A stretch of DNA of 64,000 nt from Gemmatimonadaceae bacterium (lineage in GTDB: Bacteria; Gemmatimonadota; Gemmatimonadetes; Gemmatimonadales; Gemmatimonadaceae), in the NCBI GenBank assembly GCA_025934775.1, contig JAICWO010000003.1:186001-250000 (forward strand), in the 5' to 3' direction. The position numbers and the translations under genes are program-made. The notes beneath the pieces are model-generated. The model saw only the letters and a program-made list of their open reading frames with translations. It ran no database searches and was not told where the DNA came from. Positions within the stretch are counted from its first letter, which is position 1. Each line of letters starts with the position of its first letter. This document shows, in pieces, positions 1-64,000 of this stretch.

Positions 1-579
1 CTCACCAACAATCTGGTCTGCGCGATCGACCGGGATCCGATCAACATCTTCACGCCGCTGATCTCCATGTTCCTGCACGGGAGCTGGAGCCACATTCTCG
101 GCAACGCGATCTTCTTCTGGGTCTTCGGGAACAACATCGAGGACAGCATGGGGCCCGGGCGCTTCCTCGTGTTCTATCTCCTCTGCGGGATGATCGCCGC
201 CGCGACGCACGTGTTGATCCTGCCCGATTCTCCGGTGCCCACCGTCGGCGCCTCCGGCGCGATCTCCGGGATCATGGGCGCGTATCTCGTGCTCTATCCC
301 AAGGTGCGCGTCAACATGCTCTTCATCTTCATCATCTTCTTCAAAGTGTTCGCGATCCCCGCGTGGATCGTGCTCATCTACTGGTTCGGGCTGCAGGTGC
401 TCTCGGGTTTGCCGGAGCTCTCGTCCGTGCGCCCGGACGTGTCGAGCGGCGTCGCGGTCTGGGCGCACATCGGTGGATTCATCGCCGGAATGCTCCTCAT
501 CAAGGTGTTCGAGAAGCCCGAGCTCGTCGCGCAACGTTCAGCCATTCGCGAACAACGGCGGTGGCTGGCGAACGCCTGA
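1..579 (+). CDS. Rhomboid-family intramembrane serine protease, 5'-truncated by window edge
   Basis: The reading frame is open from base 1, so the true start lies outside the window; the first internal Met is at 67. The visible part has several hydrophobic segments and the rhomboid hallmarks: HGSWSHILGN in an early helix, the catalytic-serine motif GASGAISG followed by IMGAYL, and a late helix with AHIGGFIAG that supplies the histidine of the Ser-His dyad. Rhomboids cleave membrane proteins within the bilayer. The C-terminus ends in a short polar tail. Substrate cannot be inferred. The next gene starts 85 bp downstream. Confidence 0.9.
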   Translation, partial: LTNNLVCAIDRDPINIFTPLISMFLHGSWSHILGNAIFFWVFGNNIEDSMGPGRFLVFYLLCGMIAAATHVLILPDSPVPTVGASGAISGIMGAYLVLYPKVRVNMLFIFIIFFKVFAIPAWIVLIYWFGLQVLSGLPELSSVRPDVSSGVAVWAHIGGFIAGMLLIKVFEKPELVAQRSAIREQRRWLANA

Positions 580-664
580 CCGCGGGGTTGGCCGAGTCGG
601 CCGGCTCCGGTATCTTCGTTGGCGGCTATTCTCGTCACACGACGCCCCGCCTTCCTGGAGCCCA

Positions 665-1282
665 ATGTTCGGCCGCCTCCTCCCGCGCGACGACCAGTTC
701 TTCGAGCTCTTCGACCAGCTCGCGGCACATCTGGCGACGACCGCGCGGATGCTCGACGCCCTGTTCGGCGACGCGGCCCACGTCACCGAGCACGTGAAGG
801 CGATCAAGGACATCGAGCACAAAGCCGACCTGCTCACGGCCACGGTCAACCAACGGATCGACAAGAGCTTCATCACGCCGATCGACCGTGAGGACATTCA
901 CACGTTGGCGTCGCGGCTCGACGACGTGATCGATCTGCTCGACGGCACCTCGCGCCGCTTTCAGATGCTGCACATCACGCACGTGCTGCCGCCCGCCAAG
1001 CAGTTGACGGGCGTCCTCGTGCGCGCGACGACCGAGATCCAGGCCGCCGTGAGCGAGATGCGTCAGCCGCCGGCGGTGAATCAGCACGTGGCGCTCATCA
1101 AGCATCTCGAGGAAGAGGGCGACGCCATCTACCACGAAGCGGTCGGCGCGCTGTTCGCCGGCAATCCGGACCCGCTCGACGTGATTCGGTGGAAGGAGAT
1201 GTACGACACGCTCGAGCGCGCGACCGATAGCTGTATGGGTGTGGCGCAGGTGCTCCAGAGCATCTCGCTCAAGAACGGCTGA
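665..1282 (+). CDS. DUF47 family (PhoU-like) protein paired with phosphate transporter
   Basis: This 205-aa protein is helical and charged, and begins MFGRLLPRDDQFFELF, the usual start of the DUF47/PhoU-like family. The ATG at 665 follows a GGAG at suitable distance; the frame is open further upstream but that extension is low-complexity and lacks homology-like character. DUF47 proteins are cytoplasmic helical bundles nearly always encoded next to a Pit-type phosphate transporter and thought to regulate it. Here the transporter start (GTG 1299) is 16 bp downstream, so the two are almost certainly one operon. Confidence 0.9.
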   Translation: MFGRLLPRDDQFFELFDQLAAHLATTARMLDALFGDAAHVTEHVKAIKDIEHKADLLTATVNQRIDKSFITPIDREDIHTLASRLDDVIDLLDGTSRRFQMLHITHVLPPAKQLTGVLVRATTEIQAAVSEMRQPPAVNQHVALIKHLEEEGDAIYHEAVGALFAGNPDPLDVIRWKEMYDTLERATDSCMGVAQVLQSISLKNG

Positions 1283-1298
1283 TGGGGCGTCGCCCGCG

Positions 1299-2339
1299 GT
1301 GATCGCCTACGTCGTCGCGATCATCCTGATCGCATTCATCTTCGATTTCAGCAACGGCTTTCACGATTCGGCGAACTCCATCGCCACGATCGTGGGCACG
1401 CGGGTGATGAGTCCGCTCATGGCGGTCGTCTGGGCCGCGATCTTCAACTTCGCCGCCGCGTTCACCAGCTCGGTGGCGGTCGCGAAGGCGATCGGCGGCG
1501 GCATGATCAATCAGTCGATCGTGAATCCCAACGTGATCCTCGCGGCCCTCCTCGGGGCCATCGGGTGGAACGTCATCACGTGGTACTTCGGGATTCCGTC
1601 GAGCTCGTCGCACGCGCTGATCGGCGGGTACGCGGGGGCCGCGATCGCCCGCGCGGGCGCATCCGGCATCACGTGGGGAGAGAAGTGGGTCGAGACGCTC
1701 TCGTTCATCGTCGCATCCCCGATCATCGGCGTCGCGGCCGGTTATACGCTGATGCTCATTATGTTTTGGTTATTCCGCGGCTGGTCCGGTCGCCGCGTCG
1801 ACCGCCTGTTTCGCCCGGGTCAGTTCTTCAGCTCGGCGCTCCTGTCCTACTCCCACGGCAGCAACGACGCGCAGAAGACGATGGGCGTCGTCGTGGGACT
1901 ACTCGTCTCGGTGCACCCGCTGTTCGCGCACGAGCAGGGATGGCTCCATCATCTCTACCTGCCCACGAACGACACGATTCCGAGCTGGCTCAAGCTCTGC
2001 GCGTACACCGCGATCTCGTTCGGTACGCTCTCCGGGGGTTGGCGGATCGTGCACACCATGGGCTCGCGGATCACGAAGTTGCGACCCGTCGGAGGGTTCT
2101 GCTCGGACACCGCCGGCGCCGCGACGATTCTTCTCGCGACCGCGTTCGGAATTCCAGTCAGCACCACCCACACCATCACGGGCTCGATCGTCGGTGTGGG
2201 CGCCACGCAGCGCCTCTCGGCGGTGCGATGGGGTATCGCCGGACGCATCGTGTGGGCGTGGATCCTCACGATCCCCGCATCGGCGCTCATGGCCGCGATC
2301 GCGTACTACATCCTCGCGTTCATCATCCCGCTCAAGTGA
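1299..2339 (+). CDS. pit: Inorganic phosphate transporter, Pit family
   Basis: This 346-aa polytopic membrane protein is low-affinity phosphate permease-like. The PHO4/PiT signature appears twice: near the N-terminus (FDFSNGFHDSANSIATIVGT) and in the second half (SHGSNDAQKTMGVV), which is the family's internal duplication. A third typical motif is GIPVSTTHTITGSIVG near the C-terminus. GTG at 1299 is chosen because the hydrophobic first helix (VIAYVVAIILIAFIF) starts there; an earlier in-frame GTG at 1239 would overlap the DUF47 gene and add an Arg-rich stretch. Co-transcribed with the DUF47 gene. Confidence 0.93.
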   Translation: MIAYVVAIILIAFIFDFSNGFHDSANSIATIVGTRVMSPLMAVVWAAIFNFAAAFTSSVAVAKAIGGGMINQSIVNPNVILAALLGAIGWNVITWYFGIPSSSSHALIGGYAGAAIARAGASGITWGEKWVETLSFIVASPIIGVAAGYTLMLIMFWLFRGWSGRRVDRLFRPGQFFSSALLSYSHGSNDAQKTMGVVVGLLVSVHPLFAHEQGWLHHLYLPTNDTIPSWLKLCAYTAISFGTLSGGWRIVHTMGSRITKLRPVGGFCSDTAGAATILLATAFGIPVSTTHTITGSIVGVGATQRLSAVRWGIAGRIVWAWILTIPASALMAAIAYYILAFIIPLK

Positions 2340-2373
2340 TTCGCCGCGGTTCCTGATCCTGCCGCCGGTGCGG

Positions 2374-3009
2374 TCATGTGGATGACGGTCTCGCGTTGGA
2401 CAGCCTGCGCTGAATCTTCGCGACGATCATCTCGATCGCGACGGCGTTATGGCCGCCTCGGGGAACGATCACGTCGGCATATCGCTTGGAGGGTTCCACG
2501 AACTCCAGGTGCATCGGCTGCACGGTGGTCATGTACTGATTGAGAATTTCATCAAGTGGCCGCCCGCGCCGGCTCATGTCGCGGCGAATGCGCCGGATCA
2601 ACCGAATATCGGGATCGGCATCCACGAACACCTTCACGTCGCACAAATCGCGCACGCGTGGGTCGCTGAGCAGGAGAATGCCGTCGATGACGACGACGTC
2701 GGCGGCAGGCACCGCCACCGTACGATCGCTGCGCGTATGGCTGACGAAGTCGTAAACCGGCTTGTCGATCGGCGCGCCCGTGCCCAGGCGCTCGAGCTGC
2801 GAGACGAGCAGCTCCCAATCGAACGCATCGGGATGATCCCAATTGATCTTGCGCCGTTCGGCCAGCGAGAGGTGCGCGTAGTTGACGTAGTACGCGTCCA
2901 TGTCGATGAACGCGACCGACTCGGTGTGGAGCGCTTGCGCGACATTGCGGGCGACGGTCGACTTGCCCGATCCGCTGCCGCCGGCGATGCCGATGATGAG
3001 CGGCTTCAT
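2374..3009 (-). CDS. udk: Uridine kinase
   Basis: The 211-aa protein phosphorylates uridine/cytidine to UMP/CMP in pyrimidine salvage. It has an N-terminal P-loop GIAGGSGSGKST (about residues 7-18), the nucleoside-binding segment AFIDMDAYYVNYAHLS, the conserved NWDHPDAFDWELL block and the RRIRRDMSRRGR lid-like arginine segment. Length matches the family (about 210 aa). It is convergent with pit (34 bp gap) and divergent from the nucleotidase operon at 3126, placing pyrimidine salvage next to purine salvage. Confidence 0.95.
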   Translation of the reverse strand: MKPLIIGIAGGSGSGKSTVARNVAQALHTESVAFIDMDAYYVNYAHLSLAERRKINWDHPDAFDWELLVSQLERLGTGAPIDKPVYDFVSHTRSDRTVAVPAADVVVIDGILLLSDPRVRDLCDVKVFVDADPDIRLIRRIRRDMSRRGRPLDEILNQYMTTVQPMHLEFVEPSKRYADVIVPRGGHNAVAIEMIVAKIQRRLSNARPSST

Positions 3010-3125
3010 GGCCCGGTCGGCGGCTGGATCGTTCGCCGGGAACGCTGCCGGCCCGTGGACGCGATGTGAAGCGGGTGCACTGTCACAATCTGGTATCGTC
3101 GCCGCGCTCGCCGCTAGCTTCCGTC

Positions 3126-4784
3126 ATGCGAGTCCGGACGCTCTTCGCCTGTGGGATGGTGCTCGTCGGCTGCCGCGCCGCGCCGCCCGCATCGCCCGCC
3201 GATTCCCTCGATCTCGTCGTCGCCGCCACCACCGACGTGCACGGCCACCTGCGCGGCTGGGACTACTACGCCGAGCGGCCGGACACGATGCGCGGCCTCG
3301 CGCGTGCGGCGACGATCGTCGACTCGGTGCGCCGGTCGGCGAGCCTTCCGCCAATCCTCGTCGACGCGGGCGACATGCTCGAGGGGAATCCGCTCACCTT
3401 CGTCGCCGCGCGCATCGACACCATGCAGCTCCATCCGGTGATCGCGGCCATGAACGCGATGCACTATGACGCCGCCGTCATTGGAAATCATGAATTCAAC
3501 TATGGGATGGGGCTGCTGGAGCGCGCCTCTGGCCAGGCCGACTTCCCGCTGCTCGCCGCGAACGCGTTCACTCCCGCGGGCGCCCCGCGCTTCCGCGGCT
3601 GGACCATGGTGCGCCGCGGACCGCTTCGTGTCGCGTTGATCGGCGCGACCACGCCGGGCTCAATGCTCTGGGACCGCGACAATCTCGCTGGCCGGCTCGT
3701 GATTCGAGACATCGTGCCTTCGGTGCGTACCGCGGTCGAAGGCGCGCGCACGGCGGGCGCCGACGTCGTGGTCGTGCTCCTGCACTCGGGACTCGACGAG
3801 CCCTCGAGCTACGACACGGTGTCCACGCACGTGCCGAGCGAGAACGTCGCGGCGCGCGTCGCGCGCGAGGTGCCCGGCATCGATCTCATCGTCTACGGTC
3901 ACTCGCACGCCCAGATGGCGGACACGCTGATCGGCTCGACGTTGTTGATGCAGCCCAAGAACTGGGCGACGAGCGTTGCGGTCGCGCACATCGACGTCGT
4001 CCGCCGCGACGGCCGCTGGGCCGTCGCGGGCAAGCGAAGCGCGATCATCACGAGCGTGCATCACCGCGAGTCCAGGGCCGTGCTCTCGGCCACTGAGCGC
4101 GGCCATCGCGCCGCCATGCGCTACGCCAACACGCCGATCGGCACGACGACCGTTGCCTGGCGCGCCGACTCCGCGCGCGTCGTCGACACGCCGCTGATCG
4201 ATTTCATCCTCGAGGTGGAGCGGCGCGCCTCCGGCGCGCAGCTCGCGTCCACCGCCGCATTCTCGCTCGATGCCTCGATCGCGGCCGGCCCCATTCCGCT
4301 CGCCCGCATCGCGGCGCTGTATCCGTACGACAATACGCTGCGCGCCGTGCGCATCAGCGGGCGCCAGTTGCGCGAGTATCTCGAGTGGAGCGCGCGGTAT
4401 TTTCGCGCGGCGCCGGACGGCTCGTACGCCGTCGATCGCGCGATCCCCGGATACAACTTCGACGTCGTCTCGGGCGTCGACTACACGATCGACGTCTCGC
4501 GGCCCGTCGGCGCGCGTATCACAAAACTCCAATACCAGGGACGCGACGTCGCGCCGGCCGACACGTTCACGATGGCGCTGAACAACTATCGCCAGTCCGG
4601 CGGCGGCGGGTACGCCATGCTGCGCAGCGCGCCGGTCGTTTATGATCGGCAGCAGGAGATTCGGCAACTGCTGATCGACGAGGTCCGGCGCGCCGGCACC
4701 CTGCGCCCGACCGATTATTTTCATCCGAACTGGCGAATCGAGCCGGCCGCGGCCATCGGACCGCTTCTTCACTCAATGCGATGA
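3126..4784 (+). CDS. 5'-nucleotidase / 2',3'-cyclic phosphodiesterase-type lipoprotein
   Basis: The 552-aa protein is predicted to hydrolyse extracytoplasmic nucleotides to nucleosides. From ATG 3126 the N-terminus MRVRTLFACGMVLVGC is a lipoprotein signal with lipobox ending at Cys16. The metallophosphoesterase domain follows (TTDVHGH, GNHEFNYG, VYGHSHAQM supply metal ligands), then the C-terminal nucleotide-binding domain with YPYDNTL and NNYRQSGGGGYAML. The frame is open to 3066 but the longer start would bury the signal. The stop overlaps the next gene by 4 nt (ATGA), starting an operon of nucleotidase, small protein, adenosine deaminase and nucleoside phosphorylase. Confidence 0.92.
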   Translation: MRVRTLFACGMVLVGCRAAPPASPADSLDLVVAATTDVHGHLRGWDYYAERPDTMRGLARAATIVDSVRRSASLPPILVDAGDMLEGNPLTFVAARIDTMQLHPVIAAMNAMHYDAAVIGNHEFNYGMGLLERASGQADFPLLAANAFTPAGAPRFRGWTMVRRGPLRVALIGATTPGSMLWDRDNLAGRLVIRDIVPSVRTAVEGARTAGADVVVVLLHSGLDEPSSYDTVSTHVPSENVAARVAREVPGIDLIVYGHSHAQMADTLIGSTLLMQPKNWATSVAVAHIDVVRRDGRWAVAGKRSAIITSVHHRESRAVLSATERGHRAAMRYANTPIGTTTVAWRADSARVVDTPLIDFILEVERRASGAQLASTAAFSLDASIAAGPIPLARIAALYPYDNTLRAVRISGRQLREYLEWSARYFRAAPDGSYAVDRAIPGYNFDVVSGVDYTIDVSRPVGARITKLQYQGRDVAPADTFTMALNNYRQSGGGGYAMLRSAPVVYDRQQEIRQLLIDEVRRAGTLRPTDYFHPNWRIEPAAAIGPLLHSMR

Positions 4785-5026
4785 CTCGAATGATTCGTGT
4801 GTTCGTGAATGGATCCGGCGTCGACGTGCCGGCGGGTGCGACGGCGCTCGAGGCCGTGCGCGCCTGGAACGGCGACGCGGCCGCGGAGATCGCGGCGGGC
4901 GCCCGCGTCGTCACCGACAGCCGCGGCTTGCCGATCGATGCGTCCACCCCGATAAGCGCTGGCTCGATTCTGCGGCTCGTGCTGAACCGCGGCCACGAGG
5001 CCGCAGACGTCGACGGAGAGTCGTGA
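4781..5026 (+). CDS. Small beta-grasp (ThiS/MoaD-like) protein without a terminal Gly-Gly
   Basis: The 81-aa protein begins MTRMIRVFVNGSGVDVPAGA, a strand-turn-strand opening typical of beta-grasp folds, followed by TALEAVRAW as the helix and a late SILRLVLNRG strand. It lacks the C-terminal diglycine of ThiS/MoaD sulfur carriers, ending instead in an acidic tail, so sulfur transfer is unlikely. It overlaps the nucleotidase stop by 4 nt and lies 7 bp before adenosine deaminase, so it is translationally embedded in the purine-salvage operon. Fold assignment is from pattern only; function unknown. Confidence 0.7.
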   Translation: MTRMIRVFVNGSGVDVPAGATALEAVRAWNGDAAAEIAAGARVVTDSRGLPIDASTPISAGSILRLVLNRGHEAADVDGES

Positions 5027-5033
5027 GCGCCGC

Positions 5034-6083
5034 ATGGCTCCGATGATCCACTCCGAGCTGTTGCGGCGCCTGCCCAAAGCCGAGCTCCATTGCCATCTCG
5101 ACGGCTCGGTGCGGCCGGAGACGCTGATCGAGCTCGGCCGCGAGTACGAGCAGCCGATGCCGCGCGACGATGCCGCGGCGCTTCGCGAGTACATGCGCGT
5201 CGACGACGCGCGAAGCCTCGAGGATTATCTCGCCCGATTCGACGTGACGCTCTCCGTGATGCAGACGTCGGAGGCGCTCGAGCGCATCGCGTACGAGCTG
5301 TCGATGGACGCCGCGGCCGACGGCGTTCGATACATCGAGGTGCGCTACTCGCCCGTGCTCAACGTGCGTGGAGGACTCGAGCTCGGCGAAGCGGTGGAGG
5401 CGCCGCTGCGCGGCCTCGAGCGCGCGGAGCGCGACGGCGGCGCGATGGCGCGCGTCATCGTCACCGGCCTCCGGCACATGACCGCCGACGTGTCGCTGGA
5501 ATTGGCGAAGCTCGCGGTGGGCTACAGGCACCGCGGCGTGGTCGGCTTCGATCTGGCTGGCGGCGAGCTCGGAAATCCGGCGCACGTACACGCCGCGGCG
5601 TTCGCATACGCTCGCGAGCACGATCTCGCGTGCACCTGCCACGCCGGCGAAGGGGCGGACGCGAGCTACGTACGGGACGCCGTGCACGTGTGCGGCGCGA
5701 ACCGCATCGGCCATGCGACGCGGCTGTTCGAGGATGAATCGCTGACCCAATACGTGAACGATCGCCGCATCGCGCTCGAGATCTGCCTCACGAGCAACGT
5801 GCAGACGCACGCCGTCGAGTCGTACCAGGAGCACCCGCTTCGCATGTACTACGATCGCGGGATGAACGTCGTCCTCAACACCGACAACCGCCTCATGAGC
5901 GGCACGACGCTCACCGACGAATATCTCCGCGCGGCGACGACGCTTGGCTTCACCTTCGACGAGCTCGCCGAGATCGCGATGAACGGTTTCGCGAGCGCAT
6001 TCATTCCGTGGGAAGAGCGCGAGCGGCTGATCGCCGGCGCCCGCGCGGACATCTCGGCGTTGCGCGGCGGCGCGGCGGCGTGA
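5034..6083 (+). CDS. add: Adenosine deaminase
   Basis: The 349-aa enzyme converts adenosine (and deoxyadenosine) to inosine in the cytoplasm. Zn and catalytic motifs are present: KAELHCHLDGS near the N-terminus, TCHAGEGA in the middle (His plus catalytic Glu), TSNVQTHAV, and LNTDNRLMSGT near the C-terminus with the metal-binding Asp. The last motif reads TDN rather than the TDDP of the classic enzyme, a variant known in other bacterial adenosine deaminases. Product inosine feeds the phosphorylase encoded next, whose GTG overlaps this stop by 4 nt. Confidence 0.94.
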   Translation: MAPMIHSELLRRLPKAELHCHLDGSVRPETLIELGREYEQPMPRDDAAALREYMRVDDARSLEDYLARFDVTLSVMQTSEALERIAYELSMDAAADGVRYIEVRYSPVLNVRGGLELGEAVEAPLRGLERAERDGGAMARVIVTGLRHMTADVSLELAKLAVGYRHRGVVGFDLAGGELGNPAHVHAAAFAYAREHDLACTCHAGEGADASYVRDAVHVCGANRIGHATRLFEDESLTQYVNDRRIALEICLTSNVQTHAVESYQEHPLRMYYDRGMNVVLNTDNRLMSGTTLTDEYLRAATTLGFTFDELAEIAMNGFASAFIPWEERERLIAGARADISALRGGAAA

Positions 6084-6910
6084 GCGCATACGGGTCGGCC
6101 GCGGCGTCGCGCGCGGCATCGCGAATTCGCGAGCGCATTCGCGCCACGCGGCCGGTTGCCGCGATCGTGCTCGGCTCCGGGCTCGGCGGACTCGCGGACG
6201 AGATCGAGCGCGACGCCTCCGTTCCGTATCGCGACATTCCGGGCTTCCCGTCGGCGACCGTCGCCGGACATGCGGGCGAGCTGATCACCGGCACGCTCGG
6301 CGGACAATTCGTCGTCGCGCTCGCCGGCCGCTTTCACATGTACGAAGGCCACGATGCGCGGCTCGCGGCGTTCCCCGCGCGCGTGGTGCACGCGCTCGGC
6401 GCGCGCACGCTGATCGTCTCGAACGCCGCGGGCGGGGTGAACCGGAATTGGCAGCCCGGCGATCTGATGCTGATCCGCGACCATCTGAATCTCATGTTTC
6501 GCAATCCGTTGACCGGCCGCGCGGAGCCGGGCGATCTGCGCTTTCCCGACATGTCCGCGCCCTACGATCCCGCGCTCGGCGCGCTGGCGCGTGAGATCGC
6601 GCGGGAGCAGGGAACCGTGTTGAGCGAGGGCGTGTATGCGGGGCTGCTCGGGCCCGCCTACGAGACGCCGGCCGAGGTCCGCATGCTCGAGCGCTTTGGC
6701 GCGGACGCGGTCGGCATGTCGACCGTCCCCGAGGTGGTCGTCGCGCGCGCGATCGGCATGCGCGTGCTCGGCATCAGTTGTATTACGAATCTGGCATGCG
6801 GATTATCTAATGCGCCGATCAGCCACGCCGAGGTGCTGGAGACGACCGCCGTCGCCGCGGACAAGTTCAAGGCGCTCGTCCGCGGCGTGGTCGCCCGGCT
6901 GGAGGCGTAG
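6080..6910 (+). CDS. punA: Purine nucleoside phosphorylase, trimeric type I
   Basis: The 276-aa enzyme cleaves inosine/guanosine with phosphate to base plus ribose 1-phosphate. Visible motifs are AIVLGSGLGGLAD near the N-terminus, GFPSATVAGHAG, the phosphate/base block GRFHMYEGHDARL, LIVSNAAGGVN, and GLLGPAYETPAEVRML followed by DAVGMSTVPEVVVAR. GTG 6080 overlaps the add stop (GTGA); the open frame upstream is add in another frame. It ends the operon, 7 bp from the convergent M48 gene. With the upstream nucleotidase and deaminase it completes a path from extracellular AMP to hypoxanthine. Confidence 0.94.
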   Translation: MSAYGSAAASRAASRIRERIRATRPVAAIVLGSGLGGLADEIERDASVPYRDIPGFPSATVAGHAGELITGTLGGQFVVALAGRFHMYEGHDARLAAFPARVVHALGARTLIVSNAAGGVNRNWQPGDLMLIRDHLNLMFRNPLTGRAEPGDLRFPDMSAPYDPALGALAREIAREQGTVLSEGVYAGLLGPAYETPAEVRMLERFGADAVGMSTVPEVVVARAIGMRVLGISCITNLACGLSNAPISHAEVLETTAVAADKFKALVRGVVARLEA

Positions 6911-6917
6911 CGGTTCG

Positions 6918-7727
6918 CTACCGGCCGCTCGCGACCGGAGGCGCCGCGAGCGCGTGCACCCGCGCCTTGAAATCCTCGAACGCCTTCGTGTCCGAGGTGA
7001 GCGTCCGGATGATCGCCGGATTGACTTTCGCGATCTGGTCGCGCGTCGCCTGGATCCGGCTCTCCTCGAGCGGGTGATCGGTGAACCACGCATCGAGCCC
7101 CGACGGCTTGGTTTGCCGCTCGGCGAGCAGCTTCTCGAACATCTCCGTCATTCCGTTCGGATTGATCCCCGCGCGAACGAGCTCGGTCACGCCGGCCGCG
7201 TCGGCCTGCGCTTCATCGTCTCGGCTGAATTTCGCAAACACCGCGTTGCCGCCGATGTCGATGGCCGCCTGGCTCAAGCCGCTGTTGCAGATGGCCGTGA
7301 GCACGCACGCGACCGTCAACCCCACGTTCGCGCCCTGCATCTGTTCCATCTGCTTCACCGAGTGGCGCAGCACGACGTGCCCGATCTCGTGCGCGATCAC
7401 CGACGCGAACTGGTCCATGCGATCGGACCGCTCCGCCACGCCGCGGTTCACGTAGATGAAGCCGCCCGGCAGCGCGAACGCGTTGAAGTCGTTCGTGTTC
7501 ACCATGTAAAAATGCCAATCGAGATCGGCGCGCGACGTCACGTGCGCGATCGAGTCGCCGAGGATGTTCAGGTATCGATTGACGTACGGATCCTGGATGA
7601 TCGGCAGCTGCGCGTTCACCTGCTGCGCCTGTTGCGCACCGATCTGCACTTCCTGCTGTTGCGAGATTCCACACCCCGCCAGCACCGCCATCGCGGCCAT
7701 TGCCGCGCCCGCAACGAATCGTCTCAT
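6918..7727 (-). CDS. M48-family metalloprotease lipoprotein (Loi/BepA-like)
   Basis: The 269-aa protein starts MRRFVAGAAMAAMAVLAGC, a lipoprotein signal with the Cys at about 19, so it is probably periplasmic and membrane-anchored. The zinc motif VIAHEIGHVVLRHS lies near the middle, preceded by NAFALPGGFIYVNRG, the typical M48 segment; a later EAQADAAGVTELVRAG supplies the third ligand region. Members take part in outer-membrane protein quality control. The frame is open upstream to 7850 but only the 7727 start gives the signal peptide. No TPR region follows, so it is a protease-only form. Confidence 0.9.
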   Translation of the reverse strand: MRRFVAGAAMAAMAVLAGCGISQQQEVQIGAQQAQQVNAQLPIIQDPYVNRYLNILGDSIAHVTSRADLDWHFYMVNTNDFNAFALPGGFIYVNRGVAERSDRMDQFASVIAHEIGHVVLRHSVKQMEQMQGANVGLTVACVLTAICNSGLSQAAIDIGGNAVFAKFSRDDEAQADAAGVTELVRAGINPNGMTEMFEKLLAERQTKPSGLDAWFTDHPLEESRIQATRDQIAKVNPAIIRTLTSDTKAFEDFKARVHALAAPPVASGR

Positions 7728-7801
7728 AGTCGAGTGTCTTCCGTGCTTCTGTCGTGATGGACTCGAGGGCAAGACATATTCCCGCCTCAGCTTAATACCC
7801 C

Positions 7802-8566
7802 ATGTCAAAGCTGCTGACGCTGGCGCGTGATCTCCGCCGCCGAAAGGCACGCGAGCGCCAGGGCCTGTTCGTCGCCGAAGGCATCCGAACCGTCGAGGAG
7901 CTGCTCCGATCTGGGGTACAGGTTCGGGGACTGCTCGCCGTCGGTCCCGAGCTCGAGGCCTCGCCGCGAGGCGCGGCGTTGGTTTCGGATGCCTCGCGAC
8001 GCGGACTGCCGATCGAGCAGGTCACCGAATCGGAGTTCGGTTCGGCGGCCGAAACAGAGTCGCCGCAAGGAGTTCTGGCGATCGGCGTCGTGCCGGAGCG
8101 CACGCTGGCCGACGTCGAGGCTTCGACTGTGATCCGACTCTTGGTCCTCGATGCCGTTCAAGACCCCGGAAACGTCGGCACGATGATCCGCACCGCGGCC
8201 GCCCTGGGTATCACGGCAACTTTTTCCCTCCCGGGAACCGTTGACCTCTGGAACGCCAAAGTCGTCCGTAGCGCGATGGGGGCTCACTTCCATCACCCCT
8301 GCTCGAGTGGTACCTGGGACGAGCTCGATGCGTTCCGTCAGGAACGATCGATTGCGATCTGGGCCGCGGACGCGGGCGGTGGACCGATCGACGAGTTGGC
8401 GGCGCCTGAACGGCTCGCCCTCGTCGTCGGAAACGAAGGAAGTGGGCTGACATCGGCATCACGGTCGCGCGCGGATCGACTCGTCGCGCTTCCGATCACC
8501 GCGGCGGTCGAATCACTCAACGTTGCCGTCGCCGCGGGCATCCTTCTCTACGAGCTGCGTCGGTGA
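7802..8566 (+). CDS. TrmH/SpoU-family RNA 2'-O-methyltransferase
   Basis: The 254-aa protein has an N-terminal RNA-binding region (LARDLRRRKARERQGLFVAE, then GIRTVEELL) and a C-terminal SPOUT knot with the three family motifs: LDAVQDPGNVGTMIRTAAA, ALVVGNEGSGL and PITAAVESLNVAVAAGILLY. This is the RlmB/TsnR-like architecture that methylates ribose 2'-OH in rRNA or tRNA; exact target not predictable. It is divergent from the M48 gene and overlaps the prepilin peptidase start by 4 nt (GTGA). Confidence 0.92.
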   Translation: MSKLLTLARDLRRRKARERQGLFVAEGIRTVEELLRSGVQVRGLLAVGPELEASPRGAALVSDASRRGLPIEQVTESEFGSAAETESPQGVLAIGVVPERTLADVEASTVIRLLVLDAVQDPGNVGTMIRTAAALGITATFSLPGTVDLWNAKVVRSAMGAHFHHPCSSGTWDELDAFRQERSIAIWAADAGGGPIDELAAPERLALVVGNEGSGLTSASRSRADRLVALPITAAVESLNVAVAAGILLYELRR

Positions 8567-9417
8567 ACGCTCCGATTCCTCAATTCGTCGTCCAGGCGTA
8601 CGCGTTCATCGTCGGCGCGTGCTTCGGGTCGTTTCTCAACGTCTGCATCGCGCGCTGGCCGCACGACCGCTCCGTGCTCAGACCGCGCTCGCGTTGCCCG
8701 CACTGCGGCAATCAGCTCGTCTGGTTCGAGAACGTCCCGATCGTGAGCTGGCTCGCCTTGCGCGCCCGCTGTCGGTGCTGCGACGAGCCGATCTCGATGC
8801 AATATCCGCTCGTCGAGCTCACCGTGGCGGTGATCTGGCTCCTCTGCGCGCGAACGTATGGTCCGTCGTTCCTGGCGGTGCGCGTGGCGGTGTTCGCCAC
8901 GGTGCTGCTGGGCGTCGCGATCACCGACGCGAAGCACTATCTGATTCCCGACGGCTTCACCCTGTTCGGTTTGATGTTCGCGCTCGTCACGTCGGTCTGG
9001 GCGTTCTTCCGCGGCGAAACCCACGTCTTCGCGCTGCCGTACGACGCATTGGTGGGGGCATGCGCTGGGGCGGGGATGATCGCGATCGTCGGCTGGCTCG
9101 GCGAGGTGATGACGAAGCGCGAAGCGATGGGACTCGGCGATGTGACGTTGATGGCCTTCGTCGGGGCGGCACTCGGTCCGTCGCGCGCGTTGATCACGGT
9201 CTTTCTCGGCGCGACGCTCGGCGCGATCGCGTTCGCCGGCGTGGTGATTCCGGTTGCGATGCTCCGTCGTGGACAGGCGCGCGAACAGACGGAGCTCGCG
9301 CTCGGCTCGGCGCCGTTCGAAACGCCGCTCGTGCCATTCGGCGTGTTCCTTGCGCCTGCCGCGGTGCTCACGTTGTTTTGGGGTGACGTCATGCTCGCGT
9401 GGCTGACGCGGGCGTAG
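8563..9417 (+). CDS. pilD: Type IV prepilin peptidase / N-methyltransferase (A24 family)
   Basis: The 284-aa polytopic inner-membrane enzyme removes prepilin leaders. The N-terminal domain carries GACFGSFLNVCIARWP and a pair of Cys motifs (CPHCGN and CRCCDEP) typical of the bifunctional, Zn-binding methylating form. Catalytic aspartates lie in VAITDAKHYLIPD and GLGDVTLMAF. About seven to eight hydrophobic helices are visible. GTG 8563 overlaps the methyltransferase stop. Its presence implies type IV pili or a type II secretion system elsewhere in the genome. Confidence 0.94.
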   Translation: MNAPIPQFVVQAYAFIVGACFGSFLNVCIARWPHDRSVLRPRSRCPHCGNQLVWFENVPIVSWLALRARCRCCDEPISMQYPLVELTVAVIWLLCARTYGPSFLAVRVAVFATVLLGVAITDAKHYLIPDGFTLFGLMFALVTSVWAFFRGETHVFALPYDALVGACAGAGMIAIVGWLGEVMTKREAMGLGDVTLMAFVGAALGPSRALITVFLGATLGAIAFAGVVIPVAMLRRGQAREQTELALGSAPFETPLVPFGVFLAPAAVLTLFWGDVMLAWLTRA

Positions 9418-9432
9418 ATGCGGGTGCGTGAG

Positions 9433-9464
9433 GCGGACTGCGCACCGCGCATTCCGCAGTCCGC
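9433..9464 (+). promoter_or_regulatory. Perfect 10-bp stem hairpin in the leader of the AAA gene
   Basis: GCGGACTGCG at 9433-9442 pairs exactly with CGCAGTCCGC at 9455-9464, leaving a 12-nt loop. It fills the 56-bp gap between the prepilin peptidase stop and the AAA ATPase ATG and has no following T-run, so it is either a weak terminator/attenuator or a translation-controlling hairpin; no clear Shine-Dalgarno is visible between it and the ATG at 9474. Confidence 0.6.
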
Positions 9465-9473
9465 ATCTCGCTC

Positions 9474-10619
9474 ATGATCGGTGACTTCATCAGAAATGAA
9501 AGCTCGGGCGGCATTCTCGCGCGCTTCACGCGCGACCTGACCGCCGATGCGCGCGCCGGACGGCTCGAGCCGGTGCGCTGCCGCGACCAGGAAGTCGCGC
9601 GCGTCATCGACATCCTCCTCCGCCACGGCAAGAACAACCCCACCCTCGTCGGTCCGGCCGGCGTGGGGAAGACCGCGATCGCGGAAGGGCTGGCCCAGCG
9701 GGTCGCGGTGGGAAACGTTCCCCTCACGCTTCGACAGGTGCGGCTCCTCTCGCTCGATCACGTCTCGCTGCTCGCCGGCACCACGTATCGTGGCCAGTAC
9801 GAGGAGCGCATCCGCGCGATCGTCGCCGAGACCACGGCGGCGGGCGACGTGATCCTGTTCATCGACGAGCTGCACAACTTGATCGGCCAGGGCACCGCGA
9901 TCGGCACGGCGATGGACGCCGCGAACATGCTCAAACCCGCGCTCGTACGCGGTGATTTTCGCGTCATCGGCGCCACGACGAGCGACGAGTACGAGCGGTG
10001 GGTGGAAGGCGATCCGGCGCTCGAGCGCCGGTTTCAGAAAGTGCTCGTGCGCGAGCTCGGCGAGCTCGAGACGCTGGAGATTCTCCATGCCCGCAAGGAG
10101 CGTCTCGAGCGGCATCACAATGTGCTCATCTCCGACGAGGCAATGCGCGCCTCGGTCAAGCTCACCGACGACTACGTCGTCGATCGCATGCGTCCCGACA
10201 AGGCGATCGATGCGCTCGACGAAGCGTGCGCGCATATGCAGGCGATCACGGCCTATTCGCCGCGCGCCGAGTCGCTGATCCAGCGCCGGATCGCGACGCT
10301 CAAGGAAGAAGCGGTTGCCGACCGCTCGGAGCGTGAAGGTCCGGCGGCCCGCGACCGCGAGTCGGTGAGCGCGCTCGAACGCTTCGGCGCCGAGCTCGAG
10401 GCGCTCTTCGCCGGCGCACCCGCACCCGCGGCAGCGCCCAGCGCATCGCCCGCGACGCCGCCAGCACCGCCGCCCGACATCGTTCCCGTCGTGACCCTCG
10501 CCTTCATCGAGACCGAGCTCGCGCGCCAACTGATGGAAGAGGGAATCGTCGTCCGCGGCCACGACGTCGCGCGCGTCGTCGGCTTGATGGCCGGAACTGA
10601 CGTGGAGTGGACCGAGTGA
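9474..10619 (+). CDS. Single-AAA ATPase equivalent to the D1 module of ClpA/ClpB
   Basis: The 381-aa protein aligns by eye with ClpA/B D1 only: ILARFTRDLTADARAGRLEP, then Walker A GPAGVGKTAIAEGLAQR (residues about 59-75), GTTYRGQYEERI pore-loop region, Walker B ILFIDELHNL, sensor VIGATTSDEYERW, and arginine finger DPALERRFQ. The N-terminal Clp repeat domain and the M-domain are missing. After an Ala/Pro-rich linker (about 315-340) a tail with RGHDVARVVGLMAGTDVEW resembles the D1-D2 junction of ClpB, and the protein stops where D2 would begin. It overlaps the next lipoprotein gene by 4 nt. Role unknown. Confidence 0.85.
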   Translation: MIGDFIRNESSGGILARFTRDLTADARAGRLEPVRCRDQEVARVIDILLRHGKNNPTLVGPAGVGKTAIAEGLAQRVAVGNVPLTLRQVRLLSLDHVSLLAGTTYRGQYEERIRAIVAETTAAGDVILFIDELHNLIGQGTAIGTAMDAANMLKPALVRGDFRVIGATTSDEYERWVEGDPALERRFQKVLVRELGELETLEILHARKERLERHHNVLISDEAMRASVKLTDDYVVDRMRPDKAIDALDEACAHMQAITAYSPRAESLIQRRIATLKEEAVADRSEREGPAARDRESVSALERFGAELEALFAGAPAPAAAPSASPATPPAPPPDIVPVVTLAFIETELARQLMEEGIVVRGHDVARVVGLMAGTDVEWTE

Positions 10620-11875
10620 AGCGGTTTGCGAGCGCGTGGCTCGTTGCGGTGGTCGCGATGGTCGGCGGCTGCCGCGAGAGCGCCCCCGTCGGAACGGGGC
10701 CGTACGCGGACAAGGTCGCCGCCGACGTTCCGCAGATCGAGCATGCGCTCGGCGTGAAGTTCAAAACGCCGCCCAAGCTCCAGATCAAGACGCGCGATCA
10801 GGTGCGGGACTTTCTCGTGCAGAAGCTGCACGAGCCCGACACGCAGAAGGAAATCGCGAACGAGGAAGCCACGTACAAGCTCCTCGGCCTGATTCCGGAC
10901 ACGATGCACCTCGCGAATTTCTTCGTGCGCGTGCTCACCGAGCAGATCATCGGGTACTACGACCCGAAGACGAAAATCCTCTACGTCGTGCAGGGCGCGC
11001 CGGAAGAGTACGTCGGCATCACGATCATGCACGAGCTGATTCACGCGCTGCAGGATCAATACGCCAATCTGGATTCGCTCGAGCGCATCACCGGCGACGA
11101 CGATCGCGCCGCCGCCGTGCAAGCCGTGATCGAAGGCCAGGCGACGTATGAGCAATTGTACATCATGGCCGGCGGGGCGGGGAACATCGCCGCGCAGCTT
11201 CCCGGCGGCTGGGACGCGATGCGCGAGGAGATCCGCGAATCGCAGAAGACGCAGCCCGTCTTCTCGTCGGCGCCGATGGTGATTCAGGAGTCGCTGCTCT
11301 TCCCATACATCAACGGCGCCGATTTCATTCGCCGCTGGAACGAGCACCACAAGCATCCCACGCTGCCGTTCGACAGTCTGCCCGTATCGACCGAAGAGCT
11401 CATGCACGACGCCGCGTACTTCGGCCCACGCCAGGACGTGCCGAGCATCGTGAAGCTGCCGGCGATTCCTGGTACGATCACCGAGAACGACTTCGGGGAA
11501 TTCGGCACCCGTCTGTATCTGTTCAAGTGGACCAACGATCAGGATCGCTCGATCCGCGCATCGAATGGGTGGGACGGCGATCGCTACGCGCTGGTGAAGA
11601 CGCCGTCAGGTAATGCGCTCGCGTGGGTGACCGTGTGGGACTCGCCGGGAGACGCGGCCGAGTTCATGTCGGCCATCGATTCGGTGCAGTCGTCGCGACT
11701 CGACGTCCAGCCGACGGTGACGGGTGACGAGCGCCGCTACCTCTCGAACACGCGCACCGTCGATATGACCGTGCGCAACATGAAGGGGCGGCCCGTCGTG
11801 CTCTACGTCGACGTGCCGCGCGGTGTGAGCACCAATCTCGTGGACTGGGCGAAGGTGCAGGTGACGCCTCGGTGA
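10616..11875 (+). CDS. Putative HExxH metallopeptidase lipoprotein
   Basis: The 419-aa protein starts at GTG 10616 (GTGA overlap with the AAA gene); MKRFASAWLVAVVAMVGGC is a lipoprotein signal. It carries IIMHELIHALQDQY-type zinc motif (HELIH at about residue 140) and, some 30 residues later, VIEGQATYEQLYI, whose Glu fits the third ligand of gluzincins. The rest matches no family I recognise. A surface or periplasmic zinc peptidase is likely but substrate unknown. It sits between the AAA ATPase and a DUF445 membrane protein, all linked by 4-nt overlaps. Confidence 0.75.
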   Translation: MKRFASAWLVAVVAMVGGCRESAPVGTGPYADKVAADVPQIEHALGVKFKTPPKLQIKTRDQVRDFLVQKLHEPDTQKEIANEEATYKLLGLIPDTMHLANFFVRVLTEQIIGYYDPKTKILYVVQGAPEEYVGITIMHELIHALQDQYANLDSLERITGDDDRAAAVQAVIEGQATYEQLYIMAGGAGNIAAQLPGGWDAMREEIRESQKTQPVFSSAPMVIQESLLFPYINGADFIRRWNEHHKHPTLPFDSLPVSTEELMHDAAYFGPRQDVPSIVKLPAIPGTITENDFGEFGTRLYLFKWTNDQDRSIRASNGWDGDRYALVKTPSGNALAWVTVWDSPGDAAEFMSAIDSVQSSRLDVQPTVTGDERRYLSNTRTVDMTVRNMKGRPVVLYVDVPRGVSTNLVDWAKVQVTPR

Positions 11876-13140
11876 CCGCCCCGGTCGCGATGCGGCCTCC
11901 GCAGGACGAGGCCATCCGACAGCAGCAGCTCGATCGCATGAAGCGCCGCGCGACGCTGCTGCTGATCGCGGCGACGGTGCTCTTCATCGTCGCGCGCGCA
12001 CTCGAATCGCGTTTCCCGTGGGTCGCGTTCGTGCGCGCGTTCGCCGAAGCGGCGATGATCGGCGGCCTCGCGGATTGGTTCGCGGTGACCGCACTCTTCC
12101 GCCATCCGATGGGACTCAAGATCCCGCACACGGCGATCGTGCCGGCGAAGAAGGATCGGGTTGGCCGCACCCTCGGCGCCTTCGTGCAGCGGAATTTTCT
12201 CACGCGCGACGTCATCGAGCTGCGCATGCGGACGCTCCAGGTCGGCCGCCGCCTCGCCGTGTGGCTCGCGGATCCCGCGAACGCGCGCACGATCTCGCGC
12301 AGTGCCGCCGCCGCGCTCAACTCCGCCGCGCAGATGCTGCGTGACGAAGACGTCCAGGCCGTGATCGATCGCAGCCTCGCGCAGCGCGTCCGTGCGATGC
12401 GCCTCGCGCCGCTCCTCGGCAAGGTCCTCGGCGTCATCACGGAGGACAACCGGCATCAGGAAGTACTCGACGAGGTGATCGTGCTCGCATCGCGCACGGT
12501 CAACGAGAACAGCGAGCTGATTCGCGAGCGCATCGAGCAGGAGACGCCGTGGTGGGTGCCGTCCTCGGTCGACGACAAGATCTTCCGGCGCGTGCTCGGC
12601 GCGATTCAGCGTTTGCTCACGGAATTGAGCGCCGACCCCAACCACGCGCTCCGCGCGCGGTTCGACGTCGCCTTGCACGAGTTCATCGCGCGGCTGAACA
12701 CGTCGCCGGAGTTCGCCGCGCGTGTCGACGCGTGGAAAGAGGATTTCATCGAGAACGACGCCGCGCGAAAATTTTCGGCCTCACTCTGGCACGACGCGAA
12801 GGACGCGCTCGCGAATTACGCGACGAAACCCGAAGGCGTCGCCCCCGGCGCACTCGAGACCGCGCTGACCACGTTCGGGCAGAAAGCCCTCGAGGATCGC
12901 GAGCTCTTGGAGAAGCTCGACCGGTTTGCGGTCGACGTCGCGGTCTTTCTCGTGGCGCGGTATCAGGACGAAGTCGCCGATCTCATCGCGACGACGGTCG
13001 CGGCGTGGGACCCGGAGATCACTTCGCGCCGCGTCGAGCTCGCGATCGGGCGGGATCTGCAGTTCATCCGGATCAACGGGACGATCGTGGGGGGACTTGC
13101 GGGTTTACTGATATACATCATCTCGCGGTATATCCCGTAG
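11872..13140 (+). CDS. DUF445 family membrane protein
   Basis: The 422-aa protein has an N-terminal helix (about 27-43), then the conserved AEAAMIGGLADWFAVTALF and FRHPMGLKIPHTAIVP blocks that define DUF445 (YjiN-like), a long helical middle, and a C-terminal hydrophobic helix preceded by LQFIRINGTIVGGLAGLLIY. Function is not established for the family. GTG start overlaps the lipoprotein stop by 4 nt, so AAA ATPase, zinc lipoprotein and DUF445 form one transcript. It ends 27 bp from the convergent orphan-plug gene. Confidence 0.88.
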   Translation: MTAPVAMRPPQDEAIRQQQLDRMKRRATLLLIAATVLFIVARALESRFPWVAFVRAFAEAAMIGGLADWFAVTALFRHPMGLKIPHTAIVPAKKDRVGRTLGAFVQRNFLTRDVIELRMRTLQVGRRLAVWLADPANARTISRSAAAALNSAAQMLRDEDVQAVIDRSLAQRVRAMRLAPLLGKVLGVITEDNRHQEVLDEVIVLASRTVNENSELIRERIEQETPWWVPSSVDDKIFRRVLGAIQRLLTELSADPNHALRARFDVALHEFIARLNTSPEFAARVDAWKEDFIENDAARKFSASLWHDAKDALANYATKPEGVAPGALETALTTFGQKALEDRELLEKLDRFAVDVAVFLVARYQDEVADLIATTVAAWDPEITSRRVELAIGRDLQFIRINGTIVGGLAGLLIYIISRYIP

Positions 13141-13167
13141 CGCTGCACGCGCGCCGCTCTCCCAACA

Positions 13168-14007
13168 CTACCGGTCGCGCGTCCAGAGGAAGAGCGCGCC
13201 GCAACGCTGGGAAGTATGCGGGTAGTCCAGCGGGATCTGATCGCTGTCGGGATACCACTCGACCCCCGCGAGATCGGATACGACGAATTCAGAAAGATTG
13301 AACGCTAACGGCCGATCTGCCGCGGCTTGGCGTGCCGAACCCACCAAAATACCCGACTGGTTCACCGGACCGGGCAACGGAATTCCGTCGAGGTAAACCT
13401 GTGGCGGCCCGCCCGTGCTGCAGCGCGGCGACTTGAGGAGAAAGGTTGCCCCGCCTTTGCCTTCGTAGAACATCGCGCCTGGCGCGTGGGTGCGAAGCAC
13501 GTCGGCCAACCGGCGGCTCTCTTCGTGGCGGAGGACCGAGTCACCAATGAAGTAGCCGGCGACGCCGGAGCGCCGCCGCTCCTCGAAGGCGCGAAGCATT
13601 GGCGAACGGAACACCGGCGCGGCGGCGGAGGTGATGGTCGCCGGTAGTTCCGCGACTCGACGCAGCGTGATCGTGAGTGGCGTCGTGTCGGCGGGGCCGA
13701 TCGCGACCGCCAAGGTCGTGACTGCATATCCGATCTTCTGAATGCGAACCAAGCTGCCGCCGTCCGGTAAGTACACCAGTGAGACAGTGCCGGTTTTCGT
13801 CGTGAGCGACGAGGCGCCTGAGGCGAGGTCGAGCACCCGTGCGCCCTCGATCGGCTCACCGGTCGCGTCATCGTAGACGCCAAGCAATCGTGCACGATAT
13901 GCCGTCGCGCGCGGCGCCGCGGCGCTCGCAGACTGCGACCATGCTGCACTGGAGTTGGCGACGATCGCGGCAGAGAAGACGAGTGCCCATTCGAGTCGAG
14001 CGTGCAT
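13168..14007 (-). CDS. Orphan TonB-plug-like secreted protein with carboxypeptidase-regulatory domain
   Basis: The 279-aa protein has a signal peptide (about 1-26, ending SSAAWSQ), then a CarbD-regulatory/Ig-like domain (ARLLGVYDDATGEPIEGARV, about 42-110), then a plug-like region with PQVYLDGIPLPGP and VSDLAGVEWYPDSDQIP. It ends CGALFLWTRDR exactly where a TonB-dependent receptor would begin its barrel. Two Cys (SPRCS and SQRCG) bracket the plug part and are conserved in the similar protein at 31661-32449. Role unknown; possibly an accessory to SusC-type receptors. Confidence 0.7.
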   Translation of the reverse strand: MHARLEWALVFSAAIVANSSAAWSQSASAAAPRATAYRARLLGVYDDATGEPIEGARVLDLASGASSLTTKTGTVSLVYLPDGGSLVRIQKIGYAVTTLAVAIGPADTTPLTITLRRVAELPATITSAAAPVFRSPMLRAFEERRRSGVAGYFIGDSVLRHEESRRLADVLRTHAPGAMFYEGKGGATFLLKSPRCSTGGPPQVYLDGIPLPGPVNQSGILVGSARQAAADRPLAFNLSEFVVSDLAGVEWYPDSDQIPLDYPHTSQRCGALFLWTRDR

Positions 14008-14541
14008 GGAGTCCTCGCGGTCAAGGTGACGCCCACTCGCCGGCAGCGCCGCCGTGCGAATTCCACGGCCGGTCGTCGCGGGCCATGCGCCGAGTGGCAG
14101 AGGTTACGGGTGCTCTTTCGTGTGGTCAAGGAATGCAATACTGTACGCCACCACGGCGGCTCCGCGTTCATAAATGAGAGTGCTCTAATCGAGTGACTCG
14201 AAATGAACCAGGCGGGGCTGGTGAGTACGAAGGGGCCACTGAGCGCTGCGGGCCACTGTGCGCTGAGCGCCGAGCTGCCAGCCCCAGTTCCCAGCTCGGC
14301 TATTCGCTATCAGCGACCGCTACCAGAGGGATTTGGAAGTTGCGATGAGATCGGAGGTCGACTTCCGGGCGCGGTGTACGCCCCTCTGCGCACGACGGGG
14401 TTTCCGACAGTGCTGCTCGATCACGCACGCAGGGCAGGGCACGCGCTCCCATGCAACGCTTCGTTCCGAGTTCCTCGGATAGCTGTCGCTGATCGCGAAC
14501 AGCCGAGCCGGGAGCTGCCAGCTTGCTGACAGCCCCCGCCG
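14008..14541. other. Intergenic region of 534 bp with small repeats and a hairpin
   Basis: No credible gene is visible. An imperfect 17-bp tandem repeat sits at 14234-14267 (units share about 14 of 17 bases, core GGCCACTG). Directly after it GCCGAGCTG (14269-14277) pairs perfectly with CAGCTCGGC (14292-14300). AGCTGCCAGC-type words recur near 14510. The upstream part should hold the promoter of the orphan-plug gene; the rest lies downstream of lon and may include its terminator. Confidence 0.5.
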
Positions 14542-17010
14542 TCAGCCCCCCGCCCTCGCCACCTGCTCCTCGCGGTCCTCTCGCGACGTCACGCCCGCCA
14601 ACCCCGCCCCCGTCTCCGGCTGCACCTGATCCGCGAGCTCCTCCGGCACCGGCGGCAAGAGCGCGAGATGCAGCACCTCGTCCATCTTGTCCACGAACGT
14701 GAACGCCATGTTCTTGCGCACTTCCTCGGGCACCTCGCGCAGATCCTTCTCGTTCGACTTGGGCATGATCACTTCGCGGAGCCCCGAGCGGTACGCCGCG
14801 AGCACCTTCTCCTTCACGCCGCCGATCTCGAGCACCTTCCCGCGCAGCGTCACCTCGCCGGTCATCGCGACGTCGCGGCGCACCGGACGGCCGCTCAGCG
14901 CGCTCGCGATCGCGAGCGTGATCGTGATGCCGGCGCTCGGACCGTCCTTCGGGATCGCGCCCGCCGGGAGGTGAATGTGCAGATCGTTTTCACGAAACAC
15001 TGAATCGTCGATCCCGAGCTGCCCGGCGCGCGACCGCACGTACGAATACGCCGCGTCCACCGATTCCCGCATCACGTCGCCCAACTGCCCGGTCACCGTG
15101 AGACGGCCGCTCCCCGGCATCTTGAGCGCTTCGATCAGCATGATGTCGCCGCCCGTCGACGTCCACGCGAGCCCCGTCACCACGCCCACCTCCGGCACCT
15201 TCTCGGCTTCCTCGACCGCGTAGCGCGGGATGCCGAGCACCTCCTCCACTTTGTCGACGTCGATCACCCACGCGCCCTCCTCGCCGTCCGCCTTCTTGCG
15301 CGCGCGCTTGCGCATGATCGCCGCGAGATTGCGCTCGAAGTTGCGCAGCCCCGCCTCGCGCGAGTAGCGGTGCGAGATGAACGACAGCGATTCGTCCGTG
15401 AACTGGATGTCCTTGTCCGAGATGCCGTGCTCCTCGAGCAGCCGCGGCAGCAGATAGCGCCACGCGATCTCGACTTTCTCCTCGACCGTGTAGCCCGCGA
15501 TCTTGATCACTTCCATGCGGTCGCGGAGCGGCGCCGGGATGTCGTACAGATTGTTCGCCGTGCAGATGAACAGGCACTGCGAGAGGTCGAACGGGAGGTT
15601 CAGGTAGTGGTCGACGAACGCGTTGTTCTGCGCCGGGTCCAGCACCTCGAGCATCGCCGCCGTTGGGTCGCCGGAAGGCCCGCCGCCCGACATCTTGTCG
15701 ATTTCATCGATCATTAATACCGGATCTTTAACACCCACGCGCCGGAGCGCCTGGATGATCAGCCCCGGCATCGCTCCCACGTACGTGCGCCGGTGGCCGC
15801 GGATCTCCGCTTCGTCGCGCACCCCGCCCACCGAGATCCGATAGAAGTCCCGCCCGATCGCCTTGCCGATCGCCGCGCCGAGCGACGTCTTGCCCGTGCC
15901 CGGCGGCCCCACGAAGCAGAGGATCGGGCCGTGCGGGTCGCCGCCGCGGAGCTTCCGCACCGCGAGATACTCGATGATCCGCTCTTTCGCCTCGTCGAGT
16001 CCATAGTGGCCCGCGTCGAGCGACGCCTCGACTTTCGCGAGGTCGATGTCCGTCTCGCCCGTCTGCTTGTTCCACGGCAGCGACAGCACCCAGTCGAGAT
16101 ACGTGCGCACCACCTGGTACTCGCTCGACGCCGGCGAGAGCATGCGCATGCGCTCCGTCTCGCGGCGCGCCTCCTGCGCCACTTTCTCCGGCAGCTTCGC
16201 GTCCTCGATCTTCTTGAGGATGTCGATCGCTTCCTTCTCGCCAGGATCCGCCTCGCCCAGCTCGGCCTGAATCGCGCGCAACTGCTGCCGCAGATAGAAC
16301 TCGCGCTGATGCTGCTCGATCTTGATCTCCGTCTGCCGCTTCACGTCTTCCATCACCCGCGCGCGGGCCACTTCGCGCTCCAGCCGCGTGAGGATGAACC
16401 GCAGCCGTTGGCCGACGTCGAGCCGCTGTAGCACTTCGTCCTTGTCGGCGATGCGGAAATTCATATTCGTCGCCGCCAGGTCGGCGAACCGCCCCGGGTC
16501 GGAGACGTTCATCTTGAGGATCGCCGGCACTTCGTCCGGAATGCGATCCACCAGCTCCGCGAGCGTCTCCGCCGCCGACACGATCCGCGCTACGAGATCG
16601 TCGAGCTCCGCCGGATCCGCGGGCGTCTCCCGCGCCGCGCGCACATGCGCGATCGGGTAGGGCTCCGTCTGTTCCATGTCGTCGACCACGATGCGCCGCA
16701 GCCCCTGCAGCGTGATCTGCACCGTGTCGCCCGGCAGGTTGATGCGCTCGTGCACCCGAGCCGCGACCCCCACGCGCCCGTGGAAACGCTGCGAGTCGAT
16801 CGGCTCGTCGTGGTCGCCGCTCGCGACGACGAGCGCCACGATCAACCCGGGCTCCTCGTGCGCGCGCAGCAATGCGAGGTTTTCCGGAGCGCCCATCTGC
16901 ACCGCGATCGTACCCAGCGGATACACGATCGTTGATCGGAGCGCCATGAGCGGAAGCGTCGGCGGAAGCTCCGACTTGAGGATGTCGTCCTTGCGCTGCG
17001 GTTTCGCCAT
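14542..17010 (-). CDS. lon: ATP-dependent Lon protease
   Basis: The 822-aa cytoplasmic protease degrades misfolded and regulatory proteins. From ATG 17010 it has the N-terminal LON substrate domain (LPLMALRSTIVYPLGT at the start), a coiled segment, the AAA module with Walker A GPPGTGKTSLG and Walker B VLMIDEIDK, and the C-terminal peptidase with KDGPSAGITITLA (catalytic Ser) and KEKVLAAYRSG (catalytic Lys). The frame is open 69 codons further upstream but that stretch is the intergenic repeat at 17064-17160. Ends with an acidic tail longer than usual. Confidence 0.96.
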   Translation of the reverse strand: MAKPQRKDDILKSELPPTLPLMALRSTIVYPLGTIAVQMGAPENLALLRAHEEPGLIVALVVASGDHDEPIDSQRFHGRVGVAARVHERINLPGDTVQITLQGLRRIVVDDMEQTEPYPIAHVRAARETPADPAELDDLVARIVSAAETLAELVDRIPDEVPAILKMNVSDPGRFADLAATNMNFRIADKDEVLQRLDVGQRLRFILTRLEREVARARVMEDVKRQTEIKIEQHQREFYLRQQLRAIQAELGEADPGEKEAIDILKKIEDAKLPEKVAQEARRETERMRMLSPASSEYQVVRTYLDWVLSLPWNKQTGETDIDLAKVEASLDAGHYGLDEAKERIIEYLAVRKLRGGDPHGPILCFVGPPGTGKTSLGAAIGKAIGRDFYRISVGGVRDEAEIRGHRRTYVGAMPGLIIQALRRVGVKDPVLMIDEIDKMSGGGPSGDPTAAMLEVLDPAQNNAFVDHYLNLPFDLSQCLFICTANNLYDIPAPLRDRMEVIKIAGYTVEEKVEIAWRYLLPRLLEEHGISDKDIQFTDESLSFISHRYSREAGLRNFERNLAAIMRKRARKKADGEEGAWVIDVDKVEEVLGIPRYAVEEAEKVPEVGVVTGLAWTSTGGDIMLIEALKMPGSGRLTVTGQLGDVMRESVDAAYSYVRSRAGQLGIDDSVFRENDLHIHLPAGAIPKDGPSAGITITLAIASALSGRPVRRDVAMTGEVTLRGKVLEIGGVKEKVLAAYRSGLREVIMPKSNEKDLREVPEEVRKNMAFTFVDKMDEVLHLALLPPVPEELADQVQPETGAGLAGVTSREDREEQVARAGG

Positions 17011-17063
17011 TGATTTCGAGTTAGGTCCGCCCACCCACTGTCGTCCCGAGCCCCTCTCACCGT

Positions 17064-17160
17064 CATCCCGAGCGTAGCGAGGGATCTTCTTGCCCTGTCC
17101 CGTAGCTCGTGTGCAAAGACCGGGACAGTAGATCCCTCGGTCGCTTCGCTCCTCGGGATG
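17064..17160. repeat. REP-like inverted repeat between lon and ffh
   Basis: The left arm (17064-17101, starting CATCCCGAGCGTAGCGAGGG) and the right arm (17122-17160, ending CGCTCCTCGGGATG) form a long imperfect hairpin around an AGCTCGTGTGCAAAG-type loop. When translated by accident this element gives the HPEERSDRGI string seen in many mis-annotated bacterial proteins. A second, shorter copy lies at 44676-44728. It separates divergent lon and ffh and may contribute to their leaders. Confidence 0.8.
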
Positions 17161-17280
17161 CCGGGTCGTTCCGCCTCGGTCTCTGTCCAGTGCGAATTCC
17201 GTAAGTATAACACACACTGGGCCTTACCCAATACCCGCGCGCTTGAATCCCACCGCGCGTCCCACTAACTTTCCCGGTCT

Positions 17281-18621
17281 ATGTTCGACGAGCTGTCCGA
17301 GAAACTCGAAGCGACCTTCGCACGCTTGCGCGGTCGCGGCGTCCTCACCGAAGCCGATATCAAAGAAGGCTTGCGTGAGGTGCGTCGCGTGCTGCTCGAA
17401 GCCGACGTCAACTTCCAGCTCACGCGCGAGTTTCTCGAGCGTGTCGAGAAGAAAGCCGTCGGCGTCTCGCAGCTCAAGACGGTCTCGCCGGGACAGCAGT
17501 TGGTGAAGATCGTCTACGACGAGCTCACCGCGATGCTCGGCGAGCAGCGAGAGCCGCTGAAGATGAGCTCCGTTCCGCCCACCGTCGTCATGATGGTCGG
17601 CCTGCAGGGCTCCGGCAAGACGACCACCGCCGCCAAGCTCGCGCGCAAGCTCAAAGCGGAAAATCGTCCCGCTCGCCTCGTCGCGTGCGACGTGTACCGT
17701 CCCGCCGCCATCGATCAGCTCGAGACGCTCGGCACGCAGCTCGACGTTCCAGTCTATGCCGAGCGCGACACCAACGACGTCGTCCGCATCGCCAAGAACG
17801 GCATCGATCAGGCGAAGCGCGCGCGCGATCGCGTCGTCATCGTCGATACCGCCGGCCGCTTGCAGATCGACGACGACATGATGCAGGAGTTGGAGCGCCT
17901 CGAGGCGGCGATCCACCCCGATGAGATCCTGCTCGTCGCCGACGGCATGACCGGCCAGGACGCCGTCAAGATCGCGCAGGGCTTCGACCAGCGGCTCCAC
18001 GTCACCGGCGTCGTCCTCACCAAGATGGACGGCGACGCGCGCGGCGGTGCCGCGCTCTCCATCTACGGCGTCACCAAGAAGCCGATCAAGTTCATCGGCG
18101 TCGGCGAGAAGTCGGACGCGCTCGAGGATTTCCATCCCGAGCGCATGGCCGGCCGCATCCTCCAGCAGGGCGACATCGTCTCCCTCGTCGAGAAGGCGCA
18201 GACCGCGTTCGACGCCGACGAAACCAAGCGCCTCGAGAAGAAGGTCCGCAAGGAAGGCATGGACCTGTCGGATTTTCTCGCGGCGATGAAGCAGATCGAG
18301 CGCCTCGGCCCGCTCGAGGGGCTGCTCAAGATGCTCCCCGGCGTCAATACGAAAATGCTCAAGCAGGTGAAGTCCGCCGACCCCAAGCGCCTCAAGCACC
18401 TCGAGGCCATCGTGCTCTCCATGACGCTCGCCGAGCGCAAGAAGCCGGAGATCATGAACGGCTCGCGCCGCGCGCGCGTCGCCAAGGGCGCCGGCCGGCC
18501 GATCAGCGAGGTGAATCGGCTGCTCGAGCAGTTCCGCGAGATGCAGAAAATGATGAAGAAGGCCGGCGGCATGGCCGGCGGCGGGAAGTTCAACCCCGCG
18601 ATGTTCCGCGGGATGCGGTAA
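17281..18621 (+). CDS. ffh: Signal recognition particle GTPase Ffh
   Basis: The 446-aa protein binds 4.5S RNA and targets nascent membrane proteins to FtsY. N domain at 1-90, G domain with GLQGSGKTTTAAKLARKL (about 105-122), VACDVYRPAAIDQL, DTAGRLQIDD and TKMDGDARGG, then the Met-rich M domain from about 300, ending in a MQKMMKKAGGMAGG-type tail. It leads the cluster ffh-rpsP-rimM-trmD-rplS-rnhB, an order conserved in many bacteria. Confidence 0.97.
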   Translation: MFDELSEKLEATFARLRGRGVLTEADIKEGLREVRRVLLEADVNFQLTREFLERVEKKAVGVSQLKTVSPGQQLVKIVYDELTAMLGEQREPLKMSSVPPTVVMMVGLQGSGKTTTAAKLARKLKAENRPARLVACDVYRPAAIDQLETLGTQLDVPVYAERDTNDVVRIAKNGIDQAKRARDRVVIVDTAGRLQIDDDMMQELERLEAAIHPDEILLVADGMTGQDAVKIAQGFDQRLHVTGVVLTKMDGDARGGAALSIYGVTKKPIKFIGVGEKSDALEDFHPERMAGRILQQGDIVSLVEKAQTAFDADETKRLEKKVRKEGMDLSDFLAAMKQIERLGPLEGLLKMLPGVNTKMLKQVKSADPKRLKHLEAIVLSMTLAERKKPEIMNGSRRARVAKGAGRPISEVNRLLEQFREMQKMMKKAGGMAGGGKFNPAMFRGMR

Positions 18622-18710
18622 GCGCAGGACCGATCGACCAGGTGCGGCCGGGAGACGCCCGGTGCGCGAGGAGCCTGGGGCTGTACTAGTTCGCTAACGA
18701 GGAAACGCTA

Positions 18711-19046
18711 ATGGCCGTCAAGATCCGCCTCCGCCGTACGGGCCGCAAGAAGCAGCCCACGTATCGTATCGTCATCGCCGACTCGCGCAGCCCGCGCGAC
18801 GGCAAGTTCATCGAAGTCATCGGCCAGTACGCGCCTCGTTCCGGTGAGCAGGCGCTCAACCTCAAGAGCGACCGCGCCAACTACTGGCTCGACAACGGCG
18901 CCCAGCCCACGGACACGGTCCGCTCGCTCCTCCGCAAAGCCGGCATCCTCAAGGACCGTCACGAGGCGCGCCTCGGCCGCAAGCTGACCGCCGCCGCCGT
19001 CCCGGTCTCCGAGAGCGCCGAGAGCGCCGAGGAGCCCACGGCGTAA
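18711..19046 (+). CDS. rpsP: 30S ribosomal protein S16
   Basis: The 111-aa protein opens [20 protein letters not shown] and contains [15 protein letters not shown] and IGQYAPR, all diagnostic for S16; the last 25 residues are an Ala/Glu-rich extension (ESAESAEE) beyond the core. A GAGGAAA Shine-Dalgarno lies 8 nt before ATG. Followed after 13 bp by rimM, as in the classic operon. Confidence 0.97.
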
Positions 19047-19059
19047 GCCCGGCGCACGC

Positions 19060-19593
19060 ATGGCCATTCCCACGCCCGAGCTGATCATCGTCGGGCGGGT
19101 TCGCAAAGCACACGGCATCCGCGGCGATCTCGTCGTCGAGCCGATCACCGACGAGCCGGACGCGGTCTTCGCGCCCGGCCGTCGCGTCATTGCCGGTACC
19201 GTGACCGGCGATCCGTCCAAGGAACGCCCGGAGCTGCACATCGAACAGGCCGCGCCGTTCAAGGGCGGTTTCATCGTGCACTTCGCCGAGATCACCGACC
19301 GCGCCGTCGCCGACACCTGGCGCGAGCGCTTCCTCCTCGTCCCCGCCGACGAGCTCGAGCCGCTCGGCGATGATGAAGTGTACGTCCACGAGTTGTCCGG
19401 CATGCGCGTCGAGCTCGAGTCCGGCGAGCCGGTGGGCACCGTTGCCGGGGTGTACGAGCTGCCGCAGGGACTCACGCTCGAGGTCGCGCGCGACAACGGC
19501 AGCGTGCTCGTACCCTATGAGCGTATCGTGACGAGCGTCGATCGCGAGCAGCGCGTGATCCGCATCGCGCCGCCCCACGGGCTGCTCGACTGA
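19060..19593 (+). CDS. rimM: Ribosome maturation factor RimM
   Basis: The 177-aa protein assists 30S 3'-domain assembly and binds S19. It begins with IIVGRVRKAHGIRGDLVVEP, the RimM N-terminal barrel signature, and has the PRC-barrel C-half (ELSGMRVELESGEPVGTV, then VLVPYERIVTSVDREQRVI). Length is as expected. Its stop shares one base with the trmD ATG (TGATG), so the two are translationally coupled. Confidence 0.95.
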   Translation: MAIPTPELIIVGRVRKAHGIRGDLVVEPITDEPDAVFAPGRRVIAGTVTGDPSKERPELHIEQAAPFKGGFIVHFAEITDRAVADTWRERFLLVPADELEPLGDDEVYVHELSGMRVELESGEPVGTVAGVYELPQGLTLEVARDNGSVLVPYERIVTSVDREQRVIRIAPPHGLLD

Positions 19594-20267
19594 TGCTGAA
19601 GATCAACGTCGTCACCATCTTCCCGGAGTTCTTCACGACGCCGCTCGGCTTGAGCATTCCCGCGCGCGCGAAGGACGCCGGCGCCGTGGAGTATCGCGTG
19701 CTCGATCTGCGCGACTTCACGCACGATCGCCACCGCACCGTCGACGATTATCCCTACGGCGGCGGCGCGGGGATGGTCATGAAGCCCGAGCCGTTTTTCG
19801 AGGCGGTCGAATCGATTGCCGCCGTGCCGCCGATCGTGCTCATGTCGGCGCGCGGCCGCCGCTTCACGCACGCGGATGCGACGCGCTTTGCCGCGGGCGA
19901 GGAGCTCACGCTCCTCTGCGGGCATTACAAGGATGTGGATCAGCGCGTCGCCGACTTCCTCGCCACCGAAGAGCTCTCGCTCGGCGACTTCGTGCTGAGC
20001 GGCGGCGAGCCCGCCGCGCTGGCCGTGATCGACGCCACCGTGCGGTTGCTCGAGGGCGCGATGTCCGACCTCGACAGCGCGCGGACGGATTCCTTCTTCG
20101 ATCGCGGGTTGAGTGCGCCCAGCTTCACGCGGCCGCCGGTCTTTCGCGGGCATGCGGTGCCCGACGTGCTGCTCTCCGGCGACCATAAGAAGATCGCCGA
20201 GTGGCGGGAGCGGGAAGGGGAGCGGCTCTCCGAGCGCGCTCGTGACCTAACCCATGGCGAACCCTAG
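19593..20267 (+). CDS. trmD: tRNA (guanine37-N1)-methyltransferase TrmD
   Basis: The 224-aa SPOUT enzyme makes m1G37 in tRNAs reading CNN/GGN-type codons, preventing +1 frameshifts. Signatures: [14 protein letters not shown] at the start, [28 protein letters not shown] and [18 protein letters not shown]. Coupled to rimM and followed after 95 bp by rplS. Confidence 0.97.
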
Positions 20268-20362
20268 ACTTCCGCGCACCGCTGTGCTACCATTCCCAGT
20301 CTGAGTCTGACCACCTAGATCACGTCCATCCGGGCTCCGCACCACTTGGCCCCGAGCGTCAT

Positions 20363-20737
20363 ATGCATGCCTTCATCGAAACCCAGAAAGAGTGGCTCCG
20401 CAACGTTCCTCCCTTCCGTCCGGGCGACACGGTTCGTGTGAACGTGCGCGTGAAGGAAGGTGAGAAGGAGCGCATTCAGGCGTTCGAGGGTGTGTGCATC
20501 GCGCGGCGTGGCAGCGGCGTCAGCGAGACGTTCACCGTCCGCAAGATTTCGAACGGTGTCGGCGTGGAGCGCATCTTCCCCGTGCACAGCCCCATGCTCG
20601 CCGAGGTTGCCGTCGTGCGCCGCGGCCGCGTGCGCCGCGCAAAGCTCTACTATCTGCGCAATCTCACAGGCAAGGCGACGCGCATTCGCGAGAAGAAGGT
20701 GCGCGTCGCGGTTCCCGAGACCAGCGCCACCGAGTAA
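20363..20737 (+). CDS. rplS: 50S ribosomal protein L19
   Basis: The 124-aa protein lies at the 30S-50S interface. [34 protein letters not shown] and [20 protein letters not shown] are L19 signatures; [17 protein letters not shown] ends the core. The 95-bp gap after trmD is the largest within this operon and may hold an internal promoter or leader structure. rnhB follows after 15 bp. Confidence 0.97.
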
Positions 20738-20752
20738 GCGGAACCACCCGCC

Positions 20753-21478
20753 GTGGCGCGGGATCGCTGGAAGCCGATCGAGCGCGAGCTTCGCAAGACC
20801 GCGGGCCCACTCATCGCCGGAGTCGACGAAGTCGGACGGGGCCCGCTCGCGGGCCCCGTCGTCGCATGCGCGGTGATCATGCCGCCCGAGGTCCGCGCGA
20901 TTCCCGGCGTCGATGATTCCAAGCAGCTCCGCGCGGCCGAGCGCACGCGACTCGCCGCAAAGATTCGTGAGCGCGCCGTCTCGTTCGGGATCGGCGCCGC
21001 GTCGGTGCGCGAGATCGATCGCCACAACATCTATCAAGCCACGGTGATCGCGATGCGACGCGCGCTGTCGCGTCTCACCATCGCGCCGCATCACGTGCTC
21101 GTCGACGGCAAGCCGTTTCGTTCGCTCGAGGTGCCGCACACCGCGATCGTCGGCGGTGACGACGCGTGCTACACGATCGCGTGCGCGTCGATCATTGCGA
21201 AGGTGACGCGCGATCGGTTGATGCAAGCGCTTGCCCCGCGATATCCCGGTTACAAATGGGAAACCAACGTTGGCTACTCGACGCTCGCGCATTTGCAGGG
21301 GCTCGCCGTGAACGGCGTAACGCCGCATCATCGTCACTCGTTCATACCGGTGCGCCAGCTCTCGCTGGAATTCAGTGATGACACGGCCGAATCGCGCGAT
21401 GAATTGGACTTGGGTGCCCTTCGATCAATGATCGAACTGGAGCAGCGCGACGAACCATCGAGCGACATACAGGATTAA
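20753..21478 (+). CDS. rnhB: Ribonuclease HII
   Basis: The 241-aa enzyme removes RNA from RNA-DNA hybrids and misincorporated ribonucleotides. The active-site block GVDEVGRGPLAGPVVACAVI lies at residues 22-41, DDSKQLRAAER follows, with INHNIYQAT-like (DRHNIYQATVIAM) and ASIIAKVTRDR further on. GTG start. The C-terminus carries about 35 acidic residues beyond the usual end. Last gene of the ffh cluster; no clear terminator seen. Confidence 0.95.
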   Translation: MARDRWKPIERELRKTAGPLIAGVDEVGRGPLAGPVVACAVIMPPEVRAIPGVDDSKQLRAAERTRLAAKIRERAVSFGIGAASVREIDRHNIYQATVIAMRRALSRLTIAPHHVLVDGKPFRSLEVPHTAIVGGDDACYTIACASIIAKVTRDRLMQALAPRYPGYKWETNVGYSTLAHLQGLAVNGVTPHHRHSFIPVRQLSLEFSDDTAESRDELDLGALRSMIELEQRDEPSSDIQD

Positions 21479-21893
21479 GCTTGCACGTCGATGGTATACC
21501 CTATACAATCGTCGTCGATCACCCATTTAGAAATCTCGAATAAGATATTGGGTCCCACGAAAACTTCTTCGCCCATCATGTGACGGCGCGGTTACTCCGC
21601 GAGTTAGTCGGGCTGATCCCACGTGTGTCACTGATGGCGTGTCGATGTTTGGGACTCTTTAGTTCCCGCCACACCCTCTCCGCAGTACTGGACCCTGATC
21701 GTTTCATCGTCGGCCACTGATCGCGAGCTGCTGTCACTCGCGCTCGAGCGGCTGATGCGTGAACGCATGCATGACGTGCGCGCCAATTCGTTGCCATTTC
21801 GCGAACACGCGCATCTCCGACGTCAATGCGGTTGCCTGAATCCGCGTTGATCTGATGTACGCAAGCTCTTTCAACACTCCAGGGGGCAATCCG
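21479..21893. promoter_or_regulatory. 415-bp leader region upstream of the first SusCD pair
   Basis: No gene is visible. The region is less GC-rich than its surroundings and contains GTATA-CCC-TATAC as a short inverted repeat at 21494-21506, a candidate operator or promoter element shortly after rnhB. Just before the ATG at 21894 is a G-rich stretch (CCAGGGGGCAATCCG) that closely matches the sequence before the second SusC gene (CCAGGGGGGAGTTCCG), so the leaders were duplicated together with the genes. Confidence 0.5.
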
Positions 21894-24800
21894 ATGAGAT
21901 CCTTACGGACGTGGAACGCTGGTGCATTCGTGCGCTCCACACTCGCCGCACTCGCTGTGTTCGCGGCTCCAGTCGCGGCACAAGCGCAGCAAGCGACGAT
22001 CACCGGCCGAGTCACGGCGGCTGGTACGAACGAGCCGCTCGTCGACAGCCGCGTCATGGTGGCGGGAACGAGCATCGCCACCAGCACGACGGCCGACGGT
22101 CATTACACGCTGCGCAACGTGCCAGCGGGCAATGTCACCGTTCGCGTGATTCGCGTGGGCTATCAGCAGGTCACCAAGCAGGTCGCCGTCACCGCGGGCC
22201 AAACCGCTACGGCCGATTTCACGATGGAGGCCTCGGTCGTCCAACTCGCGGACGTCGTCACGACGGCCACCGGCGAGCAGCGCCGCGTCGAGATCGGCAA
22301 CGCCGTCACGACGCTCGGCGATGTCGCGAAAAAGGTCGAGACCTCGCCGGTCACCGATCTCGCTGACCTGATGGTCGCGAAGTCCGCGGGCGTCACCGTG
22401 CTCCCGGGTGCCATGACGGGCGCCGCGCCGGTCGTCCGCATTCGCGGCATCGGCTCGCTCGCGACGAGCGGCTCGGGCATCTCGAACAACCCGATCTACG
22501 TGGTCGACGGCGTGCGCCTCAACACCAGCACGCTCGGTCTGAGCACCGGCGGCACCGTCGCCAGCCTTCTCAATGACATCGATCCGAACGAGATCGAGGA
22601 CGTCGAGATCGTGAAGGGTCCGTCGGCGGCCACGCTGTACGGCACCGACGCGGCGAACGGCGTCGTCGTCATCACCACCCGCAAGGGCCGCGCGGGCGAC
22701 ACGCGCTGGACCTGGTACGGCGAAGAAGGCGCGGTCGATGACCGCAACAAGTACCCGACCGATTACGCGTCGTGGGGACACGTGACCGCCGCCGCCGCCA
22801 CGGCGAAGAACCCGGCCGGCACGATCACGCGCTGCACGCTGATCACCGAGAGTCAGGGCACTTGTGCGCTCGACAGCCTCACGTCGTTCAACGTGCTCAC
22901 GAATCCGGCGACCACGCCCATCCATATGGGCAACCGCAATCAGTACGGCATGAACGCGAGCGGCGGGTCCGATCAGGTGCGCTTCTTCGTCAGCGGCGAC
23001 ATCAACAACGAGATCGGACCGGTGCAGATGCCGGGCTTCGCGCAGCGCACGCTCGACTCCATGGGCACGGCGCTCCGCGATGAGTGGATCCACCCCGAAG
23101 CCTTCCAGCAGTACAGCTTCCGCACGAACCTCTCGGCGGCGCTCACGCCGAAGTTCGACCTCAGCGGCAACGCTGGCTTCTCGAACACGAATCAGCGCCT
23201 GCCGCAGGTGGACAACAACACCTTCAGCTACATCTACAGCGCGCTGAACAACCCTGGCTTCAACTACCAGAGCAACTCGGGCATCGTCTATAACGAGTTG
23301 CAGACGGTCGACAACACGAGCGGCCTCAAGGTCTATCGCAACGGCTACGGCGGCTTCAGCCCCGCCCAGATCATGCAGGTGAACGACGAGAACGGCACGC
23401 AGCGCTTCATCGGCTCGGCCGACGCGAACTGGCGTCCGTTCGCCTGGATGCAGAACCAGGGCACCGCGGGTGTCGACCTGGCCGACAACGTGTTCACCGC
23501 CATCTGCCGGTTCTACGAGTGCCCGAACTCCGGCAGCCAGCGCCTCGGTACCGTCACGGACAACCAGGACAACCTGCGCAACTTTTCGGCGAAGGTCGTC
23601 AGCAACATGTCCTGGCAGGCGCGGTCGAACCTCAACATCAAGACCACCGTTGGCAGCGATTACACGAACCAGGAATCGGATTTCGCGCACGCGAACGGCC
23701 AGCAGCTTCCGCCGGGTGCGCAGACCGTCGGCTCCGCCGCGGTGAAGGGCGCGAGCAATCAGCTCCAGACGGTGAACAAGACGCTGGGCCTGTACGCGCA
23801 GGAGCAGGCCTCGTTCCGCGATCGCATGTTCCTCACGGCGGCGGTGCGCACGGACCAGAACAGCTCCTTCGGTACCAAGTTCCAGCGCGTGTTCTATCCG
23901 AAGGCGAGCCTCTCGTGGATCATCTCCGACGAGGATTTCTTCCCCAAGTACAACTGGATGAACCAGTTCCGGCTCCGCGCCGCGTACGGCGCCTCCGGCG
24001 TGCAGCCGGGCGGCACGGTCGCGCTGCAAACGTTCTCGGCGACGACGAGCAACGCCGCGATCACGGTCCCGGGCTCCGGCGCCGGCACGGATACGCCGGG
24101 CCTTCTCGCCTCGGCGCTTGGCAACCCGAACCTCAAGCCCGAGCGGTCGGCCGAGTTCGAGGGTGGTTTCGAGACCAGCGTGGTGGACAACCGCATCCAC
24201 ATCGACGCGACGTACTATCAGAAGCAGACGCATGACGCGCTCATCAGCCTTCCGATCGCGTCGTCGTCCGGTGCTTCGGCCACGTCGGTGCTGGCCAACG
24301 AAGCGTCCACGCAGAACACCGGTTTCGAGCTGACCGTCAACTCGACGATCATCGATCGCCGGCAGCTCGGCTGGGACATCACCGTCGCCGGCTCGCACAA
24401 CAGCAACAAGATCCTGGCGCTCGGTAAGGACCTTGGCGGCAACCAGGTTCCGACGATCGTGAACGGCTCGACGCGCGACACCGTCGGCCTGCCGATCAAC
24501 GCCTGGTTCTTCCATCCATATACGTTCTCTGATGCGAACGGCGACGGCATCATCACGCCGAACGAAGTCAACGTCGACAACTCGAAGTTCTCGTACTACG
24601 GCTACTCGGCGCCGCGCGATCTGTTGACGATCACGAACGGCTTCGATCTGCTCAATCGCAAGGTGCGCATCACCGTGCTCACCGACTACAAGGGCGGCTA
24701 CTCGCTCTTCAACAACACCGCTGAGTTCTACGCCACGAACTTCGCGACGTGGTACACGGCGAACGTGAAGTCGACCCCCTTGTGGGACCAGGCGCGCTCG

Positions 24801-25088
24801 ATCGCGGCGTCCAGCTCGAAGGGCAGCGACTTCGCCGGCTACGCCGAGAACGGCCAGTACTGGAAGCTCCGCGAGGTCTCGGCCACGTTCACGCTGCCGA
24901 ACAGCCTGGCGAACCGCATTCGCGCCCGCGACGCCTCACTCGTGTTCTCGGCGCGCAACCTCCACACGTGGACGAAGTACACCGGCGTCGACCCGGAAGA
25001 GAACTACAGCACGGGCGACGTGCAGACCGACTTCTCGACCACGGCGCCGCCGACGTACTTCATCATTCGCGCGAACCTCCACTACTAA
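21894..25088 (+). CDS. SusC/RagA-type TonB-dependent outer-membrane receptor (copy 1)
   Basis: The 1064-aa receptor has a signal peptide (about 1-31, ending APVAAQAQ), a carboxypeptidase-like regulatory domain (ATITGRVTAAGTNEPLVDSR onward, about 34-110), the TonB plug (about 120-245, with NPIYVVDGVRL and VEIVKGPSAATLYGTDAANG) and a long barrel ending in ANLHY with the C-terminal aromatic of outer-membrane proteins. ATG 21894 is preferred over the upstream 21855 start because the signal begins there and the G-rich ribosome site matches copy 2. Its SusD partner follows after 23 bp. Ligand unknown. Confidence 0.95.
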   Translation: MRSLRTWNAGAFVRSTLAALAVFAAPVAAQAQQATITGRVTAAGTNEPLVDSRVMVAGTSIATSTTADGHYTLRNVPAGNVTVRVIRVGYQQVTKQVAVTAGQTATADFTMEASVVQLADVVTTATGEQRRVEIGNAVTTLGDVAKKVETSPVTDLADLMVAKSAGVTVLPGAMTGAAPVVRIRGIGSLATSGSGISNNPIYVVDGVRLNTSTLGLSTGGTVASLLNDIDPNEIEDVEIVKGPSAATLYGTDAANGVVVITTRKGRAGDTRWTWYGEEGAVDDRNKYPTDYASWGHVTAAAATAKNPAGTITRCTLITESQGTCALDSLTSFNVLTNPATTPIHMGNRNQYGMNASGGSDQVRFFVSGDINNEIGPVQMPGFAQRTLDSMGTALRDEWIHPEAFQQYSFRTNLSAALTPKFDLSGNAGFSNTNQRLPQVDNNTFSYIYSALNNPGFNYQSNSGIVYNELQTVDNTSGLKVYRNGYGGFSPAQIMQVNDENGTQRFIGSADANWRPFAWMQNQGTAGVDLADNVFTAICRFYECPNSGSQRLGTVTDNQDNLRNFSAKVVSNMSWQARSNLNIKTTVGSDYTNQESDFAHANGQQLPPGAQTVGSAAVKGASNQLQTVNKTLGLYAQEQASFRDRMFLTAAVRTDQNSSFGTKFQRVFYPKASLSWIISDEDFFPKYNWMNQFRLRAAYGASGVQPGGTVALQTFSATTSNAAITVPGSGAGTDTPGLLASALGNPNLKPERSAEFEGGFETSVVDNRIHIDATYYQKQTHDALISLPIASSSGASATSVLANEASTQNTGFELTVNSTIIDRRQLGWDITVAGSHNSNKILALGKDLGGNQVPTIVNGSTRDTVGLPINAWFFHPYTFSDANGDGIITPNEVNVDNSKFSYYGYSAPRDLLTITNGFDLLNRKVRITVLTDYKGGYSLFNNTAEFYATNFATWYTANVKSTPLWDQARSIAASSSKGSDFAGYAENGQYWKLREVSATFTLPNSLANRIRARDASLVFSARNLHTWTKYTGVDPEENYSTGDVQTDFSTTAPPTYFIIRANLHY

Positions 25089-25111
25089 TCCCGATCGAGG
25101 TCGATTACACG

Positions 25112-26509
25112 ATGCAGAAGATCTCCAATCGCGCTCGAGGGACGATGGCCGCCACGGCGGCCGTCGTCGGAGGACTCTTGTTGAGCGCGTGCAACCCAAA
25201 GAACGAGCTGCTCGAGCCGCAGCAGCCGGGCGTCATCAGCCCGAGCAGCGTCAACAGCGCCACCGCAGCGGATGCAGTCGCCGTGGGCGCGCTGGGCCGC
25301 TGGAAGCTGGCCATGAACGGCGGTGGGAATAACACCGAGGCGGTCTGGAACTGGGAAGCGCTGTTCACCGACGAGCTCCGCTCTGGTGACACGTTCTCGC
25401 AGCGCAACGATGCCGATCAGCGCAACACGCAGTCGAACGACACGGTATTGCTGCCGATCTACAACGCGGCGCAGCAGGCACGCGGCCGCGCGCGCGACGC
25501 CATCAACCTGCTCCTGCAGTACGACCCGACGTCGAAGAGCAAGATCGGCGAGATGTATCTCGCGATGGGCTACATCGAAGACGAGCTCTCCGAGGCGTTC
25601 TGCAACGGTCTCTCGTTCGGCGAGACGGTGAACGGCGTTCCGAACTACACGCCGCAGATGGACAACCAGGCCGCCGCGAAAGTCGCGATCGCCCGGTTCG
25701 ACACCGCGCTGACGTACTTGAGCGGCACGGACGCGGCGTCGGTCGCCGTCAAGAACGCGGTGCTCATCGCGCGCGGCAAGGCGCAGGTGGACGTGGGCGA
25801 TTTCGCCGGCGCCGCCGCGACCGTTGCTTCGGTGCCGACGAGCTATCAGTACAATTTCGACTACTCGCAGACCACATCGGATAACGAGTGGTGGATCATG
25901 GGCACGAATGTGAAGCGCTACACGGTCGGTGATAGCGTGGACAAGGCGGGCCAGATCCTCAACGCGATTCCGTTCGCGGAGCTGAACGATCCGCGCGTAT
26001 CGGTGACCAACACCGGCGCTCCCGGCGAGGACAACGTCACGACGTTCATCCAGGTGAACAACTGGGGACGTGACGATCCGATTCCGCCGCTCTCCGGCAT
26101 CGATGCGCGCCTGATCGAGGGCGAGGCGAAGCTGCATGCCGGCGATTATGCCGGCATGACGGCGATCCTCAACGCGCTGCGCAGCACGTCGCAGACGATC
26201 GGTGCGTTCAAGGTCACGACGATGCCGGCGCTGGCCGTGCCGGCGGACAAGGCGAGCGCGATTCAGCTCTTCTTCCGTGAGAAGGCGCTCTGGCAGTTCG
26301 AGCGCGGCTGGCGCATGGGCGATCTCCGTCGCCTGGTCCGGCAGTATGGCTTCTCGCAGGACAAGGTCTATCCGTCGGGCAACTTCAGCCGCAACGGCAC
26401 GCCGACCGGCACATACGGCACCGAAGTGGCGTTCCCGATTCCGGATGTGGGCGTCGGTAGCGAGACCAGCAACCCGAACTTCAAGGGCTGCTTGGACAAG
26501 AACGCATGA
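25112..26509 (+). CDS. SusD/RagB-type surface lipoprotein (copy 1)
   Basis: The 465-aa lipoprotein is expected to cap the adjacent SusC barrel and bind the ligand. From ATG 25112 it has a signal ending LLLSAC (lipobox Cys), then NPKNELLEPQQPGVISPS, TPR-like helices, and a C-terminal segment FREKALWQFERGWRMGDLRR and CLDKNA that is shared with copy 2. The reading frame is open far upstream, but that part overlaps susC in another frame. Two terminators follow. Confidence 0.93.
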   Translation: MQKISNRARGTMAATAAVVGGLLLSACNPKNELLEPQQPGVISPSSVNSATAADAVAVGALGRWKLAMNGGGNNTEAVWNWEALFTDELRSGDTFSQRNDADQRNTQSNDTVLLPIYNAAQQARGRARDAINLLLQYDPTSKSKIGEMYLAMGYIEDELSEAFCNGLSFGETVNGVPNYTPQMDNQAAAKVAIARFDTALTYLSGTDAASVAVKNAVLIARGKAQVDVGDFAGAAATVASVPTSYQYNFDYSQTTSDNEWWIMGTNVKRYTVGDSVDKAGQILNAIPFAELNDPRVSVTNTGAPGEDNVTTFIQVNNWGRDDPIPPLSGIDARLIEGEAKLHAGDYAGMTAILNALRSTSQTIGAFKVTTMPALAVPADKASAIQLFFREKALWQFERGWRMGDLRRLVRQYGFSQDKVYPSGNFSRNGTPTGTYGTEVAFPIPDVGVGSETSNPNFKGCLDKNA

Positions 26510-26570
26510 TCGCGCGGTAGATCGCGTCCGTCGCGTTCAGGCGGACGTGATGGCGGACGTGATGTAAGAG

Positions 26571-26601
26571 CGGGGGCACCGATTCGGTGCCCCCGTTTTT
26601 T
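26571..26601 (+). terminator. Rho-independent terminator after SusCD copy 1
   Basis: CGGGGGCACCGA (26571-26582) and TCGGTGCCCCCG (26584-26595) form a perfect 12-bp stem followed by six T (26596-26601). Strong intrinsic terminator for the first SusCD transcript. Confidence 0.95.
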
Positions 26602-26630
26602 CGTGCGTGATGCACTCGGTTGCGCTCTTA

Positions 26631-26654
26631 GGGAGGCCGTGAAGACGGCCTCCC
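26631..26654 (+). terminator. Second hairpin, tandem terminator
   Basis: GGGAGGCCGT (26631-26640) pairs perfectly with ACGGCCTCCC (26645-26654) around a GAAG tetraloop, followed by the T-rich GTCTTCATTTTC. It lies 30 bp beyond the first terminator. The remaining sequence to 26881 has no gene and should hold the promoter of SusCD copy 2; it includes an AT-richer stretch near 26690-26720. Confidence 0.75.
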
Positions 26655-26881
26655 GTCTTCATTTTCAGGCAATTGAATTGGTCGGCATATCTTGCGCCCC
26701 AATTGGATATTTGATATATGATCCCATGGTCTTGTCATGGCCTCACAATCAGCCGGTTTGCACCTGCATGTGACCATATAGTCACACGCACTGGTTGTCT
26801 CACGGGCCCCAATTAGACGGGAGCCAAATAAGCAGGGCCCGTTCTTGAGGTTCACGCACTTCTCACCAGGGGGGAGTTCCG

Positions 26882-29800
26882 ATGCAGCTACTCGGGACGT
26901 GGAATCCACGATTCCACGCACGGTGCGTCATTGGCGCGCTGATCGCGGTCGCAATATCCGCGGTTGGAGCGCAGGCGCAGCGGGCAACGATCTCCGGCCG
27001 CGTCGTCGCGGCCGGAAGCAACGAGCCGCTTGGCGACAGTCGAGTGATGCTCGTGGGAACGAGCATCGCCACGACGACTGCGCCTGACGGCCGCTACACG
27101 CTCCGCAACGTGCCGGCAGGCACGGCGAACGTACGCGTGCTGCGGGTCGGCTATCAGGAGAGCAAGAAGCCGATCGTCGTGACGGACGGGCAGTCCGCGA
27201 CGCTCGACTTCACGATGACGCAAGCCGTCGTGCAGCTTCAGGAGATCGTCACGACCGCGACCGGCGAACAGCGCCGAGTCGAGATTGGAAACGCGGTGAC
27301 GACGCTCGGGAATGTCGCGCAGAAGGTGGAGCAGGCACCGGTGACCAACCTCGCGGACCTCATGGTCGCGAAGGCCCCCGGCGTCACAGTGCTCCCGGGC
27401 GCGATGACCGGATCGACGCCTGTCGTGCACATCCGCGGCACGAACTCGCTCTCCCTCAACAACAATCCGATCTACGTGATCGACGGCGTGCGCATGAACG
27501 CCGACAACTTCAGCGCCGGCTTCACGGGCACGCGATTCAGCGTCCTGAACGATCTCGACCCCAACCAGATCGAGGACATCGAGATCGTGAAGGGTCCGTC
27601 GGCGGCCACGCTGTACGGCACCGACGCGGCGAACGGCGTCATCGTGATCACCACGCGGAAGGGGCGGCAGGGTGCGACCCGCTGGACGTGGTACGGCGAG
27701 GACGGCACCGTCGACGATCGCAACAAGTACGATGGCACGTACGCACTGTGGGGCCATGATCCCAAGACCGGCGCGCTCAAGCGGTGCGTGGACGAGACGA
27801 TCGGCCTCGGGCAGTGCGCGGTGGACAGCACGACGTCGGTGAACGTGCTGCGCGACGCTGCAACGACGCCGTTCCGCCTGGGCAACGCGAACGAGCTGGG
27901 CGGCAACGCGTCGGGCGGCTCGAACGAGGTGCGGTTCTTCGTGAGCGGCGACGCGCGCAACGAGCTCGGACCGATCCACATGCCGCAGTTCGCGCAGACC
28001 GATCTCGACACGAGCGGCACGGCGCTCCGCGGCGAATGGGTCGATCCCGAAGCGTTTCAGAATGAGAGTTTCCGTACGAACCTGAGCGCCGCGCTCTCCC
28101 CCAAGTTCGACCTCAACGCCAACGCCGGGTGGAACAACGTCAACCAGCGGCTGCCGCAGGTCGACAACAACATCTACAGCTTCTTCTACAGCGCGTACAA
28201 CAACCCGGGCTTCGACTACAAGACGAACACGCCGCGGTCGAGCGGGCTGACGTACAATCCGATCGGGTCGCTGGGCGAGAACCGCGCGGGGTATGGCGTG
28301 TACAGCCCGGCGCAGATCTTCCAGAGCCTCTCGGAGCTGGGGCAGCAGCGGTTCATCGGGAGCTCGGACGCGAACTGGCGTCCCTTCGAGTGGATGCAGA
28401 ACCAGGCGACGGTCGGCCTCGACTTCAACGACCTCACGACGTTCCGGCTCTGCCGCTTTGGCGAGTGTCCGAACTCGGGAACGCTCCGTCAGGGCCAGAT
28501 CTCGGACACGCACGAGAACGACCGCAACTTCTCGGCGAAGGTGCTGAGCACCTCGTCGTGGTCGCCGAAGAACTGGGCGCAGCTCAAGACCACGGTGGGC
28601 GCGGACTACAACAACATCGAGTCCGACAATGCCAACGCGAACGGCTCGCAGCTCCCGCCGGGCGCGCAGAACGTGGGACAGGCCGCGATCCGGAGCGGCG
28701 GGACGGAGCTCCAGACGGTCGACAAGACGCTCGGCCTGTACGTGCAGGAGGAGCTGGCGCTGCGCGACCGCATGTGGCTGACGCTGGCGGCGCGCACGGA
28801 CCAGAACAGCGCGTTCGGCACGAACTTCCAGCGCGTCGTGTACCCCAAGGCGAGCCTCTCGTGGATCATCTCCGACGAGGACTTCTTCCCGAAGTACGAC
28901 TTCCTGAACCAGCTCCGGCTGCGGTGGGCATACGGCGCATCGGGCGTGCAGCCGGGCGCGACGACGGCGCTGCGCACGTTCGGCGGCTTCACGTCGAACA
29001 TCGCGCCGGACCAGCCGGGGAGCGCCTCGAGCGCGGACATCGCCGGCCTCGTGGCGTCGGCGCTGGGCAACTCGGACCTCAAGCCCGAGCGTTCGGCGGA
29101 GATGGAGACCGGCTTCGAGTCGTCGATCTTCAACAACCGCGCGAACATCGATTTCACGTACTATAATAAGAAAACACGCGATGCGCTGATCTCGCAGCCG
29201 ATCGCGCCGTCGTCGGGCGCCTCGTCGCTCAACATCACGAAGAACCTCGGCTCGGTGCAGAACTCGGGCGTCGAGGCCACGATCACGACGACGCTGATCG
29301 ACCGCCGGCAGTTCGCATGGGACCTGACGCTCGGCGGCTCGCACAACTCGAACAAGATCGTGTCGCTCGGCGTGGACGCGAAGGGCAACCCGAACCCGAC
29401 GATCGGCACCGGTTCGCTGCGCGACTCGCTCGGTCTGCCGGCGAACGCGTACTTCGCCCGCCCGTACCGCTTCAGCGACAAGGACGGCAACGGGTACATC
29501 ACGCCGGACGAAGTCACGGTCGATCCCGGATTCGTGTACGTCGGCTACGGCTCGCCGCGCGACATCATCAGCGTGCAGAACGGCTTCGATTTCTTCAATC
29601 GCAAGCTGCACATCCAGGCCCTCGTCGACTACAAGGGCGGATTCACGCTCTTCAACAACACGGTGAGCTTCTACTGCCAGCAGTTCCTGACCTGCTACGA
29701 CGAGACGCACAATGTCTCGCTCGCGAAGCAGGCGCGCATCGTGGCGCTGCGGTACGAGAATCCGAACACCAGCATGGGATACATGGAGAACGGGCAGTTC

Positions 29801-30028
29801 TGGAAGCTGCGCGAGGTGTCGGCCACGCTCACACTGCCGGCGTCGCTCGCGGCCCGCATCCGCGCCCGCGACGCGAGTCTCCTCTTCTCCGCGCGCAATC
29901 TGCACACCTGGACAGGGTACACGGGCATCGATCCCGAGTCGAACTACGGCACGGGCGACGTGCAGAACGACTTCTCGACGTCGGCGCCGCGCACGTACTT
30001 CACAGTCCGGCTCAACCTCCACTATTAA
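26882..30028 (+). CDS. SusC/RagA-type TonB-dependent outer-membrane receptor (copy 2)
   Basis: The 1048-aa receptor is a clear paralogue of the gene at 21894: signal ending SAVGAQAQ, regulatory domain starting ATISGRVVAAGSNEPLGDSR, plug with NPIYVIDGVRM and IEIVKGPSAATLYGTDAANG, the shared TRWTWYGE block, SLSWIISDEDFFPKYDF in the barrel, and end RLNLHY. A 62-bp stretch in the plug (27579-27640) is identical at DNA level to 22603-22664 although flanks have diverged. Partner SusD follows after 24 bp. Ligand unknown; divergence lies mainly in extracellular loops. Confidence 0.95.
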   Translation: MQLLGTWNPRFHARCVIGALIAVAISAVGAQAQRATISGRVVAAGSNEPLGDSRVMLVGTSIATTTAPDGRYTLRNVPAGTANVRVLRVGYQESKKPIVVTDGQSATLDFTMTQAVVQLQEIVTTATGEQRRVEIGNAVTTLGNVAQKVEQAPVTNLADLMVAKAPGVTVLPGAMTGSTPVVHIRGTNSLSLNNNPIYVIDGVRMNADNFSAGFTGTRFSVLNDLDPNQIEDIEIVKGPSAATLYGTDAANGVIVITTRKGRQGATRWTWYGEDGTVDDRNKYDGTYALWGHDPKTGALKRCVDETIGLGQCAVDSTTSVNVLRDAATTPFRLGNANELGGNASGGSNEVRFFVSGDARNELGPIHMPQFAQTDLDTSGTALRGEWVDPEAFQNESFRTNLSAALSPKFDLNANAGWNNVNQRLPQVDNNIYSFFYSAYNNPGFDYKTNTPRSSGLTYNPIGSLGENRAGYGVYSPAQIFQSLSELGQQRFIGSSDANWRPFEWMQNQATVGLDFNDLTTFRLCRFGECPNSGTLRQGQISDTHENDRNFSAKVLSTSSWSPKNWAQLKTTVGADYNNIESDNANANGSQLPPGAQNVGQAAIRSGGTELQTVDKTLGLYVQEELALRDRMWLTLAARTDQNSAFGTNFQRVVYPKASLSWIISDEDFFPKYDFLNQLRLRWAYGASGVQPGATTALRTFGGFTSNIAPDQPGSASSADIAGLVASALGNSDLKPERSAEMETGFESSIFNNRANIDFTYYNKKTRDALISQPIAPSSGASSLNITKNLGSVQNSGVEATITTTLIDRRQFAWDLTLGGSHNSNKIVSLGVDAKGNPNPTIGTGSLRDSLGLPANAYFARPYRFSDKDGNGYITPDEVTVDPGFVYVGYGSPRDIISVQNGFDFFNRKLHIQALVDYKGGFTLFNNTVSFYCQQFLTCYDETHNVSLAKQARIVALRYENPNTSMGYMENGQFWKLREVSATLTLPASLAARIRARDASLLFSARNLHTWTGYTGIDPESNYGTGDVQNDFSTSAPRTYFTVRLNLHY

Positions 30029-30052
30029 GAGACCATCGAGGACGATATCCCA

Positions 30053-31435
30053 ATGATGAAATTCGCATATCGGGCTCGCTGGGCGGCGGCGATGGGAGCG
30101 GCACTGCTCCCGCTCGTCGCGGCGGCCTGTAATCCCAAAGAGGATCTGCTCGCTCCGCAGCAGCCTGGCGTCATCGCGCCGGGCGACATCCAGTCGCCCG
30201 CCGGTGCCGACGCGCTGTACGTGGGCGCACTCGGCGAGCTGAAGCGCGCGCTCAACGGCACGAACAGCAGCAACACCGAGTCGCTCTGGAACTGGACCGG
30301 TCTGTTCTCCGACGAGTTCAAGTCCGGCGACACGTTCTCGCAGCGCAACGACGCCGACCAGCGCAACCTGCAGGACAACGACGGCGTGCTCACGCCGATC
30401 TACAGCACCGTGCAGCAGGCGCGCGGACACGCACGCACGGCGATCGACGCGCTCGAGAAGTTCGATCCGACGGCGAAGAGCAAGATCGCCGAGATGTATT
30501 TCTCGATGGGCTTCCTCGAGATGTCGCTGGGCGAGGACTTCTGCAACGGCGTGCCGCTCGGCGAGACGGTGGACGGCGTGCCGGACTACACCGATCCGAT
30601 GGCCGACGCCGACGTGCTCAAGATGGCGATCGCCCGCTTCGACACGGCGCTCACCACGCTCGGCGGCGCGTCGGACGCGGCGAGCACGGATGTGAAGAAC
30701 GCGCTGCTCGTGGCCAAGGGCCGCGCGCAGGTGGACCTCGGACAGTTCGCCGCCGCGGCGGCGACCGTGGCCGGTGTCCCGACCAGCTTCCAGTACAACT
30801 TCACATACTCGACGCCCACGGTTGACAACGAGTGGTGGATTCTGGGGCCGAGCGTGCAGCGGTACTCGGTCGGCGACAGCGTCGACATCAGCGGCCCGGT
30901 GCGCAATGCGATTCCGTTCGCGTCGCTCAACGATCCGCGCGTGCCGATCTTCACGACTGGCCGGCCGGGTGAGGACAACCAGACGACGTTCGTCTGGACG
31001 CACCTGCTCGAAGGTCGCGACGATCCGACACCGGTGGTGTCCGGCATCGACGCCCGCCTCGTGGAGGCCGAAGCCAAGCTGCAGGCGGGCGATTACGCCG
31101 GTATGATGGGAATTCTGAACGCGCTTCGTACGTCGAAGCAGACGATCGGAACGTTCGAGGTGCCGGCGATGCCGGCGCTCACGACCGTTCCGGCGACGGC
31201 GACCGATGCGACGAATCTCTTCTTCCGTGAGAAGGCGCTCTGGCAGTTCGGCCGCGGCATTCGCATGGACGACCTGCGTCGCCTGGTGCGGCAGTACAAG
31301 CGCACCCAGGACACGGTCTTCCCGTCTGGCGCGTTCTTCAAGACCGGGCAGTACGGGACCGAAGTGGCGTTCCCGGTCGTGGACGCCGAGCGGACGAACC
31401 CGAACTTCAAGGGGTGCATCGACCGCAACGCCTGA
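30053..31435 (+). CDS. SusD/RagB-type surface lipoprotein (copy 2)
   Basis: The 460-aa lipoprotein has a signal ending PLVAAAC followed by NPKEDLLAPQQPGVIAPGD, closely matching copy 1. Shared blocks include SGDTFSQRNDADQRN, a second-half NEWWILG segment, and FREKALWQFGRGIRMDDLRR. The start could be either of two adjacent ATGs (30053 or 30056). Terminator-like hairpin follows at 31459. Confidence 0.93.
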   Translation: MMKFAYRARWAAAMGAALLPLVAAACNPKEDLLAPQQPGVIAPGDIQSPAGADALYVGALGELKRALNGTNSSNTESLWNWTGLFSDEFKSGDTFSQRNDADQRNLQDNDGVLTPIYSTVQQARGHARTAIDALEKFDPTAKSKIAEMYFSMGFLEMSLGEDFCNGVPLGETVDGVPDYTDPMADADVLKMAIARFDTALTTLGGASDAASTDVKNALLVAKGRAQVDLGQFAAAAATVAGVPTSFQYNFTYSTPTVDNEWWILGPSVQRYSVGDSVDISGPVRNAIPFASLNDPRVPIFTTGRPGEDNQTTFVWTHLLEGRDDPTPVVSGIDARLVEAEAKLQAGDYAGMMGILNALRTSKQTIGTFEVPAMPALTTVPATATDATNLFFREKALWQFGRGIRMDDLRRLVRQYKRTQDTVFPSGAFFKTGQYGTEVAFPVVDAERTNPNFKGCIDRNA

Positions 31436-31458
31436 GCGGCGGTACTGCAGTGAAGAGT

Positions 31459-31489
31459 GGCGGGGCTGTCGCGTTCCGGCAGCCCCGCC
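31459..31489 (+). terminator. Terminator after SusCD copy 2
   Basis: GGCGGGGCTG (31459-31468) and CAGCCCCGCC (31480-31489) form a perfect 10-bp stem with an 11-nt loop, followed by a weak T-rich GCTTGCTTTC. Placed 24 bp after the SusD stop. Confidence 0.75.
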
Positions 31490-31660
31490 GCTTGCTTTCA
31501 GTGGATCGGCGGCGGCATGACCCAGGCTTTCTGTGGTGAACCGCTGCGCCGGCGGGCGGATTCACTGGATGAGAATCTCGGAAGGATTCGGCCACATCCC
31601 ATTGACACCCGACGGTCCGGCACGCAGCATGAAACAAGATCGGCACTACCGGGGGGCACG

Positions 31661-32449
31661 ATGAGCCGGATGGTCATGACGTGTGTGCTGCTCTGCGCCG
31701 CTGTAGTGCCGGCTCAGGCCAAGCAGCTCGTGCGAGAAGTTGCGTCGTCGGAGTACTCACTGTCGGGGACGGTTGCGGATCCCGACGGAAATCCCCTCAA
31801 CAACGCGCAGGTGCAACTGCTGGACGGCGAGAAGGCCGCGCGGTCCACGCGCACCGACGCGAACGGCCGGTTCAAGCTCGACGCGCTCGCTCAATCCTCG
31901 GTCGTGATTCGCGTGCGCCGGCTCGGCTTCGACCCGCGCACGATGACCGTTCAGATCACGAGTCATGACCACGTCGGCAACGTGTTCGTGAAGCTCGAGC
32001 CGCACGCCGCGAAGCTCGAGCGCGTCCGGATCGAGGACGACGATTCGACCGACGATGCGCCCGCGATCCGGCTGATGGGCTTCTACCAGCGCGAGCGCAC
32101 CAACAGCTTTGGGCATTACGTCGACCCGGACGCGATCGCGAAGATGCACGCCCAGTACCCGAGTCAGGCGCTCCGCGACATTCCGGGAATTCTCATCAAG
32201 CCTTCCGGGCGCATCGGGAACATCGTGCGGCTGCGCGAATGCGGCGTGCCCGGCGAATCGCCGGAGAATACCGGACCGCTCGTCTGGATCGATGGCGTGC
32301 GTATGCCGGGGGCAGAGCTGGACGAAGCGATCCTTGGCGCGGACATCGCGGCGATCGAGGTCTACAGCTCGTTCGCCGGCATTCCGGCGCAGTACTTCGA
32401 CCGCTCAGCGGTGTGCGGGACGATTCTCGTCTGGACGAAGTCCAAGTAG
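31661..32449 (+). CDS. Orphan TonB-plug-like secreted protein with carboxypeptidase-regulatory domain
   Basis: The 262-aa protein starts at ATG 31661 after CCGGGGGGCACG; the frame is open 68 codons upstream but that part precedes the signal. Signal peptide (MTCVLLCAAVVPAQAK region), CarbD-regulatory domain (LSGTVADPDGNPLNNAQVQL, about 32-110), then a plug-like part with DIPGILIKPSGRIG, PLVWIDGVRMPGAE and end VCGTILVWTKSK. No barrel follows. The pattern and the Cys pair (RECG, AVCG) match the protein at 13168-14007. Probably periplasmic or outer-membrane associated; role unknown. Confidence 0.72.
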   Translation: MSRMVMTCVLLCAAVVPAQAKQLVREVASSEYSLSGTVADPDGNPLNNAQVQLLDGEKAARSTRTDANGRFKLDALAQSSVVIRVRRLGFDPRTMTVQITSHDHVGNVFVKLEPHAAKLERVRIEDDDSTDDAPAIRLMGFYQRERTNSFGHYVDPDAIAKMHAQYPSQALRDIPGILIKPSGRIGNIVRLRECGVPGESPENTGPLVWIDGVRMPGAELDEAILGADIAAIEVYSSFAGIPAQYFDRSAVCGTILVWTKSK

Positions 32450-32459
32450 CCCGGAGCCC

Positions 32460-32831
32460 TCAGCCGCCGGTGATCCGCGCCTGCACCTGAACGAGTGCGG
32501 TGCCCTTGAGCGAGCGATCGAGCGTGTCGGTTGCCGTGATCGTGGTCTGACCCGCCGTCAATCCGTGCAGTCTGCCCGTGAGCGAGTCGATGGTGACGAT
32601 CGCCTTGTTCCCGGATTGCCAGAAGAACACGCCCGCCCTCTGACCCGGGACGCCCGGACAGATTGGGCCGAACTGTGCGCTGATAGTCAACGTGTCACCA
32701 ACCTGAATGAAGATCTGGTCGGGTTGGATGGTGACAACCGGCACGTCCGCGCACTCGACGCTGGCGGGGTTCGCGCCGCAGCTCGAAAGGGCCACGGCCG
32801 CGGTGGCGATCATCAAGAGGTACAGTCGCAT
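32460..32831 (-). CDS. Small lipoprotein with a bacterial Ig-like (Big_2) domain
   Basis: The 123-aa protein has a lipoprotein signal MRLYLLMIATAAVALSSC and one Ig-like domain: VTIQPDQIFIQVGDTLTISA opening, a middle GNKAIVTIDSLTGRLHGLTA, and closing TTITATDTLDRSLKGTALV. Such domains mediate binding or spacing on the cell surface. It is convergent with the orphan-plug gene (10 bp) and downstream of no obvious operon partner. Start at 32831 is chosen for the signal. Confidence 0.75.
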   Translation of the reverse strand: MRLYLLMIATAAVALSSCGANPASVECADVPVVTIQPDQIFIQVGDTLTISAQFGPICPGVPGQRAGVFFWQSGNKAIVTIDSLTGRLHGLTAGQTTITATDTLDRSLKGTALVQVQARITGG

Positions 32832-32920
32832 ACCTGTAGAGTACCGTCCTCGCCACGCGAACGGGAGCCCGTGATGATCATGCACGCTCGACTCCGTTCA
32901 CGAGTGGTTCGTCGAATGAA

Positions 32921-32956
32921 ATGAAACGCCCCTCGATTTCTCGAGGGGCGTTTCAT
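32921..32956. terminator. Perfect 16-bp stem terminator, usable from the minus strand
   Basis: ATGAAACGCCCCTCGA (32921-32936) and its exact complement (32941-32956) form a 16-bp stem with a TTTC loop, 20 bp beyond the end of the minus-strand SusD gene. Read on the minus strand the stem runs into TTTCATTTCATT, giving a U-rich tail. It terminates the third SusCD operon. Confidence 0.92.
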
Positions 32957-32976
32957 TAGATCACGATCTCAGTGTC

Positions 32977-34542
32977 TTACGGCTTCTGACCGCAGCTCGC
33001 ACCCGGATACGTCGGTGCGTTCGTCGGCGCCGAGTCCCACCACATGCGGCCGTTGAAGCTGTCGCCATTCGGCCCGAGCGCCGCGGCGGCCGCCGCGACC
33101 GCGGCGCCGTTCACAGCATACTCGTTCGGTGCGTACATGAACCGGCGCGGCACTTGTGAGTTGATCGCCGCCGGACCCGGAATGACGGTCGTCGGCTGGC
33201 ACGTACGGCGCCATTCAGTCCACGCCTCGCCGCCATCCGTGAACAGGGCGACGTACTTCTGCACGGCGATCTGGTCGAGACCCGCCGTGCCGCCCTTGTA
33301 GGCGACGCTGGGCTGCGCGAGGTACGCCGCGATTGTTCCACCGTTCGTGATCCCCCACTGATTCATCGAGGCCGTAATCGCGGCGTTGTAGAAGCCCGCG
33401 GCCTGGCCCGGCGTCAGACCACCGAGGCCGCGCTCGGCGGCTTCCGCCTTGATGAAGTTCACTTCGGCCGCCGTCATCATGAACGACGGGAAGCTGGCCC
33501 CCGAGCCACCGAAGTTGCCGTACGCGGTTGCGCCGGGGAACATGATCGCGCCGACGCGCGACGCGGTGTTCGCGTACTTGCTCGCCGACGCGGCCGCGAG
33601 GCCGTTCGGCATGCCCGCATACACGTTCGTGGTGCCCGGCAGCGGCTGCGCGTAGATGCCGACGCGCGGGTCGTTGTTGGCGTTCATGATGTTCACCAAG
33701 GTCTGCGACATACGGTCGTCGTCGCGGCCCTTGAAGAAATCCGACCACGGATTGTTGTACACGCCGTCGCCGGGCCACGGGAACAGCGTGTTGTCCGCGT
33801 TGCTCGTGATCACGCCGCCCGGCGCCGCGAAGGCCGCCTGGAGCTGCGCGCTCGCCGTAGCCTTGTCGACGTTGACGATCGTGATCGCGAGACGGGCGCG
33901 GAGCGAGTTGGCGAACTTCTGCCACTCACCCGGATCGCCGCCGTAGATCGGATCGGCACTGCCGAGGGATGCCTTTGCGCTGCTCAGCGCCTTGGTGGCG
34001 GCATCGAGCTTCGCGAACATATCGGTGTAGATGGCCTGCTGCGAATCGTACTTCGGCGTGGTCGTCGACCCGACACTGTCACCCTCGAGCGATTGGAAGT
34101 ACGGAATGTCGCCGAACGTGTTCGTCAGGTAGCTGAAGTTGTAGACCTGGAGAATGGACGCCGGCGCCGACGTGCCCGGATCCTTCGCCGCCACGCCCTT
34201 CCGAATGATCTGCTGGAGATCCTCGAGCTGGCTCTGGTACGCGCCGAAATTGAACGCGACGTCGGAGGCGCCGAGGCGCGCGTAGCGATCCTCGTCCGGG
34301 TACTGCTGCTCGGCCAGGTGTTGCGCGACGAACGAGGCCTCGCGGTTGTTGTATCCGCTGCCCAGCCAATAGCTGGCCGAGTTGCGCGCCGCCGTGGTGA
34401 ACAGCGTCGTGGCCGGGACATCCTCCGGGCTGTTCGGGTTCTTATTGATGTTTGTGAGCGAATCGTTATTGCACGCGCTCGCGCCGACCGCGAGCGCCAC
34501 TCCGGCGCTCACGGTCAACAGGCGTGCTCTCTGGATCATCAT
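32977..34542 (-). CDS. SusD-like lipoprotein, SusD-like_2 type (pair 3)
   Basis: The 521-aa protein starts MMIQRARLLTVSAGVALAVG with lipobox Cys in ASACNNDS, then NINKNPNSPEDVPATTLF, a hallmark of the SusD-like_2 (RagB-like) branch, which differs from copies 1 and 2. The middle contains WQKFANSLRARLAITIVNVD and the C-terminal part EAWTEWRRTCQP. It follows its SusC partner by 20 bp. Expected to be the surface ligand-binding lid of that transporter; ligand unknown. Confidence 0.9.
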   Translation of the reverse strand: MMIQRARLLTVSAGVALAVGASACNNDSLTNINKNPNSPEDVPATTLFTTAARNSASYWLGSGYNNREASFVAQHLAEQQYPDEDRYARLGASDVAFNFGAYQSQLEDLQQIIRKGVAAKDPGTSAPASILQVYNFSYLTNTFGDIPYFQSLEGDSVGSTTTPKYDSQQAIYTDMFAKLDAATKALSSAKASLGSADPIYGGDPGEWQKFANSLRARLAITIVNVDKATASAQLQAAFAAPGGVITSNADNTLFPWPGDGVYNNPWSDFFKGRDDDRMSQTLVNIMNANNDPRVGIYAQPLPGTTNVYAGMPNGLAAASASKYANTASRVGAIMFPGATAYGNFGGSGASFPSFMMTAAEVNFIKAEAAERGLGGLTPGQAAGFYNAAITASMNQWGITNGGTIAAYLAQPSVAYKGGTAGLDQIAVQKYVALFTDGGEAWTEWRRTCQPTTVIPGPAAINSQVPRRFMYAPNEYAVNGAAVAAAAAALGPNGDSFNGRMWWDSAPTNAPTYPGASCGQKP

Positions 34543-34562
34543 TGAGAGTTCTCCTGGAGTGA

Positions 34563-37500
34563 TCACGGCGTCACGCGGATGCTGAAGCCGACCGAGCGGG
34601 CATTCGGCAGCGCGGCGAACTCGGAGCCCTGATAGTTGCCCGTGGTATACGAGAACTCAGGATCGATGTTCGGCACGTCGCTCGACGTCCACAGGTTGCG
34701 GCCGACGAACGCGACGTTCGCCGACGAGACCTTGAGCATGTTCGCCCAGTGACTCGGGAGGTCGACGCCGAACCGCAGCTCGCGGAGCTTGATCCAGTTG
34801 TCGGTCAAGATCGAGTTCTCGACGACTGGATAGATGTTCTGGAAGTAGTCTTCCGACGTCGCCGGGTGGGTGTTCTCCACGCCGTTGACGCAGACTTCGT
34901 CGCCCGCCTTATCGACGTGCGAGCCGGCGCCGCAGCTCGTCAGACCGTGCACGAGGACGCCCGGATTGTTCCAGTCGACCTCGCGGCCCTGGAGGCTCGC
35001 CTTGGTGATGCCGGCGTAGTCGCCCCAGAAGTTCGAGACGCTGAAGAACTGGCCGCCGCGGCGCGCATCGAGCAGCACGCTGAGCGTGTAGTTCTTGAAC
35101 GTGAACGTGTTGTTCCAGCTTCCGATCCACTTCGGCTGGATGTTGCCGAGCACCTGGATCGGGCCGCGGGTGGTGAGGTACTCGGTCTGGCCGTCCGGGC
35201 GCGTCGATTTCGTCAGGACCAACTCGTGTGTGGCCGAATCGCGCAGGAACGTGTAGCCCTGGAGCGCACCGTACGGAGCGCCAACGCGAGCTTGCGTCTG
35301 CGTGCCCCAGGTGCTGCCGAGGCTGAGCGAGATGATGCCCGGCGCCAGCGAGACGACGTCGCTCTTGTTGTGCGTATAGTTGAACGTCGTGCTCCACTCG
35401 AGCCCATTGTCCATCCGAATCGGAATCAGCGTGAGCAGCGCCTCGACGCCCGTGTTGTCGATCTCGCCGGCGTTGATCAGCTTCGAGCTGAAGCCGGTCG
35501 TCTGCGAGATGGGCACGTTGTAGATCTGGTTCGTCGTCGCCTTCTTGTAGAGGCTTCCGTCGAGTGTGACACGGCCGTCGAGCAGGCCGAGCTCCACGCC
35601 GCCCTCGGACGACTTGGTGATCTCAGGCTTGAGCGTCGGGTTGTTGATGGCGTCGCCCAAGGTGAACTGCGGCAGGCCGTTGAACTTCGACGAGAGGCCG
35701 CTGTACGTCGTGCGGAGCTCGTAGGGGCTCGCGTCGTTACCGACCTGCGCCACCGAGCCGCGGATCTTGAGGTACGAGATGCCGTGGTTCTTGATCGCCG
35801 GGATCGCGTCGGACAGCACGATCGACGTGTTCACAGAAGGATAGAAGTACGAGTTGCTGCCCTTCGGAAGCGTCGACGACCAATCATTGCGGGCCGTGCC
35901 TTCCACCGTCCACCAGCCGTTCCACGTGAACGCGGCCGACCCGAACGCGCTGTTCACCTGACGGCGCTGCTCGTTCTGCGACAGCGTCGGCGTGATCGCG
36001 GCGTTGGAGACGTTGTAAATCCCAGGCGCCGAGATACCGCTCGTGGACACGTCGCTGTTGTTGTACTGCTCCACGCGGATGTTGCTGCCGGCCGTGCCGT
36101 TGAACTGAATCCTGCTCGTCAGGTCGTGCGTGCCGGTGAGCAGAAGCTGCGTGTTGTTCTCGTTGTGGTACTCGTTGAAGATGTTGAACGCGCCGTTGAA
36201 AGCCGGGTCCGACCACTGGAGGTTGCCTTCGGCGTCGTCCTGATTGATGCCGTAGTTGTAGATGTCCGAGCCGGTGCTCAGCGTGGCGTTCACCCAGTCG
36301 AGCACCTTGTACGTGGCCGAGGCCGACGCGATGAGGCGGTCGCGCGCGTCATACATCGGATTGTCGTACTGGAGCCAGAACGGGTTGTTGTGGAAGTTGT
36401 AATTCCAGTTGTATTCACGATTCGCCGGACCGCCATTGAGGCTGCCCGGATCGTTGTAGTGCGCCTTGAGCGCGTTGTAGTCCACCTGGCGGCCGAACCA
36501 GATCATGCCTTCCATGATACCGACGTTGTAGCCGGTGCCCGGACGGTTGCGCGCCGTGTTGCGGACGTACTGCAGCGTGGCGCTCGTGCTCAAGCGGTCG
36601 TTCACCTGAAGATTGCCGCTGAGGAGGCCCGAGGTCTTCTGGAAGAAGTTGTTCGGGACGTAGCCGGCGTCGTTGTCCGAGCCAAGGGAGAGACGCGCGT
36701 TCGCGCGGTCCGTGCCGCCCGTCATCGCGATGTTCGACGACCAGGTGTGGCCGGTCTGGAAGAACTCGTTGATGTTGTTCGGCTGCGGGACCCATGCCGA
36801 GGCGACGCCGGGCGCCGTGAATTGGAGGCACGGGGCAGAGGTGTCGTACGGCTGCGACGGATCGTTGCCGACGTGTGTGCAGCCCGTGGTGCGTCCGTCG
36901 AGCTTGGGGCCGAAGCTCTGGTCCAGGTCGTCGTGGACGCCGCTGCCCGCGCCGTCAACGAAGGCGAACTCACCGGCGGCACCCTGACCGTACAGGTTCT
37001 GGTAGTCCCACAGACGCGACGGGGTGTCGAATGTGAAGATGGTGCTCGCGTCCGTGCGGCCGTGACCGCCGGTCGAACGACCCTTCTTGGTGGTGATGAC
37101 GATTACGCCGTTCGCCGCGCGCGAACCGTAGAGCGCCGCCGCGTTCGGGCCTTTCAGCACCGACATGGTCTCGACGTCTTCGGGATTGATGTCGCTGATC
37201 GCCGAGCCGAAGTCGAACGCGCCGTTCGGGCTGCCCCCGTGGTCCTGGTTGGAGACCGGGACGCCGTCGACGATGAAGAGCGGCGTGTTGTTGCCGGTGA
37301 TCGAGTTCTCGCCGCGGATCACGATGTTGGTCGAGCCGCCCTGCGTGCCCGATCCGGTGATCTGCACGCCCGAGACCTTGCCCTGCATCTGGTCGACGAT
37401 GTTGAGCGATTTGGTCGTGTTCAACTCGCTCGTCGTCAGCTCTTGCTGGGCGGTACCGAGCTGGCTCTTCTGCCGCGTGAGGCCGAGGGCCGTGACGACC

Positions 37501-37853
37501 ACGCCGGTGAGCTGCGTGGCGGTCGGCGTGAGCGCGAAGTCCTGGGTGATCGACGCGCCGGAGAGCGTGATCGTGACGGACTTGGGCTGGAACCCGATCC
37601 GGCGGGCCGTGAGGGTCACCGACTGGCCAGAGGCGCGGCTCGCCGGGACGGTAAAGGTGTACTTACCGGAAGCGTCGGTGTACGCACCGGCGCCGAGGGT
37701 CGCGATGCTGACGCTCACGCCCTGGAGGGGCGCTTCGGCGTCGCTCGTGACGCGGCCGCTGATGGTCGTGCCTTGCTGCGCGAGTGCCGCTGCTGGTGCC
37801 AATCCCAGCAGCACGCTCGCGACCGCGAGAGCGCGGTTGAGGTGTCTCGTCAT
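34563..37853 (-). CDS. SusC/RagA-type TonB-dependent outer-membrane receptor (pair 3)
   Basis: The 1096-aa receptor has a signal peptide (about 1-25, ending PAAALAQ), a CarbD-regulatory domain (TISGRVTSDAEAPLQGVSVS), the canonical SusC plug start VVVTALGLTRQKSQLG, FIVDGVPVSNQD and MSVLKGPNAAALYGSRAANG, and a barrel ending GFSIRVTP. It is only distantly related to the two receptors at 21894 and 26882, so this locus was acquired or expanded separately. A G-rich GAGG ribosome site precedes the ATG. Cotranscribed with the SusD-like gene. Confidence 0.95.
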   Translation of the reverse strand: MTRHLNRALAVASVLLGLAPAAALAQQGTTISGRVTSDAEAPLQGVSVSIATLGAGAYTDASGKYTFTVPASRASGQSVTLTARRIGFQPKSVTITLSGASITQDFALTPTATQLTGVVVTALGLTRQKSQLGTAQQELTTSELNTTKSLNIVDQMQGKVSGVQITGSGTQGGSTNIVIRGENSITGNNTPLFIVDGVPVSNQDHGGSPNGAFDFGSAISDINPEDVETMSVLKGPNAAALYGSRAANGVIVITTKKGRSTGGHGRTDASTIFTFDTPSRLWDYQNLYGQGAAGEFAFVDGAGSGVHDDLDQSFGPKLDGRTTGCTHVGNDPSQPYDTSAPCLQFTAPGVASAWVPQPNNINEFFQTGHTWSSNIAMTGGTDRANARLSLGSDNDAGYVPNNFFQKTSGLLSGNLQVNDRLSTSATLQYVRNTARNRPGTGYNVGIMEGMIWFGRQVDYNALKAHYNDPGSLNGGPANREYNWNYNFHNNPFWLQYDNPMYDARDRLIASASATYKVLDWVNATLSTGSDIYNYGINQDDAEGNLQWSDPAFNGAFNIFNEYHNENNTQLLLTGTHDLTSRIQFNGTAGSNIRVEQYNNSDVSTSGISAPGIYNVSNAAITPTLSQNEQRRQVNSAFGSAAFTWNGWWTVEGTARNDWSSTLPKGSNSYFYPSVNTSIVLSDAIPAIKNHGISYLKIRGSVAQVGNDASPYELRTTYSGLSSKFNGLPQFTLGDAINNPTLKPEITKSSEGGVELGLLDGRVTLDGSLYKKATTNQIYNVPISQTTGFSSKLINAGEIDNTGVEALLTLIPIRMDNGLEWSTTFNYTHNKSDVVSLAPGIISLSLGSTWGTQTQARVGAPYGALQGYTFLRDSATHELVLTKSTRPDGQTEYLTTRGPIQVLGNIQPKWIGSWNNTFTFKNYTLSVLLDARRGGQFFSVSNFWGDYAGITKASLQGREVDWNNPGVLVHGLTSCGAGSHVDKAGDEVCVNGVENTHPATSEDYFQNIYPVVENSILTDNWIKLRELRFGVDLPSHWANMLKVSSANVAFVGRNLWTSSDVPNIDPEFSYTTGNYQGSEFAALPNARSVGFSIRVTP

Positions 37854-38295
37854 GACGTGTGTCTACCTCGTGTGAGTGACTGGCCAAACGGTTCGCTGTC
37901 CTCGCGGACGGCGGGGAGCGGCGAATGGAGCCGTTCGGGCACGCAGTGGACGGGCTGCGTGCACCGTGTGAACGACAAACCGCTTCGCGAAGATGCCGGC
38001 GCGTGGTCCGGTTCCGGTGACGAACCGGATGTGCAGTGATGTCGGGAATCCCGACCGCCGATTCGCGAATTGTGAAACTAAACCTGCGTGCACAAGCGCA
38101 GTCAACAGGTTCCCATACGCAACATTAACTCTGGCAATGCAATATCCGTCAACTAGTTAACGCGTCAAGTATTCTGCATATTTTATCAAGTCGCAAGGAC
38201 TTCCGGGTTCCGACCCAACGGCCGGATCGTCTCTTTCCTGGCGCTGCCGCCGTTGGGACGGCAACCGTGCGCCCTGCCGTGGGTACGAATCCTTG
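37854..38295. promoter_or_regulatory. 442-bp divergent promoter region
   Basis: It separates the minus-strand SusCD pair 3 from the plus-strand HExxH gene. No gene is credible here. The stretch 38090-38180 is AT-rich relative to the surroundings and includes AACTAGTT at 38151-38158 within GTCAACTAGTTAACG, a near-palindrome that could be an operator. Both divergent promoters are expected here; exact boxes cannot be assigned. Confidence 0.45.
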
Positions 38296-40518
38296 ATGGA
38301 CGCCGTTCGACGAACCTCGCTCTTGATTGGTGCCGCGCTGCTCGGCACGGCCGTGTTGATCGGCTGGGTAGGCGCGCGCCCTTCTATGAGTGCGAACGCC
38401 GCCCGCGACCTCGCGGGGGCGAGCGGCTACTTCGACTCGACGATCGTCCTCGCACGCGCCGCGGCGCCGCGCGGCGTTCGCGGCGACCAGCTGACGGTGG
38501 CGCTGGCGTATCTCGAGCGGCTCCGGACGGGGCTCGGGAGTCCGTTCCAGCTCATCGACGACGCGCTGCATGACCCGCGGCTGCCGCGCACCATGCAGTC
38601 GCGGGTGGGGTGGGCGCTCCTCGCCAGGCTTCGGCGCGGGGATGCGTACGTGATCGACCCCGCGGTGCTCGACGGACTCGGTCCGTGGGACGACGCCGGC
38701 GCGGGCGCGTCGGGAGCGGCGCACCTCGCGTTGATCGAACGCACGATCCGTCAGGCGCCCGATCCGCGCGCCGGCGAGCTCACGGTGCGGCTCGCGTACA
38801 TGCTCGCCGTCGCCAGGGGTTCGATCAGCCCAGGCGCCGTCTCGCTCGCGACAGACGCCGCGGCGCTCGTCCGCGACCGCGAGCTGGCGATTCGCGACGC
38901 CAACGACGCCTTGGCCGATGCCGGCGCGCGGCACGAGGACGTGCTCGCGCTGTTGCAGTCGCGGCGTGCGGAGCACGCGCTTCGCGTGGAGGCGCCGGCG
39001 CTCGCGCCCCTGCCGAGCGCGCAGCGCGTGTCGGCGATCGACGCGGTCCCGGGGGTGGTGGCCGCGATCGACACGCTCGAGCGTGTCGATCGCGCGGGCG
39101 CGCCGCCGCTCGCTCCGTCCGCGGATTCGGCGCTCATCGGGCCGGCGTTCGCGCGCCGGTTGGCGACGCTCGGGGCGCGCCGGCCGCCGCGGGCGCCGGT
39201 CGTCGTGATGCTTCGCACGCATCGCGGGAGCGGAGTGGCGGCCTCTAATGAGGAAACGCTCATCGCCGCGTTGGACGCGGGCGGCACGGCGCGATCGGAC
39301 TCGGCGCGCCGGGTGCTCGCGCGCGCCGTGCTCGCGTCGGCGGTCGCGCTGCGGCCGTTCGCGCAGGAGGCGCCGTGGTTCGCCGGCGATCCGGCGCCGG
39401 CGGCGAGCGACCTCACGACCGAATTCGGCCTTGGCTCGGTGACGTTCACGCGCGGCGTGCCGGAGGCATGGCGCCCGTACTACCTGCGCGAGCTCGAGCA
39501 CGCGATCGACGACATGCGGCGCGTGCTGCCGTCGGCGTCGTTCGACGGACTCAACGTCCGGTTCACCGCGCAGGCGCTTCCCGACTCGGCGCTCGCGCTG
39601 CACGATCCGCGGACGCGCACGCTCGAGTTGTCGATCATGACGTCCGCGGGCACGATCGCGCACGAGCTGACGCACGATCTGGATTGGCAGTCGGCGCGGC
39701 GGCTGTTCAGCTCCGGCGGCGGCTACGGCACGGACCGCGCGGCGCGGGAGCGGCGCGGGCCGCTCGCCGCATCGGTGCGCGGACTGGCCGATTCGCGCAC
39801 GGTGCGCGCGTACGCGACCGCCGGTTCGGCGCCGCTGACGGACCGGCCGGCCGAGCTCTTCGCGCGGAGCACGGACTGGTACGTGGCGTCGGCGCTGGCG
39901 GCGCAGGGGAGGACGGACGGGTTCCTGAGCGCCGTGCAGGACGCGATGCTCGCCGGCTACGCGGCGGGCGGTCCGACGATCGCGGGGCAGCGCGCGGCGT
40001 CGTCGGTGCTCGCGGCGCTCGATGAGATGACGCTCATACCAGATTCCTCACGAGCCGCGTTCGAGCGGACGTGGTCGGATCCGGCGGCGATCGACCCGGC
40101 GATGCTCGTGCGACGGGTGCTCGACACGCCGGTCTCGTGGCGCGCGGTGTGGGCGGAGCGCGACGCCGGGGCGCGGGGACTCGCGGCCGCGCCGATTCCG
40201 GCGGCGGTGTGCACGCCGGACGACGGTCCGGAGATGCGCGCGCGCCGCGCGCTCGTGGCGATGGCGATCGACGCGCGGGCGCGCGGGGTCGCGGAGCGGT
40301 GGGCGCGCCATCGCGGTGCCGGGCCGGCGGTGGACTGGGCGAACGGGCTGCTCGGCGTGGCGCCGTGGTCGCCGGAGAACGGCGCGCCGATGCTCGACGC
40401 GCTCCGCGACGCGATCACGCGCGCGGTCGTGGAGTCGCCGGCGGCTCACGGCGTCGTGCCCGTGGTGCCGCCCATCTTCCGGTCCAACGCCGCGAGCTGC
40501 TCGCTGATCGATCGCTGA
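38296..40518 (+). CDS. Large Ala/Arg-rich protein with HExxH zincin motif, function unknown
   Basis: The 740-aa protein has an N-terminal hydrophobic helix (about 7-26) that anchors or exports it. The first 380 residues are Ala/Arg/Asp-rich and repetitive in feel. A metallopeptidase signature, TIAHELTHDLDWQSARRL, lies near residue 460, and about 60 residues later RPAELFARSTDW may give the third ligand. No family recognised. Conserved zincin motif and length suggest a real enzyme, though the very high GC makes shadow frames long. Its last 73 bp overlap the convergent DUF421 gene. Confidence 0.72.
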   Translation: MDAVRRTSLLIGAALLGTAVLIGWVGARPSMSANAARDLAGASGYFDSTIVLARAAAPRGVRGDQLTVALAYLERLRTGLGSPFQLIDDALHDPRLPRTMQSRVGWALLARLRRGDAYVIDPAVLDGLGPWDDAGAGASGAAHLALIERTIRQAPDPRAGELTVRLAYMLAVARGSISPGAVSLATDAAALVRDRELAIRDANDALADAGARHEDVLALLQSRRAEHALRVEAPALAPLPSAQRVSAIDAVPGVVAAIDTLERVDRAGAPPLAPSADSALIGPAFARRLATLGARRPPRAPVVVMLRTHRGSGVAASNEETLIAALDAGGTARSDSARRVLARAVLASAVALRPFAQEAPWFAGDPAPAASDLTTEFGLGSVTFTRGVPEAWRPYYLRELEHAIDDMRRVLPSASFDGLNVRFTAQALPDSALALHDPRTRTLELSIMTSAGTIAHELTHDLDWQSARRLFSSGGGYGTDRAARERRGPLAASVRGLADSRTVRAYATAGSAPLTDRPAELFARSTDWYVASALAAQGRTDGFLSAVQDAMLAGYAAGGPTIAGQRAASSVLAALDEMTLIPDSSRAAFERTWSDPAAIDPAMLVRRVLDTPVSWRAVWAERDAGARGLAAAPIPAAVCTPDDGPEMRARRALVAMAIDARARGVAERWARHRGAGPAVDWANGLLGVAPWSPENGAPMLDALRDAITRAVVESPAAHGVVPVVPPIFRSNAASCSLIDR

Positions 40519-41051
40519 CGCGAGTCCATCTGCGCGATGAGGCCGAGGATCTCGTGATGGCGCACATCGTCCTCGCTCGGCTCGCGCGCGATGAACGTGA
40601 GGGCGCCTCCCGTCTCCAAGCGGCACTCCTGCACGTGGGCCAGCGATGAGATCCCCTGGCGGCGCGCGGCGGCCTCGAGCTCGGCGACGGTGATCAGCTC
40701 GCGCTCGAGATGATGCCGGAGCAGCCGGCCGTTGCGGACGAGCGTGTCCGGCCGCCCCTCGATGCGATCGAGCTTGTTGTAATGGTATAGCGCGCGCACG
40801 ACGGTGCCGTTCACGATGAGCAACACCGCCGCGCCGACGAGTCCTCCAAGCACCGAATTGTCATTCCCGATGATCGCGTTCTGCACCGTGTTGGAGAGGA
40901 GGAGCAGGACGACGAGATCGAAGGGATTGATCTGCGACAGCTCCCGCTTGCCGGCGAGGCGCAGGCCGATGAGCAGGAAGGCATAGACGAGAAGGGTGCG
41001 GACGAGCTTCTCGGTGAGCGGGATGCCGGGAGTGAGGAGGTCGGTCCACAT
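40446..41051 (-). CDS. DUF421 / YetF-family membrane protein
   Basis: The 201-aa protein has two to three N-terminal helices (LVRTLLVYAFLLIGLRLAGK region, about 15-35, and LGGLVGAAVLLIVNG), the signature GKRELSQINPFDLVVLLLLS, and a soluble DUF421 domain with RNGRLLRHHLERELIT. The family's function is unknown; some members are sporulation-linked in Bacillus. ATG 41051 is chosen because the upstream frame is Pro/Arg-rich intergenic sequence. Its 3' end overlaps the convergent gene by 73 bp. Confidence 0.85.
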   Translation of the reverse strand: MWTDLLTPGIPLTEKLVRTLLVYAFLLIGLRLAGKRELSQINPFDLVVLLLLSNTVQNAIIGNDNSVLGGLVGAAVLLIVNGTVVRALYHYNKLDRIEGRPDTLVRNGRLLRHHLERELITVAELEAAARRQGISSLAHVQECRLETGGALTFIAREPSEDDVRHHEILGLIAQMDSRQRSISEQLAALDRKMGGTTGTTP

Positions 41052-41143
41052 GGGATGGTGTTGAAGGGGGAGGATAAAGTAGGGCGGCGAGTGCGAACGG
41101 CGTGAGGGGTTCGGGGCCGGCGGCGGGTGGGGGCGGCGTCGTC

Positions 41144-41256
41144 CGGTCGCTGTCGTTCTGCGTTGTCCGTCGTCCGTTATCCGTTCGACCGTGGGCGCCT
41201 GGAGCCGACGCAAACACGGAAAACGGAGAACTGAGGACGCAGAACGACAGCGACCG
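41144..41256. repeat. Long imperfect inverted repeat in the gap upstream of the DUF421 gene
   Basis: The outer 20 bp are a perfect inverted repeat (41144-41163, CGGTCGCTGTCGTTCTGCGT, and 41237-41256). The arms continue inward imperfectly for about 20 more bases (TCCGT-rich on the left, ACGGA-rich on the right), leaving a loop around 41185-41215. Looks like an intergenic repeat element or a transcript hairpin between the minus-strand operon end at 41291 and the DUF421 start at 41051. Confidence 0.7.
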
Positions 41257-41290
41257 CCCCGCGGAGCCCACGCGCTGTTCGTCTGAAACG

Positions 41291-42577
41291 CTATGCGCGC
41301 CTCTCCAACCTCTCCCGCAAAGTTTGCTTAATCTTCTCCTCCGTCCTGGGCCCGACGTCCCAGTCGTCGAGATGCCCGAGGAGATAGTCGAGGGAGAAGA
41401 CGTGGCGGGTCTGGTCGCGGTCGCGGCGAAAGATGACGTGGGACCAGCCGCGCATGCCGATGGGCGTATACCAGTCGCGCTCGAGCTTGAGCTTGCGCCG
41501 TGAGATTGCGCGAATAAAAACTTGCTCATAGCGCGAGCGGGGGAGGGCGCGCACCGGGAAGAGGTTGGCCCAGGTGCACAGCCGGCCCACGCTCTCGTAG
41601 GCTGGGGGGCGGTCGTCCAGCTCGAGGAGCGATGGGGTGCGGCCGCTCATCACGGACTGGATCAAGCGCAGGGAACGCCGATCGCCGTAGCGCTCGATCG
41701 AGGGCCAGAAGTAACGCGTGATGCGGGCGGCGATGTCGCGGAGGGATCGCGTGCCGCCGTCGCGCGTCGGCCAGATCGCCTCGTTGACGTTGCACGCGAA
41801 CGGGTTCTCGAGGAACGAGGCCGTCTTGGCGACCCAGCCGCGGCGCGAGCCGTGCGGCTCGGGGACGAAATCGCGGATCACCGGGAAGTCGCGGCGTTCG
41901 AGCTCGTCGAGCGCGAACGAGGGCCAGGTCATCACCTCGCGCGCCACGCCGACGACCAGCGTCGCCGTGGCGATCATGAGCGCCGCGTCGGGGGTGAAGT
42001 CGGCCGTGACCTCGACGCGGTTCACGCGCGGCCGCACGCCGACGCCCGTGGACCGGCGATTGGTCGCGAGGAGCATGACCGGCATCGGGACGATGTGCGT
42101 GAGCAGCAGCGCGAGCTCGTCGACGGTGCGGTGCGTGCGCTTCGCCTCGTCGTGAGGAATCTCGAATGAGATGTTGTAATGCGTGCTGAAGCCGGCGAGG
42201 TGGACCGTGTGTCCCTCCCGCTGCTCCCAGGCGTCGAGCTCCTCGCGCAGAAAGCGGATGCTCTCCCAGAGCGAGCGGCCGGCGCGTGCCGCGCAGCCGG
42301 CGTCGAGCTCGATCACCGGGGTCGCGATCTCGATCACACCCGTGTCGAAGTAGACCGCGCCGCCGGTGGGCAGGTGATACGAGCGTCCGGTGCGGTGCAT
42401 CATCGGCGCGCGAACGATCCGCGTCGGGCTGCCGAAGACGTCCTCGGGCTTGGCGGGGTTGCCGTCGACGACGATCGAGAACTCCGCCTCGAGACCCATG
42501 GCGGCGCGCGCGGTGGCCGACGCGCGCGCGCGCTCCCGGCCGCTCTTGGTCAGCTTACGCGCGTCGCGGGTGCTCAC
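41291..42577 (-). CDS. Amidoligase / glutamate-cysteine-ligase-like enzyme (tentative)
   Basis: The 428-aa protein starts at GTG 42577, overlapping the upstream peptidase stop by 4 nt; the frame is open much further but only in shadow of that gene. The pattern MGLEAEFSIVVDG, YFDTGVIEIATPVIEL and FSTHYNISFEIP resembles the Glu-rich metal/ATP-binding strands of the glutamine-synthetase-like COOH-NH2 ligase fold (GCS and amidoligases). Basic C-terminal region (SRRKLKLERDW). Predicted to form an amide/peptide bond; substrate unknown. The assignment is from motif spacing only. Confidence 0.55.
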   Translation of the reverse strand: MSTRDARKLTKSGRERARASATARAAMGLEAEFSIVVDGNPAKPEDVFGSPTRIVRAPMMHRTGRSYHLPTGGAVYFDTGVIEIATPVIELDAGCAARAGRSLWESIRFLREELDAWEQREGHTVHLAGFSTHYNISFEIPHDEAKRTHRTVDELALLLTHIVPMPVMLLATNRRSTGVGVRPRVNRVEVTADFTPDAALMIATATLVVGVAREVMTWPSFALDELERRDFPVIRDFVPEPHGSRRGWVAKTASFLENPFACNVNEAIWPTRDGGTRSLRDIAARITRYFWPSIERYGDRRSLRLIQSVMSGRTPSLLELDDRPPAYESVGRLCTWANLFPVRALPRSRYEQVFIRAISRRKLKLERDWYTPIGMRGWSHVIFRRDRDQTRHVFSLDYLLGHLDDWDVGPRTEEKIKQTLRERLERRA

Positions 42578-43206
42578 GACGCCCTCCGTTCGCTGCCGAA
42601 TCCGAGATGGTCGGCGGGCGCGTCGTGCGGCACCGAGAGCACGTAGCCGAGGTCGATGTGCAGGTGATCGTCCGTGGCGCCGCGCGCGCTGCCGTACTCG
42701 CGCGTGAACCCGCCCGGAATCGTCTGCCGAGCGAGCGCGGCGTAGCGGTCGATCGCCTGCCGGTCGTCCAGAAACACGTCGCCAATGCGGTAGATGTTCA
42801 CCGCCGATCCCCAACTGTGCGTCGTTGCGTTCGTGTTGATCGCGTGGCGCGGCGAGCGATAGCCTCCGTTGGCGGCAATGTGCACGAACGTGCCAGCTCC
42901 CGCGCGGAAGCGCTCGAGCGCCAGCGCGAGCAGCGTCACCGCGCATGGGACGTACCGCGGGAACGTGCGGAGCGGGGCCGCTTCCCGCACGTCGGTCTGG
43001 ATGAACTCCCAGAGCGCGAAGTTGGTCGAGAGCTGCACGTTGAGCGCGTGCTCCCACGAGGGGATCTCGTAGAAGTAGCGCGGCAGCGTGCGCGGCTGGC
43101 CGCCGTCGTCATACAACACGCGCCCGGGGAGGAGCGCGTCGCGCATCGGCTTCTCGAGCCGCAGCCCGTCAACGATGCGAAGCGGAAACCGGTGCGCCTC
43201 ACCCAT
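42574..43206 (-). CDS. M15 (VanY-like) peptidase-like protein
   Basis: The 210-aa protein contains ANGGYRSPRHAINTN and THSWGSAVNIYRIG, then DDHLHIDLGYVL: the order of zinc-site motifs in D-Ala-D-Ala carboxypeptidases and related peptidases. The position usually Asp (GxAxD) is Asn here (SAVNIY), so metal binding may be altered. No signal peptide is visible. It overlaps the beta-lactamase-like gene by 8 nt and the ligase-like gene by 4 nt, forming a three-gene unit concerned with peptide or cell-wall amide bonds. Confidence 0.65.
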   Translation of the reverse strand: MGEAHRFPLRIVDGLRLEKPMRDALLPGRVLYDDGGQPRTLPRYFYEIPSWEHALNVQLSTNFALWEFIQTDVREAAPLRTFPRYVPCAVTLLALALERFRAGAGTFVHIAANGGYRSPRHAINTNATTHSWGSAVNIYRIGDVFLDDRQAIDRYAALARQTIPGGFTREYGSARGATDDHLHIDLGYVLSVPHDAPADHLGFGSERRAS

Positions 43207-44116
43207 CGACGAGCTCCTCCGTTCCCGTGAGCAGCTCGTAGACCGCGTGCGACACCTCGGCGATCGTCGCCGACCGGCCGGCGGCTTCGGGCGCCCACTC
43301 GGTGAGGATCGCGATCACGTACGGCGCGCGTCCCGGCGGGTAGACGACGCCCGCATCGTGCGCGACCGTGGAGATCTCGCCGGTCTTGTGTGCGACGCGC
43401 ACGGCGCGCGGCAGCCGCGCGGGGATGCCGTTCTTGAATTCCTGTGCGTGCAGAATGGCGAGCATCTCCTGCGAGAGCTCGTCGGAAAACGCGCGGCCCT
43501 CGGCGATGGTGCGCAGCAGTTGGACGAGCCCGTCCGCGGTAACGCGATTGTTGATGCCGTGCTCGAACGCGCGCTCGTCCTCGACGCCACGCCGCACGTC
43601 GATGCCGTCGATGCCGAGCTCGTCGAGGCTGCGCTGCACCGTCTCCAGACCGACGAGGTCGAGGAGGAGGTTCGTGGCGAGATTGCTGCTCGTCGCGATC
43701 ATGTGGAGCGCGAGCTCGGAGACGCGCATCATCTTGCCGGTCGCGGCGTGCACCTCGGCGTTGGCGTCCCGGTCGGCGGCCACGCGGAACGGCTCGCCGT
43801 CGGCGGCGCTGAAGAACCGATTGCGTACGTGGAGGCGCGAGCGCGGCAGCAGCCAGCCGTGGTGAATCGAGGCGTAGACGCCGAGGAGGATCGCGACTTT
43901 GATCGTGCTGGCGGCGTGGAACCAGCGGTCGGCGTGCCGTCGAAAGCTGCCGTGCGTCGCGGTGTCATAGACGGCGACGGCGATGTTGCGCGCGCCGGCG
44001 CTGCGCTCGAGCGCGTCCAGGCGATGATGGAGCGCGTCGAGCTTCGTGGGCGCCGGCGTGTCGTGACGTTGCAAAGTTGGGGCGGGCATTGGCGCCCAGT
44101 AGTTCGGCAAGCCCAA
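43199..44116 (-). CDS. Class A beta-lactamase-fold serine hydrolase
   Basis: The 305-aa protein (or 296 aa from the Met at 44089) has the SxxK motif in HAASTIKVAILLG, an SDN-like MIATSSNLATNLL, and the KTG triad in VAHKTGEISTVAHDAG. VEDERAFEHGINNRVT is positioned like the omega-loop region. No signal peptide is visible, unusual for a secreted beta-lactamase, so it could act on cytoplasmic D-amino-acid or cyclic peptide substrates. First gene of the operon with the M15-like and ligase-like genes; divergent from the CYTH gene (54 bp). Confidence 0.82.
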   Translation of the reverse strand: MGLPNYWAPMPAPTLQRHDTPAPTKLDALHHRLDALERSAGARNIAVAVYDTATHGSFRRHADRWFHAASTIKVAILLGVYASIHHGWLLPRSRLHVRNRFFSAADGEPFRVAADRDANAEVHAATGKMMRVSELALHMIATSSNLATNLLLDLVGLETVQRSLDELGIDGIDVRRGVEDERAFEHGINNRVTADGLVQLLRTIAEGRAFSDELSQEMLAILHAQEFKNGIPARLPRAVRVAHKTGEISTVAHDAGVVYPPGRAPYVIAILTEWAPEAAGRSATIAEVSHAVYELLTGTEELVDG

Positions 44117-44170
44117 TGCCGAGCGCGTCTGCGCCGTTGAGCCTGCTGTGCGCCGGCGGTACTATCCGAT

Positions 44171-44641
44171 ATGGCGAGCGACGACCGTGAGATCGAGCGG
44201 AAGTACCTGTTGCGCGCGCTGCCGGAGGGGATCGATCGCTGGCCGGCGGAGGTGATCGATCAGGGATATCTGCCCGGCGAGAAGATCAACGAGCGCGTGC
44301 GGCGCATTCGCGGCTCGGACGGCAGCGTGCGGTACGAGCGCACGTGCAAGATGGGGCGAGGGCTCGAGCGATTCGAGTTTCAGGAATCGATCGACGAGAC
44401 GTTTTTCACGACCGTGTGGCCGCTGACGCGCGGCAAGCGCGTGTTCAAGCGGCGGTACCAGGTGCCGGCGGGCGAGCTGACGTTCGAGGTGGACGAGTTT
44501 CTGGACCGGGCGCTCGTGCTGGCGGAAGTGGAGCTGGAGCGGTGCGATCAGGAAATTAGTATACCAGATGTCATATCAGCGGTGCTCGTGCGGGAAGTGA
44601 CCGACGAGCGGGAGTACACGAACCACGCGCTGGCGAGGTGA
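44171..44641 (+). CDS. CYTH domain protein (inorganic triphosphatase / adenylyl-cyclase class IV fold)
   Basis: The 156-aa protein opens with EIERKYLLRALP, the ExExK signature of the CYTH tunnel fold, and later has RVRRIRGSDGSVRYERTCK, KRRYQVPAGELTFEVDEF and LAEVELERCDQEI, the metal- and phosphate-binding strands. Bacterial stand-alone members usually hydrolyse inorganic triphosphate. It stands alone between two minus-strand clusters. Confidence 0.9.
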   Translation: MASDDREIERKYLLRALPEGIDRWPAEVIDQGYLPGEKINERVRRIRGSDGSVRYERTCKMGRGLERFEFQESIDETFFTTVWPLTRGKRVFKRRYQVPAGELTFEVDEFLDRALVLAEVELERCDQEISIPDVISAVLVREVTDEREYTNHALAR

Positions 44642-44675
44642 GTGCGAGGGGCCGGGCGTGGGAGGGTTCGCGACC

Positions 44676-44728
44676 GGGACGGTAGGTCCCTCGCTGCGCT
44701 CTGGCTGAGATAGGAAGCGCTCGGGATG
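44676..44728. repeat. Shorter copy of the REP-like element near 17.1 kb
   Basis: The sequence GGGACGGTAGGTCCCTCGCT, followed by a stretch ending GCGCTCGGGATG, matches the right arm of the inverted repeat at 17122-17160 with substitutions and a small insertion. It lies in the gap between the CYTH gene and the convergent glycosidase gene. The left arm is missing. Confidence 0.65.
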
Positions 44729-44750
44729 ATCAAGCTTCCAGCGCACGCCG

Positions 44751-47000
44751 CTACCCCAGCTCGATCCGCACCCGGATCGGCTCCGCCTCCGATTCCACCG
44801 CGAGCACGTTCACCAGCGTCCTGCTCGCGCGGCGAACGAAGTGCAGCGACACGCGCGACGCGCGCACTCGGAGGTTCGTGATCGTGAGCTCCTCGAGGAA
44901 GTCGGGGAGCACCGGGTTGCGGATGTGAAGCACGTCGCGCGGCGCGTCCGGTAAGACGCCGAGCAGCCCCTGCATCATGAGAAAGAGCGCACCGCTCGCC
45001 CATGCCTGCGGCGAGCAGCTCACCGGGTAGAGCACCGGATGCGAGCCGCCGGTGCGCGCCATGCCGCAATACAACTCCGGCAGCCGATTGAATTCCGCGG
45101 CGGCCGCGGCGTCGTTGATCGCGTGCACCACGGGGAGCGCCTGCGGGCCGAGTCCGTAGTGCGAGAGCCCGAGCACGATGAGCGCATTGTCATGCGGCCA
45201 GATCGAGCCGTCGTGATAGCTCATCGGATTGAACACCGGGTGACGGCTGCTGAGCGTTCGAATCCCCCAGCCGCACGACATGTCCGGCGCGAGGAGCGTG
45301 TGCGCGACTCGCTGCGCGCGCCCGTTGTCCGGCAGCCGGCTCCAGAGCAGATGCCCGGCGTTTGAGGCGACGGTCGGAATGGGATTCTTTGCACCATCGA
45401 GCGCGAGCGCGAAGGTGTCCAGCTCCTCGAGCCAGAAGCGCTCGATCACGCGCGCCCGCAGGCGCTGCGCGTCGAGCCGGAGCCGCATCGCGAGGTCGGC
45501 GTCGCCGAATCGCTCGAACAATTCAGCGGCGCGCACCTTGGCGTCGTAGACGTAGCCCTGCACCTCGATGAGCGCGATCGGCGGCTCGGGCAGGCGGCCG
45601 TCGGGGTAGGGGACACCGTCGCCCGAATCCTTCCAGCCCTGATTCACGAGACCGCGATCGGACGTGCGCGCGTACTCGACCAAGCCGTCGCCGTCGAGAT
45701 CGCCGTAGCGATCGATCCAGTCGATCGCCCGCCGCACGTTCGACAGCAGTTCCTGCACGAAGGCATCGTCGCCGGTCCATCGCCATGTTTCGTGTACGAG
45801 AATGATGAACAACGGCGTCGCGTCGATGGTGCCGTAGTAGGGCACGTGCGGGATCTCGCCGCTCCGCGCCATCTCGCCGCGGCGCAGCTCGTGGAGGATC
45901 TTGCCCGGCTGCTCCTCGGTGAAGGCGTCCTCTTTGGTGCCCTGGCGGCCGGCGAGATACCGCAATGTGTCGATCGCGATGCGCGGATTGAGCGCCAATG
46001 TCTCGATCGACGTGATGACGGAGTCGCGGCCGAAGACCGTGGAATACCACGGAATGCCGGCGGAGATCACACGCTTGCCGTCGGCGTGCACGTAGAGCGA
46101 GCGGAGATCGTCCGTCGCACGCGCCAGCGTCGCGCTGAACGTCTCGACGTCGCTGCTCCAGCGCGAGCACTCGCCGCGCCATTCGTCGTACGCCGCGTGG
46201 AGGCGCGCGCGCCGCTGATCCATTGCATCTTCGCTCGGCGGCGCGCCGCGCGCGCGCGCGTGCTGGGCGCCGATCTCCCACTCGAGCCGCACCGAACGGC
46301 CGGGGACGAGCGTCATCGCCCATCGGGCGCGCTCGCGATCGAGCGTGTCGGGCGCGGTTCGGAAGTGGATGCCGCTCTCGATCACCTCGCCGTCGCGTCC
46401 GCGGTACGCGAAGCGCACGCGGTCGGCGCCGACGCGCGGCGCGAAGTACTCGCCGCGGCTGTCGCGCTTCCAGCCGCGGACCTCGAAGATGTCGGCGAAA
46501 TCGCATCCGAACGCGAGCTCGATCCAGTAGTCGATTGGCCGGATGAGAAAACTCGTAATCGTCAGCCGCTCGATGAGCGTGTCGCCCACGATCTGCTCGC
46601 GGCGGAGATACACCGCGTGCTTCGGGTCCCAGTCGTTGCCGCCGAACGCGTGATCGGTGACGGCGAGGTCGATCTGGCCGAGGAACGGCGCGATCACCTG
46701 CGTCGAGAGGCGGACGGGCGGGCCGCCGGCGGCGCGCAGCTCGTACCGGCTGAGAATGCGCGTGTCGTTCTCGAACAGGCCAAGGGCGCAGTTGCCCGGC
46801 GGCGTGATGTCGCCGTGCCGATTCGTGAGGAGGAACAACCGATCGTGCTTGAGCGCGAGCGCGTCCGCGACGGGCGCCTCCTGGTGGCACGGGAGCGCCG
46901 CGTAGCCGACCGCGTCCTGCATGGAGATCACGCGAGGTTCGGCCGTAGCGCCCTCGTCACCGGAGCGATCGAGTTCATCGAGCGACGTGGTCGCGCTCAT
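44751..47000 (-). CDS. Glycogen-debranching-type glycosidase (amylo-alpha-1,6-glucosidase-like)
   Basis: The 749-aa protein has an N-terminal debranching-enzyme beta domain (LKHDRLFLLTNRHGDI then LGLFENDTRILSRYEL, about 48-250) and an (alpha/alpha)6 barrel from about 300 with IPWYSTVFGRDSVITSIE, SGEIPHVPYYGTIDATPLFI and CGWGIRTLSSRHPVFNPMSY. These are the usual blocks of the bacterial family annotated amylo-alpha-1,6-glucosidase or MGH1-like glucosidase. No signal peptide, so cytoplasmic. The GT4 glycosyltransferase ends just upstream (24 bp), pointing to a joint role in storage or osmolyte glucan metabolism. Confidence 0.88.
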   Translation of the reverse strand: MSATTSLDELDRSGDEGATAEPRVISMQDAVGYAALPCHQEAPVADALALKHDRLFLLTNRHGDITPPGNCALGLFENDTRILSRYELRAAGGPPVRLSTQVIAPFLGQIDLAVTDHAFGGNDWDPKHAVYLRREQIVGDTLIERLTITSFLIRPIDYWIELAFGCDFADIFEVRGWKRDSRGEYFAPRVGADRVRFAYRGRDGEVIESGIHFRTAPDTLDRERARWAMTLVPGRSVRLEWEIGAQHARARGAPPSEDAMDQRRARLHAAYDEWRGECSRWSSDVETFSATLARATDDLRSLYVHADGKRVISAGIPWYSTVFGRDSVITSIETLALNPRIAIDTLRYLAGRQGTKEDAFTEEQPGKILHELRRGEMARSGEIPHVPYYGTIDATPLFIILVHETWRWTGDDAFVQELLSNVRRAIDWIDRYGDLDGDGLVEYARTSDRGLVNQGWKDSGDGVPYPDGRLPEPPIALIEVQGYVYDAKVRAAELFERFGDADLAMRLRLDAQRLRARVIERFWLEELDTFALALDGAKNPIPTVASNAGHLLWSRLPDNGRAQRVAHTLLAPDMSCGWGIRTLSSRHPVFNPMSYHDGSIWPHDNALIVLGLSHYGLGPQALPVVHAINDAAAAAEFNRLPELYCGMARTGGSHPVLYPVSCSPQAWASGALFLMMQGLLGVLPDAPRDVLHIRNPVLPDFLEELTITNLRVRASRVSLHFVRRASRTLVNVLAVESEAEPIRVRIELG

Positions 47001-47024
47001 GAGATCGTGGGGTGGCGGTTCGAA

Positions 47025-48089
47025 TCAGGCAATCATCAGAGCCTGCAGCGGGTCGTCGGCGGAGCGGTGCGTCAGCCGCTCGTAGAGCGCGACGTGCTCG
47101 TCGACCATCCGATCGCGGCTGAAGCGCTCGACGGCGCGGCGCCGGCAGCGCGCGCGATCGAAGCGATCGACGGGGCCGCCGGGGCGAATGAGCTCCGCGA
47201 TGTGCTCTGGCGAGCGGGCGACGAACCCCGTCACGCCTTCCTCGATGAGCTCGGGGACACTGCCACGGGCGAAGGCGACGACGGGGCAACCCGACAGCAT
47301 TGCCTCGATGAGGATGAGACCGAACGGCTCGTTCCACTCGATGGGCGCGAGGAGCGCGCGCGCGTCGCGGAGGAGCGGCGCCTTCTCGTCCAGACCGATC
47401 GGACCGAGCTCACGCACATTCGGCCCGCCGAGCATGGGGCGCAGCACGGCGGAGGCCCATGCTTCGTCCGGCGGATGCACGTTGCCCGCGACCCGGATCG
47501 GCACGCCCGCGGCGACCGCGGCGCGAACCGCCGTGTGCGGCCCTTTCACGCGCGCGAGCCGGCCCACGAAGCACACGTAGTCGCCGGCGGCTTCATGAGA
47601 GAATTGATATTTATCGGGGTCGAGGCCGTGATGGATCACGGTGACGTCGCCGAGCTCGATCTCGCGCCGCCGCTGGTCGTCGGAGATCGCGACGTAGTGC
47701 GCGTCGCCGCAGAACCGATAGAAGCCGGAGAGCTGTTCGTCGCGTTCGTGATGCAGTGTGTAGACGAGCGGCACGCCGGGCACGAGCCGCGCGCAGGCGA
47801 GCGCCACGGCGGAATGCGCGTGGACGACATCGAACGGGCCGCGGTCGGCGACTTGCTGCATCGCCCACGACACATGATTGAGATCGGTGAGCATCTGCGG
47901 CGGCCACTGCGCCTGCGCGTAGAGCGCGCGCAATTCCGCGGTGGTGCGAGAGTCCCCTGTGGCGAAGAGCTCGACGTCGTGCCCGCGCGCGACGAGGCCC
48001 TCGGCCAGCTCGGCGACGACGAGCTCCGTGCCGCCGTACATTCGCGGCGGGACCGCCACGAACGGAGTGGAGATCAGCGCGACGCGCAT
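47025..48089 (-). CDS. GT4-family glycosyltransferase
   Basis: The 354-aa protein starts MRVALISTPFVAVPPRMYGG (ATG 48089; open upstream frame is intergenic). GT-B fold features: GGTELVVAELAEGLVARGHD N-terminal, DVVHAHSAVALA, VCFVGRLARVKGP in the C-terminal lobe, and the EX7E motif in EPFGLILIEAMLSG followed by PVVAFARGSVPELIEEG. Transfers a sugar from a nucleotide donor; acceptor unknown. Upstream of the glycosidase in the same direction. Confidence 0.92.
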   Translation of the reverse strand: MRVALISTPFVAVPPRMYGGTELVVAELAEGLVARGHDVELFATGDSRTTAELRALYAQAQWPPQMLTDLNHVSWAMQQVADRGPFDVVHAHSAVALACARLVPGVPLVYTLHHERDEQLSGFYRFCGDAHYVAISDDQRRREIELGDVTVIHHGLDPDKYQFSHEAAGDYVCFVGRLARVKGPHTAVRAAVAAGVPIRVAGNVHPPDEAWASAVLRPMLGGPNVRELGPIGLDEKAPLLRDARALLAPIEWNEPFGLILIEAMLSGCPVVAFARGSVPELIEEGVTGFVARSPEHIAELIRPGGPVDRFDRARCRRRAVERFSRDRMVDEHVALYERLTHRSADDPLQALMIA

Positions 48090-48520
48090 GTCATCCTTTG
48101 GCTCGAAGCAATGCGATGCGCTCGGGACTGCTGTCCAGAGCGAACAGGGTTGGTGACCGCGTTGAGATGATGTGCAGTCGCCATGCCAGCGTTGAGGCTG
48201 AGCGCGTCGCGCGGGGGCGGCAACGAGTATGAGAATACTCATCATCGGCCGCGTGGAGGCCTGAGCTCGCTTCGCATCCTCGGCGGCGGACTCGTTGGCG
48301 ATCATGTGTCTCTGGGCGGCCGTGGCCTTTGTGATTGCGAGTCCCCGGAGAGTTTGGGTTTTTTCTGGGGTTCTGCAAAACGCGCCCGCACGGTCGCCGG
48401 GGACGCTACGGGAACACTGCCCCAAGCAAGCGGGTAGTACATAAAGGGACTAGCACATAAAGGGGTTGCCACGCCTCCGCCGCTGGCAGTACTATCCGTC
48501 GTCCGATTCTTGGGGGTACG
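48090..48520. other. 431-bp intergenic region with a 16-bp tandem repeat
   Basis: No gene is visible. Two tandem 16-bp units lie at 48435-48450 and 48451-48466 (TAGTACATAAAGGGAC and TAGCACATAAAGGGGT), ending 54 bp before the start of the HTH gene at 48521; the spacing fits an operator for that regulator. The left half should hold the GT4 promoter. Confidence 0.55.
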
Positions 48521-48973
48521 ATGTTCTCGGAGCGTATCGGCCGCTTGCTCAAGACTGCCCGCCAGCAACTCGAGGTGAGTCGGGAGGAGCTGGCACGCCG
48601 TGGGGGTGTCAGCCCGCGACTGGTCGCCGAGTTAGAGCGCGGACAGCGTCCGAACGTGAGCCTGGAGTCCGCGCTTAAGCTATTGAACGCGGTCGGCGTA
48701 TCGGTCGTCGCCACGGCGCCGAATGGCGCCGCAGCGGAGATTAGAAGCGCATCGCGTCAGACGCTGGAGCGCGCGGCTCGCGCCGCGCAGCGGCGGCAGA
48801 CGTGGACCGGGCGTCATGTGCACCTTCACGACGAGCACCGTGAGCCTCGATCCGCCGGTTCGGCATCGAAGCGCCTGTCTGCCGCCGCGCAGGTCTCGAA
48901 ACAGGCATACCTCATCGCGGCTGCAGGAAATAGTCGCGGGGGACGGCAGGCAACGAGGTCGTCCAATCGGTGA
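48521..48973 (+). CDS. XRE-family HTH protein, likely antitoxin of a TA-like pair
   Basis: The 150-aa protein has an XRE helix-turn-helix at residues 5-60 (RLLKTARQQLEVSREELARR, VSPRLVAELERGQRPNVSLE) and a positively charged tail. Its GTGA overlap with the nucleotidyltransferase frame at 48970 makes them a translationally coupled pair, the arrangement of HTH antitoxin plus nucleotidyltransferase toxin. The tandem repeat upstream is a candidate autoregulatory site. Confidence 0.8.
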   Translation: MFSERIGRLLKTARQQLEVSREELARRGGVSPRLVAELERGQRPNVSLESALKLLNAVGVSVVATAPNGAAAEIRSASRQTLERAARAAQRRQTWTGRHVHLHDEHREPRSAGSASKRLSAAAQVSKQAYLIAAAGNSRGGRQATRSSNR

Positions 48974-49464
48974 GCAAACCTGCTCGTGGCGAGAACAATG
49001 ATGTCCTGTCGCCCGACTTCCTAGACTTCATCACATGTCTCAACGAGCAGGGCGTCGATTTCGTGCTCGTTGGAGGCTAAGCGCTCGCGATCCACGGAGT
49101 GGTTCGCGCGACGGGCGACATCGATTTCCTGTATCGGCGGACGCGGGCGACGGTGCGTCGTCTATGCGCTGCGATGGAGGATTTCGGGGCGCCGCGGAAT
49201 GTCATCGACGAAGACGCGCTCATGACTCCTGAGACCGTGACGCAGTTCGGGCGGCCGCCGTACCGGATTGATCTGCTGAACGCGATTGACGGAGTCAGTT
49301 TCTCGAAGGTCTGGAAGGGCGCTACGACGGTCAGTATAGGACCGCAGACGATCCGCGTGATCGGGCTCGCCGACCTCCGAGCGAACAAAACGGCGACGGA
49401 TCGTCCCAAGGATGCGGAGGACGCGCGTAAACTTCTGGCCCGCAAGCCGCGGAAGAACCGTTAA
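48970..49464 (+). pseudogene. Nucleotidyltransferase (AbiEii/MNT-like) interrupted by an in-frame TAA
   Basis: Read from GTG 48970, the frame gives VDFVLVGG, then TAA at 49078-49080, then ALAIHGVVRATGDIDFLYRR and a full downstream domain to 49464. The family motif is normally GG(Y/W)AxxxHGxxRxTxDID, so the TAA sits where Tyr (TAT/TAC) is expected and is a one-base nonsense change. The DID metal-binding pair is intact. Translation could restart at GTG 49099, but that product would lack the GG motif. Either a disabled toxin or a readthrough/restart case. Confidence 0.8.
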
Positions 49465-49499
49465 TCGGCTGTCATCACAGCGGGGCTTCGAGCTTGCAA

Positions 49500-49573
<74 letters not shown>

Positions 49574-49639
49574 GTGTTGTATCAAACTTCGCCTGCTGGA
49601 ACCACTTAGACAACTCGTTGCGCGACGGTCCGGCTCTGA

Positions 49640-50755
49640 CTAGCCCGCCGATTGTGCCCGAATTGTGCCCTTCGCGAATGGAAGCACGCTCGGCGAGCCT
49701 TGCGCGGCACCGTGAAGCACAGCGAGCTTCGCCACGCCTTCGGAGAGATCGGCGGCTGACGTGATCGCGTAGCGGCGATACACCGCCTCGGTCTTGTGGC
49801 CCGTCAGCTTCATGGCGACGGAGCGCGACACGCCTGCACGTTCGAGATTCCGAACCGCCGACCGGCGAAGATCGTGAACGAGGCGGCCTTCGTGACCAGC
49901 GGCTTTGCAGGCGGCGTCCCACGCACGCCGATAGGACTTGATCGGTTTGCCGCCGCGATGGAAGACGTGAGCGATTATCCGGCCCTTCTTCTTCTCCATT
50001 TCGCGTGTCTCGTCGCGCTGCTGCTTGAGCAGATCGGCGAGCGGCTGCAATACGGCGAATGGGAACTCGCGACCTTCGCGATTCTTCGTCGTACCGGGCT
50101 CCAGTCGCACGACACCCGCCTCGAAGTTCACTTGCCCCCATGTCAGCCCGCGCGCCTCGCCCGCGCGCCAGCCAGTGAGGTAGAGGAAGCGAACGAACGG
50201 CCGAAGCGCGATCGGAAGATGCGACTCCACCTTCGCGAAGTCAGCAGGCTCAAAGAATCCCTTGCGCGCATTGTCCACCTTCACGCTCGGGATGTATGGC
50301 CGCTGCGCCGCCTTCCCCGCGCGCACGGCGAGCGAGAAGGCTCGCTTGAGGCACGCCAGTTCGTACGCGATCGTCGCGGGCGCGGCCTCGGCCTCTTGGC
50401 GCAGGCGGATGTACGAGGCGATCCGATCGCTCGTGATGTCTGGCACGCGCGAGAAGGCGAAGAACTCACGCAGATGCACAAGGGCCGTCTCGACGCGCTT
50501 CACCGAGCGGTGCCCGTTCAGCTTGTAGTCGTCGAGCAGCATCGTCACGATGTTCTCGAACGTCGTCTTATCGGCGTCGGGTCCGATCAGTCGCCCGGCA
50601 CCCATCTCAGCGAGTCGCCGCTTCAGCAGCTTCACCGCGTCCCCACGCTGTGTCGAATGGCTCGACTCCCGATACTTGCGTCCGCGATACGAGTACCTGA
50701 TCCAAAAGGTCTCGCCTCGCTGGTAGACGCCTCCTGTTCCTGCCGTTCGCTTCAT
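49640..50755 (-). CDS. int: Tyrosine recombinase / integrase
   Basis: The 371-aa protein has an N-terminal Arm-type region (RTAGTGGVYQRGETFWIRYS), a SAM-like core-binding domain, and the catalytic domain with Arg in TGWRAGEARGLTW, HxxR in LVHDLRRSAVRNLE and the H/Y of LTGHKTEAVYRRY. It recombines the attachment repeats. ATG overlaps the upstream HTH gene stop by 4 nt. Its last codons contain a TGTGCCC heptamer pair (49653-49670). Confidence 0.95.
   Translation of the reverse strand: MKRTAGTGGVYQRGETFWIRYSYRGRKYRESSHSTQRGDAVKLLKRRLAEMGAGRLIGPDADKTTFENIVTMLLDDYKLNGHRSVKRVETALVHLREFFAFSRVPDITSDRIASYIRLRQEAEAAPATIAYELACLKRAFSLAVRAGKAAQRPYIPSVKVDNARKGFFEPADFAKVESHLPIALRPFVRFLYLTGWRAGEARGLTWGQVNFEAGVVRLEPGTTKNREGREFPFAVLQPLADLLKQQRDETREMEKKKGRIIAHVFHRGGKPIKSYRRAWDAACKAAGHEGRLVHDLRRSAVRNLERAGVSRSVAMKLTGHKTEAVYRRYAITSAADLSEGVAKLAVLHGAAQGSPSVLPFAKGTIRAQSAG
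49653..49670 (+). promoter_or_regulatory. Paired TGTGCCC heptamer, left copy
   Basis: TGTGCCC at 49653-49659 and 49664-49670, 11 bp apart (one helical turn), within the end of int. The same pair occurs at 51370-51387 (inverted) and 59756-59773; likely arm-type sites for Int or Xis. Confidence 0.7.
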
Positions 50756-50997
50756 TCTGCGTTCCTCCGATGATTGGTGAGAGAACGCTGCACGCGCTTC
50801 GACTCCTTCGCCGCTGCGGTCGCGATAGCATCCAACGCATCGGCGACGGCCTCGGCCACGGCCTCGGTTGCGTTCCGTTCGCCGGAGACGATACGGGCGA
50901 GTTGCACATGTGAGATGCCGGTGCGGCGCGCGAGTTCGCGAAGACTCACCGGCGCGCTGGCGAGCGCCTGCTGGACCGTGCGCGTGAGAGCGTTCAT
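50752..50997 (-). CDS. Small HTH regulator upstream of integrase
   Basis: The 81-aa protein starts MNALTRTVQQALASAPVSLR; LRELARRTGISHVQLARI plus VSGERNATEAVAEAVADAL is an XRE-like helix-turn-helix. The start at 50997 is preferred over ATG 51009 because the latter lies inside the palindrome at 51002-51018. Its stop overlaps the int ATG by 4 nt, so regulator and integrase are made together; binding of the palindrome would give autoregulation and control of integration. Confidence 0.85.
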   Translation of the reverse strand: MNALTRTVQQALASAPVSLRELARRTGISHVQLARIVSGERNATEAVAEAVADALDAIATAAAKESKRVQRSLTNHRRNAE

Positions 50998-51001
50998 TGG
51001 C

Positions 51002-51018
51002 GGTAACATATTGTTACC
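51002..51018. promoter_or_regulatory. Palindromic operator candidate GGTAACA-TAT-TGTTACC
   Basis: A perfect 7-bp inverted repeat with a 3-bp centre, 4 bp upstream of the ATG of the HTH-int pair. Its position on the start suggests repression of translation start or of the promoter by the HTH protein. Confidence 0.75.
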
Positions 51019-51038
51019 AGAGTCAGAGTTACGCAAGA

Positions 51039-51365
51039 TCAGCTTCTCGGGCGATTGGCGGCCCAGCGTTCGAGGCCGCGCGCATCGAAGCGCAGTGTGC
51101 GGTGGCCGATCTTCCTCGTGAATGGCAGATCGCGGGCGTGTCGGTAGAGCCAACTCACCTTGACGCTCAGTCGCGCCGCCGCGTCGTCGATCGAGAGTAG
51201 TTCATCGCGATGCCCATCCGGCGCTGGACGTGCCGGTTCGGCCGCCGTCGTTGCAGAGCGTGCGACCACGGCGGTGAGCGCACGCGCTAGCTCACCGGCG
51301 AGCGCGGGCAGATCGCTCGTCGGCGTCTCCTGAACGAGGGCCGTCAGCGTCTCAGCGGGGCTCAT
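51039..51365 (-). CDS. xis: Excisionase-like (HTH_17/AlpA-type) DNA-binding protein
   Basis: The 108-aa protein ends in a winged-helix: LLSIDDAAARLSVKVSWLYR and ARDLPFTRKIGHRTLRFDAR then GLERWAA, the family of excisionases. ATG 51365 is chosen over an earlier GTG at 51386 because the heptamer pair 51370-51387 lies between them. Precedes the HTH-int pair on the same strand. Likely controls excision direction. Confidence 0.75.
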   Translation of the reverse strand: MSPAETLTALVQETPTSDLPALAGELARALTAVVARSATTAAEPARPAPDGHRDELLSIDDAAARLSVKVSWLYRHARDLPFTRKIGHRTLRFDARGLERWAANRPRS

Positions 51366-51369
51366 GGAC

Positions 51370-51387
51370 GGGCACAATGCGGGCACA
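51370..51387 (-). promoter_or_regulatory. Paired TGTGCCC heptamer at the xis start
   Basis: On the minus strand, TGTGCCC at 51387-51381 and 51376-51370, same 11-bp spacing as at the two ends of the element; it ends 5 bp before the xis ATG. Probable operator or arm site for coupled regulation. Confidence 0.7.
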
Positions 51388-51497
51388 ACTGCTCGCGGCG
51401 GCGTTGCACCGCAACGACTTATAGATGCGCGACGGACTAACCATCCGCTGCGAATGAGTTGCCGCCGACGAAATGGGCGTCATCCGCATACACCGCC

Positions 51498-52043
51498 TCA
51501 TCGCTTCGTCGCTCGCATCTTCGCGACGAGCGCCTTGAACTCGTCCTCGACCTCACCCGCCCAAGGCACAATCTCGGGCGGCAGGCGCTTCGAGAAGTTG
51601 TAAGTGTCTGGGTCAACCAGCAGGTCCTTCGCAACGTAGTGCGCGCCGCGCTTCTGCTGATCGTATCGTGAGAGATCGGTGAAGCCGAACGGCCAAAGCC
51701 GCCTCATCTCGCGAACATCGAGTCCGGCCGTGCCATGCAGCAGCGCGTGAACATGGGCGAACTTGCCTGTACCCCGATCGCGCTCGACGGCGTAGAAGTG
51801 GTTGATCCGCTGCCGCGCCGCGAACGCGAGGCGTCGAATGAAGTAGTCGTGATACAGTCTGATCAAGCGATCCGGTTCCGCGCCGCGATCGACGGTGAGT
51901 GTGACGAAGTGATGCCATTCGCGGGTGCTGATGAACATTCCGACCGCCAGCGCGTACACGGCCATCTCCATCGAGTCACCAGTTTCTTCACCGCGAACGC
52001 GCGGGCGGCGCGGCGGTCGGTTCGAGGAGTTTTCAGCAGCCAT
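51498..52043 (-). CDS. HUH-type replication/nicking protein
   Basis: The 181-aa protein has the three motifs of rolling-circle Rep proteins: HFVTLTVDRG (motif 1), KFAHVHALLHG with His-x-His metal ligands (motif 2), and GAHYVAKDLL with Tyr..Lys (motif 3). This is the minimal nicking domain without a helicase. Within an integrative element it may start rolling-circle replication after excision or nick an origin for mobilisation. Start could alternatively be an internal Met at 51971. Confidence 0.75.
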   Translation of the reverse strand: MAAENSSNRPPRRPRVRGEETGDSMEMAVYALAVGMFISTREWHHFVTLTVDRGAEPDRLIRLYHDYFIRRLAFAARQRINHFYAVERDRGTGKFAHVHALLHGTAGLDVREMRRLWPFGFTDLSRYDQQKRGAHYVAKDLLVDPDTYNFSKRLPPEIVPWAGEVEDEFKALVAKMRATKR

Positions 52044-52179
52044 CTTGATCCACCTACTCCGATGTACGAGGGGGTGAAGTGCAGTTGCGAGACGTGGCCG
52101 AGCCCCCGGCGCGTGAGAGCATCCTCGGGAGCGCCGGTCGTTCGCGGGTCGGATTATGTGGTTCGCCGCCGAAGCGGCC

Positions 52180-52380
52180 TTACTGCGCTACGCGCTGCGG
52201 TGCCGATCGTTCACGTTCGCGCTCGGCGCGAAGACGTTCTACGTCAGCGGCGCTGACGAACCATCGGCCGTCGCGCCGCTCTCCCTTCAGCCGTCCAAGA
52301 ATCACCCAGCGAAGCGTCTGGTTGTACGACGCCCCGAGCTTGACGGCCGCCTCGACCAGAGGCACTTCTTCGTTCTCCAT
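52180..52380 (-). CDS. Small MerR/excisionase-like HTH protein
   Basis: The 66-aa protein begins MENEEVPLVEAAVKLGASYN; LVEAAVKLGASYNQTLRWVI then GRLKGERRDGRWFVSAADVE fits a short helix-turn-helix that tests a wing. ATG 52380 has an ideal AAGGAG six bases before it; the longer frame starting TTG at 52407 is less likely. Divergent from the CI-like repressor, so it faces the same 101-bp switch region. Confidence 0.75.
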   Translation of the reverse strand: MENEEVPLVEAAVKLGASYNQTLRWVILGRLKGERRDGRWFVSAADVERLRAERERERSAPQRVAQ

Positions 52381-52445
52381 CTCTCTCTCCTTCTCGCGTG
52401 CAAGCAACGTCTACACGCGGGCGCGGCAGGACAAGCGCGGCGACT

Positions 52446-52467
52446 CGACATGTCGATTGAGCGACAT
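52446..52467. promoter_or_regulatory. Operator candidate between divergent regulators
   Basis: CGACATGTCG (52446-52455) is a perfect 10-bp palindrome; six bases later the half-site CGACAT follows (52462-52467), so TGTCG/CGACA halves occur three times. It lies between the small HTH gene (start 52380, minus) and the CI-like gene (start 52482, plus). Confidence 0.65.
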
Positions 52468-52481
52468 AAGCGGAGCAATGA

Positions 52482-53006
52482 ATGGCGAGACGAAGACTTT
52501 CGTTGAAGGACCGTCAGCGCATCCGAGACCGGCTAGAACGGTTTCAGGTCAAGCACTACGAGGACCGGCAAGCGATGAACGACGCCATGGGGGTGCCGCA
52601 CAACACGGCGGTCGGCTGGTTCGCACCCGATCCGCGAGTCCCTGACCCGGTGTGGCTGGTGAGTCTCGCGAGAAGCAAGAACCTCAATCTGAATTGGCTG
52701 CTTCTCGGGGAGGGGCCGGAGCTTCGCCGCGTCGATTCGAGCGCGGATGTCTGGACTACCCTGCATCAGACTCTGGTGGAGGAATTGATCCTCCACGGTG
52801 CGCCGCGCGCCGAAGCGGAGCAGATGGTCCCCGATGGGATTGATCTCTACCGACACTTCATGTCGGAGATGCTGGAAGGGTGGACCCGGTGGGATCGCAA
52901 GCAGCGCAGGCTCAAAGCGCGGTCGATCGGTGCGGCGCTTGAGCGAGTGTTAGCCGGACTCGAACCGCTGCCACGGCGTCGCGCGCTTCGTCGCGGATTG
53001 GCGTAG
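52482..53006 (+). CDS. CI-like phage-type repressor
   Basis: The 174-aa protein has an HTH domain with RQAMNDAMGVPHNTAVGWF and, after the recognition helix, LARSKNLNLNWLLLGEGPE, the typical ending of lambdoid/CI-type repressor DNA-binding domains. The C-terminal part is basic and has no S24 peptidase Ser-Lys pattern, so it is not an SOS-cleavable type. Probably keeps the element quiescent, acting at 52446-52467. Confidence 0.78.
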   Translation: MARRRLSLKDRQRIRDRLERFQVKHYEDRQAMNDAMGVPHNTAVGWFAPDPRVPDPVWLVSLARSKNLNLNWLLLGEGPELRRVDSSADVWTTLHQTLVEELILHGAPRAEAEQMVPDGIDLYRHFMSEMLEGWTRWDRKQRRLKARSIGAALERVLAGLEPLPRRRALRRGLA

Positions 53007-53020
53007 CGAATCGGCCGTCG

Positions 53021-53323
53021 CTACTTCCGACGAGTTCGGCCGACCGTGCGGCGTGATCGCGGAATGCGCTTGCGTTGCGCGCCCGTCGTGGGCTCGGACG
53101 AAGCGCGTTCGACTTCGACGAGCAGTTGTGCGAGAGTCAGTCTGAGCGCCTTTGCGAAGCGATCGGCGACATCGAGCGACAAGCTGGACTCACCGCGCTC
53201 GACCGACCCCTCAAAGTTCCGCGATACGCGAGCCTTATCGGCCAGCTTCTCTTGAGAGAGGCCGGCTTCGATTCGTAAACGTCGTACCGTCTCGCCGAAT
53301 GCCCGGCGCAGCGTCGTCGTCAT
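53021..53323 (-). CDS. XRE-family regulator
   Basis: The 100-aa protein has FGETVRRLRIEAGLSQEKLA, SRNFEGSVERGESSLSLDVA and DRFAKALRLTLAQLLVEVER, a standard XRE helix-turn-helix, and a basic C-terminal tail. Start at ATG 53323 (M-T-T-T-L) is chosen over the GTG at 53341. Convergent with the CI-like gene and divergent from the small-protein run starting at 53421. Confidence 0.85.
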   Translation of the reverse strand: MTTTLRRAFGETVRRLRIEAGLSQEKLADKARVSRNFEGSVERGESSLSLDVADRFAKALRLTLAQLLVEVERASSEPTTGAQRKRIPRSRRTVGRTRRK

Positions 53324-53420
53324 CGGGGCGTAAGACGCCACGCTCGACGGCCCGAGTCTACCAACTTAACTTGTCATTAGCTCCGGCGTCGTCGCCGGGG
53401 AATTGTCAACGAGGCTGTCG

Positions 53421-53807
53421 ATGGGACCGGAATCCGGCAAGCGAGATCGCACGGTCGAGCTTCTGTCACCAACTGAGCGCGGGTGGTGGCTCCGGACGCG
53501 CCGTCCAGACGACGCCGTGAGCATCGTGTTCCGTCCCGAGGCTGAACCGCTCGCCGTATCGGCCGATCACGACGGTCCCGCCTGCGGCCCATTCCGCGCC
53601 GTGCTCGTCGCGCACGAGGGCAGGATGGCCGTCGTTCAAGTCTTCCTCAATGGCGTAGTCGGTGGGTACATCGTCGATCTCGACACGGCTGACGGCGAGT
53701 CCCGAGTCATTCTTCCTGTTCGCGCTGAACTCGATCGCGCTCTCGGGACTTCCATCGCTGGCTGTTTCGCCGTCGCCCGCGTGCAACTCGCGGACGACGA
53801 GGAATAG
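53421..53807 (+). CDS. Hypothetical beta-rich protein of the element
   Basis: The 128-aa protein has many short strands (PFRAVLVAHEGRMAVVQVF, GGYIVDLDTADGESRVILP) and an acidic end LADDEE. No family recognised. It is followed after 4 bp by the small membrane protein at 53812, so they form one unit. A possible opposite-strand frame in this area looks non-coding. Confidence 0.6.
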   Translation: MGPESGKRDRTVELLSPTERGWWLRTRRPDDAVSIVFRPEAEPLAVSADHDGPACGPFRAVLVAHEGRMAVVQVFLNGVVGGYIVDLDTADGESRVILPVRAELDRALGTSIAGCFAVARVQLADDEE

Positions 53808-53811
53808 CGCA

Positions 53812-54078
53812 GTGAGTGAGTTCGTGAATGCGTTCCTGTCGGCGTGGCGAACGATGCGTACAGACGTTCGCTACCTGCACTCCATCGACTTCAAGTGGCT
53901 CGTCGTGTTCTTCGTCGTGTCCGCCGTCGCCACGGCAGTCGTGCGCGGTATCACGCTGCGGCGACTCTATCGCAAGAACCGACTGCTGCACTTGCTCGTA
54001 GCCGTGCAAGCGGCGAACGACGAACTACGCAGGCGCGGCTCACACCTCCAGATCGACACTGACGGCGTTGAGGTCTGA
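53812..54078 (+). CDS. Small membrane protein (88 aa)
   Basis: GTG 53812. One clear transmembrane helix (WLVVFFVVSAVATAVVRGI, about 31-50) followed by a basic, helical cytoplasmic tail (RLYRKNRLLHLLVAVQAAND). No family recognised; coupled to the preceding gene by 4 bp and followed after 2 bp by another small membrane protein. Confidence 0.65.
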   Translation: MSEFVNAFLSAWRTMRTDVRYLHSIDFKWLVVFFVVSAVATAVVRGITLRRLYRKNRLLHLLVAVQAANDELRRRGSHLQIDTDGVEV

Positions 54079-54080
54079 TT

Positions 54081-54239
54081 GTGAGATTCTGGTACTGGTT
54101 ATGGGACGACTGGTTCTCGGTGAACGTGGGATGGGTGATGGCCGCCGTCGCGCTTGGCATCCTGACCGGCGCGTTCGTTGCCGAACTGCGATTTGAGCGG
54201 CGGCTTCGTCGGCAGTCGCCGGAGAAAACCGTCGAGTGA
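54081..54239 (+). CDS. Small membrane protein (52 aa)
   Basis: GTG 54081 gives a 52-aa frame: aromatic-rich N-terminus (VRFWYWLWDDWFSVNV), one transmembrane segment (GWVMAAVALGILTGAFVAEL) and a basic end. It is below common annotation cut-offs but its place 2 bp after the previous small gene supports it. Reminiscent of holin/antiholin-sized or lysis-linked proteins, without proof. Confidence 0.5.
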   Translation: MRFWYWLWDDWFSVNVGWVMAAVALGILTGAFVAELRFERRLRRQSPEKTVE

Positions 54240-54414
54240 CAGGATATGATGGTGGTCTGCGCGGCTAATCTTCATCCGCCCGCGAGCGGGCGCGGGGTAA
54301 AGAGCGGCGATCCCGGTTTTCATGACCAAGGACCAGGGCGAGACGGCGCTCGGGGCTGTAACGGCCGCATAGCTCGAACTCAGGCACTCAGCCACCGGCT
54401 CGAATATCAAGTAC

Positions 54415-54795
54415 GTGTTAACATCATTAAGGAGTTCTAATCTTTCGCTGCCGACAACCCAAGCGCACCGAACGCAGAAGGCTCGCCGCCTCATTGAGAA
54501 GGCGTACCAGATCAACGAGTCAACTCGCGTCCTGCGCGTCGAACTTCTCGGCGACGCCGTGGCCGTCGCGCGAGTCGTCCAAGGGGACTCGGCGATTCCC
54601 GCGCTTTGGTTCGCGCAGCAGCAGGCCAGTGGCCGTGTCGTTCGCTTGCTTCGCGAGAATCGCGACGCCTTCACGACGCTGCGAGCCATGATCAGGTACT
54701 TGGACGATGCATACGCTCGGTTCGGCGGACCGAACGGTGAGCCTCCGCAGCCAGTGCCGCCGCCATCGAAAGGCTCGCTGCGGCTAATTCGCTAG
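54415..54795 (+). CDS. Hypothetical protein (126 aa), start uncertain
   Basis: The frame from GTG 54415 has helical content: RLIEKAYQINESTRVLRVEL, AVAVARVVQGDSAIPALWFA, LRENRDAFTTLRAMIRYLDD and a Pro-rich end. AAGGAG occurs just after the GTG (54429), so initiation may be further downstream at a rare codon. No family recognised. The 175 bp before it (54240-54414) shows no gene I would defend. Confidence 0.5.
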   Translation: MLTSLRSSNLSLPTTQAHRTQKARRLIEKAYQINESTRVLRVELLGDAVAVARVVQGDSAIPALWFAQQQASGRVVRLLRENRDAFTTLRAMIRYLDDAYARFGGPNGEPPQPVPPPSKGSLRLIR

Positions 54796-54898
54796 GTTTG
54801 CCGCGCCAGCCATAGCCCGAAGAGTTTCGGGGTATTTACGGCAGGCCGAGAGTTAGAGATATTCCAAGGATTCAACAACTTCTCCCTCTCCCTCTGCC

Positions 54899-56542
54899 GT
54901 GGCCGCCAGCGCGCAACTCCTGCTGTTTCCGAGCATTGCCGCCGATGAATTGGCGACCGAGCAAGCGCTCGTGGCCTACCTTGCCGCGCTAGGAGCCGGG
55001 ACGGTTCCGTCGCTCTCGTTCGCGGAGCGGGCGCTCCTGAAGAAGGCCGCGGACCCCGAGTCGCCAATCATCAAGAACCTCCGTCGGGCCATTCGCGATG
55101 GCGAAGATCCGCTCGGCGACGCCTTTGCTCGGCTTCGCAATCCAGTGGAGCGCAGGCCGCTGGGCGCGACGTACACGCCGCTGCCGATCGTAGACGAGAT
55201 GGTGGCTTGGGCTGCGACTCACGCCTTTCCTGATCGCGTCGTTGATCCGGGAACGGGCTCGGCACGCTTCCTTCTCGCGGCCGGTCGGGCATTTCCGCAA
55301 GCGCAACTCGTCGGCCTGGAGATCGATCCGTTGGCCGCGTTGACGGCGCGCGCGAACTTGGCGGCGGCGGGCTTCGCCGGTCGGTCGCGCATTCTGCTCG
55401 GCGACTATCGGACGGAGGTGCTTGAGCGCATCAGCGGCAAGACGCTGTTCATCGGCAACCCGCCATACGTCCGGCATCACTTGATCGCGCCAGAGTGGAA
55501 AGAGTGGCTCGTCACGCAGGCGAAGGCGCGACGGTACGCCGCGAGTCAGCTCGCTGGCCTTCACGTCCACTTCTTTCTCGCTACCCTCGCGCACGCACAC
55601 GATGGTGACTATGGAGCGCTCATTACAGCGGCCGAGTGGCTCGACGTCAACTACGGCAAGCTCGTTCGCGAGCTGTTCCTGAACGAGCTTGGTGGCGAAG
55701 GCATTGTCGTCGTCGAGCCGACCGCCCGACCGTTTCCTGATGCTGCGACGACGGCCGCGATCACGACATTCGAGATCGGCAACCAGCCGTCGTCGATTCG
55801 ACTTTCGCGTGCGCCCGGCGTTGAGGACATCGGGCGTGGTCTCCAGAACGGAATGCTTGTCCGTCGTGAGCGCCTTGCGGCCGAGCGTCGTTGGAGCCCT
55901 CTCCTCCGTATGGCGCGACCCATCCCCGAAGGGTACGTCGAACTCGGCGAACTCTGTCGCGTTCACCGTGGGGCGGTGACGGGTTCAAACAAGGTGTGGA
56001 TCGCCGGTCCGCACAGCGCTGACCTTCCTAAAAGTGTCTTGTACGCGAGCATCACAAAGGCGCGCGAGCTGTTCAACGCTGGCAGTGTACTCGCGGACAC
56101 GCAGCGGTTGCGCCGAGTGATTGACCTGCCGGAAGAGCTGGATGAGTTGCCCGACTCAGAGCGCGGCAGGGTCGATCAATTCCTGAAGTGGGCGCGCACG
56201 ATGGGCGCGGACAAAGGATATGTCGCGACGCATCGGCGGGCTTGGTGGTCGGTAGGATTGCGGCAGCCGCCTCCGATCATGGCGACCTACATGGCGAGGC
56301 GTCCACCCGCGTTCGTAGAGAATCGGGCCGCCGCGCGCTACATCAACATCGCCCACGGCATCTACCCACGAGAGCCGATGAACCCAGTACAGATTGCGAG
56401 CTTGGCCTCCTACCTGATGGTCGCGAGCAAGACCGCCGAGGGACGCACATATGCTGGTGGGTTGATGAAGTTCGAGCCCCGCGAAATGGAGCGGATTCTC
56501 GTGCCCCGTCCCGAACTCCTCGCGGCCGAGGGAGCGAAGTGA
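54899..56542 (+). CDS. N6-adenine-type DNA methyltransferase (XamI-type RM partner)
   Basis: The 547-aa protein has SAM motif I VDPGTGSARFLLAAG, then the catalytic NPPY in LFIGNPPYVRHHL (about residue 184), ending in a long C-terminal region that would read the target. Gamma-type order. No helicase or nuclease motif, so a stand-alone type II methyltransferase. GTG 54899; the endonuclease gene overlaps its stop by 4 nt (GTGA). The Tyr/Asn catalytic motif indicates N6-adenine or N4-cytosine methylation. Confidence 0.9.
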   Translation: MAASAQLLLFPSIAADELATEQALVAYLAALGAGTVPSLSFAERALLKKAADPESPIIKNLRRAIRDGEDPLGDAFARLRNPVERRPLGATYTPLPIVDEMVAWAATHAFPDRVVDPGTGSARFLLAAGRAFPQAQLVGLEIDPLAALTARANLAAAGFAGRSRILLGDYRTEVLERISGKTLFIGNPPYVRHHLIAPEWKEWLVTQAKARRYAASQLAGLHVHFFLATLAHAHDGDYGALITAAEWLDVNYGKLVRELFLNELGGEGIVVVEPTARPFPDAATTAAITTFEIGNQPSSIRLSRAPGVEDIGRGLQNGMLVRRERLAAERRWSPLLRMARPIPEGYVELGELCRVHRGAVTGSNKVWIAGPHSADLPKSVLYASITKARELFNAGSVLADTQRLRRVIDLPEELDELPDSERGRVDQFLKWARTMGADKGYVATHRRAWWSVGLRQPPPIMATYMARRPPAFVENRAAARYINIAHGIYPREPMNPVQIASLASYLMVASKTAEGRTYAGGLMKFEPREMERILVPRPELLAAEGAK

Positions 56543-57510
56543 CGGCACCTCCGATACTCACGGCGGTTCAATTAGAAGCTCTGCGGCAGGAAGCGATCGC
56601 GATATTTCGAGAGGAGCGGATGCAGGAGCCGCTGGAAGATTATCTCGACGCGTTCGACGAGTATCTCGGTGTCACCGAGGAATTGCTGGAAACCAGCGTT
56701 GACCTCACGCAGTTGGAAGAGCACGCACTCACGATCCTGACGAACGAGAGCTTACTCGAAGCGTTCCGCTATCTGGCAGCGCCGCCGATCTCCGAGGCCG
56801 ATCTCAAGACCGTGGCCGATGTGAAATCGCTCGCTGCGGGACGCCTGACCGCCGATCCCGACGCGGTGCGCGAGATCGTCCGGACGGTTCTGATCGGAAT
56901 CGATCGTAAGCGCTTTCCCTGGGTTCAGGAGCATCGAGATCCGCAAGAAAACGAGCGCTACGCTGCGGCGCTTGCGACGGCTGCGCTCTTGGCGACGCAG
57001 CGTGTCGGAACGAATCGCCGGAACACAAGTAAGTCCGATCAGGAAGAGAGGGTGCAGGCGGCGCTGCTTGGTGCGGGCTTCGCGCAGGTGAACACGCGGC
57101 CGCTCTCGACGCTCGCGGACGCGCCGCAGCCCGGAGAGTTTTGTCGCGAGAGTATGCTCGGAACTCGCAAAGCGGACTTTGTGATCGGCCTGCATGATCG
57201 GCGAATCCTCGCGTTGGAATGCAAGGTGTCCAACAGCGAGCTCAATTCGATAAAGCGACTCAACAACGACGCAGCCGTGAAGGCGGGCGTGTGGCTCGAG
57301 GAGTTCGGTGCTCGAAACGTGGTCCCCGCCGCGATGCTCAGCGGGGTCTACAAGCTGCGCCACCTCGAACAAGCGCAGCAACGTGGCCTGACTCTTTTCT
57401 GGGCGCATCGCCTCGACGAGCTGGTCGCGTGGATCGCGAGCACCCGCCCAGCGGAAATGCCTCGCCGCGTCACAGAAGCGCGTCGCGTCGCCGAAGATCG
57501 CCGCCGATAA
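56539..57510 (+). CDS. XamI-like type II restriction endonuclease
   Basis: The 323-aa protein has a helical N-half and a PD-(D/E)xK core near the C-terminus: GTRKADFVIGL supplies the Asp and LALECKVSNSELNSIKRL the E-x-K. RVGTNRRNTSKSDQEERVQA precedes it and, with GEFCRESMLGTRKADF, matches what I know of XamI-family nucleases. XamI recognises GTCGAC. Coupled to the methyltransferase by a 4-nt overlap; the frame is open upstream inside that gene but the start is the GTG at 56539. Confidence 0.78.
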   Translation: MTAPPILTAVQLEALRQEAIAIFREERMQEPLEDYLDAFDEYLGVTEELLETSVDLTQLEEHALTILTNESLLEAFRYLAAPPISEADLKTVADVKSLAAGRLTADPDAVREIVRTVLIGIDRKRFPWVQEHRDPQENERYAAALATAALLATQRVGTNRRNTSKSDQEERVQAALLGAGFAQVNTRPLSTLADAPQPGEFCRESMLGTRKADFVIGLHDRRILALECKVSNSELNSIKRLNNDAAVKAGVWLEEFGARNVVPAAMLSGVYKLRHLEQAQQRGLTLFWAHRLDELVAWIASTRPAEMPRRVTEARRVAEDRRR

Positions 57511-57519
57511 GGGGGAAGT

Positions 57520-57870
57520 GTGGTTCGCCGGAGAAAGACCCGAGCACAGCAGGCCGAGGAATGGGCGAACGCTAGACGTCGGGCGTGGGAGGAGTTTCAG
57601 CCTCGCCTTGCTGCGCTAGCGACGATCGAGGACGCACATCGCCTGATGGCGGATTGCCCGCCGCCCGACACGCCTGCACGATCGTACTTCTCGAATTTCG
57701 CGTTCTTTCTGGACAACCTCGTTCCTCCCGGCGGCGCGAGCGCGTCCGAGCTCATGCTCTATAGCGAATTTGTCGACCGGCTCGTGAATGCGGGAACGCT
57801 CGCGGCCGATCGCGGCGCGGAGGTCAACACGGCGCTCCGGAGTGCCATCGGTTCGGCTCTAATGCGGTAG
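57520..57870 (+). CDS. Hypothetical helical protein after the RM pair
   Basis: The 116-aa protein starts at GTG 57520 after GGGGGAA. It begins with a basic segment (VRRRKTRAQQAEEWANARRR), then helices with WEEFQPRLAALATIEDAHRL and NFAFFLDNLVPPGGASASEL. No family recognised. It could be a small RM-associated controller but no HTH is visible. Confidence 0.6.
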   Translation: MVRRRKTRAQQAEEWANARRRAWEEFQPRLAALATIEDAHRLMADCPPPDTPARSYFSNFAFFLDNLVPPGGASASELMLYSEFVDRLVNAGTLAADRGAEVNTALRSAIGSALMR

Positions 57871-57917
57871 CCGAGGGGCGTGATCGCGCGCAGTCACTCG
57901 CAGTCGGAGAATGACGC

Positions 57918-58082
57918 ATGGCCCGGAAGAAGATGCAGCGCCGCTACGTGAAGGGATCGATCTACCGCGTCGTCGGCCCGTCGAAGGGAGAGCGCAAGCT
58001 GGAGTTCGTCGGCCGGTTCAAGATCGATGGCAAGGAGCATCTGATTTTCAAGACGCAGCGGAAGGCGAAGAAGAGCCGTTAG
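57918..58082 (+). CDS. Small basic protein (54 aa)
   Basis: ATG 57918 to TAG 58082. Strongly basic, with KGERKLEFVGRFKIDGKEHL and a Lys/Arg end. It could be a nucleic-acid-binding peptide. Ribosome binding is not obvious, but the spacing to the previous gene (47 bp) fits one transcript. Confidence 0.5.
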   Translation: MARKKMQRRYVKGSIYRVVGPSKGERKLEFVGRFKIDGKEHLIFKTQRKAKKSR

Positions 58083-58185
58083 CGTAGCCGGATGCCCCGC
58101 ACCGTGGAGGCCGTTGACAGGCCCGTCACTGCCGGGCTAGGTTTCTTCGCGCTACCAAATTCATGTGTCGCAGCCCAGTTCGCCC

Positions 58186-58205
58186 GATGATCACTTAGGA
58201 TCATC
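58186..58205. promoter_or_regulatory. Inverted repeat upstream of the DGQHR gene
   Basis: GATGATC (58186-58192) and its complement GATCATC (58199-58205) with a 6-bp spacer, 40 bp before the ATG at 58246. Together with the preceding 100 bp it forms the only non-coding gap in this part of the element and likely holds the promoter. Confidence 0.55.
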
Positions 58206-58245
58206 ATTATGAACTGGCGGGCATCGCCGGTAGCAAGGAAAAACC

Positions 58246-59382
58246 ATGTTGTACTCAGTTCCCGCCGTGCGGGGCGTCCAGAACGGCCAGGAAGTGTTCC
58301 TGTTCCTTCTCCCCGCCAAGACGCTGAACGCGCTCCCGATCAAGGTTGAGCAGTTCGACCCCGACAAGCCGTACGACGATTCGGCCCAGGGGTATCAGCG
58401 CGCCGCAGAGAAGAACCGCGCTCGCCGCTTTGCGCGGTATCTCGAATCGCCCGACGCGATCTCTCCGACCGCACTGATGCTGAACGACCGGAACCGCGTG
58501 TCGAAGTTCGACGCGGCGAAGGGCGTGCTCACGTTCGACTCGGACAAGGGACCGATCTTCAACTACGACGGCCAGCACCGCGAGCTGGGCTACCGTTTCC
58601 GTTTGGAGAACGATCCCGGATTCTCGGAGTTCCCGATCCCTGTCGTGATGACGCGCGGCATGGACAAGCTCGCCGAGATGCTTCAGTTCCGGACGATCAA
58701 CAGCACGGCGAAGGGGGTCGCCACGGCGCTCGTGAACGCCATCCTCGCGAAGCTGCACGCGACCGAGGGCGATCAGGCGCTCGACGGTGATGTCGGGATG
58801 CAGCGCAACGTCGTCAGCTACAAGGCGACAGAGTTGCTGAACAACGATCCGGACGGCCCGTGGTATCATCTGATCGCGTTGCCAAATCAGTCTCAGTGGA
58901 CCAAGCGCGACATCCGCGAGGACCCGGCTCGTGAGCACACGCGCGTCATCAAGGCCAACTCATTCGTGGATGGTCTGCGACCGATCTACGACTACGTATC
59001 CACGCTCAGCTTGGCGGCGGGGATCGACGAGAAGGCTGAGAACATCGCGCGGATCGTCGGCGAGTTCTGGTCGGCGTTGAAGGAGATGATGCCGGAGGCG
59101 TTCGACGCGGCGAGCGACTACGCCCTGTTCCATTCCGGTGGCGTGGGTCCTATCCACCTCGTGCTTCGCGACTTGCTCGTGAAGATGCACGTCGGCCGTC
59201 GCGACTTCGTGAAGGCCGAGTTCATGGTGATGTTGGAGGGATCGGACTTGCTGAATACCGCCGAGTTCTGGCGGTCGGACAATGAGGACGGTGCGCGCAT
59301 CTACTCGGGCAAGGCGAACTGGCCCGACTTGGCGCGTCGCATCATCCGCGACGTGGACGAGGGCGCGCGCGCGGGCGCGTGA
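58246..59382 (+). CDS. Stand-alone DGQHR-domain protein (DndB-like)
   Basis: The 378-aa protein has the family signature NYDGQHRELGYRFRLEN (about residues 104-120), preceded by RFARYLESPDAISPTALML and followed by MLQFRTINSTAKGVATALV, the usual order in DGQHR proteins such as DndB, the regulator of DNA phosphorothioation operons. No other dnd genes are nearby. A good AAGGA site precedes ATG 58246. It ends the cargo; a terminator follows. In this context it is probably a defence or anti-defence protein linked with DNA-modification sensing. Confidence 0.82.
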   Translation: MLYSVPAVRGVQNGQEVFLFLLPAKTLNALPIKVEQFDPDKPYDDSAQGYQRAAEKNRARRFARYLESPDAISPTALMLNDRNRVSKFDAAKGVLTFDSDKGPIFNYDGQHRELGYRFRLENDPGFSEFPIPVVMTRGMDKLAEMLQFRTINSTAKGVATALVNAILAKLHATEGDQALDGDVGMQRNVVSYKATELLNNDPDGPWYHLIALPNQSQWTKRDIREDPAREHTRVIKANSFVDGLRPIYDYVSTLSLAAGIDEKAENIARIVGEFWSALKEMMPEAFDAASDYALFHSGGVGPIHLVLRDLLVKMHVGRRDFVKAEFMVMLEGSDLLNTAEFWRSDNEDGARIYSGKANWPDLARRIIRDVDEGARAGA

Positions 59383-59401
59383 GCGTTCTCTGACGCAGGC
59401 C

Positions 59402-59431
59402 GAAGGGGTCGTCCGCGAGGGCGGCCCCTTC
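59402..59431 (+). terminator. Terminator after the DGQHR gene
   Basis: GAAGGGGTCGTCC (59402-59414) pairs with GGGCGGCCCCTTC (59419-59431) with two mismatches or wobbles, followed by TTGCTTCC. Ends the plus-strand cargo transcript. Confidence 0.65.
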
Positions 59432-59696
59432 TTGCTTCCCGCACACGGCGTCGAAGAGACCCCCCCAAAGGGGTACGCCCGATGCGCGTAAGTCATTGCG
59501 GCTTACCACGTGGAGGGCGTCCCTCTCAGGGGCCGGTCGCCATTGCACCATCAGATGACACACCGCAAGCGGCCCACAGTGGTAGCATCGCGCGGACTAA
59601 CGCCTTCTCGTTCGCGGAGTTCGCGATCTCCACAGTGGGAGGGGGATTGCTTCGGACACCGGCGATCGACCGATTCGGGCGACAGCGGCGTGGTGT

Positions 59697-59740
59697 GCGT
59701 GACAAGCGTGACGAGCGTGACAGTGCGTGACATGCGTGAC
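59697..59740 (+). repeat. Iteron array: five GCGTGAC heptamers
   Basis: GCGTGAC at 59697, 59706, 59715, 59725 and 59734, spaced 9, 9, 10 and 9 bp, followed by CTGTCAC. The regular one-turn-minus-one spacing resembles iterons bound by a Rep or Xis protein and sits 16 bp from the heptamer pair and 153 bp from the attachment repeat. Confidence 0.85.
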
Positions 59741-59755
59741 CTGTCACAAGTTTGC

Positions 59756-59773
59756 TGTGCCCGAACTGTGCCC
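59756..59773 (+). promoter_or_regulatory. Paired TGTGCCC heptamer, right copy
   Basis: TGTGCCC at 59756-59762 and 59767-59773 (11-bp period). The 18-bp unit differs from the left copy at 49653-49670 by one base. Confidence 0.7.
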
Positions 59774-59892
59774 GCACGCGCGTCAACCATCAACAAAACG
59801 AGGGACCGTCTCTCGACGATCCCTCGCGTAAGTAGCATTCTCACAAGACCATCGGCGATCATCGTCCATCACCGTGAAGCGCGCCGTCCGGC

Positions 59893-59931
<39 letters not shown>

Positions 59932-59957
59932 CCAACGACAAACTCCAACCCCTAAAC

Positions 59958-62957
59958 CTACACCGCCGCCGGCCCCTGATCGATGGCGAGCTTCATCAGC
60001 TCCGCCAGATGCATCGCGCGGCGCCCCGTCGTCTGCACGATCTGCTCGCGACAACTGAATCCGTCCGCCACGATCAGCGTATCCGCCGCCGCCCCGCGCA
60101 CTGCCGGGAGCAGCACGCGCTCACCGCACGCGATCGAGACGTCATAGTGCTCGCCCTGCTCGTATCCGAACGCGCCGGCCATGCCGCAGCACCCGGAGTC
60201 GAGCACGGTGTACTCCGCACCCATGCCGTCGAAGAGGCGCGACTGACAGTCGAAACCGAGCATCGACTTTTCATGGCAGTGTCCGTGCACGACGACGCGC
60301 CGCGCGAGCCGTGGGAGCGAGAGCGCACCCGAACGCGGCCGGTCGCCCTTCACGAGAAATTCCGCCAGCGTGAACGTCTGATCGCGAAGGCGCTTCGCCT
60401 CCTGCTCGCCCGGCAGCATGTTCACCAGCTCGTCGCGGAACACGGACGCGCAGCTCGGCTCCAGCGCCACGATGCGCGTGCCGGCGCGGATGTGGGGCGC
60501 CAGCGTCGTTAGAGTTTGCTGAAGCAAGCGCTTCGCGAGCGGCAGCATACCATAGTCGTAGAGCGGCCGGCCGCAGCAGAGCGGCCGCGACGGAATGAGC
60601 ACCTCGTATCCGGCCGCCTCGAGCACCTCGACGGCTGCCTGCGCGGTCTCGGGGAGGAAATAGTTGTTCCACGTGTCCGGCCAGAGAATCACCGGTGGCG
60701 CTCCGGCGTTTCGACGCGCTCGATGCGCGTACCAATGCCGGAACGTGTGTCGCGCGAACGCGGGAATGCGTCGCGCGGGCGCCATGCCGATCGCGCGCTT
60801 CGCGATCGTGCGCAGCCCGGGCGTCTGCGTCACGAAATTGGCGGCCCACGGCAGGTGGGACGCGAGCCGCGCCCAGCGGTGCATCAGTCCGCACGCGTAC
60901 GCGGAGATCGGCCGGCGCCGGCCGTCGTAGTAGTGCGAGAGAAACTCCGCCTTGTACGTCGCCATGTCCACGTTCACCGGGCATTCGCTCCGGCACGCCT
61001 TGCAGGCGAGGCACAAGTCGAGCGAATCCTTCACGGCTTCGTCGCGCCACCCGGCGGTGAGCGGATTGCCCTCGAGCATCTCGAACAACAGTCGCGACCG
61101 GCCCCGGGTCGAGTGCCGCTCCTCGCGCGTCGCCATGTAGCTGGGACACATGGTGCCGCGATCATGCTTGCGGCACACCCCGGTGCCGACGCATCGGTTC
61201 GCCGCGTACGCAAAACTGTCACGATCATTCTGGAATGAGAATTCCGTGACTGGCTCCCACGGCTGATAGTGGGTCCCCCAGCGCAGGTTCATGTCGACGG
61301 GATAGGCGTCGATGACCTTGCCGGGGTTCATCTTCCCGCGGGGGTCCCACGCGGCCTTGAAGTCGCGGAAGGCCTGCATCAGGTCGTCGCCGAACATGAT
61401 CGGCAGCAGGCTGCCGCGCGACTGGCCGTCGCCGTGCTCGCCGGAGAGCGAGCCGCCGTACGACGTCACGAGGTGCGCGGCCGCGGTCAGAAACTCCTTC
61501 CAGTTGGCGATGCCCTCGGGCGTGAACAGGTCGAAGTCGATCCGGCTGTGCAGGCAGCCCTGGCCGAAATGGCCGTACAGCCCCGCCTCGTATCCATGGC
61601 GCTCGAGCAGCGTGCTCAGATCGCGCAGGTAATTGCCCATGTCGTCGGGCGCGACGGCGGAATCCTCCCAGCCGGGATAGAAGTCCGGCTTATTAGGAAT
61701 CTTTGATACGGAGCCGAGGCAGGCTTCACGGACGGTCCAGATGAGATGTTCCTGTTTCGCATCCTCGAATACCTTCCAGCCCCGCGCGGCGCGGCGGCCT
61801 TCGACGGAGGCGGCGAGCCGCCGCGCGCCGGCCGCCGCTTCCTCCTGCGATTCGCCGCCAAATTCGACGATGAGCCAGGCGTTGCCGTCGGGAAACAGTG
61901 AGCGGCCCGCGGTCGACATGCCCTTGTCGCGCATGTAGTCGAACATCCGGCCGTCGATTCCCTCGAGCGCGATCGGGTCGAATCCATTGCAGAACGGCAC
62001 GTCGTCGGCGGCGGCGAAGATGTCGTCGTAGCCGAGGATGACGAGCGTTCGCACCGGCGGGCTGTGGACGAGGCGCAGCTTGGCCTGCAGCACGACGACG
62101 CACGTGCCCTCGGTGCCCACGAGCGCGCGTGCGACGTCGAACCCGTGCTCCGGCAGCAACTGGTGCAGGGGATAGCCCGACACGAGCCGCGGAATGCGCG
62201 GGAAGCGTTGTCGAATGCGATCGCCGTAGCTGTCGCGCACGGCCGCGAGACGCGAGTAGATCTCGCCGCGGACGCCGCCCTCGCGGATGATGCGCGCGAG
62301 CTCGGCCTCGCTCGTGGGGCCGGCCCACATACGCAGGCCGTCGTAAGTGAGGATTTCCAGCTCGAGCGTGTTGTCCTCGACCTTCCCGGCCATCTGCGCG
62401 TGCATGCCGCACGAGTTGTTGCCGATCATGCCGCCCAGCGTGTTGCGCGCGTGCGTCGCGGGGTCTGGTCCGAACGTGAGGTGCCGCGCTTCGGCCGCGT
62501 TGCGGAGATCGTCCAGCACCGTGCCCGGCTCGACGCGCGCCCACTTGTTCTCCCAGTCGATCTCGAGCACGCGATTCATGTACTTGCTCATGTCGATGAC
62601 GACCGCCGCATTGCATGCGGCGCCGGCGAGGTCGGTCGCGCCGCCGCGCGATACGATCGGTGCGCCGAACTCACGGCAGGCCGCCACTGTCGCCACAACG
62701 TCGTCCGCATCGCGGGGTAGCACGACGCCGATCGGGATCTGCCGATAGTTGGACGCGTCGGTCGAATACAGCGCGCGATCGCCGGCGTCGAAGCGCACTT
62801 CGCCGCGCACGCGCGACCGCAGCACCGCGGCCAGGCGATTCACATCGATGCCCAGAGCGTCGCCGCTGATGGCGTCGGGTCGCGGCGCGGTCGGCGGCGG
62901 CGAGTTGACGCCGCGCCCCGTGCGGCGTAAGACCGGTAGCAGTGGTTTGAGCGTCAT
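59958..62957 (-). CDS. FAD- and Fe-S-binding dehydrogenase (D-lactate/glycolate oxidase type)
   Basis: The 999-aa fusion combines a glycolate-oxidase-like FAD part and a GlcF/LutA-like Fe-S part. FAD_binding_4 core: RGGATDLAGAACNAAVVID and LGGMIGNNSCGMHAQMAG; FAD-oxidase C-terminal region with SGEHGDGQSRGSL. Two [4Fe-4S] clusters: CVGTGVCRK with MCPSYMATRE, and CLACKACRSECPVNVDM. A C-terminal CCG domain has LCCGRPLYDYG, HGHCHEKS and CCGMAGAFGYE. Oxidises 2-hydroxy acids and feeds electrons to the respiratory chain. The tRNA-Lys was originally just downstream and may have shared its transcript. Confidence 0.92.
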   Translation of the reverse strand: MTLKPLLPVLRRTGRGVNSPPPTAPRPDAISGDALGIDVNRLAAVLRSRVRGEVRFDAGDRALYSTDASNYRQIPIGVVLPRDADDVVATVAACREFGAPIVSRGGATDLAGAACNAAVVIDMSKYMNRVLEIDWENKWARVEPGTVLDDLRNAAEARHLTFGPDPATHARNTLGGMIGNNSCGMHAQMAGKVEDNTLELEILTYDGLRMWAGPTSEAELARIIREGGVRGEIYSRLAAVRDSYGDRIRQRFPRIPRLVSGYPLHQLLPEHGFDVARALVGTEGTCVVVLQAKLRLVHSPPVRTLVILGYDDIFAAADDVPFCNGFDPIALEGIDGRMFDYMRDKGMSTAGRSLFPDGNAWLIVEFGGESQEEAAAGARRLAASVEGRRAARGWKVFEDAKQEHLIWTVREACLGSVSKIPNKPDFYPGWEDSAVAPDDMGNYLRDLSTLLERHGYEAGLYGHFGQGCLHSRIDFDLFTPEGIANWKEFLTAAAHLVTSYGGSLSGEHGDGQSRGSLLPIMFGDDLMQAFRDFKAAWDPRGKMNPGKVIDAYPVDMNLRWGTHYQPWEPVTEFSFQNDRDSFAYAANRCVGTGVCRKHDRGTMCPSYMATREERHSTRGRSRLLFEMLEGNPLTAGWRDEAVKDSLDLCLACKACRSECPVNVDMATYKAEFLSHYYDGRRRPISAYACGLMHRWARLASHLPWAANFVTQTPGLRTIAKRAIGMAPARRIPAFARHTFRHWYAHRARRNAGAPPVILWPDTWNNYFLPETAQAAVEVLEAAGYEVLIPSRPLCCGRPLYDYGMLPLAKRLLQQTLTTLAPHIRAGTRIVALEPSCASVFRDELVNMLPGEQEAKRLRDQTFTLAEFLVKGDRPRSGALSLPRLARRVVVHGHCHEKSMLGFDCQSRLFDGMGAEYTVLDSGCCGMAGAFGYEQGEHYDVSIACGERVLLPAVRGAAADTLIVADGFSCREQIVQTTGRRAMHLAELMKLAIDQGPAAV

Positions 62958-63104
62958 CGCGGTATAGAGTGACGTGTGACCACAAGAAGCATACCGACTA
63001 TCGCGGCGCGGCGATCGCGGACGCGCCGGCTCGCTCTCGGCGCGTAAATCGCGTGATCAGCATCCTGTCAATCACACGCGTTCAACGGCCAGCAGGCTGA
63101 TCAC

Positions 63105-63968
63105 ATGCTCCTCACGCCTCACGAGACAAAGTCTCTCGAAGAGACCGCGAACGACATTCGCGAGTCGGTCATCGAGATGCTCGTGCACGCGGGCTCCGGT
63201 CACACCGCGGGGCCGCTCGGCATGGCCGACGTGTTCACCGTGCTCTACTTCCACACGCTTCGGCATGACCCGAAGAACCCGGCGTGGGATGGACGGGACC
63301 GTCTGGTGCTCTCCAACGGGCATATCTGCCCGGTGCTGTACGCGACGATGGCGCACGCCGGATACTTCCCGCTCGAAGAGCTGAACACACTGCGGAAGTT
63401 CGGCTCGCGCTTACAGGGTCATCCGCATCGCGAGTTCCTGCCCGCGCTCGAGACGAGCTCCGGTCCGCTCGGCGAAGGTCTGTCTCAGGCGGTGGGCATG
63501 GCGATCGCCGACAGAATGGACGGCCAGGACGGCGCGCGGAAAATCTATTGCCTGATGTCCGATGGCGAGCTCGAGGAAGGCGAGACGTGGGAAGCGGCGA
63601 TGCTCGCCGGAAAGCAGGCGCTGTACAATCTCGTCGCGCTCATCGATCGCAACAACATTCAGATCGACGGATTCACGGAACAGGTGATGCCGCTCGAGCC
63701 GCTCGCCGACAAATGGCGCGCGTGGAACTGGCACATCGTGGAGATCGACGGCCACAACGTGCAGGAGATCGCGGCGGCGTTCGACGAGGCGAAGAGCATC
63801 TACGAGAAACCGACGATGATCATCGCGCACACGATTCCCGGCAAAGGTGTCGCCGAGTTCGAGCGCGATTTTCACTGGCATGGCAAACCGCCGGACGCGG
63901 AGCAGGCGCGAATGGCACTCGCCGAGCTGCGGACGCTCGGACGAAAGATCGAGAGCGAAGCGGAATAG
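63105..63968 (+). CDS. Transketolase, N-terminal (ThDP-binding) subunit
   Basis: The 287-aa protein carries the N-terminal half of transketolase: HAGSGHTAGPLGMADVFTVL near the start, SNGHICPVLYATMAHAG, ETSSGPLGEGLSQAVGMAIA, and the ThDP motif LMSDGELEEGETWEAAMLAG continuing to VALIDRNNIQIDG. In bacteria with a split enzyme the C-terminal half is the next gene, which begins at 63969 here. Works in the non-oxidative pentose phosphate pathway. Confidence 0.95.
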   Translation: MLLTPHETKSLEETANDIRESVIEMLVHAGSGHTAGPLGMADVFTVLYFHTLRHDPKNPAWDGRDRLVLSNGHICPVLYATMAHAGYFPLEELNTLRKFGSRLQGHPHREFLPALETSSGPLGEGLSQAVGMAIADRMDGQDGARKIYCLMSDGELEEGETWEAAMLAGKQALYNLVALIDRNNIQIDGFTEQVMPLEPLADKWRAWNWHIVEIDGHNVQEIAAAFDEAKSIYEKPTMIIAHTIPGKGVAEFERDFHWHGKPPDAEQARMALAELRTLGRKIESEAE

Positions 63969-64000
63969 ATGGCCGATGCACCCTCTCGTCTCGACGAGAC
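63969..64000 (+). CDS. Start of the transketolase C-terminal subunit gene (cut by window edge)
   Basis: An ATG directly at the stop of the N-terminal subunit gene (TAG-ATGG) opens an in-frame MADAPSRLDE to the window edge. Identity is inferred from the split-transketolase arrangement; the fragment is too short to confirm by sequence. Confidence 0.6.
   Translation, partial: MADAPSRLDE

What the first reader, a model, noticed from the sequence alone, without database searches (positions are those of the whole stretch)
59697..59740. Iteron-like array of five GCGTGAC repeats near the right end
Regular 9-10 bp spacing next to the recombination sites, in an element that also encodes an HUH protein, suggests a replication or nicking origin, or a multi-site Xis-binding region.
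Basis: partly seen in the sequence, partly recalled or inferred. Interest (0 to 1): 0.7.

Follow-up and report, generated by a model that had tools for sequence, protein, structure and literature searches.

The report
Phage-type iteron array beside attR
Five short repeated DNA words near one end of a bacterial mobile island look like the binding sites that many phages use to start copying their DNA, rather than part of the island's cut-and-paste sites, which lie right next to them.

Summary
Five exact GCGTGAC copies lie at 59697-59740 (spacing 9, 9, 10, 9; differing spacers), followed by an inverted GTCAC. No comparable array arose in 300 shuffles. The array lies in noncoding DNA at the integrase-distal end of a 10.3-kb element in tRNA-Lys. 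The integrase arm-type sites are something else: pairs of TGTGCCC 11 bp apart at both ends, a layout shared by 7 of 10 elements tested. The array sits 15 bp beyond the distal pair. It is absent from the other nine distal ends, although one (L031) has a different short phased array. In viral contigs, variable-spacer GCGTGAC arrays recur, mostly inside or beside phage replication-initiator genes (14 of 20 sampled). Four-copy arrays are found on 31 contigs (13 distinct), against 2 and 1 for two control words. Best reading: a phage-type initiator-binding (origin) array, probably read by a protein supplied in trans, because the element has no such initiator and the site no AT-rich unwinding region. 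Binding by Xis is the main rival. Nothing ties the array to the HUH protein. All function is inferred.

The parts
59697..59740 (+). five exact GCGTGAC direct repeats, spacing 9, 9, 10, 9 bp
   Evidence: 0 of 300 shuffles reach 4 copies
59743..59747 (-). inverted GTGAC half (GTCAC on +) closing the array
   Evidence: inverted halves accompany 72 of 120 phage arrays against 28.8 expected
59756..59773 (+). distal integrase arm-type pair TGTGCCC-N4-TGTGCCC
49653..49670 (+). proximal integrase arm-type pair TGTGCCC-N4-TGTGCCC
51370..51387 (-). third TGTGCCC pair, at the start of the xis-like gene
49531..49573 (.). attL core, inside the intact tRNA-Lys (49500-49572, minus strand)
   Evidence: 43-bp duplication, 97.7% identical; tRNA
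59889..59931 (.). attR core, displaced 5' half of tRNA-Lys
59798..59827 (-). terminator-like hairpin between distal arm pair and attR core
   Evidence: DNA fold z -2.93; a similar hairpin is seen by eye in L032
49640..50755 (-). tyrosine integrase
   Evidence: PF00589 7.9e-20
51039..51386 (-). HTH_17 excisionase-like protein
   Evidence: PF12728, phrog_66, TIGR01764 below its cut-off
51498..52043 (-). HUH replication-associated protein (REP_ORF2-G2P)
   Evidence: PF23343 2.7e-7, above its curated cut-off
54899..56542 (+). Type II methyltransferase (cargo)
   Evidence: PDLC03222 2.5e-198
56188..57510 (+). XamI-type restriction endonuclease; the ORF start is probably too far left, the domain begins further in
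   Evidence: PF09572 3.6e-38, residues 172-405
58246..59382 (+). DGQHR-domain (DpdB/DndB-like) protein, last gene before the array
   Evidence: TIGR03187 8.7e-31, above cut-off

Best explanation
The array is the initiator-binding part of a phage-type replication origin carried by the element. A replication initiator would bind the GCGTGAC repeats side by side and load a helicase on the excised circle, so that the element is copied. Because the element encodes no initiator of the kinds found beside such arrays, the initiator most likely comes in trans, for instance from an infecting or resident phage, as in a phage satellite. Shown: the array, its place outside the integrase arm pair, and the strong link of the same word arrays with phage replication-initiator genes elsewhere. 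Inferred: that it is bound by an initiator, that the element replicates, and that the initiator comes from outside.
For: Viral contigs with GCGTGAC x3: the scan stopped at 120 (110 distinct with flanks); reversed word 45 (35 distinct), scan complete. Non-identical spacers in 75 of 120 against 10 of 45. Four copies at 10 bp: 31 contigs (13 distinct arrays) against 2 and 1 for two control words. ORF holding or nearest the array: 14 of 20 randomly sampled match replication-annotated PHROGs; over all 120 the top named families are replication initiation protein (24) and DnaD-like helicase loader (20); one cluster of 32 loci has the array inside the gene in 31. Control ORFs: no family in more than 3 of 45. 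Named cases: Pseudomonas phage phi1, where the stretch holding the array is annotated hypothetical protein and replication protein P; Rhizobium phage 16-3, 192 bp after p101 and about 26 kb from its attP. Tyrosine recombinase within 4 kb in 6 of 120, nearest 1181 bp. Sister elements of the same integrase family carry AAA_25 helicase (L031, L058) or terminase domains (L063; weak in L018 and L058), so the family looks satellite-like.
Against: No initiator gene beside the array or in the element; one PHROG initiator family is absent from the own genome. No AT-rich stretch: the window is at the 42nd-68th percentile, the phage arrays at a median of the 84th; no DnaA box within one mismatch. The array is 15 bp from the integrase arm pair, which an origin reading does not predict. 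Only one comparable array was found among 394 other genomes of the phylum (G140, on a phage-like contig). Sister elements have no such array.
Confidence: 0.45

Rival explanations
1. The array is the binding site of the element's own excisionase (HTH_17 protein, 51039-51386). Several Xis molecules bind head to tail, bend attR and touch integrase on the neighbouring TGTGCCC pair, favouring excision.
For: Xis-type proteins bind direct repeats one helix turn apart, five at phage 186 att (PMC7498355, introduction and passages read); a MerR-like relative is reported to bind 9-bp direct repeats (PMC11963761, passages read). The element has an HTH_17 Xis. The array is at the integrase-distal end, 15 bp from the arm pair. 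Another element of the family, L031, has TCTGCCG x3 at 10 bp near its distal arm pair, as unusual in its own element (0 of 300 random stretches) as the window's.
Against: The array lies outside the arm pair, whereas L031's lies between pair and core. It is absent from 9 of 9 other distal ends. No GTGAC or GTCAC lies in the gaps next to int, xis, HUH or the two HTH genes, so there is no sign of self-regulation. The same word arrays elsewhere sit at replication genes, rarely near integrases.
Confidence: 0.27
2. The array is the binding part of a rolling-circle origin served by the element's own HUH protein (51498-52043).
For: HUH protein with Pfam REP_ORF2-G2P above cut-off, in front of xis and int as replication genes often are in mobile elements (recalled).
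Against: The array folds no better than shuffles on either strand (z 0.97 and 2.61), so no nick hairpin is seen. No array within about 1.5 kb of three distant HUH homologues, 30-37% identical. No HUH homologue in the phage or plasmid collections or in the viral collection scan to compare with.
Confidence: 0.12
3. The array is a leftover or selectively neutral repeat, or serves an unknown protein.
For: Nothing in the element reads from it; no promoter is predicted nearby; perfect-tandem arrays of the same word occur in other genomes of the phylum.
Against: Differing spacers with an invariant 7-mer argue for binding sites rather than slippage; chance is excluded.
Confidence: 0.16

Closest known systems
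Phage replication origins with direct repeats inside or beside the initiator gene (lambda-O-like, DnaD-like; Pseudomonas phage phi1, Rhizobium phage 16-3)
   Same: same 7-mer, copies about one turn apart, differing spacers, inverted halves near by
   Different: no initiator gene and no AT-rich neighbour in the window; the array sits at an attachment site
Excisionase (RDF) binding arrays, e.g. phage 186 Apl (PMC7498355)
   Same: five direct repeats about a helix turn apart at the attachment site of an element with a wHTH-type Xis
   Different: lies outside the integrase arm pair; not shared by related attachment sites; no copy at a promoter of the element
PLE satellite origin of Vibrio cholerae (PMC8263062, passages read)
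   Same: island with integrase and a noncoding region holding repeats, tied to phage infection
   Different: PLE encodes its own RepA and has three ~30-bp repeats; here no such initiator and 7-bp repeats
Ectopic lambda origin as decoy (PMC4488673, abstract read)
   Same: an origin copy outside the phage genome
   Different: there on an experimental plasmid; here one natural copy, function untested

Membership tests
phage initiator-gene origin | three or more direct repeats about one helix turn apart | tested here: met
phage initiator-gene origin | same repeat word as in phage arrays | tested here: met
phage initiator-gene origin | initiator or replicative helicase gene at or beside the repeats | tested here: not met
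phage initiator-gene origin | AT-rich unwinding stretch near by | tested here: not met
phage initiator-gene origin | supports replication | not testable with these tools
   needs an experiment
excisionase-binding array | direct repeats one turn apart at the att site | tested here: met
excisionase-binding array | Xis-type gene in the element | tested here: met
   TIGR01764 below cut-off
excisionase-binding array | lies between arm sites and core (typical place; recalled, not tested against a survey) | tested here: not met
   array 59697-59740, arm pair 59756-59773, core 59889
excisionase-binding array | kept in related attachment sites | tested here: inconclusive
   0 of 9 others share it; the related Xis proteins found are distant, at most 58% over the HTH
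excisionase-binding array | bound by the element's Xis | not testable with these tools
   needs an experiment
integrase arm-type sites | same repeat at both ends of the element | tested here: not met
   GCGTGAC array is at one end only; TGTGCCC pairs meet this
HUH nicking origin | HUH initiator in the element | tested here: met
HUH nicking origin | hairpin with nick site at the repeats | tested here: not met

The most novel reading that the evidence does not exclude
The element carries a stand-alone copy of a phage-type origin without an initiator, so that the initiator of an infecting phage copies the island (and is diverted from the phage): origin mimicry by an integrative island that carries restriction-modification genes.
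Probability: 0.25. Interest if true: 0.75.

Novelty: new variant of a known kind. Interest (0 to 1): 0.42.

Why it matters
If the array works as a borrowed phage origin, it shows how an island without replication genes of that kind could parasitise or starve phages, and gives a 44-bp signature by which such islands can be sought. Independently, the comparison defines the arm-site layout of a widespread integrase family (7-mer pairs 11 bp apart, mostly about 115 bp from the distal core) and shows that GCGTGAC is a recurrent phage origin word; I found no report of that word in my literature searches (of which only 34 and 85 used a piece of the sequence).

Tried and rejected
Integrase arm sites: rejected for GCGTGAC, because the array is at one end only and TGTGCCC pairs fill that role. 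Simple slippage repeat: rejected by the differing spacers. Operator of a neighbouring gene: the array lies in a noncoding gap, no promoter is predicted and no GTGAC lies in the gaps beside the element's regulatory genes. Initiator-gene remnant around the array: blastp of six-frame translations found only short weak hits (best E 0.007, 19 residues, to an ORF that itself holds an array). Same array with the DGQHR gene: no homologue in 297 other genomes or in the viral scan. HUH relatives: none in plasmids, phages or the viral scan. Searching the noncoding stretch in 179 genomes gave only short matches; two of them (G110, G005) are arm pairs without the array.

15 of the 31 four-copy contigs were among them, so roughly half the collection may have been seen. 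The 20 sampled ORFs are the first 20 of 30 drawn at random; the third batch of 10 was not scanned. Several contigs are near-identical copies: 31 four-copy contigs hold 13 distinct arrays. In one search three of ten elements (L018, L058, L052a) showed no common pair; L052a and L055 have GGTGACAG-type pairs by eye only. The ten elements are those among the fetched loci whose second core I could place. ORFs in my scripts are mechanical and some are wrong frames.

Full report
The array is real. Five exact GCGTGAC copies lie at 59697-59740, starting 9, 9, 10 and 9 bp apart, with spacers AA, GA, AGT and AT, and are followed by an inverted half GTCAC at 59743-59747. In 300 dinucleotide shuffles of the 64-kb window no 7-mer reached four copies at 8-12 bp spacing. 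An invariant word with differing spacers suggests binding sites rather than slippage.

The setting is a 10.3-kb integrative element. A 43-bp stretch of tRNA-Lys is duplicated at 49531-49573 and 59889-59931 (97.7%); the intact tRNA is at 49500-49572. The element holds a tyrosine integrase, an HTH_3 protein, an HTH_17 excisionase-like protein, a HUH REP_ORF2-G2P protein, further HTH proteins, a Type II methyltransferase, a XamI-type restriction enzyme and a DGQHR protein. The array lies in the noncoding stretch after the last gene, close to attR.

The integrase arm sites are a different repeat. All six TGTGCCC words of the window lie in three pairs 11 bp apart: at 49653-49670, at 59756-59773 and at the start of the xis-like gene, 51370-51387. 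I tested ten elements whose duplicated core could be located. Seven (window, L032, L023, L028, L031, L034, L063) have a pair of identical 7-mers 11 bp apart at both ends in the same orientation, 114-131 bp inside the distal core; the words differ between elements (GGGCACA, GGGCAAA, ACCGGAC and so on). L018, L058 and L052a showed no common pair by this script. The GCGTGAC array is at one end only and lies 15 bp beyond the distal pair. That these pairs are bound by integrase is inferred from their layout.

The array is not part of the shared attachment site. None of the nine other distal ends has it, and a scan of the window plus 49 integrase-relative loci (744 kb) for four or more phased 6-mers found it only in the window, with unrelated arrays in L017, L025 and L055. 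An isolated arm pair in another genome of the genus (L261) has no array upstream. One result points the other way: L031 has TCTGCCG three times at 10 bp between core and arm pair, as exceptional in its own element as the window's array (0 of 300 random stretches each). So members of this family may use phased repeats near the distal arm for excision, although there on the other side of the pair.

The same word arrays are common in phages. A scan of viral contigs for three GCGTGAC copies stopped at 120 contigs (110 distinct), while the reversed word gave 45 (35 distinct) in a complete scan. Non-identical spacers occur in 75 of 120 against 10 of 45. Four copies at exactly 10 bp occur on 31 contigs (13 distinct arrays) against 2 and 1 for two control words. 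Inverted GTCAC halves lie near 72 of the 120 arrays, against 28.8 expected from random stretches, as in the window.

Where they sit is telling. Of 20 randomly drawn ORFs that hold or lie nearest to such an array, 14 match replication-annotated PHROGs: initiators, O-like proteins, DnaD-like loaders, one primase. Over all 120, 24 match one replication-initiation family and 20 a DnaD-like loader family; the largest BLAST cluster covers 32 loci with the array inside the gene in 31, and a DnaB-like helicase cluster occurs at 24 loci (the helicase name is my reading of its sequence). Control ORFs are mixed: no family matches more than 3 of 45. In Rhizobium phage 16-3 the array lies 192 bp after p101, annotated as similar to a RecA-family ATPase-like protein, and about 26 kb from the annotated attP and xis. 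In Pseudomonas phage phi1 and relatives the ORF that holds an identical array overlaps or adjoins genes annotated as replication protein P or primase/helicase in four of seven records. Only 6 of 120 loci have a tyrosine recombinase within 4 kb, the nearest 1181 bp away. In the own phylum 11 of 395 genomes had three copies, mostly perfect tandem repeats; one other (G140) has a comparable array with an inverted half on a contig with RecE-like exonuclease and terminase genes.

Hence the best reading is an initiator-binding array of phage-origin type. Three features of a self-contained origin are missing: an initiator gene at the array, an AT-rich neighbour (42nd-68th percentile against a median of the 84th in phage arrays) and DnaA boxes. 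The own genome lacks the commonest named initiator family of this set. The initiator would therefore have to come in trans. That fits a satellite-like way of life, for which the sister elements give some support: AAA_25 helicase genes in L031 and L058, a DUF3631 gene in L018, a full terminase large subunit in L063 and weak terminase matches in L018 and L058 (ten chosen ORFs from seven elements). The HUH protein is an alternative initiator, but nothing links it to the array.

The main rival is Xis binding. Excisionases bind direct repeats one helix turn apart, five of them at the attachment site of phage 186 (PMC7498355, introduction and passages read), and the array sits beside the distal arm pair. 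Against it stand the position outside the pair, the absence from relatives (whose Xis proteins are distant), and the lack of GTGAC sites in the gaps beside the element's regulatory genes. I put the origin reading at 0.45, Xis at 0.27, the HUH origin at 0.12 and the rest at 0.16. No function has been shown.

Literature: searches for iteron, origin and satellite terms and for pieces of the word itself found no report of GCGTGAC iterons or of a phage satellite borrowing its helper's origin by iteron mimicry; only the open-licence library was searched and only listings were read for most hits. Ectopic lambda origins block lambda (PMC4488673, abstract), PLE satellites carry their own RepA and origin (PMC8263062, passages), PICMI satellites encode their own replication protein (PMC10803314, passages), and a betasatellite of plant viruses is reported in a title to be copied through iteron resemblance (PMC10745424, title and start of abstract in the search listing only).

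Noticed in passing
window 51370-51387: A third integrase-type arm pair lies at the start of the xis-like gene, suggesting that integrase may control xis; L034 has an extra pair at 9346, about 240 bp before int.
   Followed up: partly
window 49500-49573 and 59889-59931: The element duplicates the 5' half of tRNA-Lys, so the intact tRNA gene now has element DNA (the int 3' end) upstream and must take its promoter from it; L032 has the same arrangement.
   Followed up: no
window 59798-59827: A terminator-like hairpin between arm pair and core, with a similar one in L032 by eye, could stop transcripts from the truncated tRNA copy running into the element.
   Followed up: partly
L031 1343-1369 approximately: TCTGCCG three times at 10 bp between core and distal arm pair: a candidate excisionase array of another family member.
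   Followed up: partly
L018, L031, L058, L063: Elements with the same integrase family carry AAA_25 or primase-like genes and terminase domains, like phage satellites.
   Followed up: partly
window 58246-59382: DGQHR (DpdB/DndB-like) protein beside a XamI-type restriction-modification pair; no homologue in 297 other genomes of the phylum.
   Followed up: partly
window 53021-53341: HTH protein resembling restriction-modification control proteins (PADLOC Control_protein, 6.6e-15).
   Followed up: no
L017 2732-2847: Ten copies of an 11-bp tandem repeat directly after the tRNA-Met next to the integrase.
   Followed up: no
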